Notes under the pieces: model-generated | The model's database searches: none | Seen by the model: the letters and a program-made list of their open reading frames with translations, nothing else | Told to the model about the DNA's origin: nothing | Source: Streptomyces sp. NBC_01283 | Lineage (GTDB): Bacteria; Actinomycetota; Actinomycetes; Streptomycetales; Streptomycetaceae | Length of the DNA: 64,000 nt | Direction: 5' to 3' | Assembly: GCF_041435335.1 (NCBI RefSeq) | Contig: NZ_CP108430.1 | Span: 8,714,001 to 8,778,000 of the forward strand | Shown: positions 1 to 64,000 of the stretch, piece by piece | Numbering within the stretch: the first letter of the stretch is position 1 | How the letters are laid out: each line of letters begins with the position of its first letter | Translations under genes and position numbers: made by a program

Positions 1-1877
1 ACATCCAGGCCGTATCCCAGCGCGTCACCCAGCTCGCCGCATCCCACGACGGCACCAACGGCAGCCACCTGCTGGAGATGTTCACCTATCTGCACGCCGT
101 CTCCTACCAGGGCTTCTCGCACGCCGAGGTCGACATCACCGACCCGGCGACCCTGGCCGCCATGCGCCGGGCCGTGGACGCCTTCGGCACGGCCGCCCAC
201 GCCTTCGACGTCACGCGCTCCAACGCCGAGACGCTCCGCGAGGCGCTGACCGCGGCCAGCGCGGCAGGCCTGCGCCAGCACCAACTCCCGCTCGTCAAGC
301 GGGTCCTGGCCACGATGGACGCCGCCCACCCCGACACCGCCCCGGACACCGGCTGGGCAGGTGCGGCCCTCTCCGCGCTCACCGTGAACTACCTCGGCGT
401 CTACCCCGGCAACCAGGACACCGCCTTCCGTGCCGCGGTGGCCGCCGACCCCGCCTACCGTGCCGCCTTCAAGGCCTTCGCCGGGTACACCCACCTCAAG
501 GGCAAGCCCAACGCCTGGGTGGTGCGCGACGCGGTGAGCGAGTACGGCCGCATGGGGCAGATCGACGCCCTGCACACCGAGATCGTCACCGGACTCGGCC
601 CGCTCCTGGACACCACGGCCCGCAACTTCGGTGACGGCAGCGCCCCCTGGGCGAAGGTCGTCACCTGGCTGATCGAGTTCGACGCCTGCAGGCCGTACAA
701 GGTGTGCAGGGACGACATCGAGCGCCGTCTCTTCCCGCGGACCTACGCGTACGACGAGGGCGGCATGAAGGTCCGCACCGCTCTCGACCGCGACACCGTC
801 GACCAGCTCTACTACGCGAGCAAGCAGGTCAAGGCCCAGTTCCACCGCGTCGTCGGCACCCAGGAGCCGCTGGGCGGCGACCCCAACACCACCCTCACGA
901 CGATCCTGTACGCCTCGCGCGCCGACTACGAGAACTTCCACCCGCTCCTGACCGGCATGGGCACCGACAACGGCGGTGTCTACATCGAGCGGGGCGCGAC
1001 CTTCTACACCTATCAGCGGCGCGTGCCCCAGGACTCCTCGCTGACGCTCGAAGAGCTGTTCCGTCACGAGTACACGCACTACCTCAACGGCCGCTGGGCC
1101 GTGCCGGGCTTCTTCGGTGAGGGACCCTGGTACGAGGGCGACCGGACCACCGCGATGGACGAGGGTACGGCGGAGTTCTTCGACGGTGCCACGCGCGACA
1201 ACGGCATCAAGGTCCGCAAGTCCCTGGTCCAGGGCATCATCGATGACACCGCGGGTGGCAAGCCGCGCATGACCGTGGACAAGCTCCTGCACGCCACCTA
1301 TGACGGGGACGGCTTCCGTTTCTACGACTACGCGGGCACGTTCTTCGAGTTCCTGTGGAGCGAACGCCCGGCGCTGATCAAGGAGATGTACCATCACCTG
1401 CGCTCCGACAACCCGGGTGCGTTCGATGCCTGGCGCGACCGCCTCGGCCGGGACGCAGGGCTGCAGAGCGCCTATGACGCCTTCCTCGACAAGCAGATCG
1501 CGCACGTGGACGACCTGTTCGTCCCCAACACGACGTACGTGCCCGTCGGCAAGCTGCGTGACAGCACGGCGGGACAGGTCCGCTCCTCGTTCGTCGCGAC
1601 GACCGGCATCACGCCCGACTGCCGCTCCACCGGCGCGCCCGGCCGCCCGCGGTTCGTGTGCACCGGCCGGATCACCGCGAACCTCAGCGACGCGGCGAGC
1701 CCCGACCTCGTCTTCAAGGACATGTCCGAGACCGTCGACGCCTTCATCCTCGACAGTGCCGCCGGCGGCGACAACAACCTCACCGACATGAACTGCGCGT
1801 TCGGCGAGGTGGAGATCTGGACCAACAGCCGCGCCGGAACGTCCGACTTCTCCTGCGAAGGACCCCTGCGCGGCTGA
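1..1877 (+). CDS. Secreted M9-family collagenase (5' end outside window)
   Basis: Zinc metalloprotease of the Streptomyces/Vibrio M9 collagenase type, which cleaves native collagen outside the cell. The zinc site is HEYTH at about 1065-1079, followed by the downstream glutamate in MDEGTAEFF (about 1155-1181), the expected HExxH plus Glu arrangement. The frame is open back to base 3 with no start or signal peptide, so the true start lies upstream. An ATG at 78 is internal. After the catalytic region comes a C-terminal domain with four cysteines, which may be structural. The family is known; substrate is inferred. Confidence 0.9.
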
Positions 1878-2034
1878 CGTCCGCGCGAGACGGGCCCACG
1901 ACACCGGTGATTTCACCGATGTCCACACCCCGTCGGCACCGCCACGGTGGGGACCGCCAACGAACACGGCGGTCTCCACCGGGGCGCACCTCCCTCTCCC
2001 GGGTGGCTCCCGCCACGAACGAGAGGACCCCTCC

Positions 2035-2931
2035 GTGCGCCTGCACGTCTTCTCCCGCCCTGTGGTGCGGGCCGCTCTGGCCGCCGCGGTCGCCACCGCC
2101 GGCCTCCTCGGCACGGGCCTCGCGCCCGGCGCCCAGGCCGCCGCGGACAACCCGTACGAGCGTGGCCCCGCCCCCACCGTCTCCAGCATCGAGGCCACGC
2201 GCGGCTCGTACGCCGTCTCGCAGACCAATGTCTCGTCCCTGAGCGTGTCCGGCTTCGGCGGCGGCACCGTCTACTACCCGACGTCCACCGCCGACGGCAC
2301 CTTCGGCGCGGTCGTCATCTCGCCGGGCTTCACCGCGTACCAGTCGAGCATCGCCTGGCTCGGGCCGCGGCTCGCCTCCCAGGGCTTCGTGGTCTTCACC
2401 ATCGACACGCTCACCACCCTCGACCAGCCCGACAGTCGCGGACGCCAACTCCTCTCCGCACTCGACTACTTGACGAAGTCGAGCTCGGTGCGGGGGCGCA
2501 TCGACGCCTCGCGGCTCGGCGTGATGGGACACTCGATGGGCGGTGGCGGCACCTTGGAGGCCGCCAAGAGCCGTACGTCGCTCAAGGCGGCGATCCCGCT
2601 GACCGGCTGGAACCTCGACACCACCTGGCCCGAGGTGCGCACGCCCACCCTCGTCGTGGGCGCGGACGGTGACACCGTCGCCCCCGTGGCCACCCACTCC
2701 GAGCCGTTCTACCAGTCGCTGCCGAGCAGCCTGGACAAGGCGTACCTGGAGCTCAACGGCGCCACCCACTTCACGCCGAACTCGTCCAACACGACGATCG
2801 CGAAGTACAGCATCTCCTGGCTGAAGCGGTTCATCGACGACGACACCCGCTACGAGCAGTTCCTCTGCCCGCTGCCGAGGCCGAGCCTCACGATCGAGGA
2901 GTACCGGGGCAACTGCCCGCACACCAGCTGA
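2035..2931 (+). CDS. Secreted cutinase / polyester hydrolase (PETase-like)
   Basis: Secreted alpha/beta hydrolase, 298 aa, with a GTG start behind GAGAGGA. It has a Sec signal peptide ending near AQA and a mature start DNPYERGP, typical of Thermobifida and Streptomyces cutinases. The catalytic triad is visible: Ser in GHSMGGGG, Asp in [10 protein letters not shown] and His in GATHF. A C-terminal Cys pair (FLCP and GNCPH) matches the conserved disulfide. The oxyanion and aromatic positions read SPGFTAYQ (Phe where many have Tyr) and PLTGWNL (Trp kept). The family hydrolyses cutin, triacylglycerols and in several members PET. The exact polyester range is inferred. Confidence 0.92.
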
Positions 2932-2955
2932 TCCTGATGACCCGTCATGGGGGCC

Positions 2956-2991
2956 CGTCGTCCGTCGCCGGTCAGCCGGCGGCGGACGACG
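2956..2991 (+). terminator. Strong hairpin after the cutinase gene
   Basis: Two 16-base arms, 2956-2971 and 2976-2991, pair except for one wobble around a 4-nt loop (tcag). It lies 25 bp after the cutinase stop. There is no T-run, as is common for Streptomyces terminators. Confidence 0.7.
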
Positions 2992-3089
2992 TGTGTCGTG
3001 CGCCGGGCCCGGACTGTGCCCGTGCACACCCGGAGGCGGGTGCCGCTGGTGGCGTGCCCAGTGCGGCGGACGCGGGGCTTCCGGGCTGT

Positions 3090-3105
3090 GTTACGCGAAA
3101 GTAAC
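3090..3105. promoter_or_regulatory. Short inverted repeat just upstream of the LAL regulator
   Basis: gttac-gcgaaa-gtaac ends 8 bp before the GTG start of the next gene. It could be an operator or a small hairpin near the ribosome site. The arms are only 5 bp, so this is weak. Confidence 0.3.
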
Positions 3106-3113
3106 GTGCGGGC

Positions 3114-5738
3114 GTGACCCTTTCGACGACCGAACCCGGTTCCACGACCGAACCCGGCGCGCTCATGGCCCCCGAGCTGTACGGCCGCCGTGCGGAAATC
3201 GCCGCCGTGGAATCCCTGGTGGGGCGCTTGCGGACCGGCCGGGGCGGGGTGCTCGCCCTGACCGCGCAGCCCGGCCTCGGCCGCACCGCGCTCGTGGAGT
3301 ACGCGAGGGCGATCTGCGGCCCGGTCCCGACGGTTCAGCAGACCGCCCCCGCCGCGCTACCGCAGGAAGGCCCACTGCTGGTGTGTGTCGACGACGCGCA
3401 CACCTGGCGCCCCGCGGACCGGACCGCCCTCCTGGCCGACCTCCGCCGCCTCCCCGCCGAACGGCCCGTGGCCGTCCTGCTCACCCTCGCCGAACACCAC
3501 GTAAGAGTAGGCGAGTTGGGCGGTCTCGCCATCCTGCGCCTCGGGCCGCTCGACGACAGCGCGGCCGGCGCCCTGCTCGACCGGCTGACCCGTGGCGCCG
3601 CCGACCCGGACGTCGGCGCCTGGCTGACCCGCGAGGCCGCGGGCAACCCACGCCTGCTCACCGCGCTCGTCACGGCCCTCACCCCTGATCAGCTGGCCGG
3701 CCGCACCCCGCTGCCCGACACCCTGCCCGGCGGGGAAGCCGTCCTGCACGACTACGCCGCCCCCCTCGACACGCTGCCCCGTGCCACCCGCGCCCTGCTG
3801 CTGCTCGCCGCGGCGGCCGGGGAGCACGAACCCGAGGGTGCGGGCGCGGACCTCGCCCTGCTGCTGCGGGCCGGCGGCGACCCCGGGGAACTCGCGCCCG
3901 CCGAAGCCCTCGGCGTGGTCGTCGGGGCGGGCGGACGCGTCCACTTCACCCACCCCCTCCTACGCCGGGCCGTGCTGCACCGCGCCCCCCTCGCCCGTCG
4001 CAGGGCCGCCCACGCCCGCCTCGCCGAGGTCGGCCGGGACCGCCTCGCCCGCCTGGTCCAACTCGCCTGTGCCGCCGGGGACCACGACGCGCGGCTCGCC
4101 TCGGCCCTCGCCGCGGCGGCGGCCACGCCCCGCCCGCACGCCGAGCGTTCCGCCGCCCTGGCCCGCGCCGCGGCGCTCACCGCCGACACGGCACTGCGCA
4201 CCGACCGGCTCGCGGACGCCGCGGAGGCGGCCCGGCAGGCAGGGGACCCCGTCCGGGCCCGCGCCCTGCTCGCCCGCACCGCCGGAGCCCCCGCCCACGG
4301 CGGCGTCCACCAGGTGCGCGGACTCCTGTCCCTCGCCGACGGACCGGCAGCCGACGCCAGGGAGGCCCTGCTCACCGCCGCCGTGCTGCTCCCGCCCGAA
4401 CCCGCCCGCCACGCGCTGATCGGCGCGGCCGAGGCGGCCTGGGCGATGGGCGACGCCGCGGCCTACCGGGAGGCGATGACCCGTGTCCCCGCCTGCGCCG
4501 ACGACGACTCCCTGGAGGCATACCGCGCGGGGATGTGCGCGGTCCTCTCGGGCCGCACCGCCGAGGGCCATGCCCTGCTGCGCCGCTGCCTGACCGCGAT
4601 GCAGAGGACGGCCGAACCCGCCGGGCTGCTGCGCGCCGGGGCCGCAGCCCTGGTCGTCGGCGAGGTCGAGGCCGCCTGCGGGGCGGGCGCCCGCGCGCTC
4701 GCCGCCGTGCGCGCCTACGGCCCCGAGGTCCTGCTGCCGCGCGCCCTGGAGCACCTGGCCTACGGAGAACTGCGCGCGGGCCGCCACACCACGGCCCGTG
4801 CGCATGCCCTCGAAGGCCTCAGGGCCGCGCACCGCACCGGGCAGCCCAACGTCGCGGCCTGCCTGCACGCCGTCCTCGCGCTCGCCGCGTCCGTGGAGGG
4901 TGACGCGGAGGCCTGCGCCGGGCATGCGGCGGCCGCCGCCGCGGGCGCGGGACCGCACGGTCTCCAGCAGGCCGCCACGCTCGCCGTCTGGGCCGTCGCC
5001 CGAGCGGATCTCGCGGCGGGGCGCCCCGGGGACGCGGCGGCCCGCCTCGCCCCGCTGGTCGCCCCGGGGCCCCGGCGCGGGCACTTCGCCGTCAGGATGC
5101 TGGCCGTCCCCTGCTTCGTGGAGGCGGCAGTCCAGGCCGGGCGCAGGGCAGAGGCCCACAGCGCCACCGCGGAGTTCACCCGCTGGACCGCGGCCACCGC
5201 GGACCGGCTCGCCCCCGCCCAACTGGCCCGCTGCCGCGCCCTGCTCGCCCCGCCGCAGCAGACGGCAGCCGCGTACGAGAGTGCGCTCGTGCACCACGAC
5301 CGCTCGCCCGGCGAGTTCGAACGCGCCCGTACGCAGCTCCTGTTCGGCCAGTGGCTGCGCCGCGGGCGCCGCACCCGCGAGGCGCGCGGCCCGCTGCGGG
5401 ACGCACTGGTCGGCTTCGAGCGGTGCGGGGCGCGTGCGTGGGCGGACCGCAGCCGCGGTGAACTCCGCGCCGCGGGCGAGGCGGTGGCGGGGGAGCCGGG
5501 CCAGGGGCCGCTCGCGGCACTGACCCCGCAGCAGCAGCGCATCGCCCGCCATGTAGCGGAGGGCGCCACCAACCGGGAGGTGGCGGTGCGCCTTTCGGTG
5601 AGCCACCGCACCGTCGACCACCACCTGCGCAATGTGTTCGCCGCGCTGGGCGTACGGTCCCGCGTCGAGCTGTCCCGGCTCCTCGCCGGCGACGGAGGGT
5701 TGCCGGACCGTGATGAGGAGATTGCCGCACACCTCTAG
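3114..5738 (+). CDS. LAL-family LuxR transcriptional regulator
   Basis: 874-aa regulator of the large ATP-binding LuxR type: an N-terminal AAA/STAND ATPase, a long Ala-rich helical middle, and a C-terminal LuxR helix-turn-helix (LTPQQQRIARHVAEGATNRE, then VSHRTVDHHLRNVFAALGV). Walker B is LLVCVDDAHTW. The Walker A is degenerate, AQPGLGRTALV, with Arg in place of the usual Lys. The start is GTG; a later ATG follows at codon 18. No obvious target is adjacent; the downstream gene is another regulator. Such proteins usually control secondary or carbon metabolism, but nothing here says which. Confidence 0.9.
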   Translation: MTLSTTEPGSTTEPGALMAPELYGRRAEIAAVESLVGRLRTGRGGVLALTAQPGLGRTALVEYARAICGPVPTVQQTAPAALPQEGPLLVCVDDAHTWRPADRTALLADLRRLPAERPVAVLLTLAEHHVRVGELGGLAILRLGPLDDSAAGALLDRLTRGAADPDVGAWLTREAAGNPRLLTALVTALTPDQLAGRTPLPDTLPGGEAVLHDYAAPLDTLPRATRALLLLAAAAGEHEPEGAGADLALLLRAGGDPGELAPAEALGVVVGAGGRVHFTHPLLRRAVLHRAPLARRRAAHARLAEVGRDRLARLVQLACAAGDHDARLASALAAAAATPRPHAERSAALARAAALTADTALRTDRLADAAEAARQAGDPVRARALLARTAGAPAHGGVHQVRGLLSLADGPAADAREALLTAAVLLPPEPARHALIGAAEAAWAMGDAAAYREAMTRVPACADDDSLEAYRAGMCAVLSGRTAEGHALLRRCLTAMQRTAEPAGLLRAGAAALVVGEVEAACGAGARALAAVRAYGPEVLLPRALEHLAYGELRAGRHTTARAHALEGLRAAHRTGQPNVAACLHAVLALAASVEGDAEACAGHAAAAAAGAGPHGLQQAATLAVWAVARADLAAGRPGDAAARLAPLVAPGPRRGHFAVRMLAVPCFVEAAVQAGRRAEAHSATAEFTRWTAATADRLAPAQLARCRALLAPPQQTAAAYESALVHHDRSPGEFERARTQLLFGQWLRRGRRTREARGPLRDALVGFERCGARAWADRSRGELRAAGEAVAGEPGQGPLAALTPQQQRIARHVAEGATNREVAVRLSVSHRTVDHHLRNVFAALGVRSRVELSRLLAGDGGLPDRDEEIAAHL

Positions 5739-5813
5739 GTACCGACTGGGCGGTATGCCATTCTTCGGGCGTCAGGAAGATCCGCCAGTGCGCACACTCC
5801 CCGTGGAGGCCCC

Positions 5814-7076
5814 ATGCCACACGTCCTGCGGTCACGGGTCGCGCCCCTGCACGAAGTGCCCGCCATCGCCCCGCCGGCACCGGGCGCCCGCTCGCTCCTC
5901 GACGCCGAGGCCGTCGCCGTGCTGCACCGCGCGGCCCGCGCCCTGCTGAGGGATCTGGCCGGGATGACCGACCGGCTCGTCGCGGAGCTACGGGAGCAGG
6001 AACCCGCCTACCGCGCGGACATCGAGACCCGCCCCACCGAGGTGTGGCAGGAGGTGCACCGCTCGCTGCGGTACAGCGTCACCTCGCTCCTCCAGCCGGG
6101 GGAGACCAGGGAGGCCGCCCACCGCACCTCCGTCCAGATCGCCGGGGTGCGCGCCGAACGGGGCCTGCCGCTCGACGCGTTGCTGCACGCCTTCCGGCTC
6201 GGCGGGGCGATGGTGTGGCAGGGCCTGGTCGAGGAGGTCTCGCGCGGCAACCCCGACGACATGCGGCTGCTCATCCATGTCGCCACGGACGTGTGGAACT
6301 TCGTCGACGAGCACTGCGGAGTGGTCGCCGACGCCTATCGCCGCACCGAGCGCCGCATGGCCTGGCGGCACGAGAACCGCCTGCGGCTGCTGACCGCCGG
6401 CCTCCTGGACGGAAGCGCCCGCCTCACCGACCTGCCCACCGCCGCCGACGTCCTGGGGCTGCCCGAGGACGGGTGGTACGCCGTGATCGCCCTGGCGGGA
6501 GATGACGACGGCCTCACCCTGCCGCCGGGGACGCGGACGCTGCGCCACGTCGGTCCCGGGGTCCATTACGCCCTGGTGCTGCTCGGCGACGCCGAGGGCA
6601 GCCCGGCGGACGAACTGTCCGCGCTCGGCGCCGGCCTGACCCTGCCGCCCGGGGCCCGCGCCGGGATCGGCTCCCCCGTGGAGGGGCTGGCCGCCGTCCC
6701 CTACGCCCGCCGCCTCGCCGACACGGCACTGCGGGCCTGCCCCCGCAGCGGCGGCACCGTCCTCCTGGACGAACGCCTGCCCGACGCCCTCGTCGTCTCG
6801 TCGCCCGAGCTGGCGCAGGCGCTCGCCGAGCGCGTCCTCGGCCCGCTGCACTCCCTCGACCCCGCCGACCGGGACCTGCTCCTCGACACCCTCGTCGTCT
6901 GGCTGGAGACCGACGGCTCCGCGCAGCGCGCGGGCGCCCGCCTCTACTGCCACCGCAACACCGTCCTCAACCGGCTCCGCCGCGTCGAGCAGTTGACCGG
7001 CCGCAGCCTCACCCGGGTCGGCGACCTGGTGGAGATCTCACTCGCCCTCGGGGCGCGCAGGCTGCTGGGAGGGTGA
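5814..7076 (+). CDS. PucR/CdaR-type helix-turn-helix regulator
   Basis: 420-aa cytoplasmic regulator with a helical N-terminal sensor region, a degenerate GGDEF-like middle, and a C-terminal PucR helix-turn-helix (LDTLVVWLETDGSAQRAGARL, then YCHRNTVLNRLRRVEQLTG). The family acts on operons for purine, sugar-acid or secondary metabolism. The gene lies 75 bp after the LAL regulator and ends at a strong terminator, so it may be transcribed with it or alone. Effector and targets cannot be read from the sequence. Confidence 0.85.
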   Translation: MPHVLRSRVAPLHEVPAIAPPAPGARSLLDAEAVAVLHRAARALLRDLAGMTDRLVAELREQEPAYRADIETRPTEVWQEVHRSLRYSVTSLLQPGETREAAHRTSVQIAGVRAERGLPLDALLHAFRLGGAMVWQGLVEEVSRGNPDDMRLLIHVATDVWNFVDEHCGVVADAYRRTERRMAWRHENRLRLLTAGLLDGSARLTDLPTAADVLGLPEDGWYAVIALAGDDDGLTLPPGTRTLRHVGPGVHYALVLLGDAEGSPADELSALGAGLTLPPGARAGIGSPVEGLAAVPYARRLADTALRACPRSGGTVLLDERLPDALVVSSPELAQALAERVLGPLHSLDPADRDLLLDTLVVWLETDGSAQRAGARLYCHRNTVLNRLRRVEQLTGRSLTRVGDLVEISLALGARRLLGG

Positions 7077-7084
7077 GCGCGAAA

Positions 7085-7123
7085 AGGCGGCGAGGAGACC
7101 CCCGCGGGGGTTCCCTCGCCGCC
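7085..7123 (+). terminator. Terminator hairpin after the PucR-type gene
   Basis: An 11-bp outer stem (7085-7095 with 7113-7123) continues into an inner agaccccc/gggggttc stem. It closes the regulator transcript 8 bp before the target duplication of the Tn7-like element. Confidence 0.8.
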
Positions 7124-7130
7124 TGATGTA

Positions 7131-7135
7131 CCGAG
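7131..7135. repeat. Left target-site duplication ccgag
   Basis: ccgag immediately outside the left terminal repeat is repeated at 17564-17568, immediately outside the right one. Five bp is the duplication size made by Tn7-type TnsA/TnsB transposition. Confidence 0.85.
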
Positions 7136-7160
7136 TCTAGGTTCCGCATGATCGTTAGCA
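7136..7160 (+). repeat. Left terminal inverted repeat of the Tn7-like element
   Basis: A 25-bp end, starting tctagg and ending tgatcgttagca. It matches the reverse complement of 17539-17563 at 23 of 25 positions. Confidence 0.9.
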
Positions 7161-7438
7161 CGGAACCCTGCGGAAACGCGTGAATCCGGATGCGCTGAGC
7201 AGTGGGGGTGTCGGCCGATAGCGAGCATTCGGCAGCTCCCTTCAGGCGGTTCGATAACAGACGGTGACGTGCGCACCTCGATTTTTCGTGACGGGTTGTC
7301 GGGCTCTCCGGCGGTCCGTTTCTGTTTGTCGGGTCGGTGACGGGTGGGCCGATGGCCCGGCTGTCGCGTCGGGTGTGCGCCGGGTTTCACGGTTCCGGTG
7401 GGCGGTTCGAGTTTGTCGGGACGGGCCGTTGCTGCTGG

Positions 7439-8870
7439 TCATCCAGGGTGCGGGAGTGCGTCGAGTCGCTGGATCGCGCCTGTGATCACGTCGGTCCAGG
7501 GCCAGTGGTGGGTGAATCTCAGGTGCCTGCGGCGGGCGGTGGTGACGAGCTGGGCGGCGGCGGAGAACAGCCGCTGCCGCAGGCGGCGGGGTTCCCAGAG
7601 CCTCGGTTTGCCGGTCAGGGCGAGCATGGGCAGCCAGGCCAGCAGGTCGAGGGCGAGCTGGATGAACTCCAGCCAGATCTGGTTCTGCGCGGTGTCGTGC
7701 AGGGGCAGGTTGCGCAGGCCGGTGGCGCGCGCGTTGCGTATACGGTCCTCGGCCCGCGCGCGCTGGCGGTGCCGCAGTTCCAGGGCGGTGATCGGGACGT
7801 CGGTGGTGTTGGTGGCGAACGCGGTGAGCCGCAGTCCGTCGGCGTCGGTGAAACGCAACTGGGCCCCGGGGTGCGGCCGTTCCTCGCGGGCGATCAGCCG
7901 CATCCCTCCCGGCCAGCCCTTGAGGACGTCGCCGTCGAGCTCGGCGGTCCAGGCGCCGTCGCGGATCTCGCCGCCGGGCTCGACGGCGGGCGTCCAGGCG
8001 GAGGCAGGAATCTTCAGGACGGCCTGGTGCATGGCGTCGGTGATGGTCATCCCGACCGAGTGCGACAGCCACCGGCCCCGCTTCGAGAGCCAGGCGTGGA
8101 ACTCGTGGGTGCCGCCCGCGGAGTCCGTACGGATCAGTGTGGACCGGCCGCGCCGGAGACGTTTCGGGAGTTGGGCTAGGGCGAGTTGGGTGGCGGTGAT
8201 GTGGTCGGTAACGGTGTTGCTGTCCGCGTTCCCGGGCCGTAGCAGCGCGGCCACCGGCTCCCCGGTGCCGCCGCATCCGTGGTCGACGAAGCCCATCAGC
8301 GGATGATGTCCGTAGGACTTCTTCCAGGTCGCGGCCGCGTCCTGTTTGTCGGAGTGGGCGGACCAGCACCCCGTCCAGGTCCACGGTCACCTGACCGCCC
8401 GCGTCCGGCGACGAGGTGCCGGCCAACTTCCAGACCCGCGTGCGTACTTCGGCCCGCGCTGAGCGGATCGCGGTCAGAGTCTTCAGCCCGCCTGTGGCGA
8501 GCTTGTCGATGAGCCGGGAGACGGTCGGGTCGGAGGCCACCGGCCCGAACACGGCCGGCTCGGCCCGCAGCATCGCGACATCCGCCAGACAGTCCCCGCC
8601 CAGCGCGACCGCCAGGGCCACGTCCAGCAGGGTCTTCCCCGGATCATGCACCGCCCGAGGCCGTCGCCACGGCGCGAGCGCCGCCGATATCGCACTGTCC
8701 AGGCCGCTCTTGCGGACCGTCTCGACCAGCAGCACCCCTCCGGCCTGGGAGACCACCGCCCTCGATGCGCACGCGCGGACAGGAACCGATAGCTTCTTCG
8801 CCTGAGGAGTGCTTCTTTCATGCGACGACCTGGACCCTAGACAAGTCCCATCTTTGCAGGTCAGGAGCAC
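7439..8870 (-). pseudogene. IS1380-family transposase, frameshifted
   Basis: The N-terminal half (8870 to about 8360) reads SQAGGVLLVETVRKSGLD and ends VTVDLDGVLV, the first catalytic-Asp region of IS1380 DDE transposases. It then leaves frame. The rest continues one frame over (7439 to about 8365: HSDKQDAAATWKKSYGHHPL, then MGFVDHG and IRTDSAGGTHEF). One extra base near 8358-8364 accounts for the break; removing it gives a continuous protein. The true start is unclear, probably near 8810. A -1 frameshift used for expression is possible but not typical of this family. The IS ends could not be placed with confidence. Confidence 0.85.
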
Positions 8871-9065
8871 TCTTCGTTTATTTGATCAAGCACCGGACAC
8901 CCGCAGTCGCGAAAGCGACCGGCTAGGCGTACAGAAGTGCGGTTCGAGGATGGCCCGTTCTGCCGTTGGCAAAGACTTCGCTACAGGGAGAACGCTTTGA
9001 GTCAGTGGGCCCACCTCGCAGACCTACTGTAGTTCCTCGAAGACCGAGAGTGATAGGGGACTGCT
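8871..9065. other. Right flank of the IS1380-like copy and leader of the nSTAND module
   Basis: The first 60 bp or so (gacctggaccctagacaag, then gcaggtcaggagcac) are shared with 13770-13853 and so belong to the IS end. The rest is the upstream region of the two-gene module. No clear promoter was recognised. Confidence 0.5.
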
Positions 9066-9482
9066 ATGGATCCAATCGCCGCGGCTGCCGGGGCGGCTCT
9101 GGTTGGTGCTATGGCTACGGACGCGTGGGAGCACGTCCGCACGGCCGTCCTGGCATGGTGCCGGGGAGCCCCCGGCGAACAAGCAGATGGGGTGAGCGTG
9201 GAACTCGCAGAAACTCGCTCCCAGGTTCTGGCAGCGAGGGAAGCGGAGGACGCTGACACTGAGCGGGCTCTGGCAGCGGTCTGGCAACTTCGGCTACAGC
9301 AGTGCCTGCATACAAATCCCTCCCAAGCAGGTGAGTTGGAACGACTCTTGGAACAGCACCTCACTCCTGCCTTGCCCATCGATGAAGCGTCCCGTATCGG
9401 ATCACTGATGCTGAAGGCGAAAGCATCCGGTAGCGGGCGGGTGTACCAAGCTGGACGCGACCTGCGCAACACCGAACAGTGA
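9066..9482 (+). CDS. Small helical protein with an N-terminal membrane helix; candidate Bell-like effector
   Basis: 138 aa, ATG behind AGGGGAC. The N-terminus (MDPIAAAAGAALVGAMATDA) is a small-residue-rich hydrophobic helix, followed by amphipathic helices. The C-terminus carries GRVYQAGRDL at about residues 124-133. The next gene starts by GTGA overlap and has a similar motif, ARIFQARNDL, near its own N-terminus. In known bacterial amyloid-signalling pairs, a small membrane-active protein with a C-terminal motif sits beside a STAND protein with the matching N-terminal motif. The effector role is inferred from this architecture; no enzyme motif is visible. Confidence 0.75.
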   Translation: MDPIAAAAGAALVGAMATDAWEHVRTAVLAWCRGAPGEQADGVSVELAETRSQVLAAREAEDADTERALAAVWQLRLQQCLHTNPSQAGELERLLEQHLTPALPIDEASRIGSLMLKAKASGSGRVYQAGRDLRNTEQ

Positions 9483-12400
9483 ACCTCAGCGAAGAGCCTG
9501 AAGACCAGGAGCACGTTCACCTTCAGGGACAGGCCTTTGATCAAGCTCGGATTTTTCAGGCCCGCAACGACCTGTTCGTCGCGGAGCGTGACCTGCACCT
9601 TCACTACGTCTCCGGTGTCCGCAAGGTGCGCCGTGCAGAGGCTGAGGCCGAATCCCAGGAGTGCCCGTATCCCGGTTTGGCCGAATTTAGTACCGAACAG
9701 TCCCGGTGGTTCTTCGGGCGTGATGAGCTAGTTGCTGACCTGATGGTCGGCTTGAGCGCCCGGTTGCGGGACGGTGGTCCACTGGCGCTGGTAGCCCCGT
9801 CAGGTACAGGTAAGTCTTCTCTCCTCAGGGCGGGCTTGCTGCCCGCGGTTAGACGAGGCGCCCTGGGCCCTTCAGGATCGTCCCAGTGGCCATGCCTACT
9901 GCTTACCCCGACGACCAACCCACTGAAGGCGTTGGCCACACAGCTTGCGCAGGCTATCGGTGTCGGAGCCGAACGTGCAGCTGAGGCGCTCTCAGCTGAG
10001 CCGAGTGCATGGGGCGCACTAGCGCGCGAGGCTTTACGTGAGCGAGCGAGCGACATCGACGCAACGGAGCAACGCCTCCTTGTGATTGTCGATCAGTTCG
10101 AGGAGCTGTTCACCCACTGCGCGAACGAGCAAGATAGGTGCAGATTTATACGCTCACTCTCAGCACTGGCTGCACCAACTGCAGACGGTGAAGCGCCAGT
10201 CGCGCTGGTTGTGTACGGGCTGAGGTCAGACTTCTATACCCAGTGCGTCAAGTATCCCGAGCTGCGGGCGTCCCTACAGAGTGACCAGTTCCTCATCGGG
10301 CCCCTGTCGGAAGGCGGACTACGGGAGGCAGTCGAGCTCCCAGCCCAGGACGTGGGTCTGGAAGTCGAACCAGGGCTTATAGAGCTCCTGCTGCGCGACC
10401 TAGGCGCTCCTGCGCAGCGCAGCTGGTCCGAAGACTCTGCAGGCTCAGGAAGGTACGAAGCCGGACGACTCCCGCTCCTAGCACACGCGCTTCGGGCCAC
10501 TTGGCAGCAGAAGCACGGCAACGTCCTCACCGTGGAGGGCTACAAGGCAACGGGTGGCATCGATCATGCCATTACTGCCTCTGCCGAGAGATGCTTCAAC
10601 AAACTGGACTCTTCTGGGAAGCGCGCAGCACAAGAAATCTTCTTGCGTCTAGTCAAGATCGGTGACGGTGTCGCCGATACGAGGCGGCGAGTCTCCCATC
10701 CCGACCTGTTAAAAGCGAATGAGGATCCGGCTACGGCTGCGGCCGTTATCAAAACGTTTACCGAAGGTCGGCTATTAGTTCAGGGGCAGCATTCCGTTGA
10801 GATCACCCACGAAGCCCTCCTGCGCACCTGGCCCCGCCTATGTCAGTGGATCGACAATGATCGTGCTGGAAATATCATCCGGCAGAGGCTTGAGGAGGTC
10901 GCCGCCGAATGGGTCCTGAACAATGGTGAATCGAGCACGCTATACCGAGGTAGCAGGCTGGAGGAAGTTCGTCCCTGGACCGTTTCTCCCCAGAGGGACC
11001 GTCTCAGTACCGATGCGTCCATATTTCTAACCGCCTCACTTCAGCATCAGAAACGTGGTGTGCGGCTGCGGCGCACCGCAATAGCAGCTCTCTCTGCTCT
11101 GGCCCTGATCGCTTCAGTTACTGCCGTCGTTGCCGTACAGCAGCGCACCACAGCGCAGAGGCAACGCGACACTGCAATGTCTCAGCAAATCACGGTGGAA
11201 GCCAACAGGCTCCGCCCATTCCATACTTCTCTTGCATCACTACTTGATATAGGCGCATACCGGAAGCATCGCGATGAGAACCTCCGTACGCAACTCATCA
11301 CTGACGCGAACGCCCCCCTGTCAGCACCACTGAAAGGTCATACTGAAGGTGTCCTGTCGGTTGCCTTCAGCCCAAAGGAACCCATCCTTGCCAGCTCCTC
11401 ATTCGACAAAACAGTGCGATTGTGGAGCACCGCCGACCCGCACCATGCTAAGCCACTTAGCTCTCCCTTGACCGGCCACACAGACATTATTAAGTCAGTA
11501 TCTTTCAGCGCTGACGGCCAGACCCTCGCCTCTGTCGGGAGCAACCAGATACGATTGTGGAACCTGGCTGATCCAATTCACCCTAAAGCACTGGCTCAAA
11601 TTGTAGGCGAACAGACCGGTTATCCGAATACGGTGGCATTCAGTCCTGACGGGCACACCTTAGCCACCGGCGGTGCCGATGAAACAGTCAGGCTATGGAG
11701 CCTGGACAATCCTTCCCGTCCCAAAAAGCTCTCCTCACCCTTGACCGGGCACACCGACGCGATCAATTCTGTGGCGTTCAGCCCGGGCGGGCGCACCCTC
11801 GCCAGCGCAAGCATCGACAAGACAGTGAGGCTGTGGGACTTGACCGAACCGACCAGCCCCAAACAGCTCGCTTCGCCCTTGACCAACACGGAATCTGTCA
11901 ATTCTGTGGCGTTCAGCCCAGTCGGCAGCTTCCTCGCCAGCGCCGGAGACGACAAGTTGGTGAGACTCTGGGACTTGAGTGACCTCTCCCATCCCAAACA
12001 ACTCGCTCCGGCCTTAACCGGACACACCAATCCGGTAGACACGGTGGCGTTCAGCCGGGACGGAAGTGTCCTCGCCAGCTCCGGGGCAGACCAGACAATG
12101 CGACTGTGGAACATGGTCAATCCCAAGCATCCAGAGGCCTTGGGGCAGCCGGTCATTGGTCACACAGCTAAGGTCGGGGCCCTGGCGTTCAGCCCAGACG
12201 GGCGCACTCTCGCCAGCGGCGCCGGCCTCAACCGAGACGTACTCCTGTGGACCTTGCCCAGCACTGTTCTGGCCGACCATGCCGGCGACGTCTTGTCCGT
12301 CGCGTTTAGCCCCGACGGGCGCACTCTTGCCAGTGCAGGGATGGACCAGGTAGTGCGCCTTCAAAGTCTTGCCGACCACCCAGAATCAGCAAGACAAATA

Positions 12401-13327
12401 TACGCCGCCCACCCGCAAGGTATCGGAAGGGTGAAATACAGCCCCGACGGCCGCACACTCGCGAGCATCGGCAACGACGCCTCAGTCCAATTATGGAACA
12501 TCACTGACCCAGATCGTCCGACCAAGGCTGGCCCGCTCCTGACACGACATGCCAAAGGGCTTAAGGCAATCGCGCTAAGTAGGGACCTGCGGGTACTGGC
12601 AGGTGCCACAAAGGATGGATCGGTTCATCTGTGGAGCCTTGCCGACCCAGCCCATCCTCAGATGCTCGGTCAATCCGGAGCCGCCGCTGCGCCACCGCCG
12701 GGTCGCGCCTCCGTTGTCTTGCGCAAGGTAGTTTGGGGCCTGAGGTTCAGCCCCGACGGGCGGATGCTAGTGGGCATCGGTCCCGACCGGGCTATGCGGC
12801 TTTGGAATACGGCCGATCCAGCCCACCCTAAGCAGCTGGGTAAACCAATAAACCATTCCAACGGTGTGGAAACGGTGGAATTCAGCCCGGATGGGCGCAC
12901 TCTTGCTAGCGTCGAAGCTACCGGCAAGCTGCGACTGTGGGACGTGCGCGACCCGGCGCACTTGAAAGTGTTGAAACAAACGCATTCTTTCCATAGTGTG
13001 CATTCAGTAGCCTTCAGCCCTGACGGGCACACCCTCGCCAGCGCAGGGATCGATAGAACCGTACGGCTTTGGGATTTGATGGGTCGCAATAGCCCAGTAC
13101 AAGTCGGCCGCGCTCTACTCGGACACACAGATAGCGTATTCTCAGTGGCTTTTAGTCCGGACGGGCATACCCTTGCCAGTGCCGGGTTCGATAAGACAGT
13201 GCGCCTGTGGGGACTGGACGCTGAAAATGCCGTAGAGCACATTTGTCAAAATACGGAAGAATCACTCAATGCTGATATATGGAAGCAATATATCTCGGAA
13301 ATTCCTTTTAAGGATCCCTGCTCCTGA
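9479..13327 (+). CDS. nSTAND1 NTPase with transmembrane helix and 14 WD40 repeats
   Basis: 1282-aa STAND-class sensor ATPase. Near residue 20 is a motif resembling the upstream protein's C-terminus. Next comes the nSTAND1 entry CPYPGLAEF...WFFGRDEL, Walker A APSGTGKSS (about 107-115) and Walker B LLVIVDQFEELF (about 200). A single membrane helix lies near residues 530-555. From about residue 619 there are 14 WD40 repeats ending in patterns such as KTVRLWDL, enough for two seven-bladed propellers. The GTG start overlaps the previous stop. Such proteins are thought to recognise a ligand through the propeller and trigger an effector. A phage-defence role is inferred. Confidence 0.88.
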   Translation: MNLSEEPEDQEHVHLQGQAFDQARIFQARNDLFVAERDLHLHYVSGVRKVRRAEAEAESQECPYPGLAEFSTEQSRWFFGRDELVADLMVGLSARLRDGGPLALVAPSGTGKSSLLRAGLLPAVRRGALGPSGSSQWPCLLLTPTTNPLKALATQLAQAIGVGAERAAEALSAEPSAWGALAREALRERASDIDATEQRLLVIVDQFEELFTHCANEQDRCRFIRSLSALAAPTADGEAPVALVVYGLRSDFYTQCVKYPELRASLQSDQFLIGPLSEGGLREAVELPAQDVGLEVEPGLIELLLRDLGAPAQRSWSEDSAGSGRYEAGRLPLLAHALRATWQQKHGNVLTVEGYKATGGIDHAITASAERCFNKLDSSGKRAAQEIFLRLVKIGDGVADTRRRVSHPDLLKANEDPATAAAVIKTFTEGRLLVQGQHSVEITHEALLRTWPRLCQWIDNDRAGNIIRQRLEEVAAEWVLNNGESSTLYRGSRLEEVRPWTVSPQRDRLSTDASIFLTASLQHQKRGVRLRRTAIAALSALALIASVTAVVAVQQRTTAQRQRDTAMSQQITVEANRLRPFHTSLASLLDIGAYRKHRDENLRTQLITDANAPLSAPLKGHTEGVLSVAFSPKEPILASSSFDKTVRLWSTADPHHAKPLSSPLTGHTDIIKSVSFSADGQTLASVGSNQIRLWNLADPIHPKALAQIVGEQTGYPNTVAFSPDGHTLATGGADETVRLWSLDNPSRPKKLSSPLTGHTDAINSVAFSPGGRTLASASIDKTVRLWDLTEPTSPKQLASPLTNTESVNSVAFSPVGSFLASAGDDKLVRLWDLSDLSHPKQLAPALTGHTNPVDTVAFSRDGSVLASSGADQTMRLWNMVNPKHPEALGQPVIGHTAKVGALAFSPDGRTLASGAGLNRDVLLWTLPSTVLADHAGDVLSVAFSPDGRTLASAGMDQVVRLQSLADHPESARQIYAAHPQGIGRVKYSPDGRTLASIGNDASVQLWNITDPDRPTKAGPLLTRHAKGLKAIALSRDLRVLAGATKDGSVHLWSLADPAHPQMLGQSGAAAAPPPGRASVVLRKVVWGLRFSPDGRMLVGIGPDRAMRLWNTADPAHPKQLGKPINHSNGVETVEFSPDGRTLASVEATGKLRLWDVRDPAHLKVLKQTHSFHSVHSVAFSPDGHTLASAGIDRTVRLWDLMGRNSPVQVGRALLGHTDSVFSVAFSPDGHTLASAGFDKTVRLWGLDAENAVEHICQNTEESLNADIWKQYISEIPFKDPCS

Positions 13328-13344
13328 TCTTGTGCGCTCTCAAT

Positions 13345-13812
13345 AACATTCACCTGCCCGGCCGCGTCCGGCGCCGATAGGCCGGCCGACTTCCATACGT
13401 GCTCGCGCACTTCGGCTCGGGCCGAGGCGAGGGTGTCGATGAGGCTGGAGCCCGTCGGGCCTGAGGCCACCGGCCCGAACATGGCCGACTCGGCCCGCAG
13501 CATGCCTACGTCGGCCAGGCAGTCCCCGCCGAGCACGACCGCGAGGGCCACGCCCATCAGGACCTTGCCCGGATCGTGCACCGTCCGCGGCCTACACACG
13601 CGCCAGCACAGCCCATATCGCCTGATCCAGCCCGGTCTTGCGGACGGCTTCGACCAGCAGCACGCCACCAGCCTTCGGGCACCACTCCGCGACCGCCACC
13701 TTCGACGCGGGCACGCAGGTAGGACCCGAAACGCTTGTTCACCTGAGGAGTGCTTCTTGCCACGCGATGACCTGGACCCTAGACAAGTCCCATCGTTGCA
13801 GGTCAGGAGCAC
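13345..13812 (-). pseudogene. Remnant of a second IS1380-family transposase (N-terminal part)
   Basis: Clearly related to the N-terminus of the copy at 7439-8870: VHDPGKVLMGVALAVVLGGD, DVGMLRAESAMFGPVASGP, and it stops at AGQVNV where the catalytic core should begin. It has at least two frameshifts relative to the other copy and lacks about 12 residues in the middle. The missing 3' part ends right at the stop of the nSTAND-WD40 gene. Both copies point the same way and flank that module. Confidence 0.85.
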
Positions 13813-13864
13813 TCCTTTCGTTTCTGATCACCCATCGGACACGCCGCCACGTGAAAGCATGATG

Positions 13865-14860
13865 CTAACAGGGTTGCCGATCTTCGGTCGCGCTAACCGG
13901 TGCTGGTGTCGATTCGTTGTCGAGAAGAGCAATGAGATGCCGGGCTTCACTGTGGAAGGCGGCTCCCGTCGGAGCGATGGACATCGGGTTGGTTTGTGCG
14001 ATCAGGGGGGCGCCAAGGGCGGCTTCGATACCACGGAGTTGCCTGCGGAGAGTGGTCGGGGCGATGCCGAGTGAATTTGCCGCAGCAGATACGCTGACGT
14101 GCCCAGAGATATGCAGAACATTGCGTAACCGTTTTAGACAGTTTCGTGTTTTGCTCAGGCCGTGCATTCGGAATGCAATGTTGAACTCGGCGAGAGCCCG
14201 ACGCACAGTGGTTCCGCTGCACCCTGCCAGCCGTGCGACCTTGTCGGAGGGGAGGCCCTGCTCCAGGTAGTGCCGTTGCAGTTCATCAAAGGAGAGAAAA
14301 CCTTGGCGAGGGATGTTACGTCCCGGGGCAGGGGAACGCGACAAAGAGTACATCGGAGTACTGGCTTCTATCGATTCGATGTGCAGCCTAATATGATCCT
14401 CGCTGATGTTCAGCGTCTCCCCGACCTGTGACAATGAACGGCCTGGGACTAGCAATTTGATGAGCTTTGCAGTGTTGATTGCGTCTGGACTCACTCCAGG
14501 CGAGTCGACATTGTCCAGCCACGTCAACGGCGGCTGCCAGAGCACGGGTTCGTCGATGTCGTGGGCTCGAAGATTCGACGCTGCCTGATGAAAAAGAAAC
14601 TCACGGAACTCGCTGGAGAACTGCTGTGCGAGGTCAGAATTCCAGGCCGGAATGCGAGATAGTGTGCCCGGGTCGGCTCCGAGAAGAAGTTTCAATAGGC
14701 GCCACCGAAGTCGCTTTGTGTGCACTGGCCCGCTGCGCAGACCGCGGCTTCGACAGTATTTCTGATGAGCATCGAGGTCAAATCTTAGAGTGGCTTCGGA
14801 GAAGGTGATCCGCCGCCGGTGGTAGTTGATGGGAGTCGGAGCGGTGTCCAGGGCTCGAGC
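13865..14860 (-). pseudogene. 3' part of the Tn7-like accessory gene, cut off by an amber codon
   Basis: The frame is open from directly after the TAG at 14861-14863 to 13865. A GTG at 14725 could start a 286-aa product. Before it, the frame reads PTPINYHRRRI and QKYCRSRGLRSG, which looks like normal coding. Residues such as DEPVLWQPPLTWLDNVDSPG resemble the long helical TniQ-like proteins beside actinobacterial tnsAB. The C-terminus contains a LysR-like helix-turn-helix (VSAAANSLGIAPTTLRRQLR). The best reading is one gene interrupted by a nonsense mutation. The TniQ relation is by memory of the family and is moderate. Confidence 0.6.
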
Positions 14861-16531
14861 CTACAAAACAAGGAAGGCGGCGAGTTCATTGGGGCGTTGC
14901 TTGTCGAGTGAGGTGTCAAGTGCTTCCCTGTTATCGTATGCGCGTGGGTTGCCCAACAGTTGAGCGGCTTGGTGATATTCGCAGAATGTTCCGGGGATCA
15001 AGAGCAGGGTTGCGCATGCCCGTCGGAGCCCCGCGAGCCGGACAACGGGTTTGGGAAGTCGGGGTAGCAGCCGCATAGTCCAGGCTGGCCAGAGCATCGC
15101 CGGCAGCCTGGCTGCTCGACGCTGTACGTCTTGGTCGGTAAGTGTTGGCCAGGCTGGTGTCGCTGTGGCGGCGCCGTATCGTAGACGTGCGATCCAGGTC
15201 AGTTCCCTGGCCACCACAGCTAGGGCGCGCGAGGTCACCCCAGGTCCCGCGGGAGCCCAGTTGGCGAGCCAGGGGGTGGGATGTGCACTGCGGCGCCGCA
15301 GGCGGTCAGTGCTCATCAGCCAGGAAAGGACAGCATCGCTGTCATCTCGTTCTCGGTGCAGCGCGATGTTGGCGATGGCGGTGCCGATGGCTGCGTTGTG
15401 AGCGTCGCTGCCGCCGTGGTGGTACTGCGCGTCCGGCAAGCCGCCTCCGCATTCTTCGAGCACGGTGTGCACCACATCTGGAGCCGAGCTCAGCGTGCTG
15501 CGCAGACTGAGGAGGGCAGCGTGGGCAAGCATCGCCAGTTCACGGCCGCGCTGCGCGGCCACCTCGCGGGGGGCTTCGATCCGTAGAACCTCTGCGTTGA
15601 ACTCCTCCTGGGCCTTCTTCACCGGGGAACCAGGGGGAAGGAACGGCAGCGGCTCGCTCCCGTCCTCCGGGACGTCTCGTGGCCGGACCGTCTCGAACAG
15701 CACTCCGGCCACGTCCACCGACTGGGTCGACACCGGCGTCAGACGGAGCCCGGTGATGCACCGGCTGTAAAGATCCATCGCGACAGTGAGCTCGCATCTC
15801 ACCCACCGGCAGGTCACTGGTTCCATGGCGAAGACGTCCAAGCAGTTGGTGTCCAACACCACATACTCACCCGGCCGTGTTGCCCGCAGCCGACCGTAGG
15901 TTCCCTTCGTAGCATCAGCGATCGACCGTTTGCCCTTCGTGCTGCCTTCGAAGGCGTTCGTTCCCTTGGCCAGCGCCCCAAGCAGTTCGTAACCCGTGGT
16001 GCGGGCCGGCACTGGCACCGTGCCCTTCCCGTGCTCCTTGGTCAGACGCTCCTCGATCTCTATCAAGATCAGATTCCGCACCGGCCGGGAAGCCCGCTTA
16101 TGCTCCGCCAACACCGCGCGAGCCATGTCTAACCAGCGATGATCTGCCCGGTTCAACACACTCGGCTTCGGGCGCTCATGGACCAGTCCGGCAGGCCCCG
16201 AGTTCCTCACCTGTCTGGCCCAGTTTCGGATCGTGCTCTCGGCAACCCCGAGCTCCGCGGCCTTGGCCGCATATCGGTGCATCCATCCAGCTCCGGGCCC
16301 GTAGTCGGGCCGCGGCTCGCCTGGAAGGGCCAGTACCTCGTCGCCGAGCTGGTAGCCGGTCAGGACCTCCTGAACATGACGGAATCGTCTCGTCAGTTCA
16401 TCATCCCGATCATCGTCGAGGCCGCTCAACACAGCAGCTGGCGACTCCTCATCCGGCGGCGCCGGGACCAGGATCTCGGTGGTGGGATGCGCCAGCAGCA
16501 CGGAGACGTCGACCTGCCGCCATTTCGCCAT
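14861..16531 (-). pseudogene. tnsB-like transposase fused in frame to the accessory protein
   Basis: 556 aa. Residues 1-300 are TnsB-like: a helix-turn-helix region (AAELGVAESTIRNWARQVRN) and the start of the rve/DDE core with its first Asp (YVVLDTNCLDVF, about 225). After PPGSPVKK (about residue 306, near 15613) the sequence changes to helical DNA-binding-type protein with no second Asp or Glu of a DDE site. An in-frame deletion joining tnsB to the downstream gene, with loss of tnsC, explains this. Coding-like sequence (FDGEQFTVAEIEGRRILLQ) continues upstream of the ATG to about 16620 without a normal start. Catalysis is very unlikely. Confidence 0.65.
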
Positions 16532-16650
16532 ACCGACAACCGAGGCTGTCGGCTGAAGGAGAATCCGCCGTCCCTCGATTTCAGCAACCGTGAACTGTTC
16601 CCCGTCGAAACTGATCGGTAGCCCTGGCCGCAGGGACGCTGTTCAGGCGC

Positions 16651-17403
16651 TCACGAGCACCTCCGCAGCACGGACTCGCCAGACAACGGACGCGAGAGGT
16701 CTGTCGTGAGTCGACCGGACCACAGCAGCGCCAACAGCGGCGGCCGTGCTTCCTCAGGTGGCCGGCCACCTGCCAACCGACGCTCCGCCAGGCCCAGTTC
16801 CTCGCCGTCCACGAGCTGTTCCCACGCTCGCTCCACCTCGGCATCCGGCACCACACCGCGGCGGCGATAGCCAGCCAGGAACCGCACGTTCTCCAGCAGC
16901 ACCCGATCCGCCTCGGACCAGATTTCGTACTCCCAGCCGTGCTGTCGGATAAGCTCGCCCGGCCATGCCAGGGCTTCCGCGATCTTCGGATCCTGCAGTC
17001 GAGCTGATGGTTTGACGTTCACCACCTGGGCTGCCCCCGACTGCATGACCAGCAGAAAGTCCGGAACATGGTGCCGTACTCCGTCACCGACGCGAGCCGT
17101 CAGTCGGCACGGCTGAGCGAAGATTCCCTGCACCACGGGGTCAAAGTCCGCCAGCAACAGCCGGGCGAGCTCTAGGCGGCTCTCGTAGACTACTTGTCCG
17201 CCCGTCGTCGCGGACGAATACTTCCCTGAGTAGTGGGTCATTCCCCGCACCGACCGAACATCCCGCCACGGCACCGACTCTGCGAAGTCCGCCAACCGCA
17301 GCTTCTGGAGCGGCACTTCACGCACCTGGGCGTCTTCGTACCGGATCGACGCCGTAGGAACCTTGCCTGTACGACGGGTGCCGCCCGCACTCCGTACTGC
17401 CAT
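16651..17403 (-). CDS. tnsA: TnsA-like transposase endonuclease subunit
   Basis: 250 aa. It resembles the TnsA endonuclease that cuts the 5' strands in Tn7-type transposition, with TnsB cutting the 3' strands. The PD-(D/E)xK-type residues are visible: Glu in VYESRLELARLL, Asp in HHVPDFLLV and Lys in QVVNVKPSA. ATG at 17403 is chosen because TnsA-like similarity starts there. In-frame starts upstream (to 17493) cannot be excluded. The start codon sits in the loop of a very long hairpin. It is the only intact transposition gene in the element. Confidence 0.8.
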   Translation of the reverse strand: MAVRSAGGTRRTGKVPTASIRYEDAQVREVPLQKLRLADFAESVPWRDVRSVRGMTHYSGKYSSATTGGQVVYESRLELARLLLADFDPVVQGIFAQPCRLTARVGDGVRHHVPDFLLVMQSGAAQVVNVKPSARLQDPKIAEALAWPGELIRQHGWEYEIWSEADRVLLENVRFLAGYRRRGVVPDAEVERAWEQLVDGEELGLAERRLAGGRPPEEARPPLLALLWSGRLTTDLSRPLSGESVLRRCS

Positions 17404-17432
17404 GCTGAGACAGTACGGAGCGCGGGCGGCAC
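17378..17432 (-). promoter_or_regulatory. Long inverted repeat with the tnsA start codon in its loop
   Basis: Arms 17378-17399 and 17411-17432 match at 21 of 22 positions around an 11-nt loop. On the minus strand the loop reads tctcagcATGg, so the mRNA would present the start codon at the tip of a 22-bp stem. This could restrain TnsA translation. Confidence 0.7.
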
Positions 17433-17538
17433 GCATGCAGAGAAGTCCGGAAGCGGCCCGATACAGACCACTACTGAACGTAGCAAGTGTCAACTGAATC
17501 GCGGATTTGCTAATCCACTGCTACCGAACTGCCTTCAC

Positions 17539-17563
17539 TGCTAACGATCACGCGGATCCTAGA
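17539..17563 (-). repeat. Right terminal inverted repeat of the Tn7-like element
   Basis: 25 bp, the inverted partner of 7136-7160 (23/25). Just inside it lie two partial copies of its inner motif, ttgctaatcc near 17512 and ctgctaccga near 17519. These may be TnsB binding sites. Confidence 0.9.
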
Positions 17564-17568
17564 CCGAG
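17564..17568. repeat. Right target-site duplication ccgag
   Basis: Direct repeat of 7131-7135. It ends one base before the stop codon of gap, so insertion was immediately 3' of that gene and left it intact. Confidence 0.85.
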
Positions 17569-17569
17569 G

Positions 17570-19024
17570 TCAGACCGTCGGCACCGGGTACGTCGGGTAC
17601 TCCACGCCGGAGACGTGCTGGACGACGCGGATGACCTGGCACGAGTAGCCGAACTCGTTGTCGTACCAGAGGTAGAGGATCGCGTTGTCGCCGTCGACCT
17701 TGGTGGCGCCCGCGTCGACGATCGAGGCGTGCCGCGAGCCGACGAAGTCCATCGAGACGGCGTCGGGAGCGGTCGTGAAGTCGATCTGGCGCTTCAGCGG
17801 CGAGTGCAGCGAGACGTCGCGGAGGTGGTCGAGGACCTCCTCGCGGGTGGTCTCGCGGCCCAGGCGCAGGCTCAGGATGGCGATCGAGACGTCCGGGACG
17901 GGGACGCGGATCGAGCTGCCGGTGATGGGCGCCTTGAGGTCGGGCAGCGCCTTGGCGACGGCGGAGGCGGCGCCGGTCTCGGTGATGACCATGTTCAGCG
18001 GCGCGGAGCGGCCGCGGCGGTCGGCCTTGTGGAAGTTGTCCAGGAGGTTCTGGTCGTTGGTGAACGAGTGGACGGTCTCCACGTGGCCGCGCAGCACGCC
18101 GTACTCGTCGGCCATCGCCTTGAGCGGCGGGACGATCGCGTTGGTGGTGCAGGAGGCGCAGGACAGGATCTGCTCGTCCGGCTTGATCGTGTCGTGGTTG
18201 ACACCGTGCACGATGTTCGGGACGTCGCCCTTGCCCGGCGCGGTCAGGACGACCTTGTCGATACCGGGGCGCAGGTGCTGGGAGAGCCCCTCGCGGTCGC
18301 GCCACTTGCCGGTGTTGTCGATGAGGATGGCGTCCTTGATGCCGTACGCCGTGTAGTCGACCTCGGAGGGGTCGTTGGCGTAGATCACCTTGATCACGTT
18401 GCCGTTGGCGACGATCGTGCTGGTCGCCTCGTCGACGGTGATCGTGCCCTGGAACTGGCCGTGGATGGAGTCGCGGCGCAGCAGCGAGGCGCGCTTGACC
18501 AAGTCCTCGACGGCCTGCCCGCCGCTCTTGCGGACGACGACGGCACGCAGGCGCAGTCCGTTGCCGGAACCGGCCTTCTCGATGAGCAGGCGGGCGACGA
18601 GGCGGCCGATGCGGCCGAAGCCGTAGAGGACGACGTCGCGTCCCTCGCGGCTCTCGATCTTGTTCTCGCCCGTGGCGCCGGCGACGGCCCCGGCGGTGAA
18701 CTCCGCCACCGACAGGCCGCGGTCGTCGGCCCTGAAGGACTCGGCGAGCAGGCCGATGTCGATCTGAGAGGGACCGAGGTCGAGCGTGGTGAGGGCCTGG
18801 AGGAACGGCAGCGTCTCGGTGACGGAGAGCTCCGCGCCGGCTATCTGCCGGGCGAATCGGTGGGTCTTCAGGAGGCTGACCACCGACTTGTTCACCAAGG
18901 AGCGGCTGTGGAGCAGGACGGTGACGTCCCGCTCCCGGTGCAGCTTCCCGATGATCGGGATCATCGACTCCGCGATCTCCTCGCGGTTCTTCCAGTTGGT
19001 GAACGAGTCGTCATTGACAGTCAC
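17570..19024 (-). CDS. gap: Glyceraldehyde-3-phosphate dehydrogenase, long form
   Basis: 484 aa, longer than the usual 335-aa enzyme because of an N-terminal extension of about 125 residues, as in one actinobacterial GAPDH class. The dinucleotide-binding motif is YGFGRIGRLVARLL, the catalytic cysteine is in SCASCTTNAI (about residue 290), and the C-terminus has LWYDNEFGYSCQVIR. It converts glyceraldehyde 3-phosphate to 1,3-bisphosphoglycerate in central carbon metabolism. Its 3' end is the attachment point of the Tn7-like element, so its own terminator has been displaced. Confidence 0.95.
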   Translation of the reverse strand: MTVNDDSFTNWKNREEIAESMIPIIGKLHRERDVTVLLHSRSLVNKSVVSLLKTHRFARQIAGAELSVTETLPFLQALTTLDLGPSQIDIGLLAESFRADDRGLSVAEFTAGAVAGATGENKIESREGRDVVLYGFGRIGRLVARLLIEKAGSGNGLRLRAVVVRKSGGQAVEDLVKRASLLRRDSIHGQFQGTITVDEATSTIVANGNVIKVIYANDPSEVDYTAYGIKDAILIDNTGKWRDREGLSQHLRPGIDKVVLTAPGKGDVPNIVHGVNHDTIKPDEQILSCASCTTNAIVPPLKAMADEYGVLRGHVETVHSFTNDQNLLDNFHKADRRGRSAPLNMVITETGAASAVAKALPDLKAPITGSSIRVPVPDVSIAILSLRLGRETTREEVLDHLRDVSLHSPLKRQIDFTTAPDAVSMDFVGSRHASIVDAGATKVDGDNAILYLWYDNEFGYSCQVIRVVQHVSGVEYPTYPVPTV

Positions 19025-19118
19025 AGGTTTATCTTTCGAGCTAGGCGGCGCTCATATGCTAACCCGGTGCCATTTTTGATCTTGCAATGGGTGCTGCCTG
19101 ACCGCGCTCCAGGGGGAT

Positions 19119-20072
19119 TCAGAGGGGAACGGCCACGGCGTTGAACGTCGTTCCGGGCTCCTGGGGGCTGCTGAAGCGGGCGTTGACGAGATAGAGGCGA
19201 TCGCCCCAGCGGGCCGCGGTAGTGGGGATGTCGAACCGGGGGTCGGTGATCGTGCGCCGCAGGGTGGCGGTGCGCGCCTCGGCGTCGAGGTGGAACACGG
19301 TGACGAGGTTCAGCCGGTTCTGTACGACGTACAGGGTGCGGCCGGTGCGGAGGAGGCCGTCGCCGTTGGCCACGCCGTCCGCGCCGGCCAGCGTGATCTC
19401 CGTGGCGTACCCGGTCTTCAGGTGCACGCGGTAGAGCTTGCCGGGCGTGCTGCTGACGACGATCAGCCCCCGGCCGTCGGGGGTGCCGACGATGCCGTTG
19501 GCGTTGATCACGTCCGGTGTCTGCACCCAGTCGCCGCCGAGCGGCAGCGTGCGCACCTTCCCCTTGCGGCCGCGCGGCACCCCGTGGAGCACGCCGTCCC
19601 ACGAGTCGGTGAACCAGGCGCGGTCGCCGAGCAGGGTGACGTCGTTGATGAAGTGACCGGCGGCCCGCGTCAGTTGGTGTGTGGCCACCAGCCTGCCGCT
19701 GCGGGTGTCGAGGACCCGGGCGACCCCGGTGTTCCCGGCGATGTAGAGCAGGCCGTCGTCGTCCAGCTTCAGGCCGACGGCGACCGTGCCGGTGGCCCCT
19801 TCGTAGAAAACCTCGCCCCGGCCGGTGCGCAGGTCGGTGCGGTACACGGCGCCGTTCGCGCGCGAACCCATGTAGGCGTACGGCTGTCTGCCGATCGCGA
19901 TTCCCTCGGGGAGGAAGCCGTCGGGGAGCGGGAACTCGGTCGGCCAGGTGGCACCCGGCGCCGCGGTGGCTGCGCCGGTGGTTCCGGTCGCCGCCGCGAG
20001 GGCTGCCAGGGTGGCGCCGCCGAGGACGGTGCGCCGGGACGGACGGGGGTGGTTCCGGTGATCGCGGGTCAT
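19119..20072 (-). CDS. Tat-exported beta-propeller protein, SMP-30/gluconolactonase-like
   Basis: 317 aa. A twin-arginine signal (SRRTVLGGATLAALAAATG) precedes a mature part built from repeated strands such as GLLYIAGNTGVARVLDTRSG and RGLIVVSSTPGKLYRVHL, typical of six-bladed propellers of the SMP-30/NHL kind. Proteins of this type in Streptomyces are often given misleading names. No catalytic metal site can be identified with certainty, so the substrate is unknown. The gene is divergent from fprA across a 299-bp gap holding an inverted repeat and iron-box-like sites. Confidence 0.75.
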   Translation of the reverse strand: MTRDHRNHPRPSRRTVLGGATLAALAAATGTTGAATAAPGATWPTEFPLPDGFLPEGIAIGRQPYAYMGSRANGAVYRTDLRTGRGEVFYEGATGTVAVGLKLDDDGLLYIAGNTGVARVLDTRSGRLVATHQLTRAAGHFINDVTLLGDRAWFTDSWDGVLHGVPRGRKGKVRTLPLGGDWVQTPDVINANGIVGTPDGRGLIVVSSTPGKLYRVHLKTGYATEITLAGADGVANGDGLLRTGRTLYVVQNRLNLVTVFHLDAEARTATLRRTITDPRFDIPTTAARWGDRLYLVNARFSSPQEPGTTFNAVAVPL

Positions 20073-20104
20073 GGTTCCGGGCCTCCGTGAACAGCGGGGG
20101 TGGG

Positions 20105-20135
20105 GTCAACTCTGTTGTGAAATAGGTGAGTTGAC
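20105..20135. promoter_or_regulatory. Inverted repeat upstream of the propeller gene
   Basis: gtcaactc (20105-20112) and gagttgac (20128-20135) are perfect 8-bp arms with a 15-nt spacer. They lie 33 bp before the start of the minus-strand gene, a plausible operator position. The rest of 20136-20300 shows nothing recognisable. Confidence 0.4.
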
Positions 20136-20306
20136 AACGGAGGGGGTCGCGTCGGAGTTCCCTGGCGCCCCGCGCGCCTCTGCCCGCCTCGGGCGCCGGT
20201 GGATGACGTGGCGGACCGCTCGTCCGCGCGGCACACAAGTCAAACCCTGTCTTCGCGACCCCATAAGCTGCCCTTATGAGGTCATAGGTCAAGGCCGGGT
20301 ACTAAC

Positions 20307-20336
20307 TTAGGATTGCCTTAGTTTAGGCTTCCCGAC
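20307..20336. promoter_or_regulatory. Overlapping iron-box-like sites upstream of fprA
   Basis: ttagtttaggcttcccgac (20318-20336) matches the DmdR/IdeR consensus TTAGGTTAGGCTAACCTAA at about 14 of 19 positions. The reverse complement of 20307-20325 matches at about 13. Two overlapping sites fit the paired-dimer binding of IdeR-type regulators and would make fprA iron-repressed. Confidence 0.5.
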
Positions 20337-20371
20337 GAGCCCCATGTCTTCGCTCGAAGGGAAACCTGATC

Positions 20372-21736
20372 ATGTCTCGCCCTCTGCGGGTAGCCGTTGT
20401 CGGAGCCGGTCCGGCCGGCATCTACGCCGCCGACGCGCTGCTGAAATCCGCAGCGGCGGTCGAGCCTGGTGTGTCGATCGACCTCTTCGAGCGGATGCCC
20501 GCGCCCTTCGGCCTCATCCGCTACGGCGTCGCCCCCGACCACCCCCGGATCAAGGGCATCGTCACGGCCCTGCATCAGGTCCTGGACAAGCCTCAGATCC
20601 GCTTCTTCGGCAATGTCGACTACCCGAACGACATCGACCTGGACGACCTGCGCGCCTTCTACGACGCGGTGATCTTCTCCACCGGTGCGACGGCCGACCG
20701 GGCGCTCGACATCCCCGGCATCGACCTCGACGGATCGCACGGCGCCGCGGACTTCGTCTCCTGGTACGACGGACACCCGGACGTGCCGCGCACCTGGCCG
20801 CTCGACGCGGAGAAGGTCGCCGTGCTCGGCGTCGGCAACGTGGCCCTCGACGTGGCCCGCATCCTGGCCAAGACCGCGGACGAGCTCCTGCCGACCGAGA
20901 TCCCGCCGAACGTCCACGAGGGGCTCAAGGCCAACAAGGCGCGGGAGGTCCACGTCTTCGGCCGTCGCGGCCCCGCGCAGGCCAAGTTCAGCCCGCTGGA
21001 GCTGCGGGAGCTCGACCACTCCCCGAACATCGAGGTCATCGTCGACCCCGAGGACATCGACTACGACGACGGCTCGATCGCGACCCGGCGCGGCAACAAG
21101 CAGGCAGACATGGTCGCCAAGACCCTCGAGAACTGGGCCATCCGCGACGTCGGCGACCGGCGGCACAAGCTGTTCCTGCACTTCTTCGAGTCGCCCACCG
21201 AGATCCTCGGCGAGGACGGCAAGGTCGTCGGCCTGCGCACCGAGCGCACCGCCCTCGACGGCACCGGCAACGTCAAGGGAACCGGCGAGTTCAAGGACTG
21301 GGACCTCGGCGCCGTCTACCGCGCCGTGGGCTACCTCTCCGACGAGCTGCCCAAGCTGCCCTGGGACGTGGCCTCCGGCACGGTGCCGGACAAGGGCGGC
21401 CGGGTCATCGAGGAGACCGGCGAGCACCTGCGGTCGACGTACGTCACCGGCTGGATCCGCCGCGGACCCGTCGGCCTGATCGGTCACACCAAGGGTGACG
21501 CGAACGAGACGGTCGCCAGCCTCCTGGACGACCACGCGAACGACCGTCTGCACACGCCCACCGCCCCCGAGCCGGCGGCCGTGGAGGCCTTCCTCGGCGA
21601 GCGGAACATCCGCTTCACGACGTGGGAGGGCTGGTACCGCCTCGACGCCGCGGAGAAGGCCCTGGGCGAACCGGAGGAGCGCGAGCGCGTGAAGATCGTC
21701 GAGCGCGAGGACATGCTCAGGGCGAGCGGCGCCTAA
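20372..21736 (+). CDS. fprA: FprA-type ferredoxin/adrenodoxin-NADP+ reductase
   Basis: 454-aa FAD flavoprotein that passes electrons between NADPH and ferredoxins. FAD site: VAVVGAGPAGIYAADALL at the N-terminus. Family signature: PFGLIRYGVAPDHPRIKG. NADP site: VAVLGVGNVALDVARILA and the FGRRGPAQAKFS loop. C-terminal: TGWIRRGPVGLIGHTKGDA. RBS gaaggga precedes the ATG. Iron-box-like sites lie 36-65 bp upstream. A second relative, fused to a ferredoxin, is at 43676-45211. Likely partners are ferredoxins for P450s or Fe-S work. Confidence 0.93.
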   Translation: MSRPLRVAVVGAGPAGIYAADALLKSAAAVEPGVSIDLFERMPAPFGLIRYGVAPDHPRIKGIVTALHQVLDKPQIRFFGNVDYPNDIDLDDLRAFYDAVIFSTGATADRALDIPGIDLDGSHGAADFVSWYDGHPDVPRTWPLDAEKVAVLGVGNVALDVARILAKTADELLPTEIPPNVHEGLKANKAREVHVFGRRGPAQAKFSPLELRELDHSPNIEVIVDPEDIDYDDGSIATRRGNKQADMVAKTLENWAIRDVGDRRHKLFLHFFESPTEILGEDGKVVGLRTERTALDGTGNVKGTGEFKDWDLGAVYRAVGYLSDELPKLPWDVASGTVPDKGGRVIEETGEHLRSTYVTGWIRRGPVGLIGHTKGDANETVASLLDDHANDRLHTPTAPEPAAVEAFLGERNIRFTTWEGWYRLDAAEKALGEPEERERVKIVEREDMLRASGA

Positions 21737-21797
21737 GCGGCCCTCGCCCGTCGGCATCCGGTCACCCCCGGGCTCCCGCGAGCACGAGGATGTGCGC

Positions 21798-22685
21798 ATG
21801 GACGTTCGTCAGCTGGAGTACTTCCTCGCCATCGTGGATCACGGGGGTTTCAACCGGGCGGCCTCGGCCCTCTACCTCTCCCAGCCGTCGCTGTCCCAGG
21901 CGGTGCAGGCGCTTGAGCGTGACCTGGGGAGCAGTCTCTTCCACCGGATCGGCCGCAGGGCCGTGCTGACCGAGGCGGGTTCGGCATTGATCGAACCCGC
22001 CCGGGCGGCCGTGCGCAGCCTGCAGACGGCCCGCGCCAGCGTCACCGCGGTCCACGAGCTCCGTGAGGGGTGCCTGGACATCGCCGCCATGCCGTCCCAG
22101 GCGGTGGAGCCGCTGACCACGATGATCCGCGCGTTCCGGGGCCGGTATCCCGGGGTGTCGGTGAACATCCGGGCCGCCTTCACCTCGGGCGATGTCGTCG
22201 ACATGGTGCGTACCGGCGCCGCGGAGCTGGGGCTCCTCGCGACGTCGGGCCCGCTGACTGGCAAGGAAGTGGTCACGCACGCCGTCGGGGAGCAGCGCTT
22301 CGTCCTGGTGACCCCTCCCGACGGGCCGTTCTCGGCAGGCCGGCCGGTCGCATGCGAGGAACTGGCCGGTCAGCAACTGATCGTCGGGCAGCGGGGCACC
22401 GGCATGCGCGCCTACGTCGACGGGCTGCGCGAGCGGGGCATCGACTTCGCGATCGCGGCGGAGACCGAGCACCGGGTGGCGATCCTGCCGCTGGTGCTCG
22501 CGGGAGCCGGACTCGCCGTGGTCACCGAGTCCTGGCGCACGATGGCCGAGCGCGCCGGTGCGCTGGTGCTCGACATCGAGCCGCGTACGACGCTCCAGAT
22601 CGCACTGGTCAGCCGCCGCGCCGAGCAGGCACCGGCCGCTCACGCCTTCCTGACCTGTGCGCTTGCCGCCATCGAGCGCACATAG
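21798..22685 (+). CDS. LysR-family transcriptional regulator
   Basis: About 295 aa. N-terminal winged helix-turn-helix starts MDVRQLEYFLAIVDHGGF, with AASALYLSQPSLSQAVQALE, followed by a periplasmic-binding-type effector domain. The ATG at 21798 is preferred to the GTG at 21792 because LysR proteins usually begin MD/MELRQL. It lies 69 bp upstream of, and in the same direction as, the dehydrogenase and dicarboxylate transporter genes. By analogy with DmlR it probably controls them in response to a C4 acid. Confidence 0.9.
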   Translation: MDVRQLEYFLAIVDHGGFNRAASALYLSQPSLSQAVQALERDLGSSLFHRIGRRAVLTEAGSALIEPARAAVRSLQTARASVTAVHELREGCLDIAAMPSQAVEPLTTMIRAFRGRYPGVSVNIRAAFTSGDVVDMVRTGAAELGLLATSGPLTGKEVVTHAVGEQRFVLVTPPDGPFSAGRPVACEELAGQQLIVGQRGTGMRAYVDGLRERGIDFAIAAETEHRVAILPLVLAGAGLAVVTESWRTMAERAGALVLDIEPRTTLQIALVSRRAEQAPAAHAFLTCALAAIERT

Positions 22686-22735
22686 GCGTGCCCTATAAGG
22701 CAGATCGGCAGAGCGTCTTGGACGGCCTCATGGCC

Positions 22736-22750
22736 TGATTGCTGCAATCA
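22736..22750. promoter_or_regulatory. Perfect palindrome before the dehydrogenase gene
   Basis: tgattgctgcaatca is a perfect 7-1-7 palindrome containing the T-N11-A pattern of LysR boxes. It ends 4 bp before the ATG, unusually close. A second imperfect dyad, gccctataaggc, lies near 22690. Binding by the adjacent LysR protein is inferred. Confidence 0.45.
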
Positions 22751-22754
22751 GCAC

Positions 22755-23810
22755 ATGACCCATCACCACATCGCACTCATCCCCGGCGACGGCATCGGGG
22801 CCGAGGTCCTGCCGCCCGCCCAGCAGGTCATCGACGCCGTCGGCGCCCGCCACGGCTTCGGCTTCTCGTACACCTCCTACGACTGGTCGTGCGAGCGGTA
22901 CGTCAACGAGGGCGCGATGATGCCCGAGGACGGCCTCGACCAGTTGCGCGACAAGGACGCCATCCTGCTCGGCGCGGTCGGCTACCCGGGCGTGCCCGAC
23001 CACGCCTCCCTGTGGGGCCTGCTCATCCCGATCCGGCGGGGCTTTCGCCAGTACGTCAACGTCCGCCCGATCCGCGTCTTCGAGGGCGTCGAGAGCCCGC
23101 TGCGCGGCGCCGCACCCGGCGAGGTGGACTTCGTCGTCGTCCGCGAGAACGTCGAGGGCGAGTACAGCGAGATCGGCGGCCGGCTCAACCGGGGCTTCCC
23201 GGAGGAAATGGCCGTGCAGGAGTCCGTGTTCACCCGCGCAGGAGTGACCCGCGTCCTCGACCACGCCTTCGAGCTGGCCGCGCGGCGCGGCGGAAGGCTC
23301 ACCTCGGCCACCAAGTCCAACGGCATCGTGCACACCCTGCCGTTCTGGGACGAGCTGGTCGCCGAGCGGGGCGCCGCGCACCCGGGGGTGACCTGGGACC
23401 AGGAGCACATCGACGCGCTGGCCGCCAAGTTCGTCCTTGACCCGGCCCGCTTCGACGTGGTGGTGGCCTCCAACCTCTTCGGCGACATCCTGAGCGACCT
23501 GGCCGCCGCCGTGGCCGGTTCCATCGGGATCGCCCCGGCCGCCAACCTCAACCCGGAGCGCGAGCACCCCTCGATGTTCGAGCCCGTGCACGGCTCGGCC
23601 CCGGACATCGCGGGCCAGGGCATCGCCAACCCCCTGGGGGCGATCTGGTCGGCCGCCATGATGCTGGAGCACCTCGGCCACGGCGAGGCGGCCTCGGACA
23701 TCACCGGCGCCATCGCCGCGGTGCTCGCCAAGACCGACCTGCGCACCCCCGACCTCGGCGGCAGCGCCACCACGGCCGAGTTCACCGAGAAGCTCCTCGA
23801 ACTTCTCTGA
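22755..23810 (+). CDS. Tartrate/D-malate dehydrogenase (isocitrate/isopropylmalate family)
   Basis: 351 aa beta-decarboxylating dehydrogenase. Visible family marks: IALIPGDGIGAEVLPPA, the substrate region RENVEGEYSEIGGR, the lysine in SATKSNGI, the metal-binding region VVASNLFGDILSDLAA and the NAD loop EPVHGSAPDIAGQGIANP. It oxidises D-malate or tartrate with decarboxylation (to pyruvate from D-malate). The presence of a C4-dicarboxylate symporter directly downstream favours this over leuB. DmlA versus tartrate specificity cannot be decided from sequence. Confidence 0.85.
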   Translation: MTHHHIALIPGDGIGAEVLPPAQQVIDAVGARHGFGFSYTSYDWSCERYVNEGAMMPEDGLDQLRDKDAILLGAVGYPGVPDHASLWGLLIPIRRGFRQYVNVRPIRVFEGVESPLRGAAPGEVDFVVVRENVEGEYSEIGGRLNRGFPEEMAVQESVFTRAGVTRVLDHAFELAARRGGRLTSATKSNGIVHTLPFWDELVAERGAAHPGVTWDQEHIDALAAKFVLDPARFDVVVASNLFGDILSDLAAAVAGSIGIAPAANLNPEREHPSMFEPVHGSAPDIAGQGIANPLGAIWSAAMMLEHLGHGEAASDITGAIAAVLAKTDLRTPDLGGSATTAEFTEKLLELL

Positions 23811-23956
23811 CCCGCACTCCGCGGCCCGAACCCCGCCGGCCCGAACTCCCTGATCCACGCACCCTCTGACCCGCGCACGGCCGGAGCCGTACGGCCGAGG
23901 TCGTATGGACGATCCCGCCCCGGCTGCATCCACGTTCCTCGACGAGGAGAAACGCC

Positions 23957-25336
23957 ATGGCAGCAACCGCGTCTACCACCCCCACCACCTCCCCGCCCGC
24001 ACCCCGGCCCTGGCACAAACAGCTCTACTTCTGGGTCCTGACCGCGATCGTGGCCGGCGTCCTGACCGGCTGGCTGTGGCCCTCCGTGGGCGTCGCCCTC
24101 GAACCGGTGGGCACCACGTTCGTCTCCGCCATCAAGATGCTGATCACGCCGATCGTCTTCCTGACGATCGTCGCCGGCATCGGCGGGGTCGACAGCCTGC
24201 GCCGCGTCGGCAGGGTCGGCCTGAAGTCGCTCGTCTACTTCCAGGCGGGGACCCTGGCCGCGCTCGCCCTCGGACTGATCGCGGTCAACCTGTTCCAGCC
24301 CGGCGCCGGGGTGCACGCCCACCCGGGCGACCTGCAGTTGTCCGGCGACGCGGCTCAGTACGTCAAGGACGGCGAGAACCAGAGCTGGTGGCACTTCCTC
24401 ACCGACATCGTGCCCTCCAGCGCGGTCGGAGCGTTCGCCGAGGGCAACATCCTCCAAGTCATCTTCTTCGCCGTCCTGTTCGGCATCGCGCTGAAGGCCG
24501 TGGGTCCCGTGGGCGCCCCGCTCGTGGACGGCATCAACCGGCTGAGCACCGTCGTCTTCAAGATCCTGCACTACATCATGCTGGCCGCCCCCGTCGGCGC
24601 CTTCGGCGCCATGGCCTACACCATCGGCAAGTACGGCATCTCGACCCTCACCAGCCTCGGCCGGCTCATCGGGCTCTTCTACGGAACCTCGCTCTTCTTC
24701 GTCGTGGTCGTCCTCGGCGGTGTCCTCGCCCTGCTGCGGATCAACATCTTCCGGCTTCTGAACCACCTGCGCGAAGAGTTCCTCATCGTCCTCGGCACCT
24801 CATCCTCCGAGAGCGTCCTGCCGCGCGTCATGGCCAAACTCGAAGGACTGGGCGTACGGCGCGACATCGTCGGCCTGACCGTGCCGACCGGGTACTCCTT
24901 CAACCTCGACGGCAGCTCCATCTACCTGTCCCTGGCCGCCGTCTACATAGCCCAGGCCACCGACACGCCCCTCACCATCGGCCAGCAACTCGGCCTGCTC
25001 GCCGTGATGATCCTTACCTCCAAGGGCTCCGGAGGCATCACCGGCGCGGGGTTCATCGCCCTGGCCGCCACGCTCTCCACCGTCGGCACCGTCCCGGCAG
25101 CGGGCATCATGCTCATCTTCGGCATCGACAAGTTCATGTCCGAGTGCCGGGCCCTGACCAACCTCGCGGGCAACAGCGTCGCCACCCTCGTAGTCGCCCG
25201 CTGGGAACGCGTCCTGGACACCGAACGCGTCAACCGCGTCCTGCACACCGGAACCCCCGAGCCCGAGACCGATCCCACAGCGGCCACGGAGCAGCCGCGC
25301 CCCACGGACGCGGCCCCCTCCCTCGCCAAGACATGA
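23957..25336 (+). CDS. dctA: C4-dicarboxylate:cation symporter (DctA/GltP family)
   Basis: 459-aa inner-membrane transporter with about eight membrane helices. Re-entrant loop HP1 is seen as LGTSSSESVLPRVM, the TM7 motif as GYSFNLDGSSIYLS, and HP2 as SKGSGGITGAGFI. RBS gaggag precedes the ATG. It brings in malate, succinate, fumarate or tartrate using a cation gradient, supplying the dehydrogenase encoded 146 bp upstream. The C-terminal tail is Pro/Thr-rich and probably disordered. Confidence 0.92.
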   Translation: MAATASTTPTTSPPAPRPWHKQLYFWVLTAIVAGVLTGWLWPSVGVALEPVGTTFVSAIKMLITPIVFLTIVAGIGGVDSLRRVGRVGLKSLVYFQAGTLAALALGLIAVNLFQPGAGVHAHPGDLQLSGDAAQYVKDGENQSWWHFLTDIVPSSAVGAFAEGNILQVIFFAVLFGIALKAVGPVGAPLVDGINRLSTVVFKILHYIMLAAPVGAFGAMAYTIGKYGISTLTSLGRLIGLFYGTSLFFVVVVLGGVLALLRINIFRLLNHLREEFLIVLGTSSSESVLPRVMAKLEGLGVRRDIVGLTVPTGYSFNLDGSSIYLSLAAVYIAQATDTPLTIGQQLGLLAVMILTSKGSGGITGAGFIALAATLSTVGTVPAAGIMLIFGIDKFMSECRALTNLAGNSVATLVVARWERVLDTERVNRVLHTGTPEPETDPTAATEQPRPTDAAPSLAKT

Positions 25337-25375
25337 CCGGAGGCGGGCGCGGGGTGGAGGCCTTGGTGGGCGCGG

Positions 25376-26572
25376 TCAGGCCTGGAACGCCAGGAGCTTG
25401 GCGATGCCGTTGCGCTGGATCTCGGAGGTCCCGGTGAGGACCCGGAACATGCGGATCTTGCGGAACAGGAACTCGATCTCGTTGCCCTGCGTGAGGCCCT
25501 CCTTGCCGTGGATCTGCACGGCCTCGTCGAGGATCCGGAAGGCCGACTCGGCGACGAAGAGCTTGCACATGAAGGCTTCGGCGTGCGCGTCCTCGCCCTT
25601 GTCCAGCGCTGCCAGCGCCGCGTACGTCATGGAGCGGGCCGCGTAGAACTCCGTGGCCATGTCGGCGACCTTGTGCTGGATGGCCTGCAGCGCGAGCAGG
25701 GGCTTGCCGCCCGCGACCTTGCGGTGCCGGGTGCGGTCCAGGGTCAGGCTGATGGCGCGGCGGGCGGCCCCGATGACGGTGGGGCAGTGCAGCAGCCGGT
25801 TGGTGGTGACGCGGCCGAGCGCGATGCGCATGCCCATGCCCTCCTCGCCCAGGAGGTTGGCGGCCGGGACATGGCAGTCGTCCAGGATGATGTCGCTCTC
25901 GATGTGCTCGCCGGACATCGGGGTCGCGCCGTCGTCGACGCGGCACCCGGGGCTGTCCAGGTCGACGAGGAAGGCGGAGAACCGCGGCTTGTCGCCCTCC
26001 TGTTCACCGGTCCCCGCCATCCGGGCCACCACGATGGCGAAGTCGGCGAAGGGCCCGGCCGACGAGAACACCTTGTGGCCGGTCAGACGGTAACCGTCGC
26101 CGTCGCGGACGGCGGTGGTGCGCATGGAGCGCACGTCGGAGCCCGCGTCGGTCTCCGTGAGGGAGAAGCAGCAGGCCCGCTCGCCGCGGATCAACGGCAG
26201 GAAATACGTGGCGAGTTGAAGGTCGGTGGCGTGCTTGAGGATGTCTCCGGCGCGCAGCGGTCCGCCCATGTCTCCCAGGACGCTGTGGGCGAGGACGCGG
26301 CCGCTGGCCCCGATCTCCTCCTTGAGGGCGGCGAGTTGGCTGTACGTGAGGTTGCGGCCGCCGTACTCCTCGGGCAGATGAATGCCGTAGAAGCCGAGTT
26401 CGCGGCTGCGGCGCCAGATGGGTTCGAGGTCGGCGCGGGTGAGGCGGCTCTCGTGCGTGAGTCCGCGCTCGCGTTCATGCTCGGCGAGTTCACCGTCTAG
26501 GTAGTCGCGCAGCCGGCCGACGAGCTCGGCCAGGTGCGGGTCGTCGTAGGTGGGGCGCAGGGAGAAGTTCAT
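25376..26572 (-). CDS. Acyl-CoA dehydrogenase
   Basis: 398 aa FAD enzyme that introduces the alpha-beta double bond in an acyl-CoA. Visible: CFSLTETDAGSDVRSM (FAD/substrate region), the helical C-domain, and FRVLTGTSEIQRNGIAKLL. In many members the last motif reads YEGT with the catalytic Glu; here it is LTGT, so the base must come from another position as in some subclasses, or activity differs. It is transcribed after the acyl-CoA synthetase with a 79-bp gap and is convergent with dctA. Confidence 0.88.
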   Translation of the reverse strand: MNFSLRPTYDDPHLAELVGRLRDYLDGELAEHERERGLTHESRLTRADLEPIWRRSRELGFYGIHLPEEYGGRNLTYSQLAALKEEIGASGRVLAHSVLGDMGGPLRAGDILKHATDLQLATYFLPLIRGERACCFSLTETDAGSDVRSMRTTAVRDGDGYRLTGHKVFSSAGPFADFAIVVARMAGTGEQEGDKPRFSAFLVDLDSPGCRVDDGATPMSGEHIESDIILDDCHVPAANLLGEEGMGMRIALGRVTTNRLLHCPTVIGAARRAISLTLDRTRHRKVAGGKPLLALQAIQHKVADMATEFYAARSMTYAALAALDKGEDAHAEAFMCKLFVAESAFRILDEAVQIHGKEGLTQGNEIEFLFRKIRMFRVLTGTSEIQRNGIAKLLAFQA

Positions 26573-26651
26573 GTCGGGTCGTTCCTTGTTCGGGCCGGGA
26601 CGGCGAATTCGGGAGAGAGCACTGGAGGGGCAGAAGGCGCTGCTGGGCGGA

Positions 26652-28217
26652 TCAGTTCACGCGGCGGACGGCATCGGCCCAGAACGGTTCACGCACGGCC
26701 TTGCGGTCGAGCTTTCCGTTGCGGTTGTGGGGGAGTTCGGCGACGAAGTCGACGGAGCGCGGCTTCTTTAGGCGGTCGAGGCGCTCGGCACAGAAGGTGA
26801 TGAGCTCCTCCGCGCCGACGCCGGCGCCGGGCTCCGTGACGACGACGGCCTTGACGGCCTCGCCCCACGTCTCGTCCGGCACACCGACCACGCAGGCCTC
26901 CAGGACGGCGGGGTGCTCATAGAGGGCCGACTCGACCTCGGTGCAGTAGATGTTGAACCCACCGGAAATGATCATGTCCTTCTTGCGGTCGACGAGGAAG
27001 AGGTAGCCGTCCTCGCGCATCCAGGCCAGGTCGCCGGTGTGCACCCAGCCCTCGCGGAAGGTCTCGGCCGACAGCTCCGGCTCCTGCCAGTACTCCTGTA
27101 CGCAGTCGGGCCCCCGCACGATGACCTCGCCGATCTCGCGCGGCGCGCGCTCGCGCCCGCTCTCGTCGACGACGCGGATCTCGGTGTCGTACGAGGCCCT
27201 TCCGCAGGACTGCAGCAGTTCCGGGTCCTCCTTGACCGCGAGGGCGATCTCCTCGCTGCTCAGTCCGGCGACGACGCTCGTGGTCTCGCCCAGGCCGTAC
27301 CCCTGGGCGACCACCGGCCCGAAGAACTCCACCGCGTCGCGCAGTCGTTGGGGCGAGATGGGTGCGCCGCCGATTCGCACACTGGTCAGTGACGACAGGT
27401 CGCGTGCGGCGGCGCCGGGATGGGCGAGCACCATGTTCAGCATGGCCGGTACGAGGAACGTCGCGGTGATGCGCTCCTTCTCCACCGCCGTCACGAACGC
27501 CTCGGGGCTCCAGGTGGGCAGGACATACGTCGTCGAGCCGCCGAACACCCCGGCGAGCAGGCCCATGCCGGTGGCGTGCGTGATGGGACCGCAGGCGAGG
27601 TAGCGGGTGCCGGGCCGCGGGCGGGACTCGTCGCTCATCAACTGCTTGCGCATGTTGGCGAGCCGGTTGCCCACGGTCTGCACGGCGGCCTTCAGGGCGC
27701 CGGTGGAGCCGGAGGTGAAGTTCAGGACGCAGGGGGCGTGCTCGTCGACTTCGACGGCGACCGGTTCCGCGCTGCCTGCGGCGAGGAGCGCCTCGTAGGT
27801 GATGCCCGGCGCATCGCCGTCGAGCGTGCCGTCCAGGGGGACCGGCAGGCAGCCGGTGCCGGCCTCGGCGATCGCGGCGAGGGCGTCCTCGCGGTGGGCC
27901 GCGTCGAAGACGAGGGCGCGCACGGGGGCGTAGCGCAGGATGTGCGCCACTTCCCCGCGCCCCAGGCGGGCGTTGACCGGGGCGCGCAGCAGTCCCGCCT
28001 TGTAGAGGGCGAACTCGACCTCCACCAGCTCGCCCCGGTTCCAGGCGAGCGAGGCCACGGCGTCGCCGGGGCGCAGGCCGCGGGCGATCAGCGCGGAGGC
28101 CAGCCGGTTGGCGGCCGTGTCCAGGCGGTCGAAGGTCCACGACCGGTCTCCGCAGACGAGGGCTGTCGCCTGCGGCCAGTAGCGGGCGCTGCGGGTCAGA
28201 TAGGTGCCGAGGTTCAT
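26652..28217 (-). CDS. AMP-forming acyl-CoA synthetase (FadD-like)
   Basis: About 521 aa ANL-superfamily enzyme. Visible: P-loop LNFTSGSTGALKAAV, YGLGETTSV, GWVHTGDLAWM, KDMIISGGFNIYCTEVE and the catalytic lysine in PHNRNGKLDRKAV. It activates a carboxylic acid to its CoA ester, which the downstream dehydrogenase could oxidise. The ATG at 28217 has GGAG at good spacing; a GTG three bases earlier is less likely. Divergent from a TetR regulator that probably controls it. Substrate unknown. Confidence 0.9.
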   Translation of the reverse strand: MNLGTYLTRSARYWPQATALVCGDRSWTFDRLDTAANRLASALIARGLRPGDAVASLAWNRGELVEVEFALYKAGLLRAPVNARLGRGEVAHILRYAPVRALVFDAAHREDALAAIAEAGTGCLPVPLDGTLDGDAPGITYEALLAAGSAEPVAVEVDEHAPCVLNFTSGSTGALKAAVQTVGNRLANMRKQLMSDESRPRPGTRYLACGPITHATGMGLLAGVFGGSTTYVLPTWSPEAFVTAVEKERITATFLVPAMLNMVLAHPGAAARDLSSLTSVRIGGAPISPQRLRDAVEFFGPVVAQGYGLGETTSVVAGLSSEEIALAVKEDPELLQSCGRASYDTEIRVVDESGRERAPREIGEVIVRGPDCVQEYWQEPELSAETFREGWVHTGDLAWMREDGYLFLVDRKKDMIISGGFNIYCTEVESALYEHPAVLEACVVGVPDETWGEAVKAVVVTEPGAGVGAEELITFCAERLDRLKKPRSVDFVAELPHNRNGKLDRKAVREPFWADAVRRVN

Positions 28218-28296
28218 CACGTTCTCCGGAGGGGGGCGGGGCGGTGCGGGGGAGGGTGGTCCGAATTTTGCGAATAAACAATCTGATCAATTGCAG

Positions 28297-28311
28297 ACAG
28301 CTTGTTCAGTA
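28297..28311. promoter_or_regulatory. Candidate TetR operator, copy 1 (acag-N2-tgttcagta)
   Basis: Lies in the divergent region between the acyl-CoA synthetase and TetR genes. The reverse complement of the same pattern recurs upstream of the MFS and serine hydrolase pair (30457-30471), linking the two promoters. Confidence 0.4.
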
Positions 28312-28328
28312 ACCTCTGGACTGTCAAG

Positions 28329-28341
28329 AGTCTTCTAGACT
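28329..28341. promoter_or_regulatory. Inverted repeat agtct-tct-agact
   Basis: A perfect 5-3-5 dyad, 39 bp upstream of the TetR start. It may be a regulator site or part of the tetR promoter. Confidence 0.3.
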
Positions 28342-28380
28342 GGGTCGGCAATCACGACCGCACGGGTGAGGAGGGCCTTC

Positions 28381-28977
28381 ATGGCCGAGGACAGGCGGAC
28401 ACGACGGTCACGACGGGCTCTCGGCTCGGCGCTGGTGGACCTGGTCCTCGAGCGCGGCTTCACCGCGCTGACCGTGGAGGACATCACCGAGCGCGCCGAC
28501 GTGGCCCGCGCGACCTTCTACGCGCACTTCAAGGACAAGGAAGGCCTGTTCGCGCGCGTGACGTCCGACCTGCTCGAAGAGCTGGGGGAGCGGTTGCGGC
28601 CGACCATCGCCGACAGCGCCGTGGGCTTCACCGGCAAACCGGTCCTCGAAATGCTCCGGCACGCACGCGAGGAGCGCGATCAGTACCGGATCGTGTTGCG
28701 CGGCGAGGGGGACGGCAAGCCGCTGCAGATGTTCGTGGACGCCTGCGCGCGGGTCACCGCCGAGGAGTTCCGCGCCCGCGCCGACCGTAACGGCGTCGAA
28801 CCGCGCATCGACGCCGACCTCCTCGCCCGCGTCTGGGTGGGCGAGCAGGTCGCCGTCCTGCGGTGGTGGGTCGATCAGGAGACGCCGCCGATGCCTCCCG
28901 AGGAGGTCGTGCGCCAGCTGCTCGACCTGGCTCTGCGGGGCCGCTACTGGGCGAGTGGCTTCGATGCGCCGGCCTGA
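28381..28977 (+). CDS. TetR-family regulator
   Basis: 198 aa. N-terminal helix-turn-helix: LERGFTALTVEDITERADVA, then RATFYAHFKDKEGLF. The C-terminal ligand-binding domain is unremarkable. The ATG at 28381 follows GAGGAGGG and is preferred over a GTG at 28366. It is divergent from the acyl-CoA synthetase operon and its last 34 bp overlap the convergent MFS gene. Probably represses the surrounding acyl-CoA genes until an acyl-CoA or acid binds. Confidence 0.9.
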   Translation: MAEDRRTRRSRRALGSALVDLVLERGFTALTVEDITERADVARATFYAHFKDKEGLFARVTSDLLEELGERLRPTIADSAVGFTGKPVLEMLRHAREERDQYRIVLRGEGDGKPLQMFVDACARVTAEEFRARADRNGVEPRIDADLLARVWVGEQVAVLRWWVDQETPPMPPEEVVRQLLDLALRGRYWASGFDAPA

Positions 28978-30353
28978 GCGGGCGCGTCGGCCTGAGCGGA
29001 CCCGACGGGCGCCAGGCCCAGCCGCCGGGCGTCCCGCTCCGGTCGTATGTACACCAGTGCCGTCAGGCCGGACAGCAGCATCACCGCGGCGGAGAGCAGG
29101 AACGAGGCGGTGTAGCCCGCGCTCTGGGAGCCCGCGGTGTCGAGCAGGTGGCCGGTGAGGAAGGGGGCGACGAGGCCGGGCAGGGTCCCCGTCGCGGCGA
29201 CGATGCCGAAGAGGGCTCCGCGCTGGTGGGTGGGGACGACGGCGGCCGTCGTCATGTAGTGCAAGGGGAAGACGATGGCGTTCGCCCCGAACGCCACGGC
29301 GATGAGCGGGACTTGGAGCCGGCCGTCGCCCACGAAGGAGAAGCTCGCCATGGCGAGCCCGGCGACGACGACGGCGATCCCCTGCGGCGCGCCGTTCGCC
29401 CAGCGGCTGGAGACGCCCCGGCGGTTCAGCGCGTCGGCGAACGGTGAGACCGCGAGGAGCAGGACGAAGCTGAAGGCGGAGATGCCACTGATGGCCGCCG
29501 CCGCGCCGCCCGGCGTCATGTCGAGCTGGGTCCTGAAGTACGCGGGCAGCCAGGCGTGGCTGACGGCCAGCGCCCACGAGGCGCCGAAAGCGCCCGCGAT
29601 GCTTCCCACGACCGTGCCGTTGAGCAGGAGTTTGCGGTAGGGGAGCCGGGGTTCGCTCGGCTGCGGCGCGCTCGTTCCGGAGCTGCCCGAGCCGCCTGAA
29701 CCCCGCGGGCGCGCCTGGCCGTAAGGGCCGTCGTGCCCGACGCGCCACCAGATCAGACTCCACGTCAGGCTGGTCACGGCGAGCGCAGCGAAGGCCGAGC
29801 GCCAGCCGAAGGCCGTGATGAGCCAGGTGACGACGGGCGCCGCGATGAGCGTGCCGAGTGCCGCACCGCTGATCTGCAGTGCCGACGGCAGCCCGCGCCG
29901 GTCGAGGGGGAACCACTTGTAGAGGGCGTGCATGGACATCGAGGCGGCAGGCCCCTCGGCCGCGCCGAGCAGCACCCGCCCCGCGATCAGTGTCGGGACC
30001 GCCGCCACGACCAGCACGGGCAGTTGGGCCACCGCCCACAGCAGGGCCATGGTGAACAGCAGGGCCCGGCTGGAGATGCGCGACGAGACGAATCCGACGA
30101 CGAGCCCGGAGAGGCTGAAGAGGATCGAGAACGAGCTGGAGATCACGCCGTACGTGCTGTTGCTGATGTCCAGCTCGTCCATGATCGGGACGGCCGCGAG
30201 CCCCAGGACGGACTTGTCGGCGTAGTTGATCAGCATGAACGCGACGACCATCGCGGTGATGAGCCAGGCGCGGCGCCGGTCGAACTCCGGTGACTCCGGG
30301 TGCTTTTCGAGCGCCTTTGGTGCCGTGCGCGACGAGGTGTGCGGAGTGGCCAT
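28944..30353 (-). CDS. MFS transporter (12-TM, organic acid/sugar-acid type)
   Basis: 469 aa, about 12 hydrophobic helices. An N-terminal half with MLINYADKSVLGLAAVPIMD and LLGAAEGPAASMSMHALYKW resembles the anion:cation symporter group that imports aromatic or sugar acids. A Gly/Ser-rich loop (GSGGSGSSGTS) separates the halves. Its position beside acyl-CoA synthetase genes suggests uptake of the acid activated there. Substrate inferred. Confidence 0.85.
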   Translation of the reverse strand: MATPHTSSRTAPKALEKHPESPEFDRRRAWLITAMVVAFMLINYADKSVLGLAAVPIMDELDISNSTYGVISSSFSILFSLSGLVVGFVSSRISSRALLFTMALLWAVAQLPVLVVAAVPTLIAGRVLLGAAEGPAASMSMHALYKWFPLDRRGLPSALQISGAALGTLIAAPVVTWLITAFGWRSAFAALAVTSLTWSLIWWRVGHDGPYGQARPRGSGGSGSSGTSAPQPSEPRLPYRKLLLNGTVVGSIAGAFGASWALAVSHAWLPAYFRTQLDMTPGGAAAAISGISAFSFVLLLAVSPFADALNRRGVSSRWANGAPQGIAVVVAGLAMASFSFVGDGRLQVPLIAVAFGANAIVFPLHYMTTAAVVPTHQRGALFGIVAATGTLPGLVAPFLTGHLLDTAGSQSAGYTASFLLSAAVMLLSGLTALVYIRPERDARRLGLAPVGSAQADAPAQAGASKPLAQ

Positions 30354-30456
30354 GGGGACTCCTGCGGTCGGGGGAGCAGGGGCGGGTGCGGCGAAGAGGG
30401 CATGCGGAGGAGAGGGCTGCGGAGGCCCGGATCTCGGGGTCGCGGCGATGTCAGAG

Positions 30457-30471
30457 TACTGAACAGTCTGT
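30457..30471. promoter_or_regulatory. Candidate TetR operator, copy 2 (tactgaaca-N2-ctgt)
   Basis: Reverse-complement relative of 28297-28311. It lies in the divergent promoter between the MFS gene and the serine hydrolase. Confidence 0.4.
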
Positions 30472-30543
30472 ATGTTAACGATTAGATTGAAGTGAATCTA
30501 TGACTTGATGATGCCGACCTGACGCCGCTGACGGGAGCGATCG

Positions 30544-31740
30544 ATGACCGAGACACCGCCGCTGGGTGACCTCATGTGGAGCCGGGGCTACACGGACCCC
30601 GCCTGGGTGCGGCGCTACACGGCCGCGGGCCGCGAGATCTCACCCAGCCGACGGGTGTGGCGCGGCGCGGCCCCCGCCCCCGCACTGCCCGCCGGTCCGC
30701 AGGACCTGGACGCCCTGGAGATCTCCGCGCCGAACGGGTCCTCGCTCAGGCTGCCGGAACTGTTCGCCGCCGCCCAGACCGACGCCGTCGTGGTGCTGCA
30801 CCGCGGAGCCGTCGTCCACGAGCGCTACTTCCACGGCACCGAGCCGCACACACCCCACTTCAACGCCTCCGCGGCCAAGTCCTACCTGGGCCTCGCCGCG
30901 GCGACGCTCGCGCACGAGGGCCTCCTGGACCGCACGGCCCTGGTGACGCACTACGTCCCCGAGCTGGCGGGCACGGCGTTCGGTGAGGCCCGGGTCGACC
31001 ACCTGCTCCACATGGGCACACAGATGAGCTACGCGGGCCGTCGCTTCGACAAGTCCATCGAGGCCCAGCGCTACTTCGCCGTCGTGGGGCCCCAACTGAG
31101 GCCCTACGGCTACAGCGGGCCCGCGTGCATCCGCGAACACCTCGCCACCGCACGGACGACCGGCATACCGGGAACCGAGTTCCGCTACGAGAACGGCAAC
31201 GTCGAGGCCCTCGCCGAGGTCCTGCGCCGGATCACCGGGAAGAGCACCTCCGCCCTGCTCGGCGATCTGATCTGGTCCCACCTGGGCGCGGAGGAGGACG
31301 CGTACTACATCCTCGACCCCGAAGGCGTCGAAGCCGCGTGCGGCGGATTCAGCGCCTCGGCCCGCGACGTGGCCCGGCTCGGCGAGATGCTCCGCCGCGG
31401 AGGGGCGGTGGGGGAGCGCCAGGTCGTGCCGGAGGCCGTCGCCTCCACCATCGTCAGCGGCGTCCCCGACGGCTACCCCCGACGTGTCCGCTTCCCGGCC
31501 GCGCCGCCCGACTCGCCCGCCACCCTCTCGTACCACGACCTGTGGTGGATCCTGAACGACCCCTACGACTCCTTCATGGCCAGCGGGATCCACGGTCAGC
31601 GTCTGTTCGTCTCACCCCGGCTCGACCTCGTCGTCGCGCACTTCGCCTCCCAGGTCATGTCGCCCGCGGTCCCACCGGCGCCGCTCGTCCACGCCTTCCA
31701 GCAGATCGGCGTCCACCTGAGCACTGCCACCGCCGCCTGA
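30544..31740 (+). CDS. Serine hydrolase of the class C beta-lactamase / S12 fold
   Basis: 398 aa without a signal peptide, so probably cytoplasmic. The three active-site elements are visible: SAAK (SxxK), YEN (YxN) and SGIHGQRLF (HG-like third motif). Relatives act as esterases, peptidases or amidases, including 6-aminohexanoate dimer hydrolases. It is divergent from the MFS transporter and shares its regulatory site with the acyl-CoA genes, which suggests it releases or processes the imported acid. Specific substrate unknown. Confidence 0.82.
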   Translation: MTETPPLGDLMWSRGYTDPAWVRRYTAAGREISPSRRVWRGAAPAPALPAGPQDLDALEISAPNGSSLRLPELFAAAQTDAVVVLHRGAVVHERYFHGTEPHTPHFNASAAKSYLGLAAATLAHEGLLDRTALVTHYVPELAGTAFGEARVDHLLHMGTQMSYAGRRFDKSIEAQRYFAVVGPQLRPYGYSGPACIREHLATARTTGIPGTEFRYENGNVEALAEVLRRITGKSTSALLGDLIWSHLGAEEDAYYILDPEGVEAACGGFSASARDVARLGEMLRRGGAVGERQVVPEAVASTIVSGVPDGYPRRVRFPAAPPDSPATLSYHDLWWILNDPYDSFMASGIHGQRLFVSPRLDLVVAHFASQVMSPAVPPAPLVHAFQQIGVHLSTATAA

Positions 31741-31882
31741 CCACGGGTCCGAGCGGCCGGGAAGCGGCCGGGAACCAGACGTGCCCCACAGCCGACCACT
31801 GGTGCGCAAGTCCCGTGCGCCGCCGCCCGCACAGCCGCGGCGCACGGGCCGGAACAGCCCACTGGATCGAGGTCGCGGCAGC

Positions 31883-32626
31883 ATGCACTGGTACGAGGAC
31901 GACGGATTCTGGTCCGACTTCTCCGAGACGATGTTCTCCGAGCGGCGGCGGGCGGAAACGGCGGACGTCGTCGCCCGCTCGCCACTGCTCGCGTTCCCGG
32001 CGGGCAGCCGCGTCCTCGACCTGTGCTGTGGGCCGGGCCTGTACCTGGTGCCGCTGGTGCGCCGCGGCTACACGGTCACCGGTGTCGACCTCAGCGCGGA
32101 ACTCCTGAAGCGGGCCCGCGCCGTGTGCGAGGACGCCGCGGTCGACGTCCGCCTGATCCGGGCGGACATGCTCACCCACGTCGAGCCGGAGTCGTACGAC
32201 GTGGTGCTCAACGTCTTCACCTCCTTCGGCTACTTCGACGACGCGCGGGACAACGCCCAAGTGCTGCGCAACGCGCATGACTCGCTGGCGCCCGGCGGGC
32301 AGCTGCTGATCGACGTGATGGGCAAAGAAGTGCTCGCCGGCTGGATCGGCCGCCCCCAAGTCGTCGAACTCGACGGCGCGTACGTGGTACAGCGCGACAC
32401 CGTCCTGGACGACTGGACGCGGCTGCGGACCGACTGGACCCTCGTACGGGACGGGGGCGCGCGCGAGGCCTCGATCACCTCCTTCCTCTACAGCGCGGCC
32501 GAGCTGCGCACGCTCTTCGAGGACGCCGGGTTCACCGGCGTGGAGTGCTTCGGCGGCTTCGACGAAGAGCCGTACGACCAGCACGCGCGGCGATTGATCG
32601 TGCGAGGGACCAAGCCCGGCCGCTGA
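31883..32626 (+). CDS. Class I SAM-dependent methyltransferase
   Basis: 247 aa, starting MHWYEDDGFWSDFSE; an upstream in-frame start at 31781 gives a low-complexity extension and is not favoured. SAM-binding motif I is VLDLCCGPGLYLVPL, motif II region IRADMLTH, and motif IV VLNVFTSFGYFDD. The protein resembles small-molecule methyltransferases. It precedes the ABC/PLP/ATP-grasp operon by 119 bp in the same direction and may modify its product, but could be independent. Confidence 0.85.
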   Translation: MHWYEDDGFWSDFSETMFSERRRAETADVVARSPLLAFPAGSRVLDLCCGPGLYLVPLVRRGYTVTGVDLSAELLKRARAVCEDAAVDVRLIRADMLTHVEPESYDVVLNVFTSFGYFDDARDNAQVLRNAHDSLAPGGQLLIDVMGKEVLAGWIGRPQVVELDGAYVVQRDTVLDDWTRLRTDWTLVRDGGAREASITSFLYSAAELRTLFEDAGFTGVECFGGFDEEPYDQHARRLIVRGTKPGR

Positions 32627-32745
32627 CCGGGGCAGTTCGTGAATCTCCGGGAACCGGGCGGCGACGTCCGCCGACTACTGGAACGTGCCGCACCGCGCAG
32701 GGGCGGCGGCGCTGATCCGAACCGTGCGACGGGCGAAGGGACTTC

Positions 32746-33849
32746 ATGACCGAGGCCACCACCGGGACCGCTGCCCCGGAGGCAGTTTCCCACCAGCCGG
32801 TCGCGGGCAGAGCGGGCCGCGGCCGGCTCGTGACCACGCTGACCGTGCTCTCCGTGACGCTGGTCGTCTCCGTCCTCGCCGGGATCGCGCTGGGCCCGAC
32901 CGTCGTACCGCTCGGGGACGTCGTGCGTTTCCTGACCGCCGCTCTCACCGGCGGCAGCATCGGGGCCGACGACGTGACCGGCTACTCCATCGTCTGGCAC
33001 GTGCGCACCCCACGCGTGCTGCTCGCCGCCGTGGTCGGTGCGGGGCTCTCGGTCGTCGGCGTCGCCATCCAGGCACTGGTGCGCAACGCCCTCGCGGACC
33101 CGTTCGTGCTCGGCATCTCCTCGGGCGCCTCCGTCGGGGCCACGGCGGTCGTGGTGTTCGGGGTCTTCGCCGGACTCGGCGTCTACGCGCTGTCCGCCGC
33201 CGCGTTCCTCGGTGCGCTCGGCGCCACCGTGCTGGTGTATCTCGCCGCGCGCGGCCCGCTCGGCCTGACACCCCTGCGCCTGGTTCTCACCGGCGTCGCG
33301 CTGGCCTACGGGTTCCAGGCGCTGATGAGCGTGCTCGTCTTCCTCTCCCCGAACGGCCAGGCCGCGCGCACGGTGCTGTTCTGGCTGCTCGGCAGCCTCG
33401 GCTCGGCGTCCTGGGAGTCGCTGCCGCTGGCGGCCGGTGCCGTCCTGGTGACGGTCGTGGTGCTGCTGCGCCAGAGCCGGTCGCTCGACGTGCTTTCGCT
33501 GGGCGACGAGACCGCGGCCAGCCTGGGCGTGGACGCGGAGGCGCTGCGCCGCCGCCTCTTCCTCCTCACGGCGGCGGTCACCGGCCTCATCGTCGCGGTC
33601 AGCGGAGCGATCGGCTTCGTCGGGCTCGTCCTGCCGCACGTCGTACGCATCCTCGTCGGTTCGACGCACCGCCGGGTCCTGGCCGTCGCCCCGCTCGCCG
33701 GGGCCGTCTTCCTGGTCTGGGTCGACCTCGTGGCCCGCACCGCGTTCGCCCCGGAGGAACTGCCGCTCGGGGTCATCACCGCGCTGATCGGCGTCCCCGT
33801 GTTCATCGTGCTGATGCGCCGCCGCGGCTATCTGTTCGGAGGGCGGTAG
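32746..33849 (+). CDS. FecCD-family ABC transporter permease
   Basis: 367-aa inner-membrane permease of the iron-siderophore/cobalamin type, about nine helices. Visible marks: TPRVLLAAVVGAGLSVVGVA, VRNALADPFVLGISSGASVG and GAIGFVGLVLPHVVRILVG. Only one permease is encoded, so it presumably works as a homodimer. The ATPase gene starts one base after its stop. Confidence 0.92.
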   Translation: MTEATTGTAAPEAVSHQPVAGRAGRGRLVTTLTVLSVTLVVSVLAGIALGPTVVPLGDVVRFLTAALTGGSIGADDVTGYSIVWHVRTPRVLLAAVVGAGLSVVGVAIQALVRNALADPFVLGISSGASVGATAVVVFGVFAGLGVYALSAAAFLGALGATVLVYLAARGPLGLTPLRLVLTGVALAYGFQALMSVLVFLSPNGQAARTVLFWLLGSLGSASWESLPLAAGAVLVTVVVLLRQSRSLDVLSLGDETAASLGVDAEALRRRLFLLTAAVTGLIVAVSGAIGFVGLVLPHVVRILVGSTHRRVLAVAPLAGAVFLVWVDLVARTAFAPEELPLGVITALIGVPVFIVLMRRRGYLFGGR

Positions 33850-34665
33850 ATGACCCTCGAACTGCGGGGACTCTCGGTCGAGGCGGCAGGGCGCGCCCTG
33901 GTCGACCGGCTGGACATCGAGGTGGAGACGGGGCGGATCGTCGGGCTCGTCGGCCCGAACGGCAGCGGCAAGTCCACGGCGTTGCGGTGCGTCTACCGCG
34001 CGCTGAGACCGACGTCGGGCGCCGTGCTCCTGGACGGTGCCGACCTGGCGACCCTGAAGCTGCGCGACAGCGCCCGGTCGATCGCCGCGCTCACCCAGGA
34101 GAGCCACACCGAACTCGACTTCACGGTCGGGGAGGTCGTGGCCCTCGGCCGTGCCCCGCACGCCCGCGGCAACCAGCCCCTCACCGCGCCCGAACAGGCC
34201 CTGTGCCGACAGGCGATGGACCGCCTCGACGTCACCCATCTCGCGGACCGCAGCGTGCTCACCCTCTCCGGCGGCGAGCGGCAGCGCGTGCTCGTCGCGC
34301 GCGCCCTCGTCCAGGAACCCCGCGTCCTGGTCCTCGACGAGCCCACCAACCACCTGGACATCCGCCACCAGGTGGAGCTGCTCTCCTTCCTGCGCGGATC
34401 GGGCCTCACCGTGCTCACGGCCCTCCACGACCTCAATCTGGCGGCCGCCGCCTGCGACAGCATCGCCGTCCTGAGCTCCGGCTCCCTGGTCGCCACGGGC
34501 ATCCCGGCGGAAGTCCTGAACCCCGAGCTGATCCGCAAGGTGTTCGGCGTCGACGCCACCGTCGTCCACCACCCGCGCACCGGAACGCCCCACCTCGTCT
34601 ACGACCTCGCCCCCGCCGGCTCCCCGGCATCCGCCGACGCCCTACCAGAAGGACCGCACTCATGA
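33850..34665 (+). CDS. ABC transporter ATPase, siderophore/metal uptake type
   Basis: 271 aa. Walker A GPNGSGKST, signature LSGGERQRV, Walker B VLVLDEPTNHLD and switch His in ALHDLNLAA are all intact. It energises the adjacent FecCD permease. Its stop overlaps the start of the binding lipoprotein gene (ATGA). Confidence 0.93.
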   Translation: MTLELRGLSVEAAGRALVDRLDIEVETGRIVGLVGPNGSGKSTALRCVYRALRPTSGAVLLDGADLATLKLRDSARSIAALTQESHTELDFTVGEVVALGRAPHARGNQPLTAPEQALCRQAMDRLDVTHLADRSVLTLSGGERQRVLVARALVQEPRVLVLDEPTNHLDIRHQVELLSFLRGSGLTVLTALHDLNLAAAACDSIAVLSSGSLVATGIPAEVLNPELIRKVFGVDATVVHHPRTGTPHLVYDLAPAGSPASADALPEGPHS

Positions 34666-35669
34666 TCCGACCACCGCTGCCCCGCGCGCTGGCAGCCGCC
34701 GTGCTGCTGACGACCGGGCTCCTGACCACCGCCTGCGGCGCCGAGGTCGAGCCGACGGCGAAGAACAGGGCGGAGACGGTCACCGTCTCCAACTGCGGCA
34801 AGGACGTCACGTACACCCGTCCGAAGCGTCCGGTGGCCTACGACGTCAGCGGCGCCGAGAAGATGTTCTCCCTCGGCCTCGCCGACCGGATGCGCGGCTA
34901 CGTCATGAACAAGCTCGGCGACCCCTCCATCAAGGGCTCGCCCTGGCGCGCGGACTACGCCGACGTGGAACGCCTCGGCACCGAGCGCATCACCCGCGAG
35001 ATCGTGGCCGACGCCAAGGCCGACTTCGTCCTCGCCGGCTGGAACTCCGGCTTCAGCGAGGAGCGCGGCATCACGCCCGCCCTCCTGAAGAAGATCGGTG
35101 CCGCAAGCTACCTCCACACCGAGACGTGCTGGGACTACGGCGACAAGAACGTCGACGTCACACCCCTGGAGGCGCTCTACACGGACCTGGACAACCTGGG
35201 CCGGATCTTCGGCGTCGAGAAGCGCGCCGAGAAGGCCGTCACCGGCCTCAAGCAGCGCGTCGCCGCACTGAAGAAGACCTGGCCCGAGAAGGGCGACCCG
35301 GCCAAGGTCTTCGTCTACGACTCGGGCACCGATCAGCCGTTCACCGCCGGACGCCATGCCGCACCGAACGACATCATCAAGGCCGCCGGCGCCACCAACG
35401 TCTTCGACGACCTGGACAAGGGCTGGACGACGGTGGGCTGGGAGCCCGTGATCAAGGCGAAGCCCGAGGTCATCGTCATCATCGACTACGCCGACCAACC
35501 CGCCAAGGAGAAGATCGCCTACCTGAAGTCACTCTCCAGCCTCAAGTCGGTACCGGCCGTGAAGGAGAGCCGCTTCTTCGTCATGTCCTACGGCGACGCC
35601 GTCAGCGGCCCGCGCAACGTCAAGGGCGCCGAAGACCTGGGCGGCTACCTCCGGTCGGTCGGACGGTGA
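34662..35669 (+). CDS. Substrate-binding lipoprotein of the metal/siderophore ABC transporter
   Basis: 335 aa. The lipobox LLTTACG follows a signal helix, so the mature protein is anchored by Cys near residue 23. The fold is the TroA/FepB-like class (EKMFSLGLADRMRGY; DFVLAGWNSGFSEERG; PEVIVIIDYADQPAKE). It captures the ligand for the FecCD permease. The ligand is unknown: ferric siderophore, another metal chelate or cobalamin are all possible. The stop overlaps the next start (GTGA). Confidence 0.88.
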   Translation: MIRPPLPRALAAAVLLTTGLLTTACGAEVEPTAKNRAETVTVSNCGKDVTYTRPKRPVAYDVSGAEKMFSLGLADRMRGYVMNKLGDPSIKGSPWRADYADVERLGTERITREIVADAKADFVLAGWNSGFSEERGITPALLKKIGAASYLHTETCWDYGDKNVDVTPLEALYTDLDNLGRIFGVEKRAEKAVTGLKQRVAALKKTWPEKGDPAKVFVYDSGTDQPFTAGRHAAPNDIIKAAGATNVFDDLDKGWTTVGWEPVIKAKPEVIVIIDYADQPAKEKIAYLKSLSSLKSVPAVKESRFFVMSYGDAVSGPRNVKGAEDLGGYLRSVGR

Positions 35670-36766
35670 CCCCCGCGCGCACGGCGGCAGCCCCCGCGGC
35701 CACCGTCCACGGACACATCACCGACGCGATGAAGGCCCCCGACCTGCTGCGGCTCTCCGAAAACGTCGTCCTCGCACGCTTCGAGACGATGAAGGTGTAC
35801 GCGGCGCTCGGCGCCGTCCGCACCCTCCTGGAGCGCGGCACCGTCAGGCCCGGCCAGACCCTCGTAGACAGCTCCAGCGGCATCTACGCCCTTGCCCTCG
35901 CCATGGCCTGCCACCGCTACGGACTCGGCTGCCACATCGTCGCCTCCACCACCGTCGACGCGGCGATGCGGGCCCAGCTGGAGATCCTCGGGGCCACGGT
36001 GGACCAGATGCCGCCCTCCGACAGCCTGCGGCTCGACCAGGAGCGGCGGGTGCACCGCGTGCGTCAACTACTGGCCGGGCGAACCGACTTGCACTGGATG
36101 CGCCAGTACCACGACGGAGTCCACTACGCCGGTTACGAGGAGTTCGCGGATCTGGTCGACGCCGCGCTGCCCGATGCCCCGCTGACCGTGGTGGGCGCCG
36201 TCGGCACCGGCGCATCCACCGGAGGTCTCGTCCAGCCGTTGCGGCTACGCGGCCGTGCGGTAAGGCTGCTGGGACTGCAGCCCTTCGGCAGCGTCACGTT
36301 CGGCAGCGAGGACTTCAGCGATCCCGAGGCGATCATCGCCGGGATCGGCAGCTCGATCCCCTTCGACAACGTCCGGCACGACCTGTACGACACCCTCCAC
36401 TGGGTCGACTTCCGGCACGCCATGGCGGGAGCCGTCGATCTGCTGCGCGCTCACGCGGTGTTCGCCGGTCTCTCCACGGGGGCCGCCCACCTCGTCACAG
36501 CATGGGAGGCGGCCCGCGACCCGGACCGGATGCACCTCGTGATCGGCGCCGACACGGGACACCGCTACACCGAGCGGGTCTTCTCCCGTCACCAGGAGGC
36601 GCTCGACCCGCGCACCCTCAAGCCGCACCAGATCACGGACCTGGCCGACCTCGCGCTGCCGTGGTCGGTGATGGAGTGGAACCGGCGCAGCTACGACGTA
36701 CGCACGAAGAAGCACGACGAGCACCAGAAGCACGACAAGCACGAGAAGGAGGGGAAGACATCGTGA
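35666..36766 (+). CDS. PLP-dependent enzyme of the cysteine-synthase fold with a His-rich tail
   Basis: 366 aa, GTG start in a GTGA overlap. Fold-type II PLP enzyme: the likely Schiff-base lysine is in ETMKVYAALGAV, the phosphate loop is around GTGASTGG, and the substrate loop is SSSGIYALALAM. Relatives make amino acids such as cysteine or 2,3-diaminopropionate, the latter used in siderophores (SbnA). The C-terminus KKHDEHQKHDKHEKEGK is strongly charged with four histidines and may bind metal. The exact reaction is unknown. Confidence 0.82.
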   Translation: MTPARTAAAPAATVHGHITDAMKAPDLLRLSENVVLARFETMKVYAALGAVRTLLERGTVRPGQTLVDSSSGIYALALAMACHRYGLGCHIVASTTVDAAMRAQLEILGATVDQMPPSDSLRLDQERRVHRVRQLLAGRTDLHWMRQYHDGVHYAGYEEFADLVDAALPDAPLTVVGAVGTGASTGGLVQPLRLRGRAVRLLGLQPFGSVTFGSEDFSDPEAIIAGIGSSIPFDNVRHDLYDTLHWVDFRHAMAGAVDLLRAHAVFAGLSTGAAHLVTAWEAARDPDRMHLVIGADTGHRYTERVFSRHQEALDPRTLKPHQITDLADLALPWSVMEWNRRSYDVRTKKHDEHQKHDKHEKEGKTS

Positions 36767-37989
36767 CGATCGCCGCCCTGGAAGCACTCACCTTCGGCCT
36801 CGGACGGCTGTTGGAAGCGGCCGAGGCCGCCGGGCACCGGCTCTGCCTGCTCACGGGCGACCGCGCCGTCTACCGGCACGAACTGGACCGGCTGGAACCG
36901 GGAGCACTCGACATCGTCGACGTCGACACCCGTGACGCGGCCGCGTCCGCCGCGGCGCTCGCCGCCGTGCCCGGCCTGAAGGGGCTCATCAACTCGACCG
37001 ACACCTGGAGCGTGCCGGGCGCGGATCTCGCCGCCGAACTCGGTTTGCCGGGCCCCGATCCGGCCGCGGTCCGTGTCCTGCGGGACAAGTCCCGGGTGCG
37101 CAACCTCCTCCACGAACAGAACCTGAGCAGCGGCTCCGCCCTCACGATCCCGGCCGAGCCCGCGGCGGCCGACGAGGTGCTCCGGCAGATCGGCCTGCCG
37201 GTGGTCCTCAAGGACTCGGCGGGCACCTCCTCCCGCAACGTATGGCTGGTACGCGACGAGCGGCAGCTGCACACCGCTCTCCGTGAAGCCGCCCAACGCC
37301 CCTTCTCCGGGCGGCTGTTCGCGGAACCCCTCTTCGCCGGGCCCGTCTACAGCGCGGAGACGCTCAGCTGGCCGGGGGAGACGAAGCTCCTGGGTGTGCT
37401 CAGCCGCCAGATGTCTCCCGAGCCGTCCGTCCGCGAGGAGGCCGCCGCCTTCCCCGTGGCCCTGCCGGAACCGCAGTTCGCCCTGATCCAGGACTGGGTG
37501 GCGCGCGTCCTGGAGACGGCGGGCCATGACGCGGGCTTCGCGCACGTCGAGTTCGTCCTCACCGCCGAGGGACCGGAGCTCGTCGAGATCAACCGCCGCA
37601 TCGGCGGCGCGCTGGTCGGCGAGGCACTGTGCCGCGCCCTGCGCACCAACGTGTACGACGCGATGATCGCCGTGGCACTGGGCCTGCGCCCCGCCCTGCT
37701 CGACGCTCCGGCGGCCACGGGCCCCGCCACGGGATTCGTCCTCGTCTACCCCGACCGGCCCGGCACCCTCACCGGATGGACCGGCGTGGACGGTCTCGCC
37801 GCCTTCCCCGGCTCGCCCGAGTGGTACCCCACCGCAGCCCCCGGTGACCGCCTGGAGCACGTGAGCGATCAGCGCGGGTGCACCGGGATCGTCCTGACCG
37901 AGGGTGCGACCGCGGAACTCGCCCTGCACCGTGCGCTCAGCGCGGCGGGGAGCATACGGCCGCTCGTCGCCGCCGACGCCCCGGCGTGA
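36763..37989 (+). CDS. ATP-grasp ligase
   Basis: 408 aa, GTG start in a GTGA overlap. ATP-grasp features: LPVVLKDSAGTSSRNVWLV (nucleotide-binding lysine and loop), FAHVEFVLTAEGPELVEINRRIGG (metal-binding Glu and Asn). Such enzymes join a carboxylate to an amine. Placed after a PLP amino-acid enzyme and before an exporter, it probably condenses an amino-acid-like unit into a small peptide or chelator. The product is not predictable from sequence. Confidence 0.87.
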   Translation: MTIAALEALTFGLGRLLEAAEAAGHRLCLLTGDRAVYRHELDRLEPGALDIVDVDTRDAAASAAALAAVPGLKGLINSTDTWSVPGADLAAELGLPGPDPAAVRVLRDKSRVRNLLHEQNLSSGSALTIPAEPAAADEVLRQIGLPVVLKDSAGTSSRNVWLVRDERQLHTALREAAQRPFSGRLFAEPLFAGPVYSAETLSWPGETKLLGVLSRQMSPEPSVREEAAAFPVALPEPQFALIQDWVARVLETAGHDAGFAHVEFVLTAEGPELVEINRRIGGALVGEALCRALRTNVYDAMIAVALGLRPALLDAPAATGPATGFVLVYPDRPGTLTGWTGVDGLAAFPGSPEWYPTAAPGDRLEHVSDQRGCTGIVLTEGATAELALHRALSAAGSIRPLVAADAPA

Positions 37990-39182
37990 CGCTCCTCGGA
38001 AAGCCGCGCGGGCGCCTTCGGTCCGGCCTCGCGCGGCTCACCGGGCCGCAACGCTTCCTGCTGGCCGGATCGTTCCTGATCCCGCTGGGCAGCTTCGCCG
38101 TCCTGCCCTTCATGTCGGTGCTCCTCCACCAGCGGCTCGGCATGGGGCTCGGCGCGGTCGGCGTCGTGCTCGCCGTCGCCTCACTGGTGCAGTTCTCCGG
38201 TGGGGTGGTGGGCGGCATGATCGCCGGGCGCATCGGACTGCGGCGCACGATGCTGCTCGCCCTGGTGATCCGCACGGCGGGCTTCGCCTGCTTCCTGCCC
38301 GGCCTCCGCGATCCGGCCGCCGCCGTCCTCGCCCTCTTCCTGGTGTCCGTGGGCGCGGCCCTCTATCTGCCCGCGAACAAGGCCTACTTGATCCACGAGG
38401 CGGACGAGGAGCAACGCCCTCTGCTGCTGTCCGCGAGCAGCTCCGCGCTGAACGCGGGCATCGCCCTGGGACCGCTGGCGGCGGCGCCCTTCGTCCTCAG
38501 TGCGTCGGCCGGGCTGTTCACCGCGGTCGCCGTGCTCTTCGCCGCGATCACCGTGGGCCACGCCCTGCTGCCCGGGGAGAGCCCCGACCGGGGGCCGGAG
38601 CCGGCACCCGGCGAGAGGGCGTTCTCCGGCGTCGCCGTGCTGCCCTTCGCGACCACCGTGCTGAGCCTGTACGTCTTCATGTTCTTCCAGCACTACCTCG
38701 CGCTGTACGCGGTGCCCCGCACCTCGACGACGTACTACGGCCTGGTCCTCGCGGTCTACGCGCTGCTGCTCGTCGTCGCGCAGCCCCTCCTCGCGGACTG
38801 GATCGCAGCCCTGCCCTACACCCGCGCCCTGCGGTGCGGCTTCGGCGCGATGGCCGCGGGGATGGCCACGCTCGCCGTCGGCAACCATGCCGCGATCATG
38901 GCCGGAGCCCTGCTCGTCTGCCTCGGTGAGATCGTCCTCTTCTTCAAGAACGACCTCGAGGCCCTTGCCCGGTCGACCCGAGCCCCGGCGGTGGTCTTCG
39001 GTCACCAGCGGCTCGCGGCCGGAATCGGCGCCTTCGCCAGCGGAGTGGCCGGGGGCGAGGGCTATCAGCTCGCCGAACACATGGGCAGCACCGGCCTGTT
39101 CTGGGTGGTGGTCGCCGCGCAGGGCGCCCTGCTGCCGTTGCTCCTGGGGCGCTGGTCCGCGGTCAGAGGCCCAGGTCGCTGA
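37986..39182 (+). CDS. MFS exporter of the operon
   Basis: 398 aa, GTG start in a GTGA overlap. About 12 hydrophobic helices with the loop motif [15 protein letters not shown] between TM2 and TM3. As last gene of the ABC/PLP/ATP-grasp operon it is the likely exporter of the compound made by the two enzymes. Its 3' end overlaps the convergent NTF2-like gene by 20 bp. Confidence 0.85.
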
Positions 39183-39630
39183 GGCCGGGGTGGTCGTCGG
39201 GGCGGCGGCCGAGCGGCCAGTGGTACTTGCGGTCGGACTCCTCGATGCGCAGGTCGTTGATGGACGCGTGCCGGACACGCATCAGGCCGTCGTCGTCGAA
39301 CTCCCAGTTCTCGTTGCCGTACGAGCGGTACCACTGGCCGGAGTCGTCCCGCCATTCGTAGGCGAAGCGCACCGCGATGCGGTTGCCGTCGTGTGCCCAC
39401 AGCTCCTTGATGAGGCGGTAGTCGAGCTCCCGGCGCCACTTGCGGGAGAGGAAGGCGACGATGGCGTCGCGCCCCGTGACGAACTCCGCGCGGTTACGCC
39501 AGCGGGAGTCCTTGCCGTAGGCGAGGGACACCTTCTCGGGATCGCGGGAGTTCCAGCCGTCCTCGGCGAGGCGGACCTTCTCGGCCGCTGTCCGCAGGGT
39601 GAACGGCGGTACTGGGGGTCGTGCGGCCAT
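39163..39630 (-). CDS. NTF2-like protein (DUF1348 family)
   Basis: 155 aa, ATG at 39630. Sequence such as [20 protein letters not shown] and [20 protein letters not shown] is typical of the DUF1348 group of the nuclear-transport-factor-2 fold. The cone-shaped fold often binds small molecules, but the function is unknown. It is divergent from a TetR gene across 192 bp with three shared palindromes, so the two are almost certainly co-regulated. Confidence 0.88.
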
Positions 39631-39667
39631 GGCTCTCTCCTGAACGTCGAATGAACGTGGAAGCCGC

Positions 39668-39683
39668 GAGAACGATCGTTCTC
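39668..39683. promoter_or_regulatory. TetR operator 1: gagaacgatcgttctc
   Basis: Perfect 16-bp palindrome 38 bp before the NTF2-like start. Confidence 0.8.
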
Positions 39684-39704
39684 CGGTGAGGGTGCCCACC
39701 ATAG

Positions 39705-39720
39705 GAGAACGGTCGTTCTC
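39705..39720. promoter_or_regulatory. TetR operator 2: gagaacggtcgttctc
   Basis: The same palindrome with one central pair changed, 37 bp from operator 1. Confidence 0.8.
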
Positions 39721-39760
39721 GCGCAATGATGCGACCGGATCCGGGCCCGTAGTAATCTTG

Positions 39761-39776
39761 GAGAACGACCGTTCTC
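39761..39776. promoter_or_regulatory. TetR operator 3: gagaacgaccgttctc
   Basis: Third copy, one central pair changed, 47 bp before the tetR start. Confidence 0.8.
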
Positions 39777-39822
39777 GTGCCTCTGGTCCACGTTCTCTGA
39801 TCCGCACCCCCCTGGAGCCCGC

Positions 39823-40374
39823 ATGGACCGCGCTGAAGCGGAAGTCAGACTCCTCGACGCCGCCGAGGAGCTCTTCTACGCGCGCGGCATCCAGGCCGTG
39901 GGCATGGACCAGGTGCGAGCGGCCTCGGGCGTCTCGCTCAAGCGGCTGTACCAGCTCTACCCCTCGAAGTCGGAGCTGGTCGTCGCCTGTCTCGAACGCC
40001 GCGACCTGCGCTGGCGGACCCGGCTCGCCGAGCATGTGGAGGGTGAGCCGGGCGGGCCGGAGCGGGTCCTCGCGGTCTACGACTGGCTCTACGAGTGGTT
40101 CTCCGAGCCGGACTTCCGGGGCTGCGCCTTCATCAACTCCTTCGGTGAACTCGGGGCCGTGGAACCGGCGGTGGCCGACACTGTCCGCGCCCACAAGAGC
40201 GCCTTCCATGCGTACATGGCGGGACTTGTGGCAGCCGCGGGTGAATCGGGGCAGACTGTCGGCCCGTTGGTCCTGCTCGCGGAGGGGGCCATGACCGCGG
40301 CCGCCATATCGGGCTCACCCGAGCCGGCGCGCCAAGCCCGGCAGGGCGCGGCTCAGTTGCTGGCCGCGCGGTAA
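39823..40374 (+). CDS. TetR-family regulator (autoregulated)
   Basis: 183 aa. N-terminal helix-turn-helix [20 protein letters not shown] with [14 protein letters not shown]. The C-terminal domain contains [12 protein letters not shown], common in a subgroup that senses small ligands. Three copies of a near-perfect palindrome between it and the divergent NTF2-like gene make it the obvious binding protein. An F420-type reductase gene follows 29 bp downstream. Confidence 0.92.
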
Positions 40375-40403
40375 CCGCCGGCCGCTGGACAGGAAGAAGG
40401 CTG

Positions 40404-40832
40404 ATGGCGAAGACGTACCGCGTCGGTTTCGGCACGCGTCTGATCAACGGCGTGTTCCGGGCCATGACCCGGCGAGGGATGGGCAAGGGCTACCGGTACA
40501 TACTGACCGTGCGCGGCAGGAAGTCGGGCCGCCTGTTCTCCACGCCGGTCGACGTGATGTCGGCCGGGGGCGAGCGCTGGGTCGTCGGCGCCTACGGGGT
40601 GAGCAACTGGGTGCTCAACGCCCGTGCGGCCGGTGAGATCGAACTCAGCAGGGGCGGCACGTCGGAGACCGTGCGCGTGGTCGAGCTCGGCCCCGAGGAA
40701 AGCGTCCCCGTGCTGCGTCAGTACTGGCGCGAAGTGCCCGTCACCCGCCCCTACTTCGACGTGACGGGCGACTCGACGGACGAGGAGTTCGCCGCCGAGT
40801 CGGTACGTCATCCGGTGTTCCGTCTGGTCTAG
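40404..40832 (+). CDS. Deazaflavin (F420)-dependent nitroreductase-like protein
   Basis: 142 aa, split-barrel protein of the DUF385/Ddn group. Marks: LTVRGRKSGRLFSTPVDVM and RWVVGAYGVSNWVLNARAAG, where this family binds F420. It reduces or detoxifies small molecules. Immediately downstream of tetR and likely co-transcribed. Confidence 0.85.
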   Translation: MAKTYRVGFGTRLINGVFRAMTRRGMGKGYRYILTVRGRKSGRLFSTPVDVMSAGGERWVVGAYGVSNWVLNARAAGEIELSRGGTSETVRVVELGPEESVPVLRQYWREVPVTRPYFDVTGDSTDEEFAAESVRHPVFRLV

Positions 40833-40862
40833 GGGCGGGTCCGGGGGTGAGGGCGGTGCCGG

Positions 40863-42242
40863 TCAGCCCGCTTTCGCCCCGGTGTGCAGGGCCAGGGCGC
40901 CGTGGGCGGGCAGGGTGGTCCCGACCTTTCCGTCGTCCCCGACGGTGACCGTGTTCCCCTCGCAGCTGTCGGGGGACGCCTTGGCGACATTGCAGTACGT
41001 GCCGCCGGGCAGGGACGTCGCGAACGTCTCCGTCAGCTCTCCGTCGCCGTTGTTGAGGGCGACGAACCCCTTGTCCCCACGGCCGAAGGCGAGGGCGCTG
41101 CCGCCGTTGTCCCACCAGTCGGTCAGCTCGGCGGAGCCCACCTCGTTGCGGAACCCGACCAGGCCGGTGACCGCCTGCTGGGTGTGCGTGTTCGTCCAGC
41201 CGTCCGCGCCGCTGGGCGGACCCGCGTCCTTGTCGGTCCACTCGTAGCCGGAGTACACGTTCGGTGAGCCGTAGGGGGAGGCGAGCATGAAGACGTTCGC
41301 CAGGGTGTAGGCCGCGCCGTCCTTGTAGGTGAGCGTCGAGCCGTTGCGCTCGGTGTCCCAGTTGTCGACGAACGTACGGGCCGAGCCGCTGCCCAGTTTG
41401 CCGTCGGCGACCGACTTCAGCTGGGCGATGTCGCCCCCCTGGAAGGCGCTCTTGAGGTGCCCGCCGTAGCGGAACTCGTCGACGTCGCCGACGCCGGTGT
41501 ACTCGTCGGGCTGGACGGCCTCGCCGCCCCCGTGGATGACCTCCGACACCCAGAACCCGGGGTCGCTCATCTTGCCCTTGATGGCGGCGACGTCGTCGGC
41601 CGCCATGTGCTTGGCTGCATCGATGCGGAAACCGTCCACGCCCAGGGACCGCAGGTCGTCGAGGTACGCCGCGATGGTGGTGCGCACCGCGTCGCTGCCC
41701 GTGTCGAGGTCGGCGAGGCCCACCAGTTCGCAGTTCTGGACGTTGTCACGGCTGGTGTAGTCGTTGATGCTCGTGCGGCAGGTGTGGAAGTCCGCATCCT
41801 GGAAGAGGCCGGGATACTCGTACTTGCCGTACGCCGTGCCGCCGGTGCCCGTCCCCGAGCCGGCCGCCATGTGGTTGATGACGGCGTCCGCGATGACCTT
41901 GACGCCCGCCTGATGGCAGGCGTCGACCATGCTCTTGAAGGCGGCGCGGTCGCCCAGACGGCCCGCGATCTTGTAACTGACGGGCTGGTACGAGGTCCAC
42001 CACTGGCCGCCCTGGATGTGCTCCGAGGCGGGCGACACCTGGACGTAGCCGTAGCCCGACGGGCCGAGCTGGTCCGTGCAGGCCTTGCCCACATCCGCGA
42101 ACTGTCGCTCGAACATGGTGGCGGTGACGGTCTTCTCGCCCGGCGGTGTCGCCTGCGACTGCGTGGGCGCGAACGTCGCGAGGCCGGCCGCGGCCAGGAC
42201 CCCGGCCGACGTCGCGCCGAGCAGGCGGTAACGGTGCTGCAT
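40863..42242 (-). CDS. Secreted alpha-amylase (GH13)
   Basis: 459 aa; the ATG at 42242 begins a clear Sec signal ([20 protein letters not shown]). Catalytic residues: nucleophile Asp in GFRIDAAKH, acid/base Glu in WVSEVIHGG, and the third Asp in [11 protein letters not shown], the Trp variant usual in Streptomyces amylases. It ends after the barrel and C-domain; no starch-binding module is present. It hydrolyses alpha-1,4-glucans outside the cell. MalR-like sites lie upstream. Confidence 0.95.
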
Positions 42243-42361
42243 GGTGCGGCTCCTTCGAGACCGGGCACAGCTGTGCCCAAAGAAGGCAACTACTCGTGGG
42301 GGAGGCTGCCGTGGGGGGATTCCGAGTGGGAGCCTGCCGCCCGCGCATGTACGCGTCAATG

Positions 42362-42372
42362 CTTTCTGCAAG
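42362..42372. promoter_or_regulatory. MalR-like operator, ctttctgcaag
   Basis: One base different from cttgctgcaag at 42483. It lies 120 bp upstream of the amylase start, in the promoter zone. Similar CTTGCAG-type sequences control Streptomyces amylases through the MalR/Reg1 repressor. Confidence 0.5.
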
Positions 42373-42482
42373 ATATTTCAACTATCAGTCCTTGAAGTGG
42401 CTTTGGTGGCTGGCGTGGTGGGTGAACGGTGGGCTTTTTGTGGTCGGGGGAGGGTGCCGGTCGGCGTGACCTGCGAGCGTTG

Positions 42483-42493
42483 CTTGCTGCAAG
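42483..42493. promoter_or_regulatory. MalR-like operator, cttgctgcaag
   Basis: A perfect 11-bp palindrome (5-1-5). A further cttgc half lies directly after it. Confidence 0.5.
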
Positions 42494-42540
42494 AACTTGC
42501 GCGGATTCACTTCTTACTCAGGGGTAGGCTCGCCGCTTTC

Positions 42541-42565
42541 CTTGTTATACGGTCTGTCTAACAAG
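42541..42565. promoter_or_regulatory. Inverted repeat cttgtta-N11-taacaag
   Basis: Perfect 7-bp arms about 90 bp before the diiron oxygenase gene, a typical TetR-type operator geometry. The regulator is not encoded next to it. Confidence 0.5.
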
Positions 42566-42652
42566 CGGGCCGCGGCGCGTTGCGGGACGGCGCCCCGAGC
42601 CGCTGCCTGAGCGAACAAGAGAACGTACGCAGCAGAGTCAAGGAGCCGCAGC

Positions 42653-43576
42653 ATGGCAAGCAGCACTGTTCGGCCGACCTCGCAGGACCGCCCCGAGAAG
42701 CCCGAAGAGGACGACGTGGCCCGGCGGTTGCTCGACTCGGCCGCCATGTTGGCCTACGACCCGGCCACCGAGGTGGACTGGGACACCCCCCTCGACCGGG
42801 ACTTCCACGGCGCGAGTCCGGAGTGGTGCTCCCTGTACGGCACTTCGTACTGGCAGGAGCTCACCGACGCCCAGCGCAAGGAGCTCACACGGCAGGAAGC
42901 CGCGTCGGTGGCCAGCACGGGCATCTGGTTCGAGATGATCCTGCAGCAGATGGTGCTGCGCGACGTGTACGCGAAGGATCCGACCAGCGACGAGGTCCAG
43001 TGGGCGCTCACCGAGATCGCCGAGGAGTGCCGGCACTCGATCATGTTCGCGCGCGGCGCCGAGAAGCTGGGCGCGCCCGCCTACCGGCCGCACCGGTTCG
43101 CCGTGGAGCTGGGCCGCGTGTTCAAGACGGTGGCCTTCGGCGAGGCGGCCTATGCCGCGATCCTGGTGGCCGAAGAGGTGCTCGACGTCATGCAGCGCGA
43201 CTGGATGCGGGACGAGCGGGTCGTGCCCTTCGTCCGCACGATCAACAACATCCATGTCGTCGAGGAATCGCGGCACATGAAGTTCGCCCGCGACCAGACG
43301 ACCAAGCGGATGGCGGGCACGGGCCGGGTGCGCCGCCAGATCAACGCGCTCGTCATCGCGATCGCCTCGTACGTCATCGTCACCAGCATGGTGAACCGCA
43401 AGGTCTACGCCCACGCGGGGCTCGACGAGAAGCGCGCGCTCGCCGAGGCGAAGGCCAACGAGCACCACAAGTCCATGATGCGGTCGAGCTGTTCGGGCCT
43501 GATGGAGTTCCTGGCCTCGTCCCGGCTGCTCACGAAGCCCGCGCTCGCCTTCTACAAGCGCGCCAACCTCATCTGA
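42653..43576 (+). CDS. AurF-like diiron oxygenase
   Basis: 307 aa helical protein. The iron-ligand motifs are visible as EIAEECRHSIMF, AILVAEEVLDVMQRD and HVVEESRHMKFARD. AurF relatives oxidise arylamines to nitro compounds; others hydroxylate lipids. It needs electrons from a ferredoxin system, and a ferredoxin-reductase fusion is encoded 100 bp downstream. The substrate is unknown. An inverted repeat upstream suggests induction. Confidence 0.85.
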   Translation: MASSTVRPTSQDRPEKPEEDDVARRLLDSAAMLAYDPATEVDWDTPLDRDFHGASPEWCSLYGTSYWQELTDAQRKELTRQEAASVASTGIWFEMILQQMVLRDVYAKDPTSDEVQWALTEIAEECRHSIMFARGAEKLGAPAYRPHRFAVELGRVFKTVAFGEAAYAAILVAEEVLDVMQRDWMRDERVVPFVRTINNIHVVEESRHMKFARDQTTKRMAGTGRVRRQINALVIAIASYVIVTSMVNRKVYAHAGLDEKRALAEAKANEHHKSMMRSSCSGLMEFLASSRLLTKPALAFYKRANLI

Positions 43577-43594
43577 GCCCTCCTCACTTGGGTC

Positions 43595-43640
43595 CTCCTC
43601 ATCCGAGCCCCCCTCATCCGAGCCCCCCCTCATCCGCGCC
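43595..43640 (+). repeat. Short tandem repeat between the oxygenase and reductase genes
   Basis: Three imperfect copies of ctcatccgagccccc fill much of the 99-bp gap. The gap is probably slippage-prone; no function is evident. Confidence 0.6.
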
Positions 43641-43675
43641 AGCTCCATCTGACCCGAGCGAGTCGAGCCGACGAC

Positions 43676-45211
43676 ATGACCTCCTACGCCATCACCCAGA
43701 CCTGCTGCAACGACGCCACCTGCGTCGCCGTATGCCCGGTCAACTGCATCCATCCGACGCCGCAGGAAAGGGCGTTCGGCAGCACGGAGATGCTGCACAT
43801 CGACCCGGCCACCTGCATAGGCTGCGGCGCCTGCGCCGACGCCTGCCCGGTCGAGGCGATCTTCCCGGTGGACAGCCTCGCGCCCGCGCAGCAGGAGTAC
43901 GCGACGATCAACGCGGCGTACTACGCGGACCAGACACCCGAACCCGCCCCGGACGGACCGAACTTCCACGCCTGGGACGAGCCGTCGTTCCCCCGCGTCC
44001 TGCCGTCCGACTTCGCGCCGCTCAAGGTCGCCGTCGTCGGCACCGGTCCTGCCGGGATGTACGCGGTCCAGGACCTGCTCCTGCACACCAGCGCCGAAGT
44101 GACCCTGATCGACCGGCTGCCGGTGACCGGAGGGCTCGTGCGGTTCGGCGTGGCGCCGGACCACCCCGCCACCAAGAAGGTCGGCGACACCTTCGCGCGG
44201 TTCCACACGCATCCGAGGGTGCGGATGCATCTCGGGCTCGACGTGGGCGCCGACGTCACCGCGCAGGAACTGGCCGCACACCACGACGCGGTCATCTACG
44301 CCGTGGGCGCGTCGGCCGACCGCCCGCTGGCCGTACCGGGCGAGGAGCTGCCCGGCAGCATGTCCGCGCGGGACTTCGTCGCCTGGTACAACGGCCACCC
44401 GGACGCGGCGCCCGACGCGTTCGACCTGTCCGCCGAGCGCGTGGTCGTCGTCGGCAACGGCAACGTGGCTCTCGACGTCGCCCGGATCCTGCTCGCCGAC
44501 CCGGACAGCCTCGCCCGCACCGAGATCGCCGAGCACGCACTGGCGGCGCTGCGTGCCGCCAAGGTGCGCGAGGTGGTCCTGCTCGGGCGCCGGGGTCCCG
44601 AGGGCGCCGCCTACACGAAGTCCGAACTGCTCGCCCTCAAGCACGTTCCCGGCCTGGACCTGGTCGTCGACGACCACCACCCCCGGATCGCGGCAGCCGT
44701 CGACGAGACCGATCCGGCGACCGACCCGAAGGGCAAGGCGGCCCTCCTGCGAGGCGTCGCGCGCGAGCGCTTCGACTGGACACAAGCGCCCGCTCCCGGG
44801 CGGCGCATCGTGCTCCGCTTCCACACGGCCCCGCTGGAAATGCTCGGCGAGGAAGCCGTCCAGGGCGTGCGCGTCGCGGAGGCGGCGGGGGAGCGGACGA
44901 TACGGACGGGCATGGTGCTGCGCGCGATCGGCTACCGAGGAGTGCCGGTCGCCGGACTGCCGTTCGACGAGACCACCGGCACCGTCCCGAACGAAGGCGG
45001 CCGGGTCACCGGGCGGCCCGGCACGTACGTCGTGGGCTGGATCAAGCGAGGCCCCAGCGGCGGCATCGGCGCCAACCGCACCTGCGCCGCCGAGACGGTC
45101 ACCACACTCCTGGCCGACGCTGTCGCCGGCGCACTGCCCGCTCCTGGGCGTGCCCCGAAGGCCTTCCACCGGCTGGCCCGGCGCCGGAACCGGAAGGCGG
45201 TCCTGGGCTGA
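43676..45211 (+). CDS. fprB: Ferredoxin fused to ferredoxin-NADP+ reductase (FprB type)
   Basis: 511 aa. Residues 1-65 form a bacterial ferredoxin with two clusters: CCNDATCVAVCPVNC and CIGCGACADACPVEAI. From about residue 118 comes an FprA-like flavoprotein (VAVVGTGPAGMYAVQDLL; GLVRFGVAPDHPATKK; VVVVGNGNVALDVARILL; GWIKRGPSGGIGANRTCA). It moves electrons from NADPH to its own ferredoxin and on to an acceptor, most likely the AurF-like oxygenase encoded just upstream. Confidence 0.92.
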   Translation: MTSYAITQTCCNDATCVAVCPVNCIHPTPQERAFGSTEMLHIDPATCIGCGACADACPVEAIFPVDSLAPAQQEYATINAAYYADQTPEPAPDGPNFHAWDEPSFPRVLPSDFAPLKVAVVGTGPAGMYAVQDLLLHTSAEVTLIDRLPVTGGLVRFGVAPDHPATKKVGDTFARFHTHPRVRMHLGLDVGADVTAQELAAHHDAVIYAVGASADRPLAVPGEELPGSMSARDFVAWYNGHPDAAPDAFDLSAERVVVVGNGNVALDVARILLADPDSLARTEIAEHALAALRAAKVREVVLLGRRGPEGAAYTKSELLALKHVPGLDLVVDDHHPRIAAAVDETDPATDPKGKAALLRGVARERFDWTQAPAPGRRIVLRFHTAPLEMLGEEAVQGVRVAEAAGERTIRTGMVLRAIGYRGVPVAGLPFDETTGTVPNEGGRVTGRPGTYVVGWIKRGPSGGIGANRTCAAETVTTLLADAVAGALPAPGRAPKAFHRLARRRNRKAVLG

Positions 45212-45220
45212 GCCGCCCCC

Positions 45221-45433
45221 TCAGGCGTCGCGATTCTCGGCCAGGGTGTGGGCGACGAGGGCGTTGGCGTGTCCGTGCCCCAGGCCGTGCTCGGTCTTGA
45301 GCCAGGCGACGATCTCCATGTGCTTGGTCAGGGACGAGGACCGGATGAGGTCCTTCCACTCCGTGATCGGGCGTCCGTACTTCTTCTCGATCGAAGGGAA
45401 GTAGCTGGCGGGGCCCTTGGTGGCTTCGGTCAT
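45221..45433 (-). CDS. DUF4287 domain protein
   Basis: 70 aa. GPASYFPSIEKKYGRPITEW and LKTEHGLGHGHANALVAHTL are characteristic of DUF4287, a small helical family often found alone or fused to DUF5655. Function unknown. The ATG at 45433 is chosen because the domain starts there; the longer reading upstream is low-complexity. Convergent with fprB. Confidence 0.88.
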   Translation of the reverse strand: MTEATKGPASYFPSIEKKYGRPITEWKDLIRSSSLTKHMEIVAWLKTEHGLGHGHANALVAHTLAENRDA

Positions 45434-45634
45434 GGTGACGCCGTCCTGTCTCTCACGATGCCGTCCGTCGCGGCGTTGTCGTGAGTAGGACGGGTGGGGC
45501 CGGATCAAGTCATCGGGCGGCCGTGGTGTCCTAGGTCACATGTTCGCCTGGCGGGGCCGGATCGCCGGGATTAGCCTAAATGTGTGAACGCCGCACCTCG
45601 TCGTTCACCGTCTGCCTGACGCACGAGCAATCCC

Positions 45635-47290
45635 ATGACCGGCTCCCGGACGACACCCTCAGAGCCTGCCGCCTCCCCGAAGCGGGGCAGCGGCAGCGGT
45701 ATCGCACTCCTCGTCATCGCCTCGTGCCAGCTGATGGTGGTCCTCGACATCACCATCGTGAACATCGCACTGCCGCACATCCAGACCTCGCTCGGCTTCT
45801 CGACCGAGACCCTGTCCTGGGTGGTCAACGCCTACACGCTGACCTTCGGCGGCCTGCTGCTGCTCGGCGGTCGCCTCGGTGACATCCTCGGACGCCGCAG
45901 GGTCTTCATGTTCGGCGTCCTGCTCTTCGCCGCCGCCTCGCTGCTCGGCGGACTTTCGCAGGAGTCCTGGCAGTTGCTCGCGGCACGCTCGCTGCAGGGC
46001 GTCGGAGGCGCCATCGCCTCGCCCACCGCGCTCTCGCTGATCACCACGACGTTCCGCGAAGGGCCGGACAGGAACAGGGCGTTCGGTGTCTTCGCCGCCG
46101 TATCGGCCGGTGGCAGCGCGATCGGACTGCTCGCGGGCGGGTTGCTCGTCGAGTGGCTCGACTGGCGCTGGGTGCTCTTCGTGAACATCCCCATCGGCCT
46201 GCTCATCGCGTTCGCGACACCCCGCTACATCCGCGAGTCCGAGCGCCACCCGGGGCACTTCGACATCCTCGGCGCGCTCACCTCCACCCTGGGCATGGTG
46301 CTGCTCGTCTACGGCTTCATCCGCGCCTCCAAGGACGGCTGGAGTGACGGCCTGACCCTCGCGTCCTTCGCCGCGGCCGTGGTGCTCCTCGTCCTGTTCC
46401 TCACGGTCGAGCGCCGCTCGAAGCAGCCCATCACCCCGCTGTGGATGTTCCGCGACCGCAATCGCGCCGGTGTCTACGGGATGATGCTGTGCCTGGCCGC
46501 GGCGATGTTCGGCATGTTCTTCTTCCTGACGCTGTTCGTGCAGAACATTCTGAACTTCAGCCCGTTGCGGGCCGGTCTCGCCTTTCTGCCGGTGAGCGCG
46601 ATCATCGCGGTGGGCGCGGGACTCGCCTCCCAGCTGCTGCCCAAGTGGGGGCCCAAGCCCTTCATGGTGGTGGGCGCGACGCTGGCCGCCGTGGGCCTCG
46701 GCTGGCTGACGCTGACCGATGTCGACAGCACGTACGTGGGAAGCCTGCTCGGCCCCGTGCTGGTCTTCGGCTTCGGCATGGGCATGCAGTTCGTCTCACT
46801 GACCCTGATGGCGGTGTCGGGGGTGCAGTCGCAGGAGGCCGGAGCGGCCTCCGGCATCCTCAACGCCACCCAGCAGGTGGGCGGTTCGCTCGGCCTGTCC
46901 GTCCTCGTCACGGTCTTCGGCACGGCCAGCCGCAACGAGGCGACCGATCAGGTGCCCCGCTTCATGAAGGAGGCGAGCCCGGCCCAGCTGGTGGAGTTCC
47001 GCAGGACGGGGCAGCTCCCGGGCCGATGGGGCGATGAGGTCCTCGCGTCCGGCATCTCCAGCTCCTTCGTCGCCGCTGCCATCTTCGCCGTCGTCGCCGC
47101 GTTGATCGCCCTGGTGGTCATCCAGGTGCGGCCCGCCGACCTGGAGCGTCTCCAGGGCGGTGGCGGCGTCCCGCTCGCACCGGGTGCGGATGCGCAGGAC
47201 CAGGGCGCGGCGGACGCGCGGTACCAGGACACGGGCGACGGTCCTCCCGCGGGCGGTCCTTCCCGCGGCGGCCCTCCCTCGCCCGGCTGA
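45635..47290 (+). CDS. MFS drug exporter, DHA2 (14-TM, EmrB/QacA) family
   Basis: 551-aa membrane protein with about 14 helices. Family marks: MVVLDITIVNIALPHIQTSL (TM1), GGRLGDILGRRRVF (loop 2-3), LAARSLQGVGGAIASPTALS (motif C region). It exports hydrophobic drugs or natural products with proton antiport. The C-terminal tail is Pro/Gly-rich. The AfsR-type regulator that follows may control it. Confidence 0.92.
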   Translation: MTGSRTTPSEPAASPKRGSGSGIALLVIASCQLMVVLDITIVNIALPHIQTSLGFSTETLSWVVNAYTLTFGGLLLLGGRLGDILGRRRVFMFGVLLFAAASLLGGLSQESWQLLAARSLQGVGGAIASPTALSLITTTFREGPDRNRAFGVFAAVSAGGSAIGLLAGGLLVEWLDWRWVLFVNIPIGLLIAFATPRYIRESERHPGHFDILGALTSTLGMVLLVYGFIRASKDGWSDGLTLASFAAAVVLLVLFLTVERRSKQPITPLWMFRDRNRAGVYGMMLCLAAAMFGMFFFLTLFVQNILNFSPLRAGLAFLPVSAIIAVGAGLASQLLPKWGPKPFMVVGATLAAVGLGWLTLTDVDSTYVGSLLGPVLVFGFGMGMQFVSLTLMAVSGVQSQEAGAASGILNATQQVGGSLGLSVLVTVFGTASRNEATDQVPRFMKEASPAQLVEFRRTGQLPGRWGDEVLASGISSSFVAAAIFAVVAALIALVVIQVRPADLERLQGGGGVPLAPGADAQDQGAADARYQDTGDGPPAGGPSRGGPPSPG

Positions 47291-47422
47291 AGACGCTCTG
47301 CCCGGAGCCCCTCCACTGATGGCCTGATTGCCGTGGTGTGCAACCGAGTTGATGGCGGGCAGACGTAGTATGACCAGCCGATCGGGGGCGGGGTCGGTGG
47401 GGGCGGCGCGGGGCAAGGACCC

Positions 47423-50400
47423 ATGGAGACGGGCTTGGACACGGACACCGACTACCGCTTGCTGGGCCCGGTCGAGGCGTGGCGCGCGGGCCGCCGCCTC
47501 AGCCTGGGCGGACCCAAGCCCCGTGCCCTGCTCGCGGCGCTGCTCCTGGAACCGGGGCGCGTGGTCTCCGTCGACGTGCTGATCGACGCCATCTGGGGCG
47601 AGAGGCCGCCGGACACGGCACGTTCCCTGATCCAGTCGTACGTCTCGGCGTTGCGCCGCGCGCTGTCCGCCGATGCCATCGAGACCCGTCCGCCCGGCTA
47701 TCTGATCCGCGCGGACGCCACCCTGGTCGACCGCGTCGAGTTCGAGCGCCTCGCCGTACGGGGCAGGCAGGCCGCCGCCGAAGGAGATCACGGCGCGGCC
47801 GCCCGGCTGCTGGGGGACGCCCTCGCCCTGTGGCGCGGCCCCGCACTCGGCGGGATCGGCGAGACGCTGCGGGCCATGGCCGACCAGCTGGACGAGGCGC
47901 GGCAGGCGGCCCTGGAGGAGCGGATCGCCGCGGAGCTCGCCCAGACGGGCCGCGAGACGGAGCTGGTGGCCGAACTCACCGCGCTGGTCGCCAGACATCC
48001 CACCCGGGAGCGTCCGCGCGGTCAACTGATGCTCGCCCTCTACCGGTTGGGGCGCCAGGCGGACGCGCTCGCGGTTTATGCGGAGGGCCGCGACGTACTC
48101 GCCGAGGAGCTGGGCATCGACCCCGGACCCGACCTCAGACGGATGCACGAGGCGATCCTGCGGGCCGACGAAGAGCTGCTGCCCGCCGCGGCGGGCACCC
48201 CCGACCCCGGCCCCCGGGAGACCACCGCCGTCCCGGTGGCGGCCCTCCTGCCGCCCACCATCGGCGACTTCACCGGCCGGGAGGCCCAGCTCGCCGCCAT
48301 GCGGGCCGCCCTGTCGGGGCCCCGCGAGGCCATGCCGGTCGTCGTCCTCTCCGGACCCGGCGGCGTCGGCAAGTCCACCCTGGGCGTCCGGGCGGCGCAC
48401 CAGGTCGCCGACGCCTACCCGGACGGGCAGCTGTACGCCGAGCTGCGGGGCGCCACCGATCCCGTGGCACCCGGCGAAGTCCTCGGCCGGCTCCTCTACG
48501 CCCTGGGGGCCGATCCGCCCGACGGGGACGCCGAGCGGCGCGACCTCTTCCGCAGCCTGGTCTCGGGGCGCCGCGTCCTGCTGGTGCTCGACGACGCGGC
48601 CAGCGAGTCCCAGGTGCGCCCCCTGCTGCCCGGGAGCGCCACCTGCGGAGTGCTCATCACCGCACGGGCCCGCCTCGGCGCCCTGCCCTGCACCCACCGC
48701 ACCGATCTCGACGTGCTCGACACTGAGCCGGGGACCGAGCTCCTGGGCCGGGTGGCGGGGGAGCGGCGAGTCAGGGAAGAGCCGGACGCCGCCCGGCGCA
48801 TCGTCGAGCTGTGCGGCGGGCTCCCGCTCGCCATCCGGATCGCCGGGGCCCGACTCGCCACCCGCCGCCACTGGACCGCGCGCATGCTGGCCGACCGGCT
48901 CGCCGACGAACACCACCGCCTTGACGAACTCGCCGTCGGCGACCTGGAGGTGCGCGCCGGACTCGGCCTGAGCTACCGGGCCCTGGACGCCCCGGCCCGC
49001 ACCGCCCTGCGCCGCCTCGGACTGCTCGCCGCACCCGATGTCGCCGCATGGGTGGTGACCGCCCTCCTCGACGTGCCGGAGGCCGAGGCGGACCGCGTCG
49101 TGGAACAGCTCATCGACGCCCAACTGCTGCACTGCACCGGCGTCGACCGGGCGGGCCAGCCCCGCTACCGGCCCCACGACCTGGTCCGCGTGTACGCCGC
49201 GGAGCGCGCCGACGCCGAGGATCCGCCCGCCGAACGTGCCGCCGCCGTCGGCCGCGCGTTGGGCGCCTGGCTCTGGCTCACCGGCCTCGCCGCATCCGCC
49301 ACGCCCTCCGGCGCCGTCGAACTGCACCGCGGGCTCCTGGACTCCTCGAGCCCGAACGGATCCGCCCGCTCCCTGCGACAACTCGTCCGGCCCGTCGGAC
49401 CGGAGGCCACCCAGCGGGCACTCGCCGACCCGGCCGCCTGGTTCGAGGCCGAGGCCGACGCGATCGCCGCCGCCGTCGAGCGCGCGGCAGCCCTCGACCT
49501 GCACACCCTCTCCTGCGAGGCCGCGGCGGCCCTCTGCTCCTCCGCGTACACCGTCGGCAACCGCTTCGAGGCGTGGTGGCGCACCCATGACGCGGCACTG
49601 GCCGCGGCCCGCCGCGCCGAGGACCGGGCGGGGGAGGCCCTGCTGCTCATCGGCCTGGGCCAGCTCCGCTACGAACAGGACCGGTTCCCCGAATCCCAGG
49701 GCTACTTCAAGCAGGCGGCCGGGCTCTGCGCCGAACTCGGCGACGTACGCGGACGCGCCGCCGCCTTCGCCGGGCTCGGCAGCGCCCTGCGCGAAGCGGG
49801 ACGGCTGCGCGCGGCCCAGGAGACGCTGGTCCGCGCCGTCGACGGGTTCCGCGAACTCCACGACGACCCGGGCCTCGGCCTGTCCTGCCGGTACGCGGGG
49901 TCCGTCCAGCTCGAACTCGGCGACTTCGCGGCCTCCCGCGCCTTCCTCGACGAATCGCTGCGGGCCTACCGCAGGCTCGGCAGTCGCCGCGGCGAATCCC
50001 TCACGTTGCGCTCGATCGGCCTGGTCCACCGCGCGCTCGGCGAGTACACGGCGGCGGAGGAGCTCTCCGGCCGTGCGGTGGACCTCCTGAGCACCCTCGG
50101 GGACCCGCTCATGCTGGCGTACGCGATGCAGGCACGGGCCAAGTCCCGCATCAGACTGGGGCGTTCGGCCGAAGCGAGGGGCGAGATCCGTGAGGTCCTC
50201 GACATCTGCCGCGGCCAGCGCGACCGCTTCGGCGAGGCGCTTGGCCTGCGCACCCTCGGCGAGTGCGAGCTCGCCGCGGGCCGCCTCGACACCGCGGAGC
50301 AGCATCTGACCGCGGCCGCCGCCCTCTGGAACGACCTGGGGCTTCCGCTGCCGCGGGCCCGCACCCTGCGCGATCTCGCGGCGGCGCGCGAAGCCGCGGG

Positions 50401-50491
50401 CGACCGGGCGGCGGCAGGTGCGCTGCGCGCCGAGGCGCGCGAGGTCTTCACGGCGTACGAGGCGCGCGAACGCGACGAACCGGGGATCTGA
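47423..50491 (+). CDS. AfsR/SARP-type regulator with NB-ARC and TPR domains
   Basis: 1022 aa. Residues 10-95 are the OmpR-like DNA-binding domain (LGPVEAWRAGRRLSLGGPKP; IQSYVSALRRAL), then the BTAD helical domain (to about 260). An NB-ARC ATPase follows with Walker A SGPGGVGKSTLG and Walker B RVLLVLDDAAS. The C-terminus is a run of TPR repeats (GEALLLIGLGQLRYEQDRFP and similar). AfsR-like proteins integrate signals to switch on antibiotic genes. ATG after AAGGA. No biosynthetic cluster is adjacent. Confidence 0.93.
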   Translation: METGLDTDTDYRLLGPVEAWRAGRRLSLGGPKPRALLAALLLEPGRVVSVDVLIDAIWGERPPDTARSLIQSYVSALRRALSADAIETRPPGYLIRADATLVDRVEFERLAVRGRQAAAEGDHGAAARLLGDALALWRGPALGGIGETLRAMADQLDEARQAALEERIAAELAQTGRETELVAELTALVARHPTRERPRGQLMLALYRLGRQADALAVYAEGRDVLAEELGIDPGPDLRRMHEAILRADEELLPAAAGTPDPGPRETTAVPVAALLPPTIGDFTGREAQLAAMRAALSGPREAMPVVVLSGPGGVGKSTLGVRAAHQVADAYPDGQLYAELRGATDPVAPGEVLGRLLYALGADPPDGDAERRDLFRSLVSGRRVLLVLDDAASESQVRPLLPGSATCGVLITARARLGALPCTHRTDLDVLDTEPGTELLGRVAGERRVREEPDAARRIVELCGGLPLAIRIAGARLATRRHWTARMLADRLADEHHRLDELAVGDLEVRAGLGLSYRALDAPARTALRRLGLLAAPDVAAWVVTALLDVPEAEADRVVEQLIDAQLLHCTGVDRAGQPRYRPHDLVRVYAAERADAEDPPAERAAAVGRALGAWLWLTGLAASATPSGAVELHRGLLDSSSPNGSARSLRQLVRPVGPEATQRALADPAAWFEAEADAIAAAVERAAALDLHTLSCEAAAALCSSAYTVGNRFEAWWRTHDAALAAARRAEDRAGEALLLIGLGQLRYEQDRFPESQGYFKQAAGLCAELGDVRGRAAAFAGLGSALREAGRLRAAQETLVRAVDGFRELHDDPGLGLSCRYAGSVQLELGDFAASRAFLDESLRAYRRLGSRRGESLTLRSIGLVHRALGEYTAAEELSGRAVDLLSTLGDPLMLAYAMQARAKSRIRLGRSAEARGEIREVLDICRGQRDRFGEALGLRTLGECELAAGRLDTAEQHLTAAAALWNDLGLPLPRARTLRDLAAAREAAGDRAAAGALRAEAREVFTAYEARERDEPGI

Positions 50492-50841
50492 CGTCGCTTC
50501 AGAACCGGGGCTCTGGGGTCACTGCAGCGGTGGCCTGCAATCCGCTTGGCGCGGACTTGCAGAGAATTTGCAGCGGACTGCGTCACTCTGAGGTTGTCGG
50601 CGAGTGAACACGCCGACGCCAACGGGGGATTGCAGGAAACAACGGGGGACTCAGCGGAATTCATCGGGGGAAGCACGGGGGAAGGCCACTGATGCCTCGT
50701 ACGGCCCACACCACCGACACCGTCGGTCGTGTGGGCCGCTCGTCGCGTAGAGCCCCTGCCAGGGCACGGAGGGGACTTCGGGGGCGGGCGGCAGCCCGTC
50801 CCCGAAGCTGTGCTCGCCACGGTCTCCACGAAGGGGCAGAC
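50492..50841. other. Gap with TTGCAG repeats and hairpins before the VanX-like gene
   Basis: 350 bp. It holds ttgcag at 50557-50562 and 50568-50573 (11 bp apart, one helical turn) and again at 50630. There is a perfect 7-bp dyad gtcggcg/cgccgac (50596-50617) and a large hairpin (50703-50737). Direct repeats at helical spacing are how SARP proteins bind, so AfsR-type autoregulation or control of vanX is possible. Confidence 0.5.
50703..50737 (+). terminator. Large hairpin ahead of the VanX-like gene
   Basis: Arms 50703-50718 and 50722-50737 pair except one mismatch, with a 3-nt loop. It could end the AfsR-type transcript or act as an attenuator for the dipeptidase gene. Confidence 0.6.
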
Positions 50842-51507
50842 ATGTCGTCGATCATCCTCATGAACGATCCCAGAGTGGTCGGCATCCCGGTCCACGACTG
50901 TGGCGAAGCCCTCGTGGACCTGCGCCAACTGCCGTTTCTTGACGTCGACGACCGCCTCGCCGACCAGGACGGGGCCTACGCCCAACTGCGCGAGGGCGTC
51001 GCCTGGCGCCTGGCCCGCGCCGCCCGGCTGCTGCCCGAGGGCCTGCGCTTCCTGGTCACCGAGGGATACCGGCCGCTGGCCCTGCAGATCCAGTACTTCG
51101 ACGAGTACGCCGCCGAACTGAGGAGGGCCAACCCCGACTGGTCGGACGCCTACCTCCACCAGCAGACGAGCCGCTCCCTCTCGCCGCCCGAGGTGGGCCC
51201 GCACGTCGCGGGCGCCGCGGTCGACCTGACCCTGCGCACCACCTCAGGCGCCGAACTCGATCTCGGCACCCCGGTGAACGCAAGCCCGGAGGAGAGCGAC
51301 GGCGCCTGCTACATGGACAGCGCCCTGATCTCCCCGACGGCCCGCCGCAACCGCCGCACCCTCACCGCCGCCCTCTCCACGGCAGGCCTGGTCAACTACC
51401 CCACGGAGTGGTGGCACTGGTCCTACGGCGACCGCTACTGGGCCCTCGCGACCGAGGCCCCCACAGCGACGTACGGGCCGATGACACCGGACGTCCCGGC
51501 GACCTGA
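50842..51507 (+). CDS. D-Ala-D-Ala dipeptidase, VanX-like (M15D)
   Basis: 221 aa cytoplasmic zinc peptidase. Active-site elements: Arg in VTEGYRPLALQ, zinc His and Asp in GPHVAGAAVDLTL, catalytic Glu and zinc His in TEWWHWSYGDRYWA. It hydrolyses D-Ala-D-Ala. No vanH, vanA or vanRS genes are nearby, so it more likely serves cell-wall recycling or nutrition than vancomycin resistance. Its 3' end overlaps the convergent FMN reductase gene by 73 bp. Confidence 0.9.
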   Translation: MSSIILMNDPRVVGIPVHDCGEALVDLRQLPFLDVDDRLADQDGAYAQLREGVAWRLARAARLLPEGLRFLVTEGYRPLALQIQYFDEYAAELRRANPDWSDAYLHQQTSRSLSPPEVGPHVAGAAVDLTLRTTSGAELDLGTPVNASPEESDGACYMDSALISPTARRNRRTLTAALSTAGLVNYPTEWWHWSYGDRYWALATEAPTATYGPMTPDVPAT

Positions 51508-52043
51508 GACTGCCCCGCGAGCGCCTCGCGGAACCGGTCGACGACGGGGGCGAGCCCGGCGGACGCGTCGGGCGTGAGGCTGACCGTCCCGTCGTCGGCG
51601 GGAGTGATGTGGCGGTCCAGGACGAACCAGCCCTGGGTGACCTCCGCGCCCAGCGACGTGAGCACCGGCCGCAACGCGTAGTCGACGGCGAGGACATGGG
51701 CGGGGGAGCCGCCCGTCGCCAGCGGCAGAACGGGCTTGCCCCGCATCGCGTACTGCGGCAGGAGGTCGAGGAACGTCTTGAGGACCCCGGAGTACGCGGC
51801 CTTGTAGACGGGCGTGCCGACCACGAGTGCGTCCGCGCTCTCGACGAGGGCGACGGCCTCGGCGACGGCGGGATGCGAGGCGTCGGCGGAGAGGAGCGCG
51901 TCGGCGGGCAGCGTGCGGACGTCGAGCGTCCGCACCCGGTGGCCCTGAGCGGCGAGTTCACGGCCCAGGTGCTGCACGAGACGCGCGGTACGGGAGGAGC
52001 CGGGGGCGGAGGCGCTGCCGGTGAGCGTGAGAACGGTGGCCAT
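51435..52043 (-). CDS. ssuE: NAD(P)H-dependent FMN reductase (SsuE/MsuE-like)
   Basis: 202 aa flavodoxin-fold reductase. TLTGSASAPGSSRTARLVQH (FMN phosphate loop), GTPVYKAAYSGVLKTFLDLL and LATGGSPAHVLAVDYALRPV are SsuE hallmarks. It supplies reduced FMN to flavin monooxygenases that release sulfite from sulfonates. A polycysteine leader peptide upstream supports a sulfur-starvation role. The long convergent overlap with the VanX-like gene is unusual. Confidence 0.88.
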   Translation of the reverse strand: MATVLTLTGSASAPGSSRTARLVQHLGRELAAQGHRVRTLDVRTLPADALLSADASHPAVAEAVALVESADALVVGTPVYKAAYSGVLKTFLDLLPQYAMRGKPVLPLATGGSPAHVLAVDYALRPVLTSLGAEVTQGWFVLDRHITPADDGTVSLTPDASAGLAPVVDRFREALAGQSQVAGTSGVIGPYVAVGASVARAQ

Positions 52044-52557
52044 GGCGGAAGTCCTTCGGGTACGCGGCCCCGGGGGCGGGGCGGGGCGAGGCGAGGCGGG
52101 GCATGAGGGAAGAAGGGAAGGAGGGGCAGGCGGCAGGCCCGCGGATGCGCGCGGTCGCGACGGGCGCGGCGCTGCCCGAGGTGCGGGGTGACCCGGCAGG
52201 GCCGAGCGCGGCCCGTCAACGAGCCCGGCGGGCCCAGGAGTTCACGCGCACGAGGCGCGGCGGAGTGCCCGGCGGCTTGCTCAGTGGCAGCGGCGACAGC
52301 AGGCGCTGCACACTCGCGCGAGGTCGACGTACCGTCGCCGCGTGAGGTGGGATCGCACTGCATTCATGTCGTCGATTCAACCAGGTACCCCCACATGCGT
52401 CGAGTGGGCCCCGACCAAGAGTCGAGCAGGCCATGATTAGGCCCGTGTGGCTGGCAGACACCTGTTCGATGTTCGCGACCCGATCTATGGTGACAACAGC
52501 CCCAGACCTCGGCTTTCAACCTTTTGTGTCGTTTCAACCGACAGTGAGGGAGCCGCG
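52044..52557. other. Divergent region between the FMN reductase and the flavodoxin gene
   Basis: 514 bp. It holds the leader ORF at 52281-52367. About 240 bp of GC-rich sequence lies between that leader's stop and ssuE, enough for attenuator structures. No other gene was recognised, and no clear promoter for the flavodoxin gene. Confidence 0.5.
52281..52367 (-). CDS. Cysteine-rich leader peptide upstream of ssuE
   Basis: 28 aa, MNAVRSHLTRRRYVDLARVC then SACCRRCH and a TGA. Five of the last ten residues are cysteine. The SHLTRRRYVDLARV core matches a leader-peptide type found before sulfur-assimilation genes in Streptomyces. Ribosome stalling at the Cys codons when charged tRNA-Cys is low would allow expression of the FMN reductase gene downstream. 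Polycysteine leader ORFs are known cysteine-responsive attenuators in mycobacteria; action here is inferred. Confidence 0.8.
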   Translation of the reverse strand: MNAVRSHLTRRRYVDLARVCSACCRRCH

Positions 52558-53151
52558 ATGTCGCTTTCAGGGGATCGGACAGCAGCGGACGCCGGCAGAC
52601 CGTCCGGCCCTGCGACGCCTCGGGCCATGAACATCCTGGTCGGCTACTCGGGAGTGCACGGCTCCACCCACGGCATCGCGGAACGCCTCGCGACCCGGCT
52701 CGCGGAGTGCGGGCACGTCACGGTCGTCGTCCCGCTGGTGGCGGAGCAGAAGACGGGAGGCTACGACGCCTTCGTGCTGGGCAGCGCGGTGCACCACGGC
52801 GCCTGGCTCGGGCAGGCCACCGACTTCATCCGCAGCCACCCCAGCACCCTGGCCACGCACCCGACGTGGCTGTACAGCGTCGGCGTGCCGCCCCACGCGG
52901 GACGCTGGCCCGCCCGGCGTCGGCCCGAACCCCGGCAACTGGCCGGGATCCGCTCCCTCATCCGCCCGTGGGGACACCAGCTGCTGGCGGGGGCGATCTA
53001 CCGCGACCACGTCCCGGGGTGGCGGCACCTGGCCTTCCGGGCGTGCGGCGGACGCTACGGCGATCACCGGGACTGGAAGGCCGTCGACGACTGGGTCGAG
53101 CGCATCCACCGCCGGCTCGTCACGGCCGACACCACCGACTCGGCCCTGTGA
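52558..53151 (+). CDS. Flavodoxin-domain protein
   Basis: 197 aa. After a short Pro/Ala-rich lead comes MNILVGYSGVHGSTHGIAER, a flavodoxin FMN-binding loop, then YDAFVLGSAVHHGAWLG and a C-terminus RDHVPGWRHLAFRACGGRYG, as in HemG-like proteins. ATG at 52558 follows GAGGGA; the ATG at 52627 would give the bare domain. Possible protoporphyrinogen oxidase-like or stress redox role; unproven. Confidence 0.8.
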   Translation: MSLSGDRTAADAGRPSGPATPRAMNILVGYSGVHGSTHGIAERLATRLAECGHVTVVVPLVAEQKTGGYDAFVLGSAVHHGAWLGQATDFIRSHPSTLATHPTWLYSVGVPPHAGRWPARRRPEPRQLAGIRSLIRPWGHQLLAGAIYRDHVPGWRHLAFRACGGRYGDHRDWKAVDDWVERIHRRLVTADTTDSAL

Positions 53152-53158
53152 CCCGGCC

Positions 53159-53181
53159 TGCCACGTGCCGTCGACGTGGCA
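53159..53181 (+). terminator. Hairpin after the flavodoxin gene
   Basis: tgccacgt and acgtggca are perfect 8-bp arms with a 7-nt loop, 8 bp past the stop codon. Confidence 0.6.
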
Positions 53182-53515
53182 CGGGCGCGCCGACCCCTGC
53201 GGCGCGTGACGAGCGGGCGGCCGCCGCCGTGGGCGGCACGCGCGGCCTGCTGGAGGCCGTACTGCGGGAACTCGACGACGGCCCGCACAGCCATCGGGGC
53301 AGGGCGATGCCGATAGCACGGACCGCGAGCAAGCGGCAACAGGTCTGATACCAGCGCCAGTTGACGGTCTTGTGGCGTCCGTCGCCATTCTGCCCCGCTC
53401 GCGGTGGCTCCTACGGTTGCCGGCACCCCGGTGTCCCGGCCCGCAGCAGGAGTGGACGGCCCCGGGGTCGCGTGATCCGCCCCGGACACCGCGCCGCCCT
53501 CCGTCGGGAGCCGCC
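53182..53515. other. Upstream region of the PHB depolymerase gene
   Basis: 334 bp with no convincing gene. Open frames here have no ribosome site and no recognisable domain. Nothing else was seen. Confidence 0.5.
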
Positions 53516-55039
53516 ATGCCGTCGTACGAGAGAAGTGTTCGGTCGCAGCCGGGAGGGCCGCCCGCCCACGAGCGGCGGAGGCAGCCGTGGTCGCGAGCCC
53601 TGGGACGGGTGGCCGCCGTCGTGGGCCTGCTCGTGGCCGGAGCGGTGCTCGCGCCGTCGCCCTCGGCGCAGGCGGCACCGACGGCCGTGGCCCTGGAGAG
53701 GGTCGCCGACTTCGGCGCCAATCCCGGCAGTCTGAACATGTACGTGTACCGGCCGACGACCCTGGCGGCGAAACCCGCCGTGGTGGTGGCCCTGCACGGC
53801 TGCAGTCAGAGCGCGCAGGTCTACGCCGACAACGCGGGCCTGGTGAAGTTCGCCGACCGGCACGGATTCCTGCTCGTCTTTCCCGAGCAGACGTCCGCCA
53901 ACAACAGCAGCAAGTGCTTCAACTGGTTCCAGCCGGGAGACACACGACGCGGGCAGGGCGAGGCCGCCTCGATCCGCCAGATGGTCACGCACGCCGGCTC
54001 CGCGTACGGCGCCGACCCGGGCCGGGCGTACGTCACCGGTCTGTCGGCCGGTGGCGGCATGACGTCGGTGATGCTCGCCGCGTACCCGGACGTGTTCAAG
54101 GCGGGCGCCGTCGTCGCGGGTCTGCCGTACGGCTGTGCCGATGACGTGCTGTCCGCGTACAGCTGCATGAGCCCCGGCGTCGACCGCACCCCCGCGGCCT
54201 GGGCGCAAGGACTCCGCGACGCCAACCCCGGCTATACGGGGCCCTGGCCGCGGGTGGCGGTCTGGCACGGCGACAACGACCCCACCGTCGCCAAGAAGAA
54301 CGCCGACGAACTGCGCGACCAGTGGACCGCTGTCCACGGCCTTGACCAGAGCCCGGACCGCACCGACACCATCGGCCCCGACTCGACCCGCAGGGAGCAG
54401 TACCTCGGGACGGACGGCACCGTCGCCGTGGAAGTCGACCGGGTCCCCTCCATCGGCCACGGCACCCCGGTCGACCCGGGAACCGGCGCCACGCAGTGCG
54501 GTGCGACCGGGACGGCGAACTTCATCGACTCCATCTGCTCGAGCCACTGGATCACCGGCTTCTTCGGGCTGGACGGTTCCGATCCGGATCCCGGCGGCTT
54601 GCCCGCTCCCGGTGGTCTGGCCGCCACCGGCGCGACCGACACATCCGTCGGCCTGAAATGGAACAGCGTCACCGGCGCCGCGTCCTACGTCGTGTACAGG
54701 GACGGCACCCGTGTCGCCACACCGACCGGCCCCACGTTCACGGACACCGGCCTCAGCCCCGGCGGCAGCCACACGTACAGCGTGGCCGCCCGTGATCAGG
54801 CCGGGGTAGAAGGGGCGCGGTCGTCCCAGGTCACCGCCTCCACCACGGGATCCACCGCCAAGTGCTGGACCGCGAGCAACTACCAGCAGGTCCAGGCGGG
54901 ACGAGCCACCACGAGTGGCGGTTACGCGTACGCCAAGGGCTCCCACCAGAACATGGGCCTCTACAACATCGCCGTCACGCACACCCTCAAGGAATCACCG
55001 GCCGGCTACTACGTCATCGCCGACGGCACCTGTTCCTGA
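53516..55039 (+). CDS. Extracellular PHB depolymerase-family esterase with Fn3 domain
   Basis: 507 aa. ATG at 53516 follows CGGGAG; the signal peptide ends near AQA. Catalytic domain: VVALHGCSQSAQVYADNAGL (oxyanion region), nucleophile Ser in TGLSAGGGMTSVM, Asp in WHGDNDPTV and His in SIGHGTPV. A fibronectin-III linker (about residues 360-445) leads to a C-terminal module (CWTASNYQQVQAGRATT ... VIADGTCS) that resembles a PHB-binding domain. It degrades poly(3-hydroxybutyrate) outside the cell to oligomers. Confidence 0.9.
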   Translation: MPSYERSVRSQPGGPPAHERRRQPWSRALGRVAAVVGLLVAGAVLAPSPSAQAAPTAVALERVADFGANPGSLNMYVYRPTTLAAKPAVVVALHGCSQSAQVYADNAGLVKFADRHGFLLVFPEQTSANNSSKCFNWFQPGDTRRGQGEAASIRQMVTHAGSAYGADPGRAYVTGLSAGGGMTSVMLAAYPDVFKAGAVVAGLPYGCADDVLSAYSCMSPGVDRTPAAWAQGLRDANPGYTGPWPRVAVWHGDNDPTVAKKNADELRDQWTAVHGLDQSPDRTDTIGPDSTRREQYLGTDGTVAVEVDRVPSIGHGTPVDPGTGATQCGATGTANFIDSICSSHWITGFFGLDGSDPDPGGLPAPGGLAATGATDTSVGLKWNSVTGAASYVVYRDGTRVATPTGPTFTDTGLSPGGSHTYSVAARDQAGVEGARSSQVTASTTGSTAKCWTASNYQQVQAGRATTSGGYAYAKGSHQNMGLYNIAVTHTLKESPAGYYVIADGTCS

Positions 55040-55096
55040 GGGCCCAGAGCGATAACACGCAGTCGCCGTACGTCATCACGCCCACCGGAGGAGCCC

Positions 55097-55713
55097 GTGC
55101 CCGCCATCGACCCACCCAGAAGCAGGCCCTGCGGGAGACTCCCCGCCGGGTCGGTCCGCGGCGCCGTCGCCCTGACGGCGCTGCTCGTCACGCTCGCCGC
55201 GGTCCCGGCGACCGCCGGGCAGTCCGACGGAACCCGAGGCGGCGGCGCAGGGCACTGCGCGTCGTCGGGACGGCTGAAGGTACCGGGCGCGGAACGCCAG
55301 GAGGTGTCCTGCCTGGCCGAGTTGACCACCGCGGGGACGGTCGCTTCGGGCCACACCGACCCGGCCGACTGGGCGGGCCTGACCCCGGCCGGACTCGCGA
55401 CACCGCGCGGCGTGCCCGGCATCCAGATCGACGGCTACTTCCCCGACAGCTCGGCGACCAACACGAACCACGGCTGGCAGCACGACGCGCAGTTCGTCAT
55501 CCGCCTGCCCGACCGGTGGAACGGCGGCCTGGTCGTCGCGGGCACACCCGGAGTCCGCGAGCAGTACGCCAACGACCGCGCGATCAGCGACTGGGTGCTC
55601 TCCCGGGGCTACGCGTTCGCGTCGACCGACAAGGGCAACACCGGCGCCGCCTTCCACCGGGACGGGGCCGCGCCGGGCGACGCGATCGCCGAATGGAACG
55701 ACCGCGTCACCCA
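55097..55713 (+). pseudogene. 5' part of a split tannase/3HB-oligomer-hydrolase-type gene
   Basis: GTG start behind GGAGGAG, signal peptide ending near ATA. PDRWNGGLVVAGTPGVREQY and VLSRGYAFASTDKGNTG are typical of the secreted tannase/3-hydroxybutyrate oligomer hydrolase family. Host coding stops at DRVT near 55713. The reading frame then runs into the inserted DNA and ends at a TAG at 55730-55732, giving a truncated 211-aa product. The rest of the gene resumes at 63461. Following the PHB depolymerase, the intact enzyme would have cut its oligomer products. Confidence 0.85.
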
Positions 55714-55730
55714 CGTCAAGCCTTGTTCAT
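55711..55730 (+). repeat. Junction site 1 (host / unit 1 left end)
   Basis: ccacgtcaagccttgttcat. Together with the preceding c, the first 13 bases cccacgtcaagcc are identical to the left end of unit 3 at 61974-61986. Confidence 0.75.
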
Positions 55731-55732
55731 AG

Positions 55733-55977
55733 CCCTTTCTGCGGCTGGCACGCCATGAGCAGATTTGACGGACCGAGGGCGACTGCTCGGCCGGGGCCGT
55801 GTGACGCCCCCTCGGTTGCCTCCAGCGAGTTGACCTGCAGTGTTGGATCTCCACCCAGCCTTTGACGAATGCATATGCGTGGCGGCAGTTGCTGGATAGA
55901 GTCGCCTCGTCACAGTTGGTTGTGGGGACAACCGAAGTGTCTTTCGGCTGCCAACGTCCTGGGGAGGGCCTGCAACA
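55733..55977. other. Leader region of unit 1
   Basis: 245 bp between the unit end and the Mrr-TerD gene. No gene or clear promoter was recognised. Confidence 0.4.
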
Positions 55978-58038
55978 ATGAGTCGTCGTTCTACCGGTCT
56001 TGTCGGCACGTGGGCTGAGGTGCAGCGACAGCAGCAGCGCCAGTCGGAAGCCGAGGTCAGACAGCGGAGACAAGAAGCTCAGCAAGCACGGGCGTACCAG
56101 CGCCGAGCTGCCCAAAGCCACCGCGAGTACAGGCAGGCAGACGCGCTGCGTCGCACGGAGGATCTGGACGCGGAGGTAGCAGCACTGCAAAGCCTTCTCG
56201 CTTCAGGTTGCGACGCTCCGGCTTTCAGGGTGTCCTCACTCATGCGAGCCGAGGACGTTCAGCCCTTCGCTCCAGGTCAGTTGGCGCAGTCGGTGCCTAT
56301 GCCGGATGCCAGTCAGTACCAAGCCCAGGGTGGTTGGACTGCGAGTCGCCGGGCTCATGCGCAGGCCGAGGCGCGGGCGCGGTTCGAGCGGGATCTGCAG
56401 GTTGCACAGGCAGCGGAGGCCCACCGCCAACAGCAACTGGCCTCGTATCAGCGCGAGTACCAACAGTGGGTCGACTCCCAACTGGCCGCGGTACGTGAGC
56501 ACAACGCCGGCGTGGTCGCGATATCCGAAGGCGTGAGGCGCCGGGACCCCGACTCCGCGGTCGAGTACTTCTCAGCTGCGCTCTACTCCTCAACGGCGTG
56601 GCCTGATGGCTTCCCGCGACAGATAGCGGCAGCGTACGACTCCACTGCCCGACAGCTGGTGCTCGATTGGGAGTTACCTGCCTACGACATCGTCCCTGCG
56701 ATCAAGTCCGTTCGGTACATGTACGGGACTGACCAGGACAAGGAGACTCCCCGCCCGGAAAGCCAGCGTCGGGCCCTGTACAAGGAAGTCCTCGCCCAGT
56801 GCATGTTGCTTGTCCTGCACGAGCTCTTCGCGGCGGACGAACAGGGGGCGCTGGAGTCCGTGGCCCTGAACGGGTTCGTCGACGGACATGACCCCACGAC
56901 GGGCCGACCGGGCCACATCTTCCTCGCGACGGTCATGGCCTCACGCTCCTCGTTCCGTGACCTGCACTTGGCACAGGTGGATGCAGGCAGTTGCCTGGCC
57001 GGGGCCCTGAGAGGGCAGCTCTCGAACAGGCCGGACCAGCTCACACCGGTACGGCCGAGCCGTCGGCCACAAGACGTGGGAAATCGCGTTGTCGCCCACG
57101 GCAGCGATGAAGAACCGGACCTGTACGACATGGATCCGGTGGAATTCGAGAATCTCGTGGCAGATCTCTTCCGCGCCATGGGGATGCAGGCAGTGACGAC
57201 CCAGCGCTCAAGCGATGGAGGTGTGGACGTCGACGCGCTGGATCCGACACCAATCCGAGGTGGCAAGATCGTCGTTCAGGTGAAGCGCTATCGCAACACG
57301 GTGCCGCCCACTGCTGTGCGTGACCTGTACGGGACCGCGCAGGGCGCAGGCGCCAACAAGGGCGTCTTGGTGACGACGTCTGGGTTCGGACCCGGCTCTC
57401 ATACCTTCGCCAACGGCAAGCCGCTGGAACTCATCTCGGGCACGGAACTCGTCGACCTGCTGCATCGTCACGGACTGCGCGGACGATTAGGAGAGGGCGG
57501 TCGTCAAGGCTCACCGCAGCCGACCCCGCCGGACCCGAACACTCGGCTCCCTGACGACTACAACGTCCTGGGAATGTCGTGGACCGGAAGCGTTGCCTTG
57601 GACGTGTGTGCACTCGTCTGCCATGCCAACCGCGTCCTGAGTGACGATCATTTCGTCTTCTTCAACAATCCACAGACCCCCGACGGGTCCGTGCGCGCCC
57701 TTCCCGCGGTGGCGCCTGACAAGGCTGCGATCTGTGTCGCCTTCGACGGGCTGCCGGTGGAGGCTGATCGGTTCGTGCTGGTGGCGGCCATCGATCCGGA
57801 GGCCAACCCGGACGCGGATCTCTCGGGATTCACAGATGCCTGCATCCGGCTGCTCGATCCGGCGATGTCGGAGCTGGGACGGCTGGAGGTCTCTGACGGC
57901 CGACCGCTCGAAACTGCCTTGGTGCTCGGGTCCTTCCGCCGAAGGTCCAGTGGAGACTGGGAGTTCGTCCTTGGCGGCAAGGGCTACAGGGGCGGTCTGG
58001 AGGAACTCGTTCAGGACTATGGCATCGATGTGGAGTAG
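55978..58038 (+). CDS. Mrr-type restriction endonuclease fused to a TerD domain
   Basis: 686 aa. N-terminus (about 10-170) is Gln/Arg/Ala-rich coiled coil. Residues about 380-500 are an Mrr-like nuclease: FENLVADLFRAMGM, SSDGGVDVDAL and VVQVKRYRN give the PD-(D/E)xK residues. Residues about 520-686 are a TerD domain: LDVCALVCHANRVLSDDHFV, FFNNPQTPDGSV and ETALVLGSFRRRSSGDWEFV. TerD domains bind calcium and belong to stress/phage-response systems. ATG follows GGGGAGG. Predicted DNA-cleaving effector with a TerD sensor; the fusion is uncommon. Confidence 0.85.
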   Translation: MSRRSTGLVGTWAEVQRQQQRQSEAEVRQRRQEAQQARAYQRRAAQSHREYRQADALRRTEDLDAEVAALQSLLASGCDAPAFRVSSLMRAEDVQPFAPGQLAQSVPMPDASQYQAQGGWTASRRAHAQAEARARFERDLQVAQAAEAHRQQQLASYQREYQQWVDSQLAAVREHNAGVVAISEGVRRRDPDSAVEYFSAALYSSTAWPDGFPRQIAAAYDSTARQLVLDWELPAYDIVPAIKSVRYMYGTDQDKETPRPESQRRALYKEVLAQCMLLVLHELFAADEQGALESVALNGFVDGHDPTTGRPGHIFLATVMASRSSFRDLHLAQVDAGSCLAGALRGQLSNRPDQLTPVRPSRRPQDVGNRVVAHGSDEEPDLYDMDPVEFENLVADLFRAMGMQAVTTQRSSDGGVDVDALDPTPIRGGKIVVQVKRYRNTVPPTAVRDLYGTAQGAGANKGVLVTTSGFGPGSHTFANGKPLELISGTELVDLLHRHGLRGRLGEGGRQGSPQPTPPDPNTRLPDDYNVLGMSWTGSVALDVCALVCHANRVLSDDHFVFFNNPQTPDGSVRALPAVAPDKAAICVAFDGLPVEADRFVLVAAIDPEANPDADLSGFTDACIRLLDPAMSELGRLEVSDGRPLETALVLGSFRRRSSGDWEFVLGGKGYRGGLEELVQDYGIDVE

Positions 58039-58049
58039 AACAGGCTGGG

Positions 58050-58104
58050 CGTGGATGAGGTCTGTGCAAGCGGCTTGATGACCATGTCGAGCCGGCTTGA
58101 TGAT
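58050..58104 (+). repeat. Junction site 2 (unit 1 right end / unit 2 left end)
   Basis: tctgtgcaagcggcttga, then tgaCCAtg, then tcgagcc. It closely matches site 4 on its left half and sites 1 and 3 on its right half. A second gccggcttgatga follows directly, and the ATG proposed for the next gene lies in it. Confidence 0.7.
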
Positions 58105-61100
58105 CGTCCGCGTACACCATGGACGAGGAGGCGCGGGTGGCTATACGAATGAAACCGTGTACTCACTGCGCCAGCGTGACAACCGAAGGTCACTGGCCGA
58201 GCGCCTGTTGCTCTACATGCTGCCGGGCTTGGCCGTCGCGATCGGGGCCCTGCTGGGGCTCCTCACGTCTGACCACATCTCCCCTGTCCTGGTGGTCCTC
58301 ACAGCCCTGGTCACGGTGTGCGGATTCGCGGTACCACCGGCGGTTGATGCGCTCAGCGATCGAGTTTCCAGGCGGGCGCAGCACCAGCAACTGCTGGCTC
58401 AAAGGTCAGATACCGCGGCTGCGCAGCGGGCGGAGCAGTTGCGCAGTCACTTCCACCCTAGAGGGCGTGGAATTCTGCCTTCGCTCGTGCGCGAGGGCTC
58501 GTACTTCATGGGTCGGCTGCGAGTGCTGCGTGAGCTGGTGGACTGGATCAACGGCGCCGGTCTGGACGTTGCGTGGTCTCGCGTCGTGACTGGTGCACCG
58601 GGATCCGGTAAGTCAGCGGTTCTCGGAAGGCTGGTGAGTCTGGCCGACGCCGGACAACCCAATGAGGTGCTTGCCACAGCACCGGCCGGGACGCGACCGC
58701 CGGTCGGCTCCATCAGCATGGCGGTGCACGTACGTGGCCGCACGGCAGACGAAGTGGCCGCCGAGATCTCACAGGCCCTGACGATCGACGAGGGGACGTG
58801 CAGCGGTCTCCTCGCACATCTCCGCGAGGATGTCGAGCATCGACCAACTGTAGTCGTCGTCGATGGGGTGGATGAGGCTGCTGACGCCCATCGGCTCATC
58901 GTTGACCTACTCGAGCCTCTGGCGGCTGCGTCGGAGCGGACGGGCATCCGTCTGCTCGTCGGCACGCGCCGAGGTGGCGAGGACCACCTGCTGCGGCTGT
59001 TCGGAGCTTCAGCGCTCATACTCGATCTGGACGATGAGCAGTATCTGGATCGACGCGATGTTGCCGAGTACGTCTGCAGCACATTGCTGGCCGATCCGGA
59101 CCCGCAGGTCCGCACTCCCTACCGTGCCCGCCCTGCACTCGCGGAGAAGGTAGCTGTGGCCGTAGCAGCTCGTGCCGGCTCCAGTTTTCTCGTGGCACAG
59201 CTCACGGCGCTGTCTCTGATGGGATCTGACGAACCCGTGGATACAGGGAGCTCGGGGTGGGCGGAGACGTTTCCCACCACAGTGGGTACCGCCATGGACC
59301 GATACCTTCGTGACGTTCAGCCAGGTGGGCCGTGGTTACGCGATCTGCTGATGGCTCTGGCCTGGTCCCAGGGCGACGGCTTCAGTGACCCGGGAACCTG
59401 GGCGGCCGCGGCCACCCTGCTGGGAACAGCCGCGTACTCCGAACGCGATGTCACCCGGCTGCTCCTGGACAGCGCTGCGGTGGACCTGCTCCACCGCAGC
59501 ACCCACGGAGACCGTGTCGCCTTCCGACTCTTCCACGAAGCGCTGGGCGAGCATTTGCGGCAGCTGAGCACCCGTCAGCGTCCGGCAGCCGAGGTCCACC
59601 GCCGTCTTGCGGACATCCTCGTCGAGAAGCTGTCGTCGTCTTCCCTCGGCGAGCGGGACTGGGCGCACGCCGACAGCTACACGCGTACCTACCTGCCTTT
59701 TCATGCGGGCGAGGGCCAGGTGCTGGACCAGCTCCTCGATGACGCGGGCTTTTTGGCTGCCGTGGATCCGGCTCGCCTGCTGACGGCACTCCCCGAGGCT
59801 CGCACCGGGTCGGGTCGGCGAGTGGCTCGCATCATTCAGCGAGTCGGCCAGCAACTGCTTGTGGCACCGGAAGACGAGCGCATCTGCTACCTCGAGATGG
59901 CGGCCCACATGTCCGGCGACGTGCGCTTGGCGGGCGAATTGGCAGCTACAGCTCCCGATCGTCCCTGGTCGGTGCTCTGGGCTCGCTGGGACGCTCTCAT
60001 CGAGAGCCGCATGCTCGGTCACCATGACGACTACGTCCTGGCTGTCGACACCGTTGAGACAGCGAGGGGGATCGTGGTGCTCTCGGCGAGTGCATGGGGC
60101 ATCCAGGCCTGGCGCCTCGCCGATGGAGAACCCATGGTGACCGGTGTACGGGAGCCGGATTCACCCATCCTCGACATGGCTGCCTTCCGGCAGGGTGACG
60201 GCATCGCCATCGTGACCCTTCACGAAGATGGGCATCTACTGCGCACGTCGCCGGACGCGGGCGATCCGCAGAGGATTCTCGCGGAAGGTCGTGCGCCAAA
60301 CGGTGTCTGGTCGTTAGACGTCGCAGGTCAATCCGCAGTGGCTACGGTCAGCCGAGATCACGTAGTCGAGGTCTTGTCCGCCAGGGACGGTCATGTGCTG
60401 GATCTGCCGCCCGTCGTGATCGGTCGAGATGACCGAGTACTCATGGTGGACAACGTAGGTGGGCAGTGCTTTGCCGTGGTGAGCGGCGACAGTGCTGACA
60501 TCAAAATGTGGGACCTCACCGCCGGTCGTCAGCTCAGTGAACCGCTGCGCCCCGGAGTTCACGTGCCGGGCTGGCGGAGTGACACGCGCTTCTGGGCTGC
60601 ATCGCTCGCCGAGCGCCAGGACGGGCCCGTGTTCCTTCTGGGAACTACGGCAGGCCAGGTGATCGCTTGGGATCCGATCCGCGGAGAGGTTGTCGGGGAC
60701 CCGCAACATGGTGACGCGGGAGTGTTCACCACTCTGGTTACGGGGCACGACAACGACCTGTGGTGTTGGGGTGATTGGAACGGCAACCTGTTCATGCATG
60801 GCGCTGCCCAAGAGGAGGTACGGCAACTGGCCGTTCATGACGGCGGGGTGCAAGCGCTGGCACAGTGCGAACTGAACGGTGCGCGCTTGCTCATCTCGGG
60901 GGGACGCGACGGCGCCGTACGCGCCTGGAACGTCCAAGCAGCCCGCCCGGTGGCTTCTTTCGGCGACCACCACAGCGTCGTAGCGGGAGCCGACTCCACC
61001 CGACAGAGCTGCATCGCGTCCATCAGGGCCGACGGCTCTCTTGTGATCTTCGAGGCGGACGCCGGTGGTGTCCTCGCCGAACTGAGGCGATCGGCCGAGG

Positions 61101-61906
61101 AGGGCTTCCGCTGCGCAGCCGTGATGCCGGGCGACCCGCGGTCCTTCGTCACGCTGGACAGGCAGCGGCGCATTACGCTGCGGGGCTTCCCGGACGGCCG
61201 ACCGTCACACGACTTCCAGTTGGCCGCGGACGAGGAGTGGAGGTCTATCGCTGTCATGAACAGGCAGCGGCCATTGCTCCTCGTCACTGCGACAAGCGGG
61301 CGCCTGGGCTTCTTCGACCTGGCCACTTGTGATGCCGTTCGGCCACCGCTGGCCTGCCACACCGGCAGGTTCATGGTGGCTCCGCTCCCAGAGCAACCGG
61401 ACGAAGCACACCGGTTCATCACGTGGGACTGGGAGTGCTTCCAGGCACGGCTATGGAACGTGAGGAGCGACGAGACGCGGCATCTCGACCTACCAGTCCT
61501 CAGAGTGGACAACGGCGACCCGTTTTCCATCTCGGCTGTCTCCTTCGGTCACATAGGTGACATCCCGGTCGCCGTTGGAGTCGGCGGCTACTCTCGTCTG
61601 CACATCTGGAACACCGAAGACGGTTCCCTGATGATCGATGCCCAACTCGAGCAGGCTCATCACATGGCATTGCTCGACGTGGACACCACCCAGATCGACA
61701 GGCAGTCGCTCATGCTCTCCGGCGGACACACCTGCTCCGCTGCCCTGTGGTCCGCGGAAAGTCGACGAGAGCACCATCTGCGGGTCGGATCACCGTTGCA
61801 GAGCACCAGGTTCCTTCCCGGCAACCGAGCAGTCGTGGCCGGGTCACGCGGCATCATGGTTCTCGAACTGGGCTCCCGCTTGCTCAGTCGATTCGAGCGC
61901 CCCTGA
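58097..61906 (+). CDS. NACHT/STAND-like P-loop NTPase with C-terminal beta-propeller
   Basis: Up to 1269 aa. Two hydrophobic segments near residues 33-75 (MLPGLAVAIGALLGLL and ISPVLVVLTALVTVCGF) suggest membrane anchoring. Walker A is TGAPGSGKSAVL (about 165) and Walker B VVVVDGVDEA (about 251), followed by a helical region. From about residue 620 come WD-like repeats (DGAVRAWNVQAARPVASF; SRLHIWNTEDGSLM). The start is uncertain: ATG 58097 lies in the junction repeat, and GTG 58157 is an alternative. Predicted ligand-sensing STAND switch; defence role inferred. Confidence 0.8.
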   Translation: MMIVRVHHGRGGAGGYTNETVYSLRQRDNRRSLAERLLLYMLPGLAVAIGALLGLLTSDHISPVLVVLTALVTVCGFAVPPAVDALSDRVSRRAQHQQLLAQRSDTAAAQRAEQLRSHFHPRGRGILPSLVREGSYFMGRLRVLRELVDWINGAGLDVAWSRVVTGAPGSGKSAVLGRLVSLADAGQPNEVLATAPAGTRPPVGSISMAVHVRGRTADEVAAEISQALTIDEGTCSGLLAHLREDVEHRPTVVVVDGVDEAADAHRLIVDLLEPLAAASERTGIRLLVGTRRGGEDHLLRLFGASALILDLDDEQYLDRRDVAEYVCSTLLADPDPQVRTPYRARPALAEKVAVAVAARAGSSFLVAQLTALSLMGSDEPVDTGSSGWAETFPTTVGTAMDRYLRDVQPGGPWLRDLLMALAWSQGDGFSDPGTWAAAATLLGTAAYSERDVTRLLLDSAAVDLLHRSTHGDRVAFRLFHEALGEHLRQLSTRQRPAAEVHRRLADILVEKLSSSSLGERDWAHADSYTRTYLPFHAGEGQVLDQLLDDAGFLAAVDPARLLTALPEARTGSGRRVARIIQRVGQQLLVAPEDERICYLEMAAHMSGDVRLAGELAATAPDRPWSVLWARWDALIESRMLGHHDDYVLAVDTVETARGIVVLSASAWGIQAWRLADGEPMVTGVREPDSPILDMAAFRQGDGIAIVTLHEDGHLLRTSPDAGDPQRILAEGRAPNGVWSLDVAGQSAVATVSRDHVVEVLSARDGHVLDLPPVVIGRDDRVLMVDNVGGQCFAVVSGDSADIKMWDLTAGRQLSEPLRPGVHVPGWRSDTRFWAASLAERQDGPVFLLGTTAGQVIAWDPIRGEVVGDPQHGDAGVFTTLVTGHDNDLWCWGDWNGNLFMHGAAQEEVRQLAVHDGGVQALAQCELNGARLLISGGRDGAVRAWNVQAARPVASFGDHHSVVAGADSTRQSCIASIRADGSLVIFEADAGGVLAELRRSAEEGFRCAAVMPGDPRSFVTLDRQRRITLRGFPDGRPSHDFQLAADEEWRSIAVMNRQRPLLLVTATSGRLGFFDLATCDAVRPPLACHTGRFMVAPLPEQPDEAHRFITWDWECFQARLWNVRSDETRHLDLPVLRVDNGDPFSISAVSFGHIGDIPVAVGVGGYSRLHIWNTEDGSLMIDAQLEQAHHMALLDVDTTQIDRQSLMLSGGHTCSAALWSAESRREHHLRVGSPLQSTRFLPGNRAVVAGSRGIMVLELGSRLLSRFERP

Positions 61907-61950
61907 GAAGCGATCAACGGAGCAATCCCACCCTCTTCAGCCCACGCGAG

Positions 61951-61996
61951 AGGTCACGAACGCGGCTTGATGACCCACGTCAAGCCGTGCTCACAA
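61951..61996 (+). repeat. Junction site 3 (unit 2 right end / unit 3 left end)
   Basis: Best dyad of the set: gaacgcggcttga (61958-61970), a 9-nt centre tgacccacg, then tcaagccgtgctc (61980-61992). The arms match at about 11 of 13 positions, the layout of a tyrosine-recombinase core site or of two element ends meeting. Confidence 0.75.
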
Positions 61997-62009
61997 ACCA
62001 TTTGTGGGG

Positions 62010-62032
62010 CAGGCCGGATTCACACCGGCCTG
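62010..62032 (+). terminator. Hairpin caggccgg-N7-ccggcctg
   Basis: Perfect 8-bp arms 18 bp inside unit 3. It could stop transcripts coming from unit 2. Confidence 0.5.
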
Positions 62033-62405
62033 TGTTCCATGGAGACAGACTGCTACTCGTGGCAACGGCAATGGCTGACCAGAGGGAGAAAGCCGGCGGC
62101 TCGGCACTCGGAGTAGTTACCGTGGAAGATTCGCCATGCGGACCGGAGTGAGGCAGCCCTCGTCCCGGGACAGTAGGACGCGCGCGCACGCGCACGTGGA
62201 TCGAGCAGGAGGAGCAGCGCGAGGCCGAACAGATCCGCGGCGAGCAGGCCCGACACGTGAGTGGAACTTGACCCCCGACGGATCCTTGGACCGGCGTCCA
62301 GACTGAGTGTGAGTCTTCGCCCCCGAGCGCAATCGGAGACCCTCAAGTGACGCACGGAAGGCGGACGGTCAGGACAACGCTCACTTCCTAGAGCAGACTG
62401 TCGCA

Positions 62406-63038
62406 ATGCAGATGACCGAGTCGTACGCGGCCACAGTGGCGGCCGTCGTACCCGTGCTTTGGCTAGTGGGTGCCGTCGAGCAACACCAGCTCGCAAAGGC
62501 CTTCGCTCAGAGGTCCCGAGAGCTCCAAGATATGGTTGCTGATCACCGCCGGACGATGGCTGCCGTAGGCGAGGGGGCTACCGTCGCCCAACTTCAAGCG
62601 GCCATGGAAAGTCTGAAGTTGGCCCCACCCGATCGCGACGCAAAGATCAAGAACTTTGCCAGTGCTGCTTGGGCGATCGCAATCGGCGTGCTCCTCCCAG
62701 CGGAGGCGGCGGCGCTGACCTGGCTCGCTGATCCCTCAAGGGGGCCCCAAGAGCTGTGGGCTACGTACTGCTGGTGGGCGACCATGACGGGTTTCCTAGC
62801 AGTTGGATCAGTCCCGCTCGTGATGGCGCTCTGGACGGACCGTCAGGCCACTAGGGGAATGCGTGCCGACACTATGGAAATTCGCGAGCTCAGAAGGCAA
62901 TTACTGCGAGACTTCGAGAACCGCGTTCACGTACTAATGGAGCGTGCCGACACGGCACGAACTCCGGAAGAGGTGGAGGAGATCGAGCGTCTCTTGAGAG
63001 AAATCGATGGCCGTTCCGTTGACGATCCACCGCAGTAG
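62406..63038 (+). CDS. Small membrane protein with C-terminal coiled coil
   Basis: 210 aa, no recognised family. Three hydrophobic stretches (about residues 8-25, 90-108, 120-140: AAVVPVLWLVGAV; AIAIGVLLPAEAAALTWLA; TMTGFLAVGSVPLVMALW) and a charged helical tail (MEIRELRRQLLRDFENRVHV; RTPEEVEEIERLLREID). It is the only sizeable gene of unit 3. The ribosome site is weak. A membrane effector is possible given its neighbours, but there is no direct evidence. Confidence 0.6.
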   Translation: MQMTESYAATVAAVVPVLWLVGAVEQHQLAKAFAQRSRELQDMVADHRRTMAAVGEGATVAQLQAAMESLKLAPPDRDAKIKNFASAAWAIAIGVLLPAEAAALTWLADPSRGPQELWATYCWWATMTGFLAVGSVPLVMALWTDRQATRGMRADTMEIRELRRQLLRDFENRVHVLMERADTARTPEEVEEIERLLREIDGRSVDDPPQ

Positions 63039-63460
63039 GAAGCACTCTCCAAAGAGGAGATCTGGGTCGACGGCCAGTGGCGATCAAGCGAATCATCGTG
63101 AAGAGGGTCCACATCCTTATCCGGTTCGCTGGCGGGCACCGTTTGGAGTGCGAGCCGAGTGTCCGATTTCATGTGCGCAGACCAGCTCAATGGATCGGTC
63201 CGAGGCACGTCTTTGCTGTGATGCAGGCTTTGGCAGGACGCTTCGGAGGCGACTCCGTCTGCTTGGGCGTGGCCTTCGACTGACCGCACACAACATGCCT
63301 GCCGTACGACACAGGGGCGATGCCGGGCTGGCTCGCCGCCAACCGGTGTCCTCCAAGCGTCCAACTAGTGCGCCCAGGAAGCCACCCCACCACCCTGACA
63401 AGCCTTCCACGTCGCGCCACCAACGACATGGATGAAGTCTGTGAACGCGGCTTGATGGTC
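63039..63460. other. 3' region of unit 3
   Basis: Apart from the doubtful small ORF above, nothing recognisable lies between the membrane-protein gene and the end repeat. Confidence 0.4.
63077..63283 (+). CDS. Possible small ORF of unit 3
   Basis: 68 aa with a GTG start, beginning MAIKRIIVKRVHILIRF. No family recognised and no good ribosome site. It may be spurious. Confidence 0.25.
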   Translation: MAIKRIIVKRVHILIRFAGGHRLECEPSVRFHVRRPAQWIGPRHVFAVMQALAGRFGGDSVCLGVAFD

Positions 63461-63462
63461 CA
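63433..63462 (+). repeat. Junction site 4 (unit 3 right end / host)
   Basis: tgaagtctgtgaacgcggct then tgatggtCCA, passing into host caactcaccc. The left half matches site 2 (ggatgaggtctgtgcaagcg) and site 3. Confidence 0.75.
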
Positions 63463-64000
63463 ACTCACCCGCGCCGCGAGGACCGTGGTCGCGCAGCGAT
63501 ACCACAGGCCCGCCGCGCGCACCCTGGCCACCGGCATGTCCAACGGCGGGTATCTGGTGCGCTGGCAGCTGGAGAACCACCCCGAGCTCTACGACGGGGG
63601 AGTGGACTGGGAAGGCACCCTGTGGCGGACCAAGGGGCCGAACCTGCTCGACTTCCTGCCGCCCGCGCTGCGCGCCTACCCGACGTACGCGGCGGGTGGC
63701 GAAGGAGCCGGCCAGGCCCATCAGGAGATGGTCGCCACAGGTTTCCCGGCCGGTTCTGAGTTCCTGTGGCCCTATCACCACCGGGTCTACTGGGACTTGA
63801 CCCAGCGCATCTACCGCGAGGAACTCGACCCGGGCTACGACGGCGCGACCGAGGCCGGAACTCCCTTCTGCGCACCGGGGACTCCGGCGTGCGACGCCGA
63901 CTACGCGTACGCGGCCCGGCCACGGGAGGTCCACGAAGCGGTGCGGAAGATCGCCCTGACCGGACGCATCGGTAAACCCCTGATCACCGTGCACGGCACC
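63461..64000 (+). pseudogene. 3' part of the split tannase/3HB-oligomer-hydrolase-type gene
   Basis: Starts in mid-protein with QLTRAARTVVAQRY and continues TGMSNGGYLVRWQLENHPEL (GxSxG nucleophile) and DGGVDWEGTLWRTKGP. It is open to the window edge. It has no start codon of its own at the break. Joined after DRVT of the 55097 fragment it gives the normal family order. The nucleophile lies in this half, so the upstream fragment alone cannot be active. Confidence 0.85.

Follow-up and report, generated by a model that had tools for sequence, protein, structure and literature searches.

Arrays of mostly single-gene cassettes in Streptomyces are bounded by a 55-bp site related to those of large serine integrase elements

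We analysed a 64,000-nucleotide stretch of the chromosome of Streptomyces sp. NBC_01283 (contig NZ_CP108430.1, positions 8,714,001 to 8,778,000), hereafter the window. An alpha/beta-hydrolase-type gene that starts at 55097 on the + strand is broken there by an insert of 7,749 bp. The 5′ part of the gene (55097..55713, +), defined by its open reading frame and by homologues that are intact over the site, stops at a CCA at 55711-55713, and the 3′ part (63460..64000, +), recognised by homologue alignment, continues from a CCA at 63460-63462 past the end of the window. The first-pass annotation had described a three-unit array inserted in a hydrolase gene and had proposed a comparison with intact copies of that gene. 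Both the array and its insertion are confirmed. In ten homologues (L003-L012; 68-82% protein identity to a 205-aa query), the gene is unbroken and aligns through the site; the window flanks rejoin exactly, overlapping by 3 bp (CCA) in nine homologues and by 2 bp in L011. Within the 7.7-kb insert, three units of one gene each follow one another head to tail as an array with one degenerate junction.

The left end of the array (55711..55738, +; matrix score of 40 bits) consists of the CCA and the 25-nt left half-site of unit 1, with cgtcaagcc directly 3′ of the CCA. Unit 1 carries an open reading frame (55978..58038, +) with domain matches to an Mrr-type nuclease and TerD, which PADLOC assigns to type IV restriction. 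Junction 2 (58058..58109, +), delimited from its sequence, comprises the right half of unit 1, a CCA at 58082-58084, a remnant of a left half and a second right-half-like core. Its spacer is 8 nt instead of the usual 9, about 9 nt of the left half are left, and a second cggcttgatgatc lies downstream; with its truncated left half and second core, the segment 58082-58109 looks like the scar of a lost or deleted unit. The gene of unit 2 (58097..61906, +; TTG start assumed) has domain matches to a STAND/AAA NTPase and a WD40-like propeller. Junction 3 (61948..62002, +), found by the two-arm pattern, the weight matrix and the site model alike, is a complete 55-bp site with its CCA at 61975-61977 and reads cggcttgatgacCCAcgtcaagcc. 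The gene of unit 3 (62406..63038, +), known from its open reading frame and a homologue listing, codes for a 210-aa protein that by eye is probably a membrane protein; no Pfam family matched it, and its seven listed homologues, the window's own included, are all hypothetical proteins where named. The right end (63436..63462, +), supported by a matrix score of 38 bits and by the 17-mer search, consists of the 24-nt right half-site of unit 3 and the CCA at 63460-63462, with gtgaacgcggcttgatggt directly 5′ of that CCA. The earlier claim of four junctions built from the same parts around a central CCA holds for the parts and their positions, but junction 2 is damaged, and good copies of the repeat are confined to junction 3 and the two outer ends.

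Each intact junction is a 55-bp dyad with arms GGTCTGTGAACGCGGCTTGA and TCAAGCCKCGTTCACAGACC around TGAYCCAYG. Among 53 distinct junctions, numbered from the first C of the CCA, conservation extends no further than positions −27 and +27; the next C is conserved in 100% and the A in 98%. The arms stand 4 and 2 nt from the CCA, and the core of cassette junctions is 9 nt long (74 distinct junctions). In the window, the two-arm pattern occurs at a single site (read on both strands) compared to none in 100 shuffles, and the right-end 17-mer has four matches with at most three mismatches against a mean of 0.16 expected by chance. The left-end 13-mer at the same tolerance is not above chance (46 matches against 39.6), and only two exact copies of it stand out. 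Scanning 507 kb of loci with a weight matrix gave 109 sites, half or complete, and none when the same loci were reversed, a comparison that is not independent as the matrix was trained on these loci. Within each locus, all sites above 25 bits lie on a single strand; the exceptions to this rule are weaker matches of 17-24 bits in L063/L097, L072, L087 and L143.

Copies of unit 1 occur at other loci, where their edges fall at the site and their neighbours differ from locus to locus. Unit 1 with 500-bp flanks matches L140 (genome G304) at 95% DNA identity, the match beginning 16 bp upstream of the left CCA and stopping 28 bp before the right one is reached. It matches L070 and its shorter copy L047 (both from genome G291) at 92-93% identity, ending at the base before the right CCA, the copy in L070 being not full length and beginning 42 bp inside the left end; the match to L088 (93% identity) reaches 12 bp beyond the first base of the right CCA. 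At the left edge of unit 1, ungapped identity is 0.5 over the 50 bp that precede the CCA and 0.92 over the following 50 bp. The proposed search for units in other combinations is answered by these copies, and movement of the whole insert as one block is rejected because unit 1 recurs beside other neighbours. For units 2 and 3, the fetched loci hold no copy comparable to those of unit 1, unit 3 having weak partial matches only.

The search of Streptomyces genomes for such sites that had been suggested was carried out at several depths. Of 392 Streptomyces genomes, 22 contain the right-end pattern, at 26 places in all compared to 2 for a reversed control pattern, and 20 of the 26, in 16 genomes, were kept after their flanks were read. 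A site sequence model built from 40 of the 53 junctions matched 67 of the 392 genomes at an E-value of 0.01 or better, half-sites and AICE ends included. A junction scan of 84,980 species, each represented by one genome, with an exact pattern that diverged sites would escape, returned 27 matches in 25 stretches; the 21 strains concerned all carry the name Streptomyces. The repeat is a genuine site within the genus. The longest array that we read (L137, genome G024) has eight junctions and contains at least seven units. Seven plasmid records matched, of which four were fetched: a 970-kb plasmid of S. cadmiisoli (L099) carries a junction and one of strain NBC_01727 (L100) a left half, L101 has no site, and L102 has only a weak half of 17.5 bits. 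Carriage by phages was considered and rejected; the 55-nt consensus partially matched four phage records, none with 80% coverage, and two site patterns gave no exact match in viral contigs.

The 70 complete units, defined as those with a left and a right half, range from 594 to 4,683 bp with a median of 1,336 bp, and their largest frame follows the array strand in 40 cases and the opposite strand in 30. At a minimum length of 120 aa, the units hold 113 frames, a number of them probably spurious, in 62 clusters; family scans covered 111 of these, the two antisense frames of unit 3 of the window being excluded. DUF4291 (10 proteins), DUF3885 (5), Mrr/TerD (4) and M48 peptidase (3) lead a list made up of many single families. 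As the first-pass annotation had supposed, the recombinase appears to be encoded elsewhere: no recombinase or transposase and none of the AICE functions Int, Rep and Tra occurs among the families listed for the 111 proteins (25 of 45 matched families for Pfam, 25 of 75 for NCBIfam), and integrase HMM matches fall outside the units. Its suggestion that the system collects defence genes fared less well. Type IV restriction (4 proteins), mad2 (1) and LeoBC (1) were matched by defence models, and these are a minority of an otherwise mixed cargo. An APH-type phosphotransferase family gene is present both in one cassette (L082:1460-2350) and in an AICE described below (L136:5831-6745, genome G330).

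Reading by eye, with the gene family confirmed, placed 22 of 39 array ends (14 of 22 right ends and 8 of 17 left ends) at one point of a DUF4291 gene, where the array lies antisense inside the codons for M-T-W-I-K-P. As for the other right ends, four (L066, L073:8933, L083 and L084) are junctions whose left half is degenerate, one (L060) abuts a partial cassette and that of the window abuts the hydrolase gene; the 22 right ends include L062 and L088, to neither of which a target was given. In a DUF4291 search of 40 genomes, split halves of the gene edge the arrays of G142, G164, G347 and G330 (C199) as well as five AICE-like elements, and full-length matches occur in 12 of 17 site-free genomes. 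Six genomes of this search gave no match, including G000, the genome of the window. The hydrolase target shares 18 of 27 bases with the DUF4291 target, whereas CCA-centred 27-mers of the window average 9.9 and only 1 of 2,246 reaches 18. Because of this match, the lack of DUF4291 matches in G000 and the prevalence of DUF4291 among the targets, the hydrolase insertion looks like use of a secondary site by cassettes that are most often found in DUF4291. Intact DUF4291 genes are themselves carried by cassettes (the 10 of 111 proteins noted above, for instance L067:8807-9571, L059:9042-9740 and L137:10595-11368), this being the same gene that the arrays break, and a cassette-borne copy may stand in for the disrupted one of the host. 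In G304, this home site also holds, between two DUF4291 3′ pieces and an AICE backbone, a small defence-type cluster (L140:8493-20171) of an Mrr-TerD gene, an AbiEi/AbiEii pair, a gene for a TPR/NB-ARC protein and then, by eye, a caspase-like gene.

In genome G330, a 13.65-kb element (L136) is inserted in DUF4291 at the same CCA as the arrays. It codes for a 504-aa large serine integrase (Recombinase/Resolvase), RepSA, an FtsK/SpoIIIE protein and a GntR regulator, and possesses the Int, Rep and Tra functions by which AICEs are recognised (PMC3218068). Homologues of this integrase at an E-value of 1e-60 or better occur in 31 of the 392 genomes. Seven integrases with at least 78% identity all directly adjoin the DUF4291 start at the array insertion point, and no DUF4291 sequence is found at that position in 23 other integrase loci. 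For the five elements with both ends found, the cassette matrix gives 25-43 bits for left arms and, after omission of the three bases GAY, 23-28 bits for right arms; of 4,097 CCA positions in these element loci, 5 reach the lower left-arm limit and 2 the lower right-arm limit. In a tree of 21 integrases, from which the shorter DUF4291-site fragments L178 and L180 were excluded, those at the DUF4291 site group together in a single, fully supported clade (5/5 rows). In a neighbouring clade, which by eye seems to target a luciferase-like monooxygenase gene, eight integrases retain parts of the arm motif (TATGAGC, GGSTTG) beside their gene; in a third clade the arm motif was not seen in the upstream stretches inspected.

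The sites of the AICEs and of the cassettes are related but not identical. The left junctions of the AICEs with DUF4291 have a 6-nt core (19 distinct junctions) compared to 9 nt in cassettes, and the right arm of cassettes is displaced by 3 bp relative to that of the AICEs; no integrase adjoining a cassette-type right arm was found. In genome G265, CA alone is common to both sides of the cut, and since nothing else is shared there, CA, which is the centre of the 6-nt AICE core, is likely the crossover dinucleotide. Elements and cassettes also meet in single genomes: G330 harbors a complete one-cassette array on another contig (L068), and in G304 a relative of unit 1 and the AbiE pair lie just before the AICE. 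The clade of DUF4291-site integrases is present in 7 of the 392 genomes, making it rarer than the sites, and is absent from G000, so that the array of the window is probably stranded unless an AICE arrives.

We consider it probable that the cassettes are non-autonomous elements with halves of the 55-bp site as their ends, moved in trans by the large serine integrase of DUF4291-type AICEs. The observations beneath this reading are the exact insertion at CCA, the head-to-tail arrays, the presence of unit 1 elsewhere, and a target point and closely matching arms shared with five AICE-like elements; from these sequences we infer circles, integrase binding, catalysis and the addition of units beside existing ones. 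Cassette ends would be attachment half-sites of the DUF4291-targeting integrase, a whole 55-bp site being made up when two cassettes are joined or when one is circularised. The integrase of a resident or incoming AICE would excise cassettes as circles, which would re-enter at the CA within CCA, whether in a DUF4291 gene, next to a cassette end already in place or at a less well matching site of which this hydrolase gene is an example, in an orientation set by the non-palindromic CA overlap. Array growth is unexplained by this serine integrase model, because serine integrases are not known to join attP-like sites unaided (PMC3783163). That paper describes a Listeria phage integrase for which one recognition motif is shifted by 5 bp between attP and attB and whose unaided reaction is limited to the attP x attB pairing. 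We speculate that the displaced right arm could let cassettes join arrays. The arrays might even be a serine-integrase counterpart of integrons, in which 55-bp sites with one arm 3 bp off the parental attP enable joining in a fixed orientation, DUF4291 is the home site, AICE integrases act in trans and a cassette pool including restriction and STAND-type genes is shared among Streptomyces; this wider reading is possible, but we would not call it probable.

A different recombinase that our searches did not see, such as a diverged serine integrase, a tyrosine recombinase or an IS110/IS1111-like enzyme, could instead move the cassettes, the AICEs having the same target and arms by common descent of the sites. 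The 9-nt cassette core, as opposed to the 6-nt AICE core, speaks for this, as do tyrosine integrase matches (PF00589) in all 16 array genomes when PF07508 matches are found in 14 and missing from the other 2. The check for a co-occurring tyrosine recombinase proposed in the first-pass annotation yielded no consistent neighbour of the arrays among the PF00589 and PF07508 matches listed for the 16 genomes, the two families covered. One match in G316 lies about 16 kb and one in G394 about 4 kb from a site, the latter broken and distant. One integrase clade, on the other hand, has both the same target point and shared arms, which leaves a separate recombinase unlikely; a large serine integrase, and not the tyrosine recombinase that the first-pass annotation proposed to look for, is the best candidate on account of its target point, related arms and single clade.

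The units could also be relics of AICEs or similar elements that piled up at one site and lost int, rep and tra, with no movement of cassettes at all. Accretion and decay of AICEs at one site are described in PMC9513070, integrase remnants lie near some arrays (L073, L147, L061 and L133), and junction 2 of the window is damaged. These remnants, however, belong to other clades or are too distant, those near L073 and L147 being closest to the third clade. A large serine integrase gene directly left of a DUF4291 cassette array in G325 (S. cadmiisoli; L139:5109-6587) is likewise distant (about 28-34% identity); it adjoins genes that are AICE-like by eye, and its upstream stretch is without the arm motif. 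Since the units have single-gene size (median 1.3 kb), a common 9-nt site type of their own and, in unit 1, a recurrent member with edges at the site and different neighbours, we regard decay alone as quite improbable. The inverted arms and the CCA at each end would also fit an IS or a MITE-like element that has terminal inverted repeats and duplicates 3 bp of its target, but such an element is most improbable given the repeated use of a single target point in uniform orientation, the distance of 4 and 2 nt between arms and CCA, and the lack of a transposase among the families listed for cassette proteins; the loci read contained no relative in which these ends flank a transposase gene. The tandem one-gene modules suggest a classical integron array whose attC sites would be unusual, but this reading was rejected on site layout and is scarcely credible, as the crossover lies at the centre of a dyad conserved from −27 to +27 rather than at one end, the arms are not attC boxes and genes occupy both strands (40 versus 30 of 70 units); the earlier remark that the sites lack attC GTTRRRY boxes is thereby upheld.

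If a serine integrase does act in trans, the cassette strategy arose with an unrelated enzyme, Streptomyces has a further route to exchange accessory genes, and a sharp question follows, namely how tandem arrays could be built by an enzyme that normally recombines its sites in a single direction. The named sites, home gene and integrases make the model directly testable. In the literature within the scope of our search, which left out preprints and most subscription papers, we found no description of these arrays and no paper with the word DUF4291.

To our knowledge, single-gene cassette arrays are known chiefly from integrons. Integrons combine a tyrosine integrase with attC sites, each located at one end of a cassette and with crossover in its GTTRRRY box. 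Mobile integrons and CALINs, the latter being attC clusters without an integrase (PMC7923331), resemble the Streptomyces arrays in their tandem small modules, recombination-site borders and lack of a recombinase within the array. The cassettes reported here differ in their symmetric 55-bp site with central crossover and serine-integrase-like arms. The dif modules of Acinetobacter are also flanked by recombination sites and served by an enzyme encoded elsewhere, but they use XerC/XerD sites, that is, tyrosine recombinases (PMC12907356, PMC13141974), unlike the 55-bp sites in uniform orientation of Streptomyces. SCC and the enterococcal cassette chromosome (ECC) are moved by large serine recombinases (ccrAB) in one home gene, at att sites that measure about 50 bp and contain inverted repeats, many elements having multiple attR sites (PMC6222049); the 55-bp dyad and the 22 of 39 ends at one DUF4291 point are alike in this respect. 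ECC elements, according to the same paper, carry ccrAB and span tens of kb, whereas the cassettes are about 1.3 kb long with no recombinase among the families listed. AICEs are, according to PMC3218068 and PMC9513070, Streptomyces elements with Int, Rep and an FtsK-type Tra that accrete in tandem and may be mobilised by a helper integrase; the cassettes differ from them in carrying single genes, in having no AICE functions among the families listed, and in their 9-nt core and shifted right arm. The array works like an integron without its integrase, with sites closest to those of large serine integrase elements, of which it represents a non-autonomous, mostly single-gene, array-forming kind.
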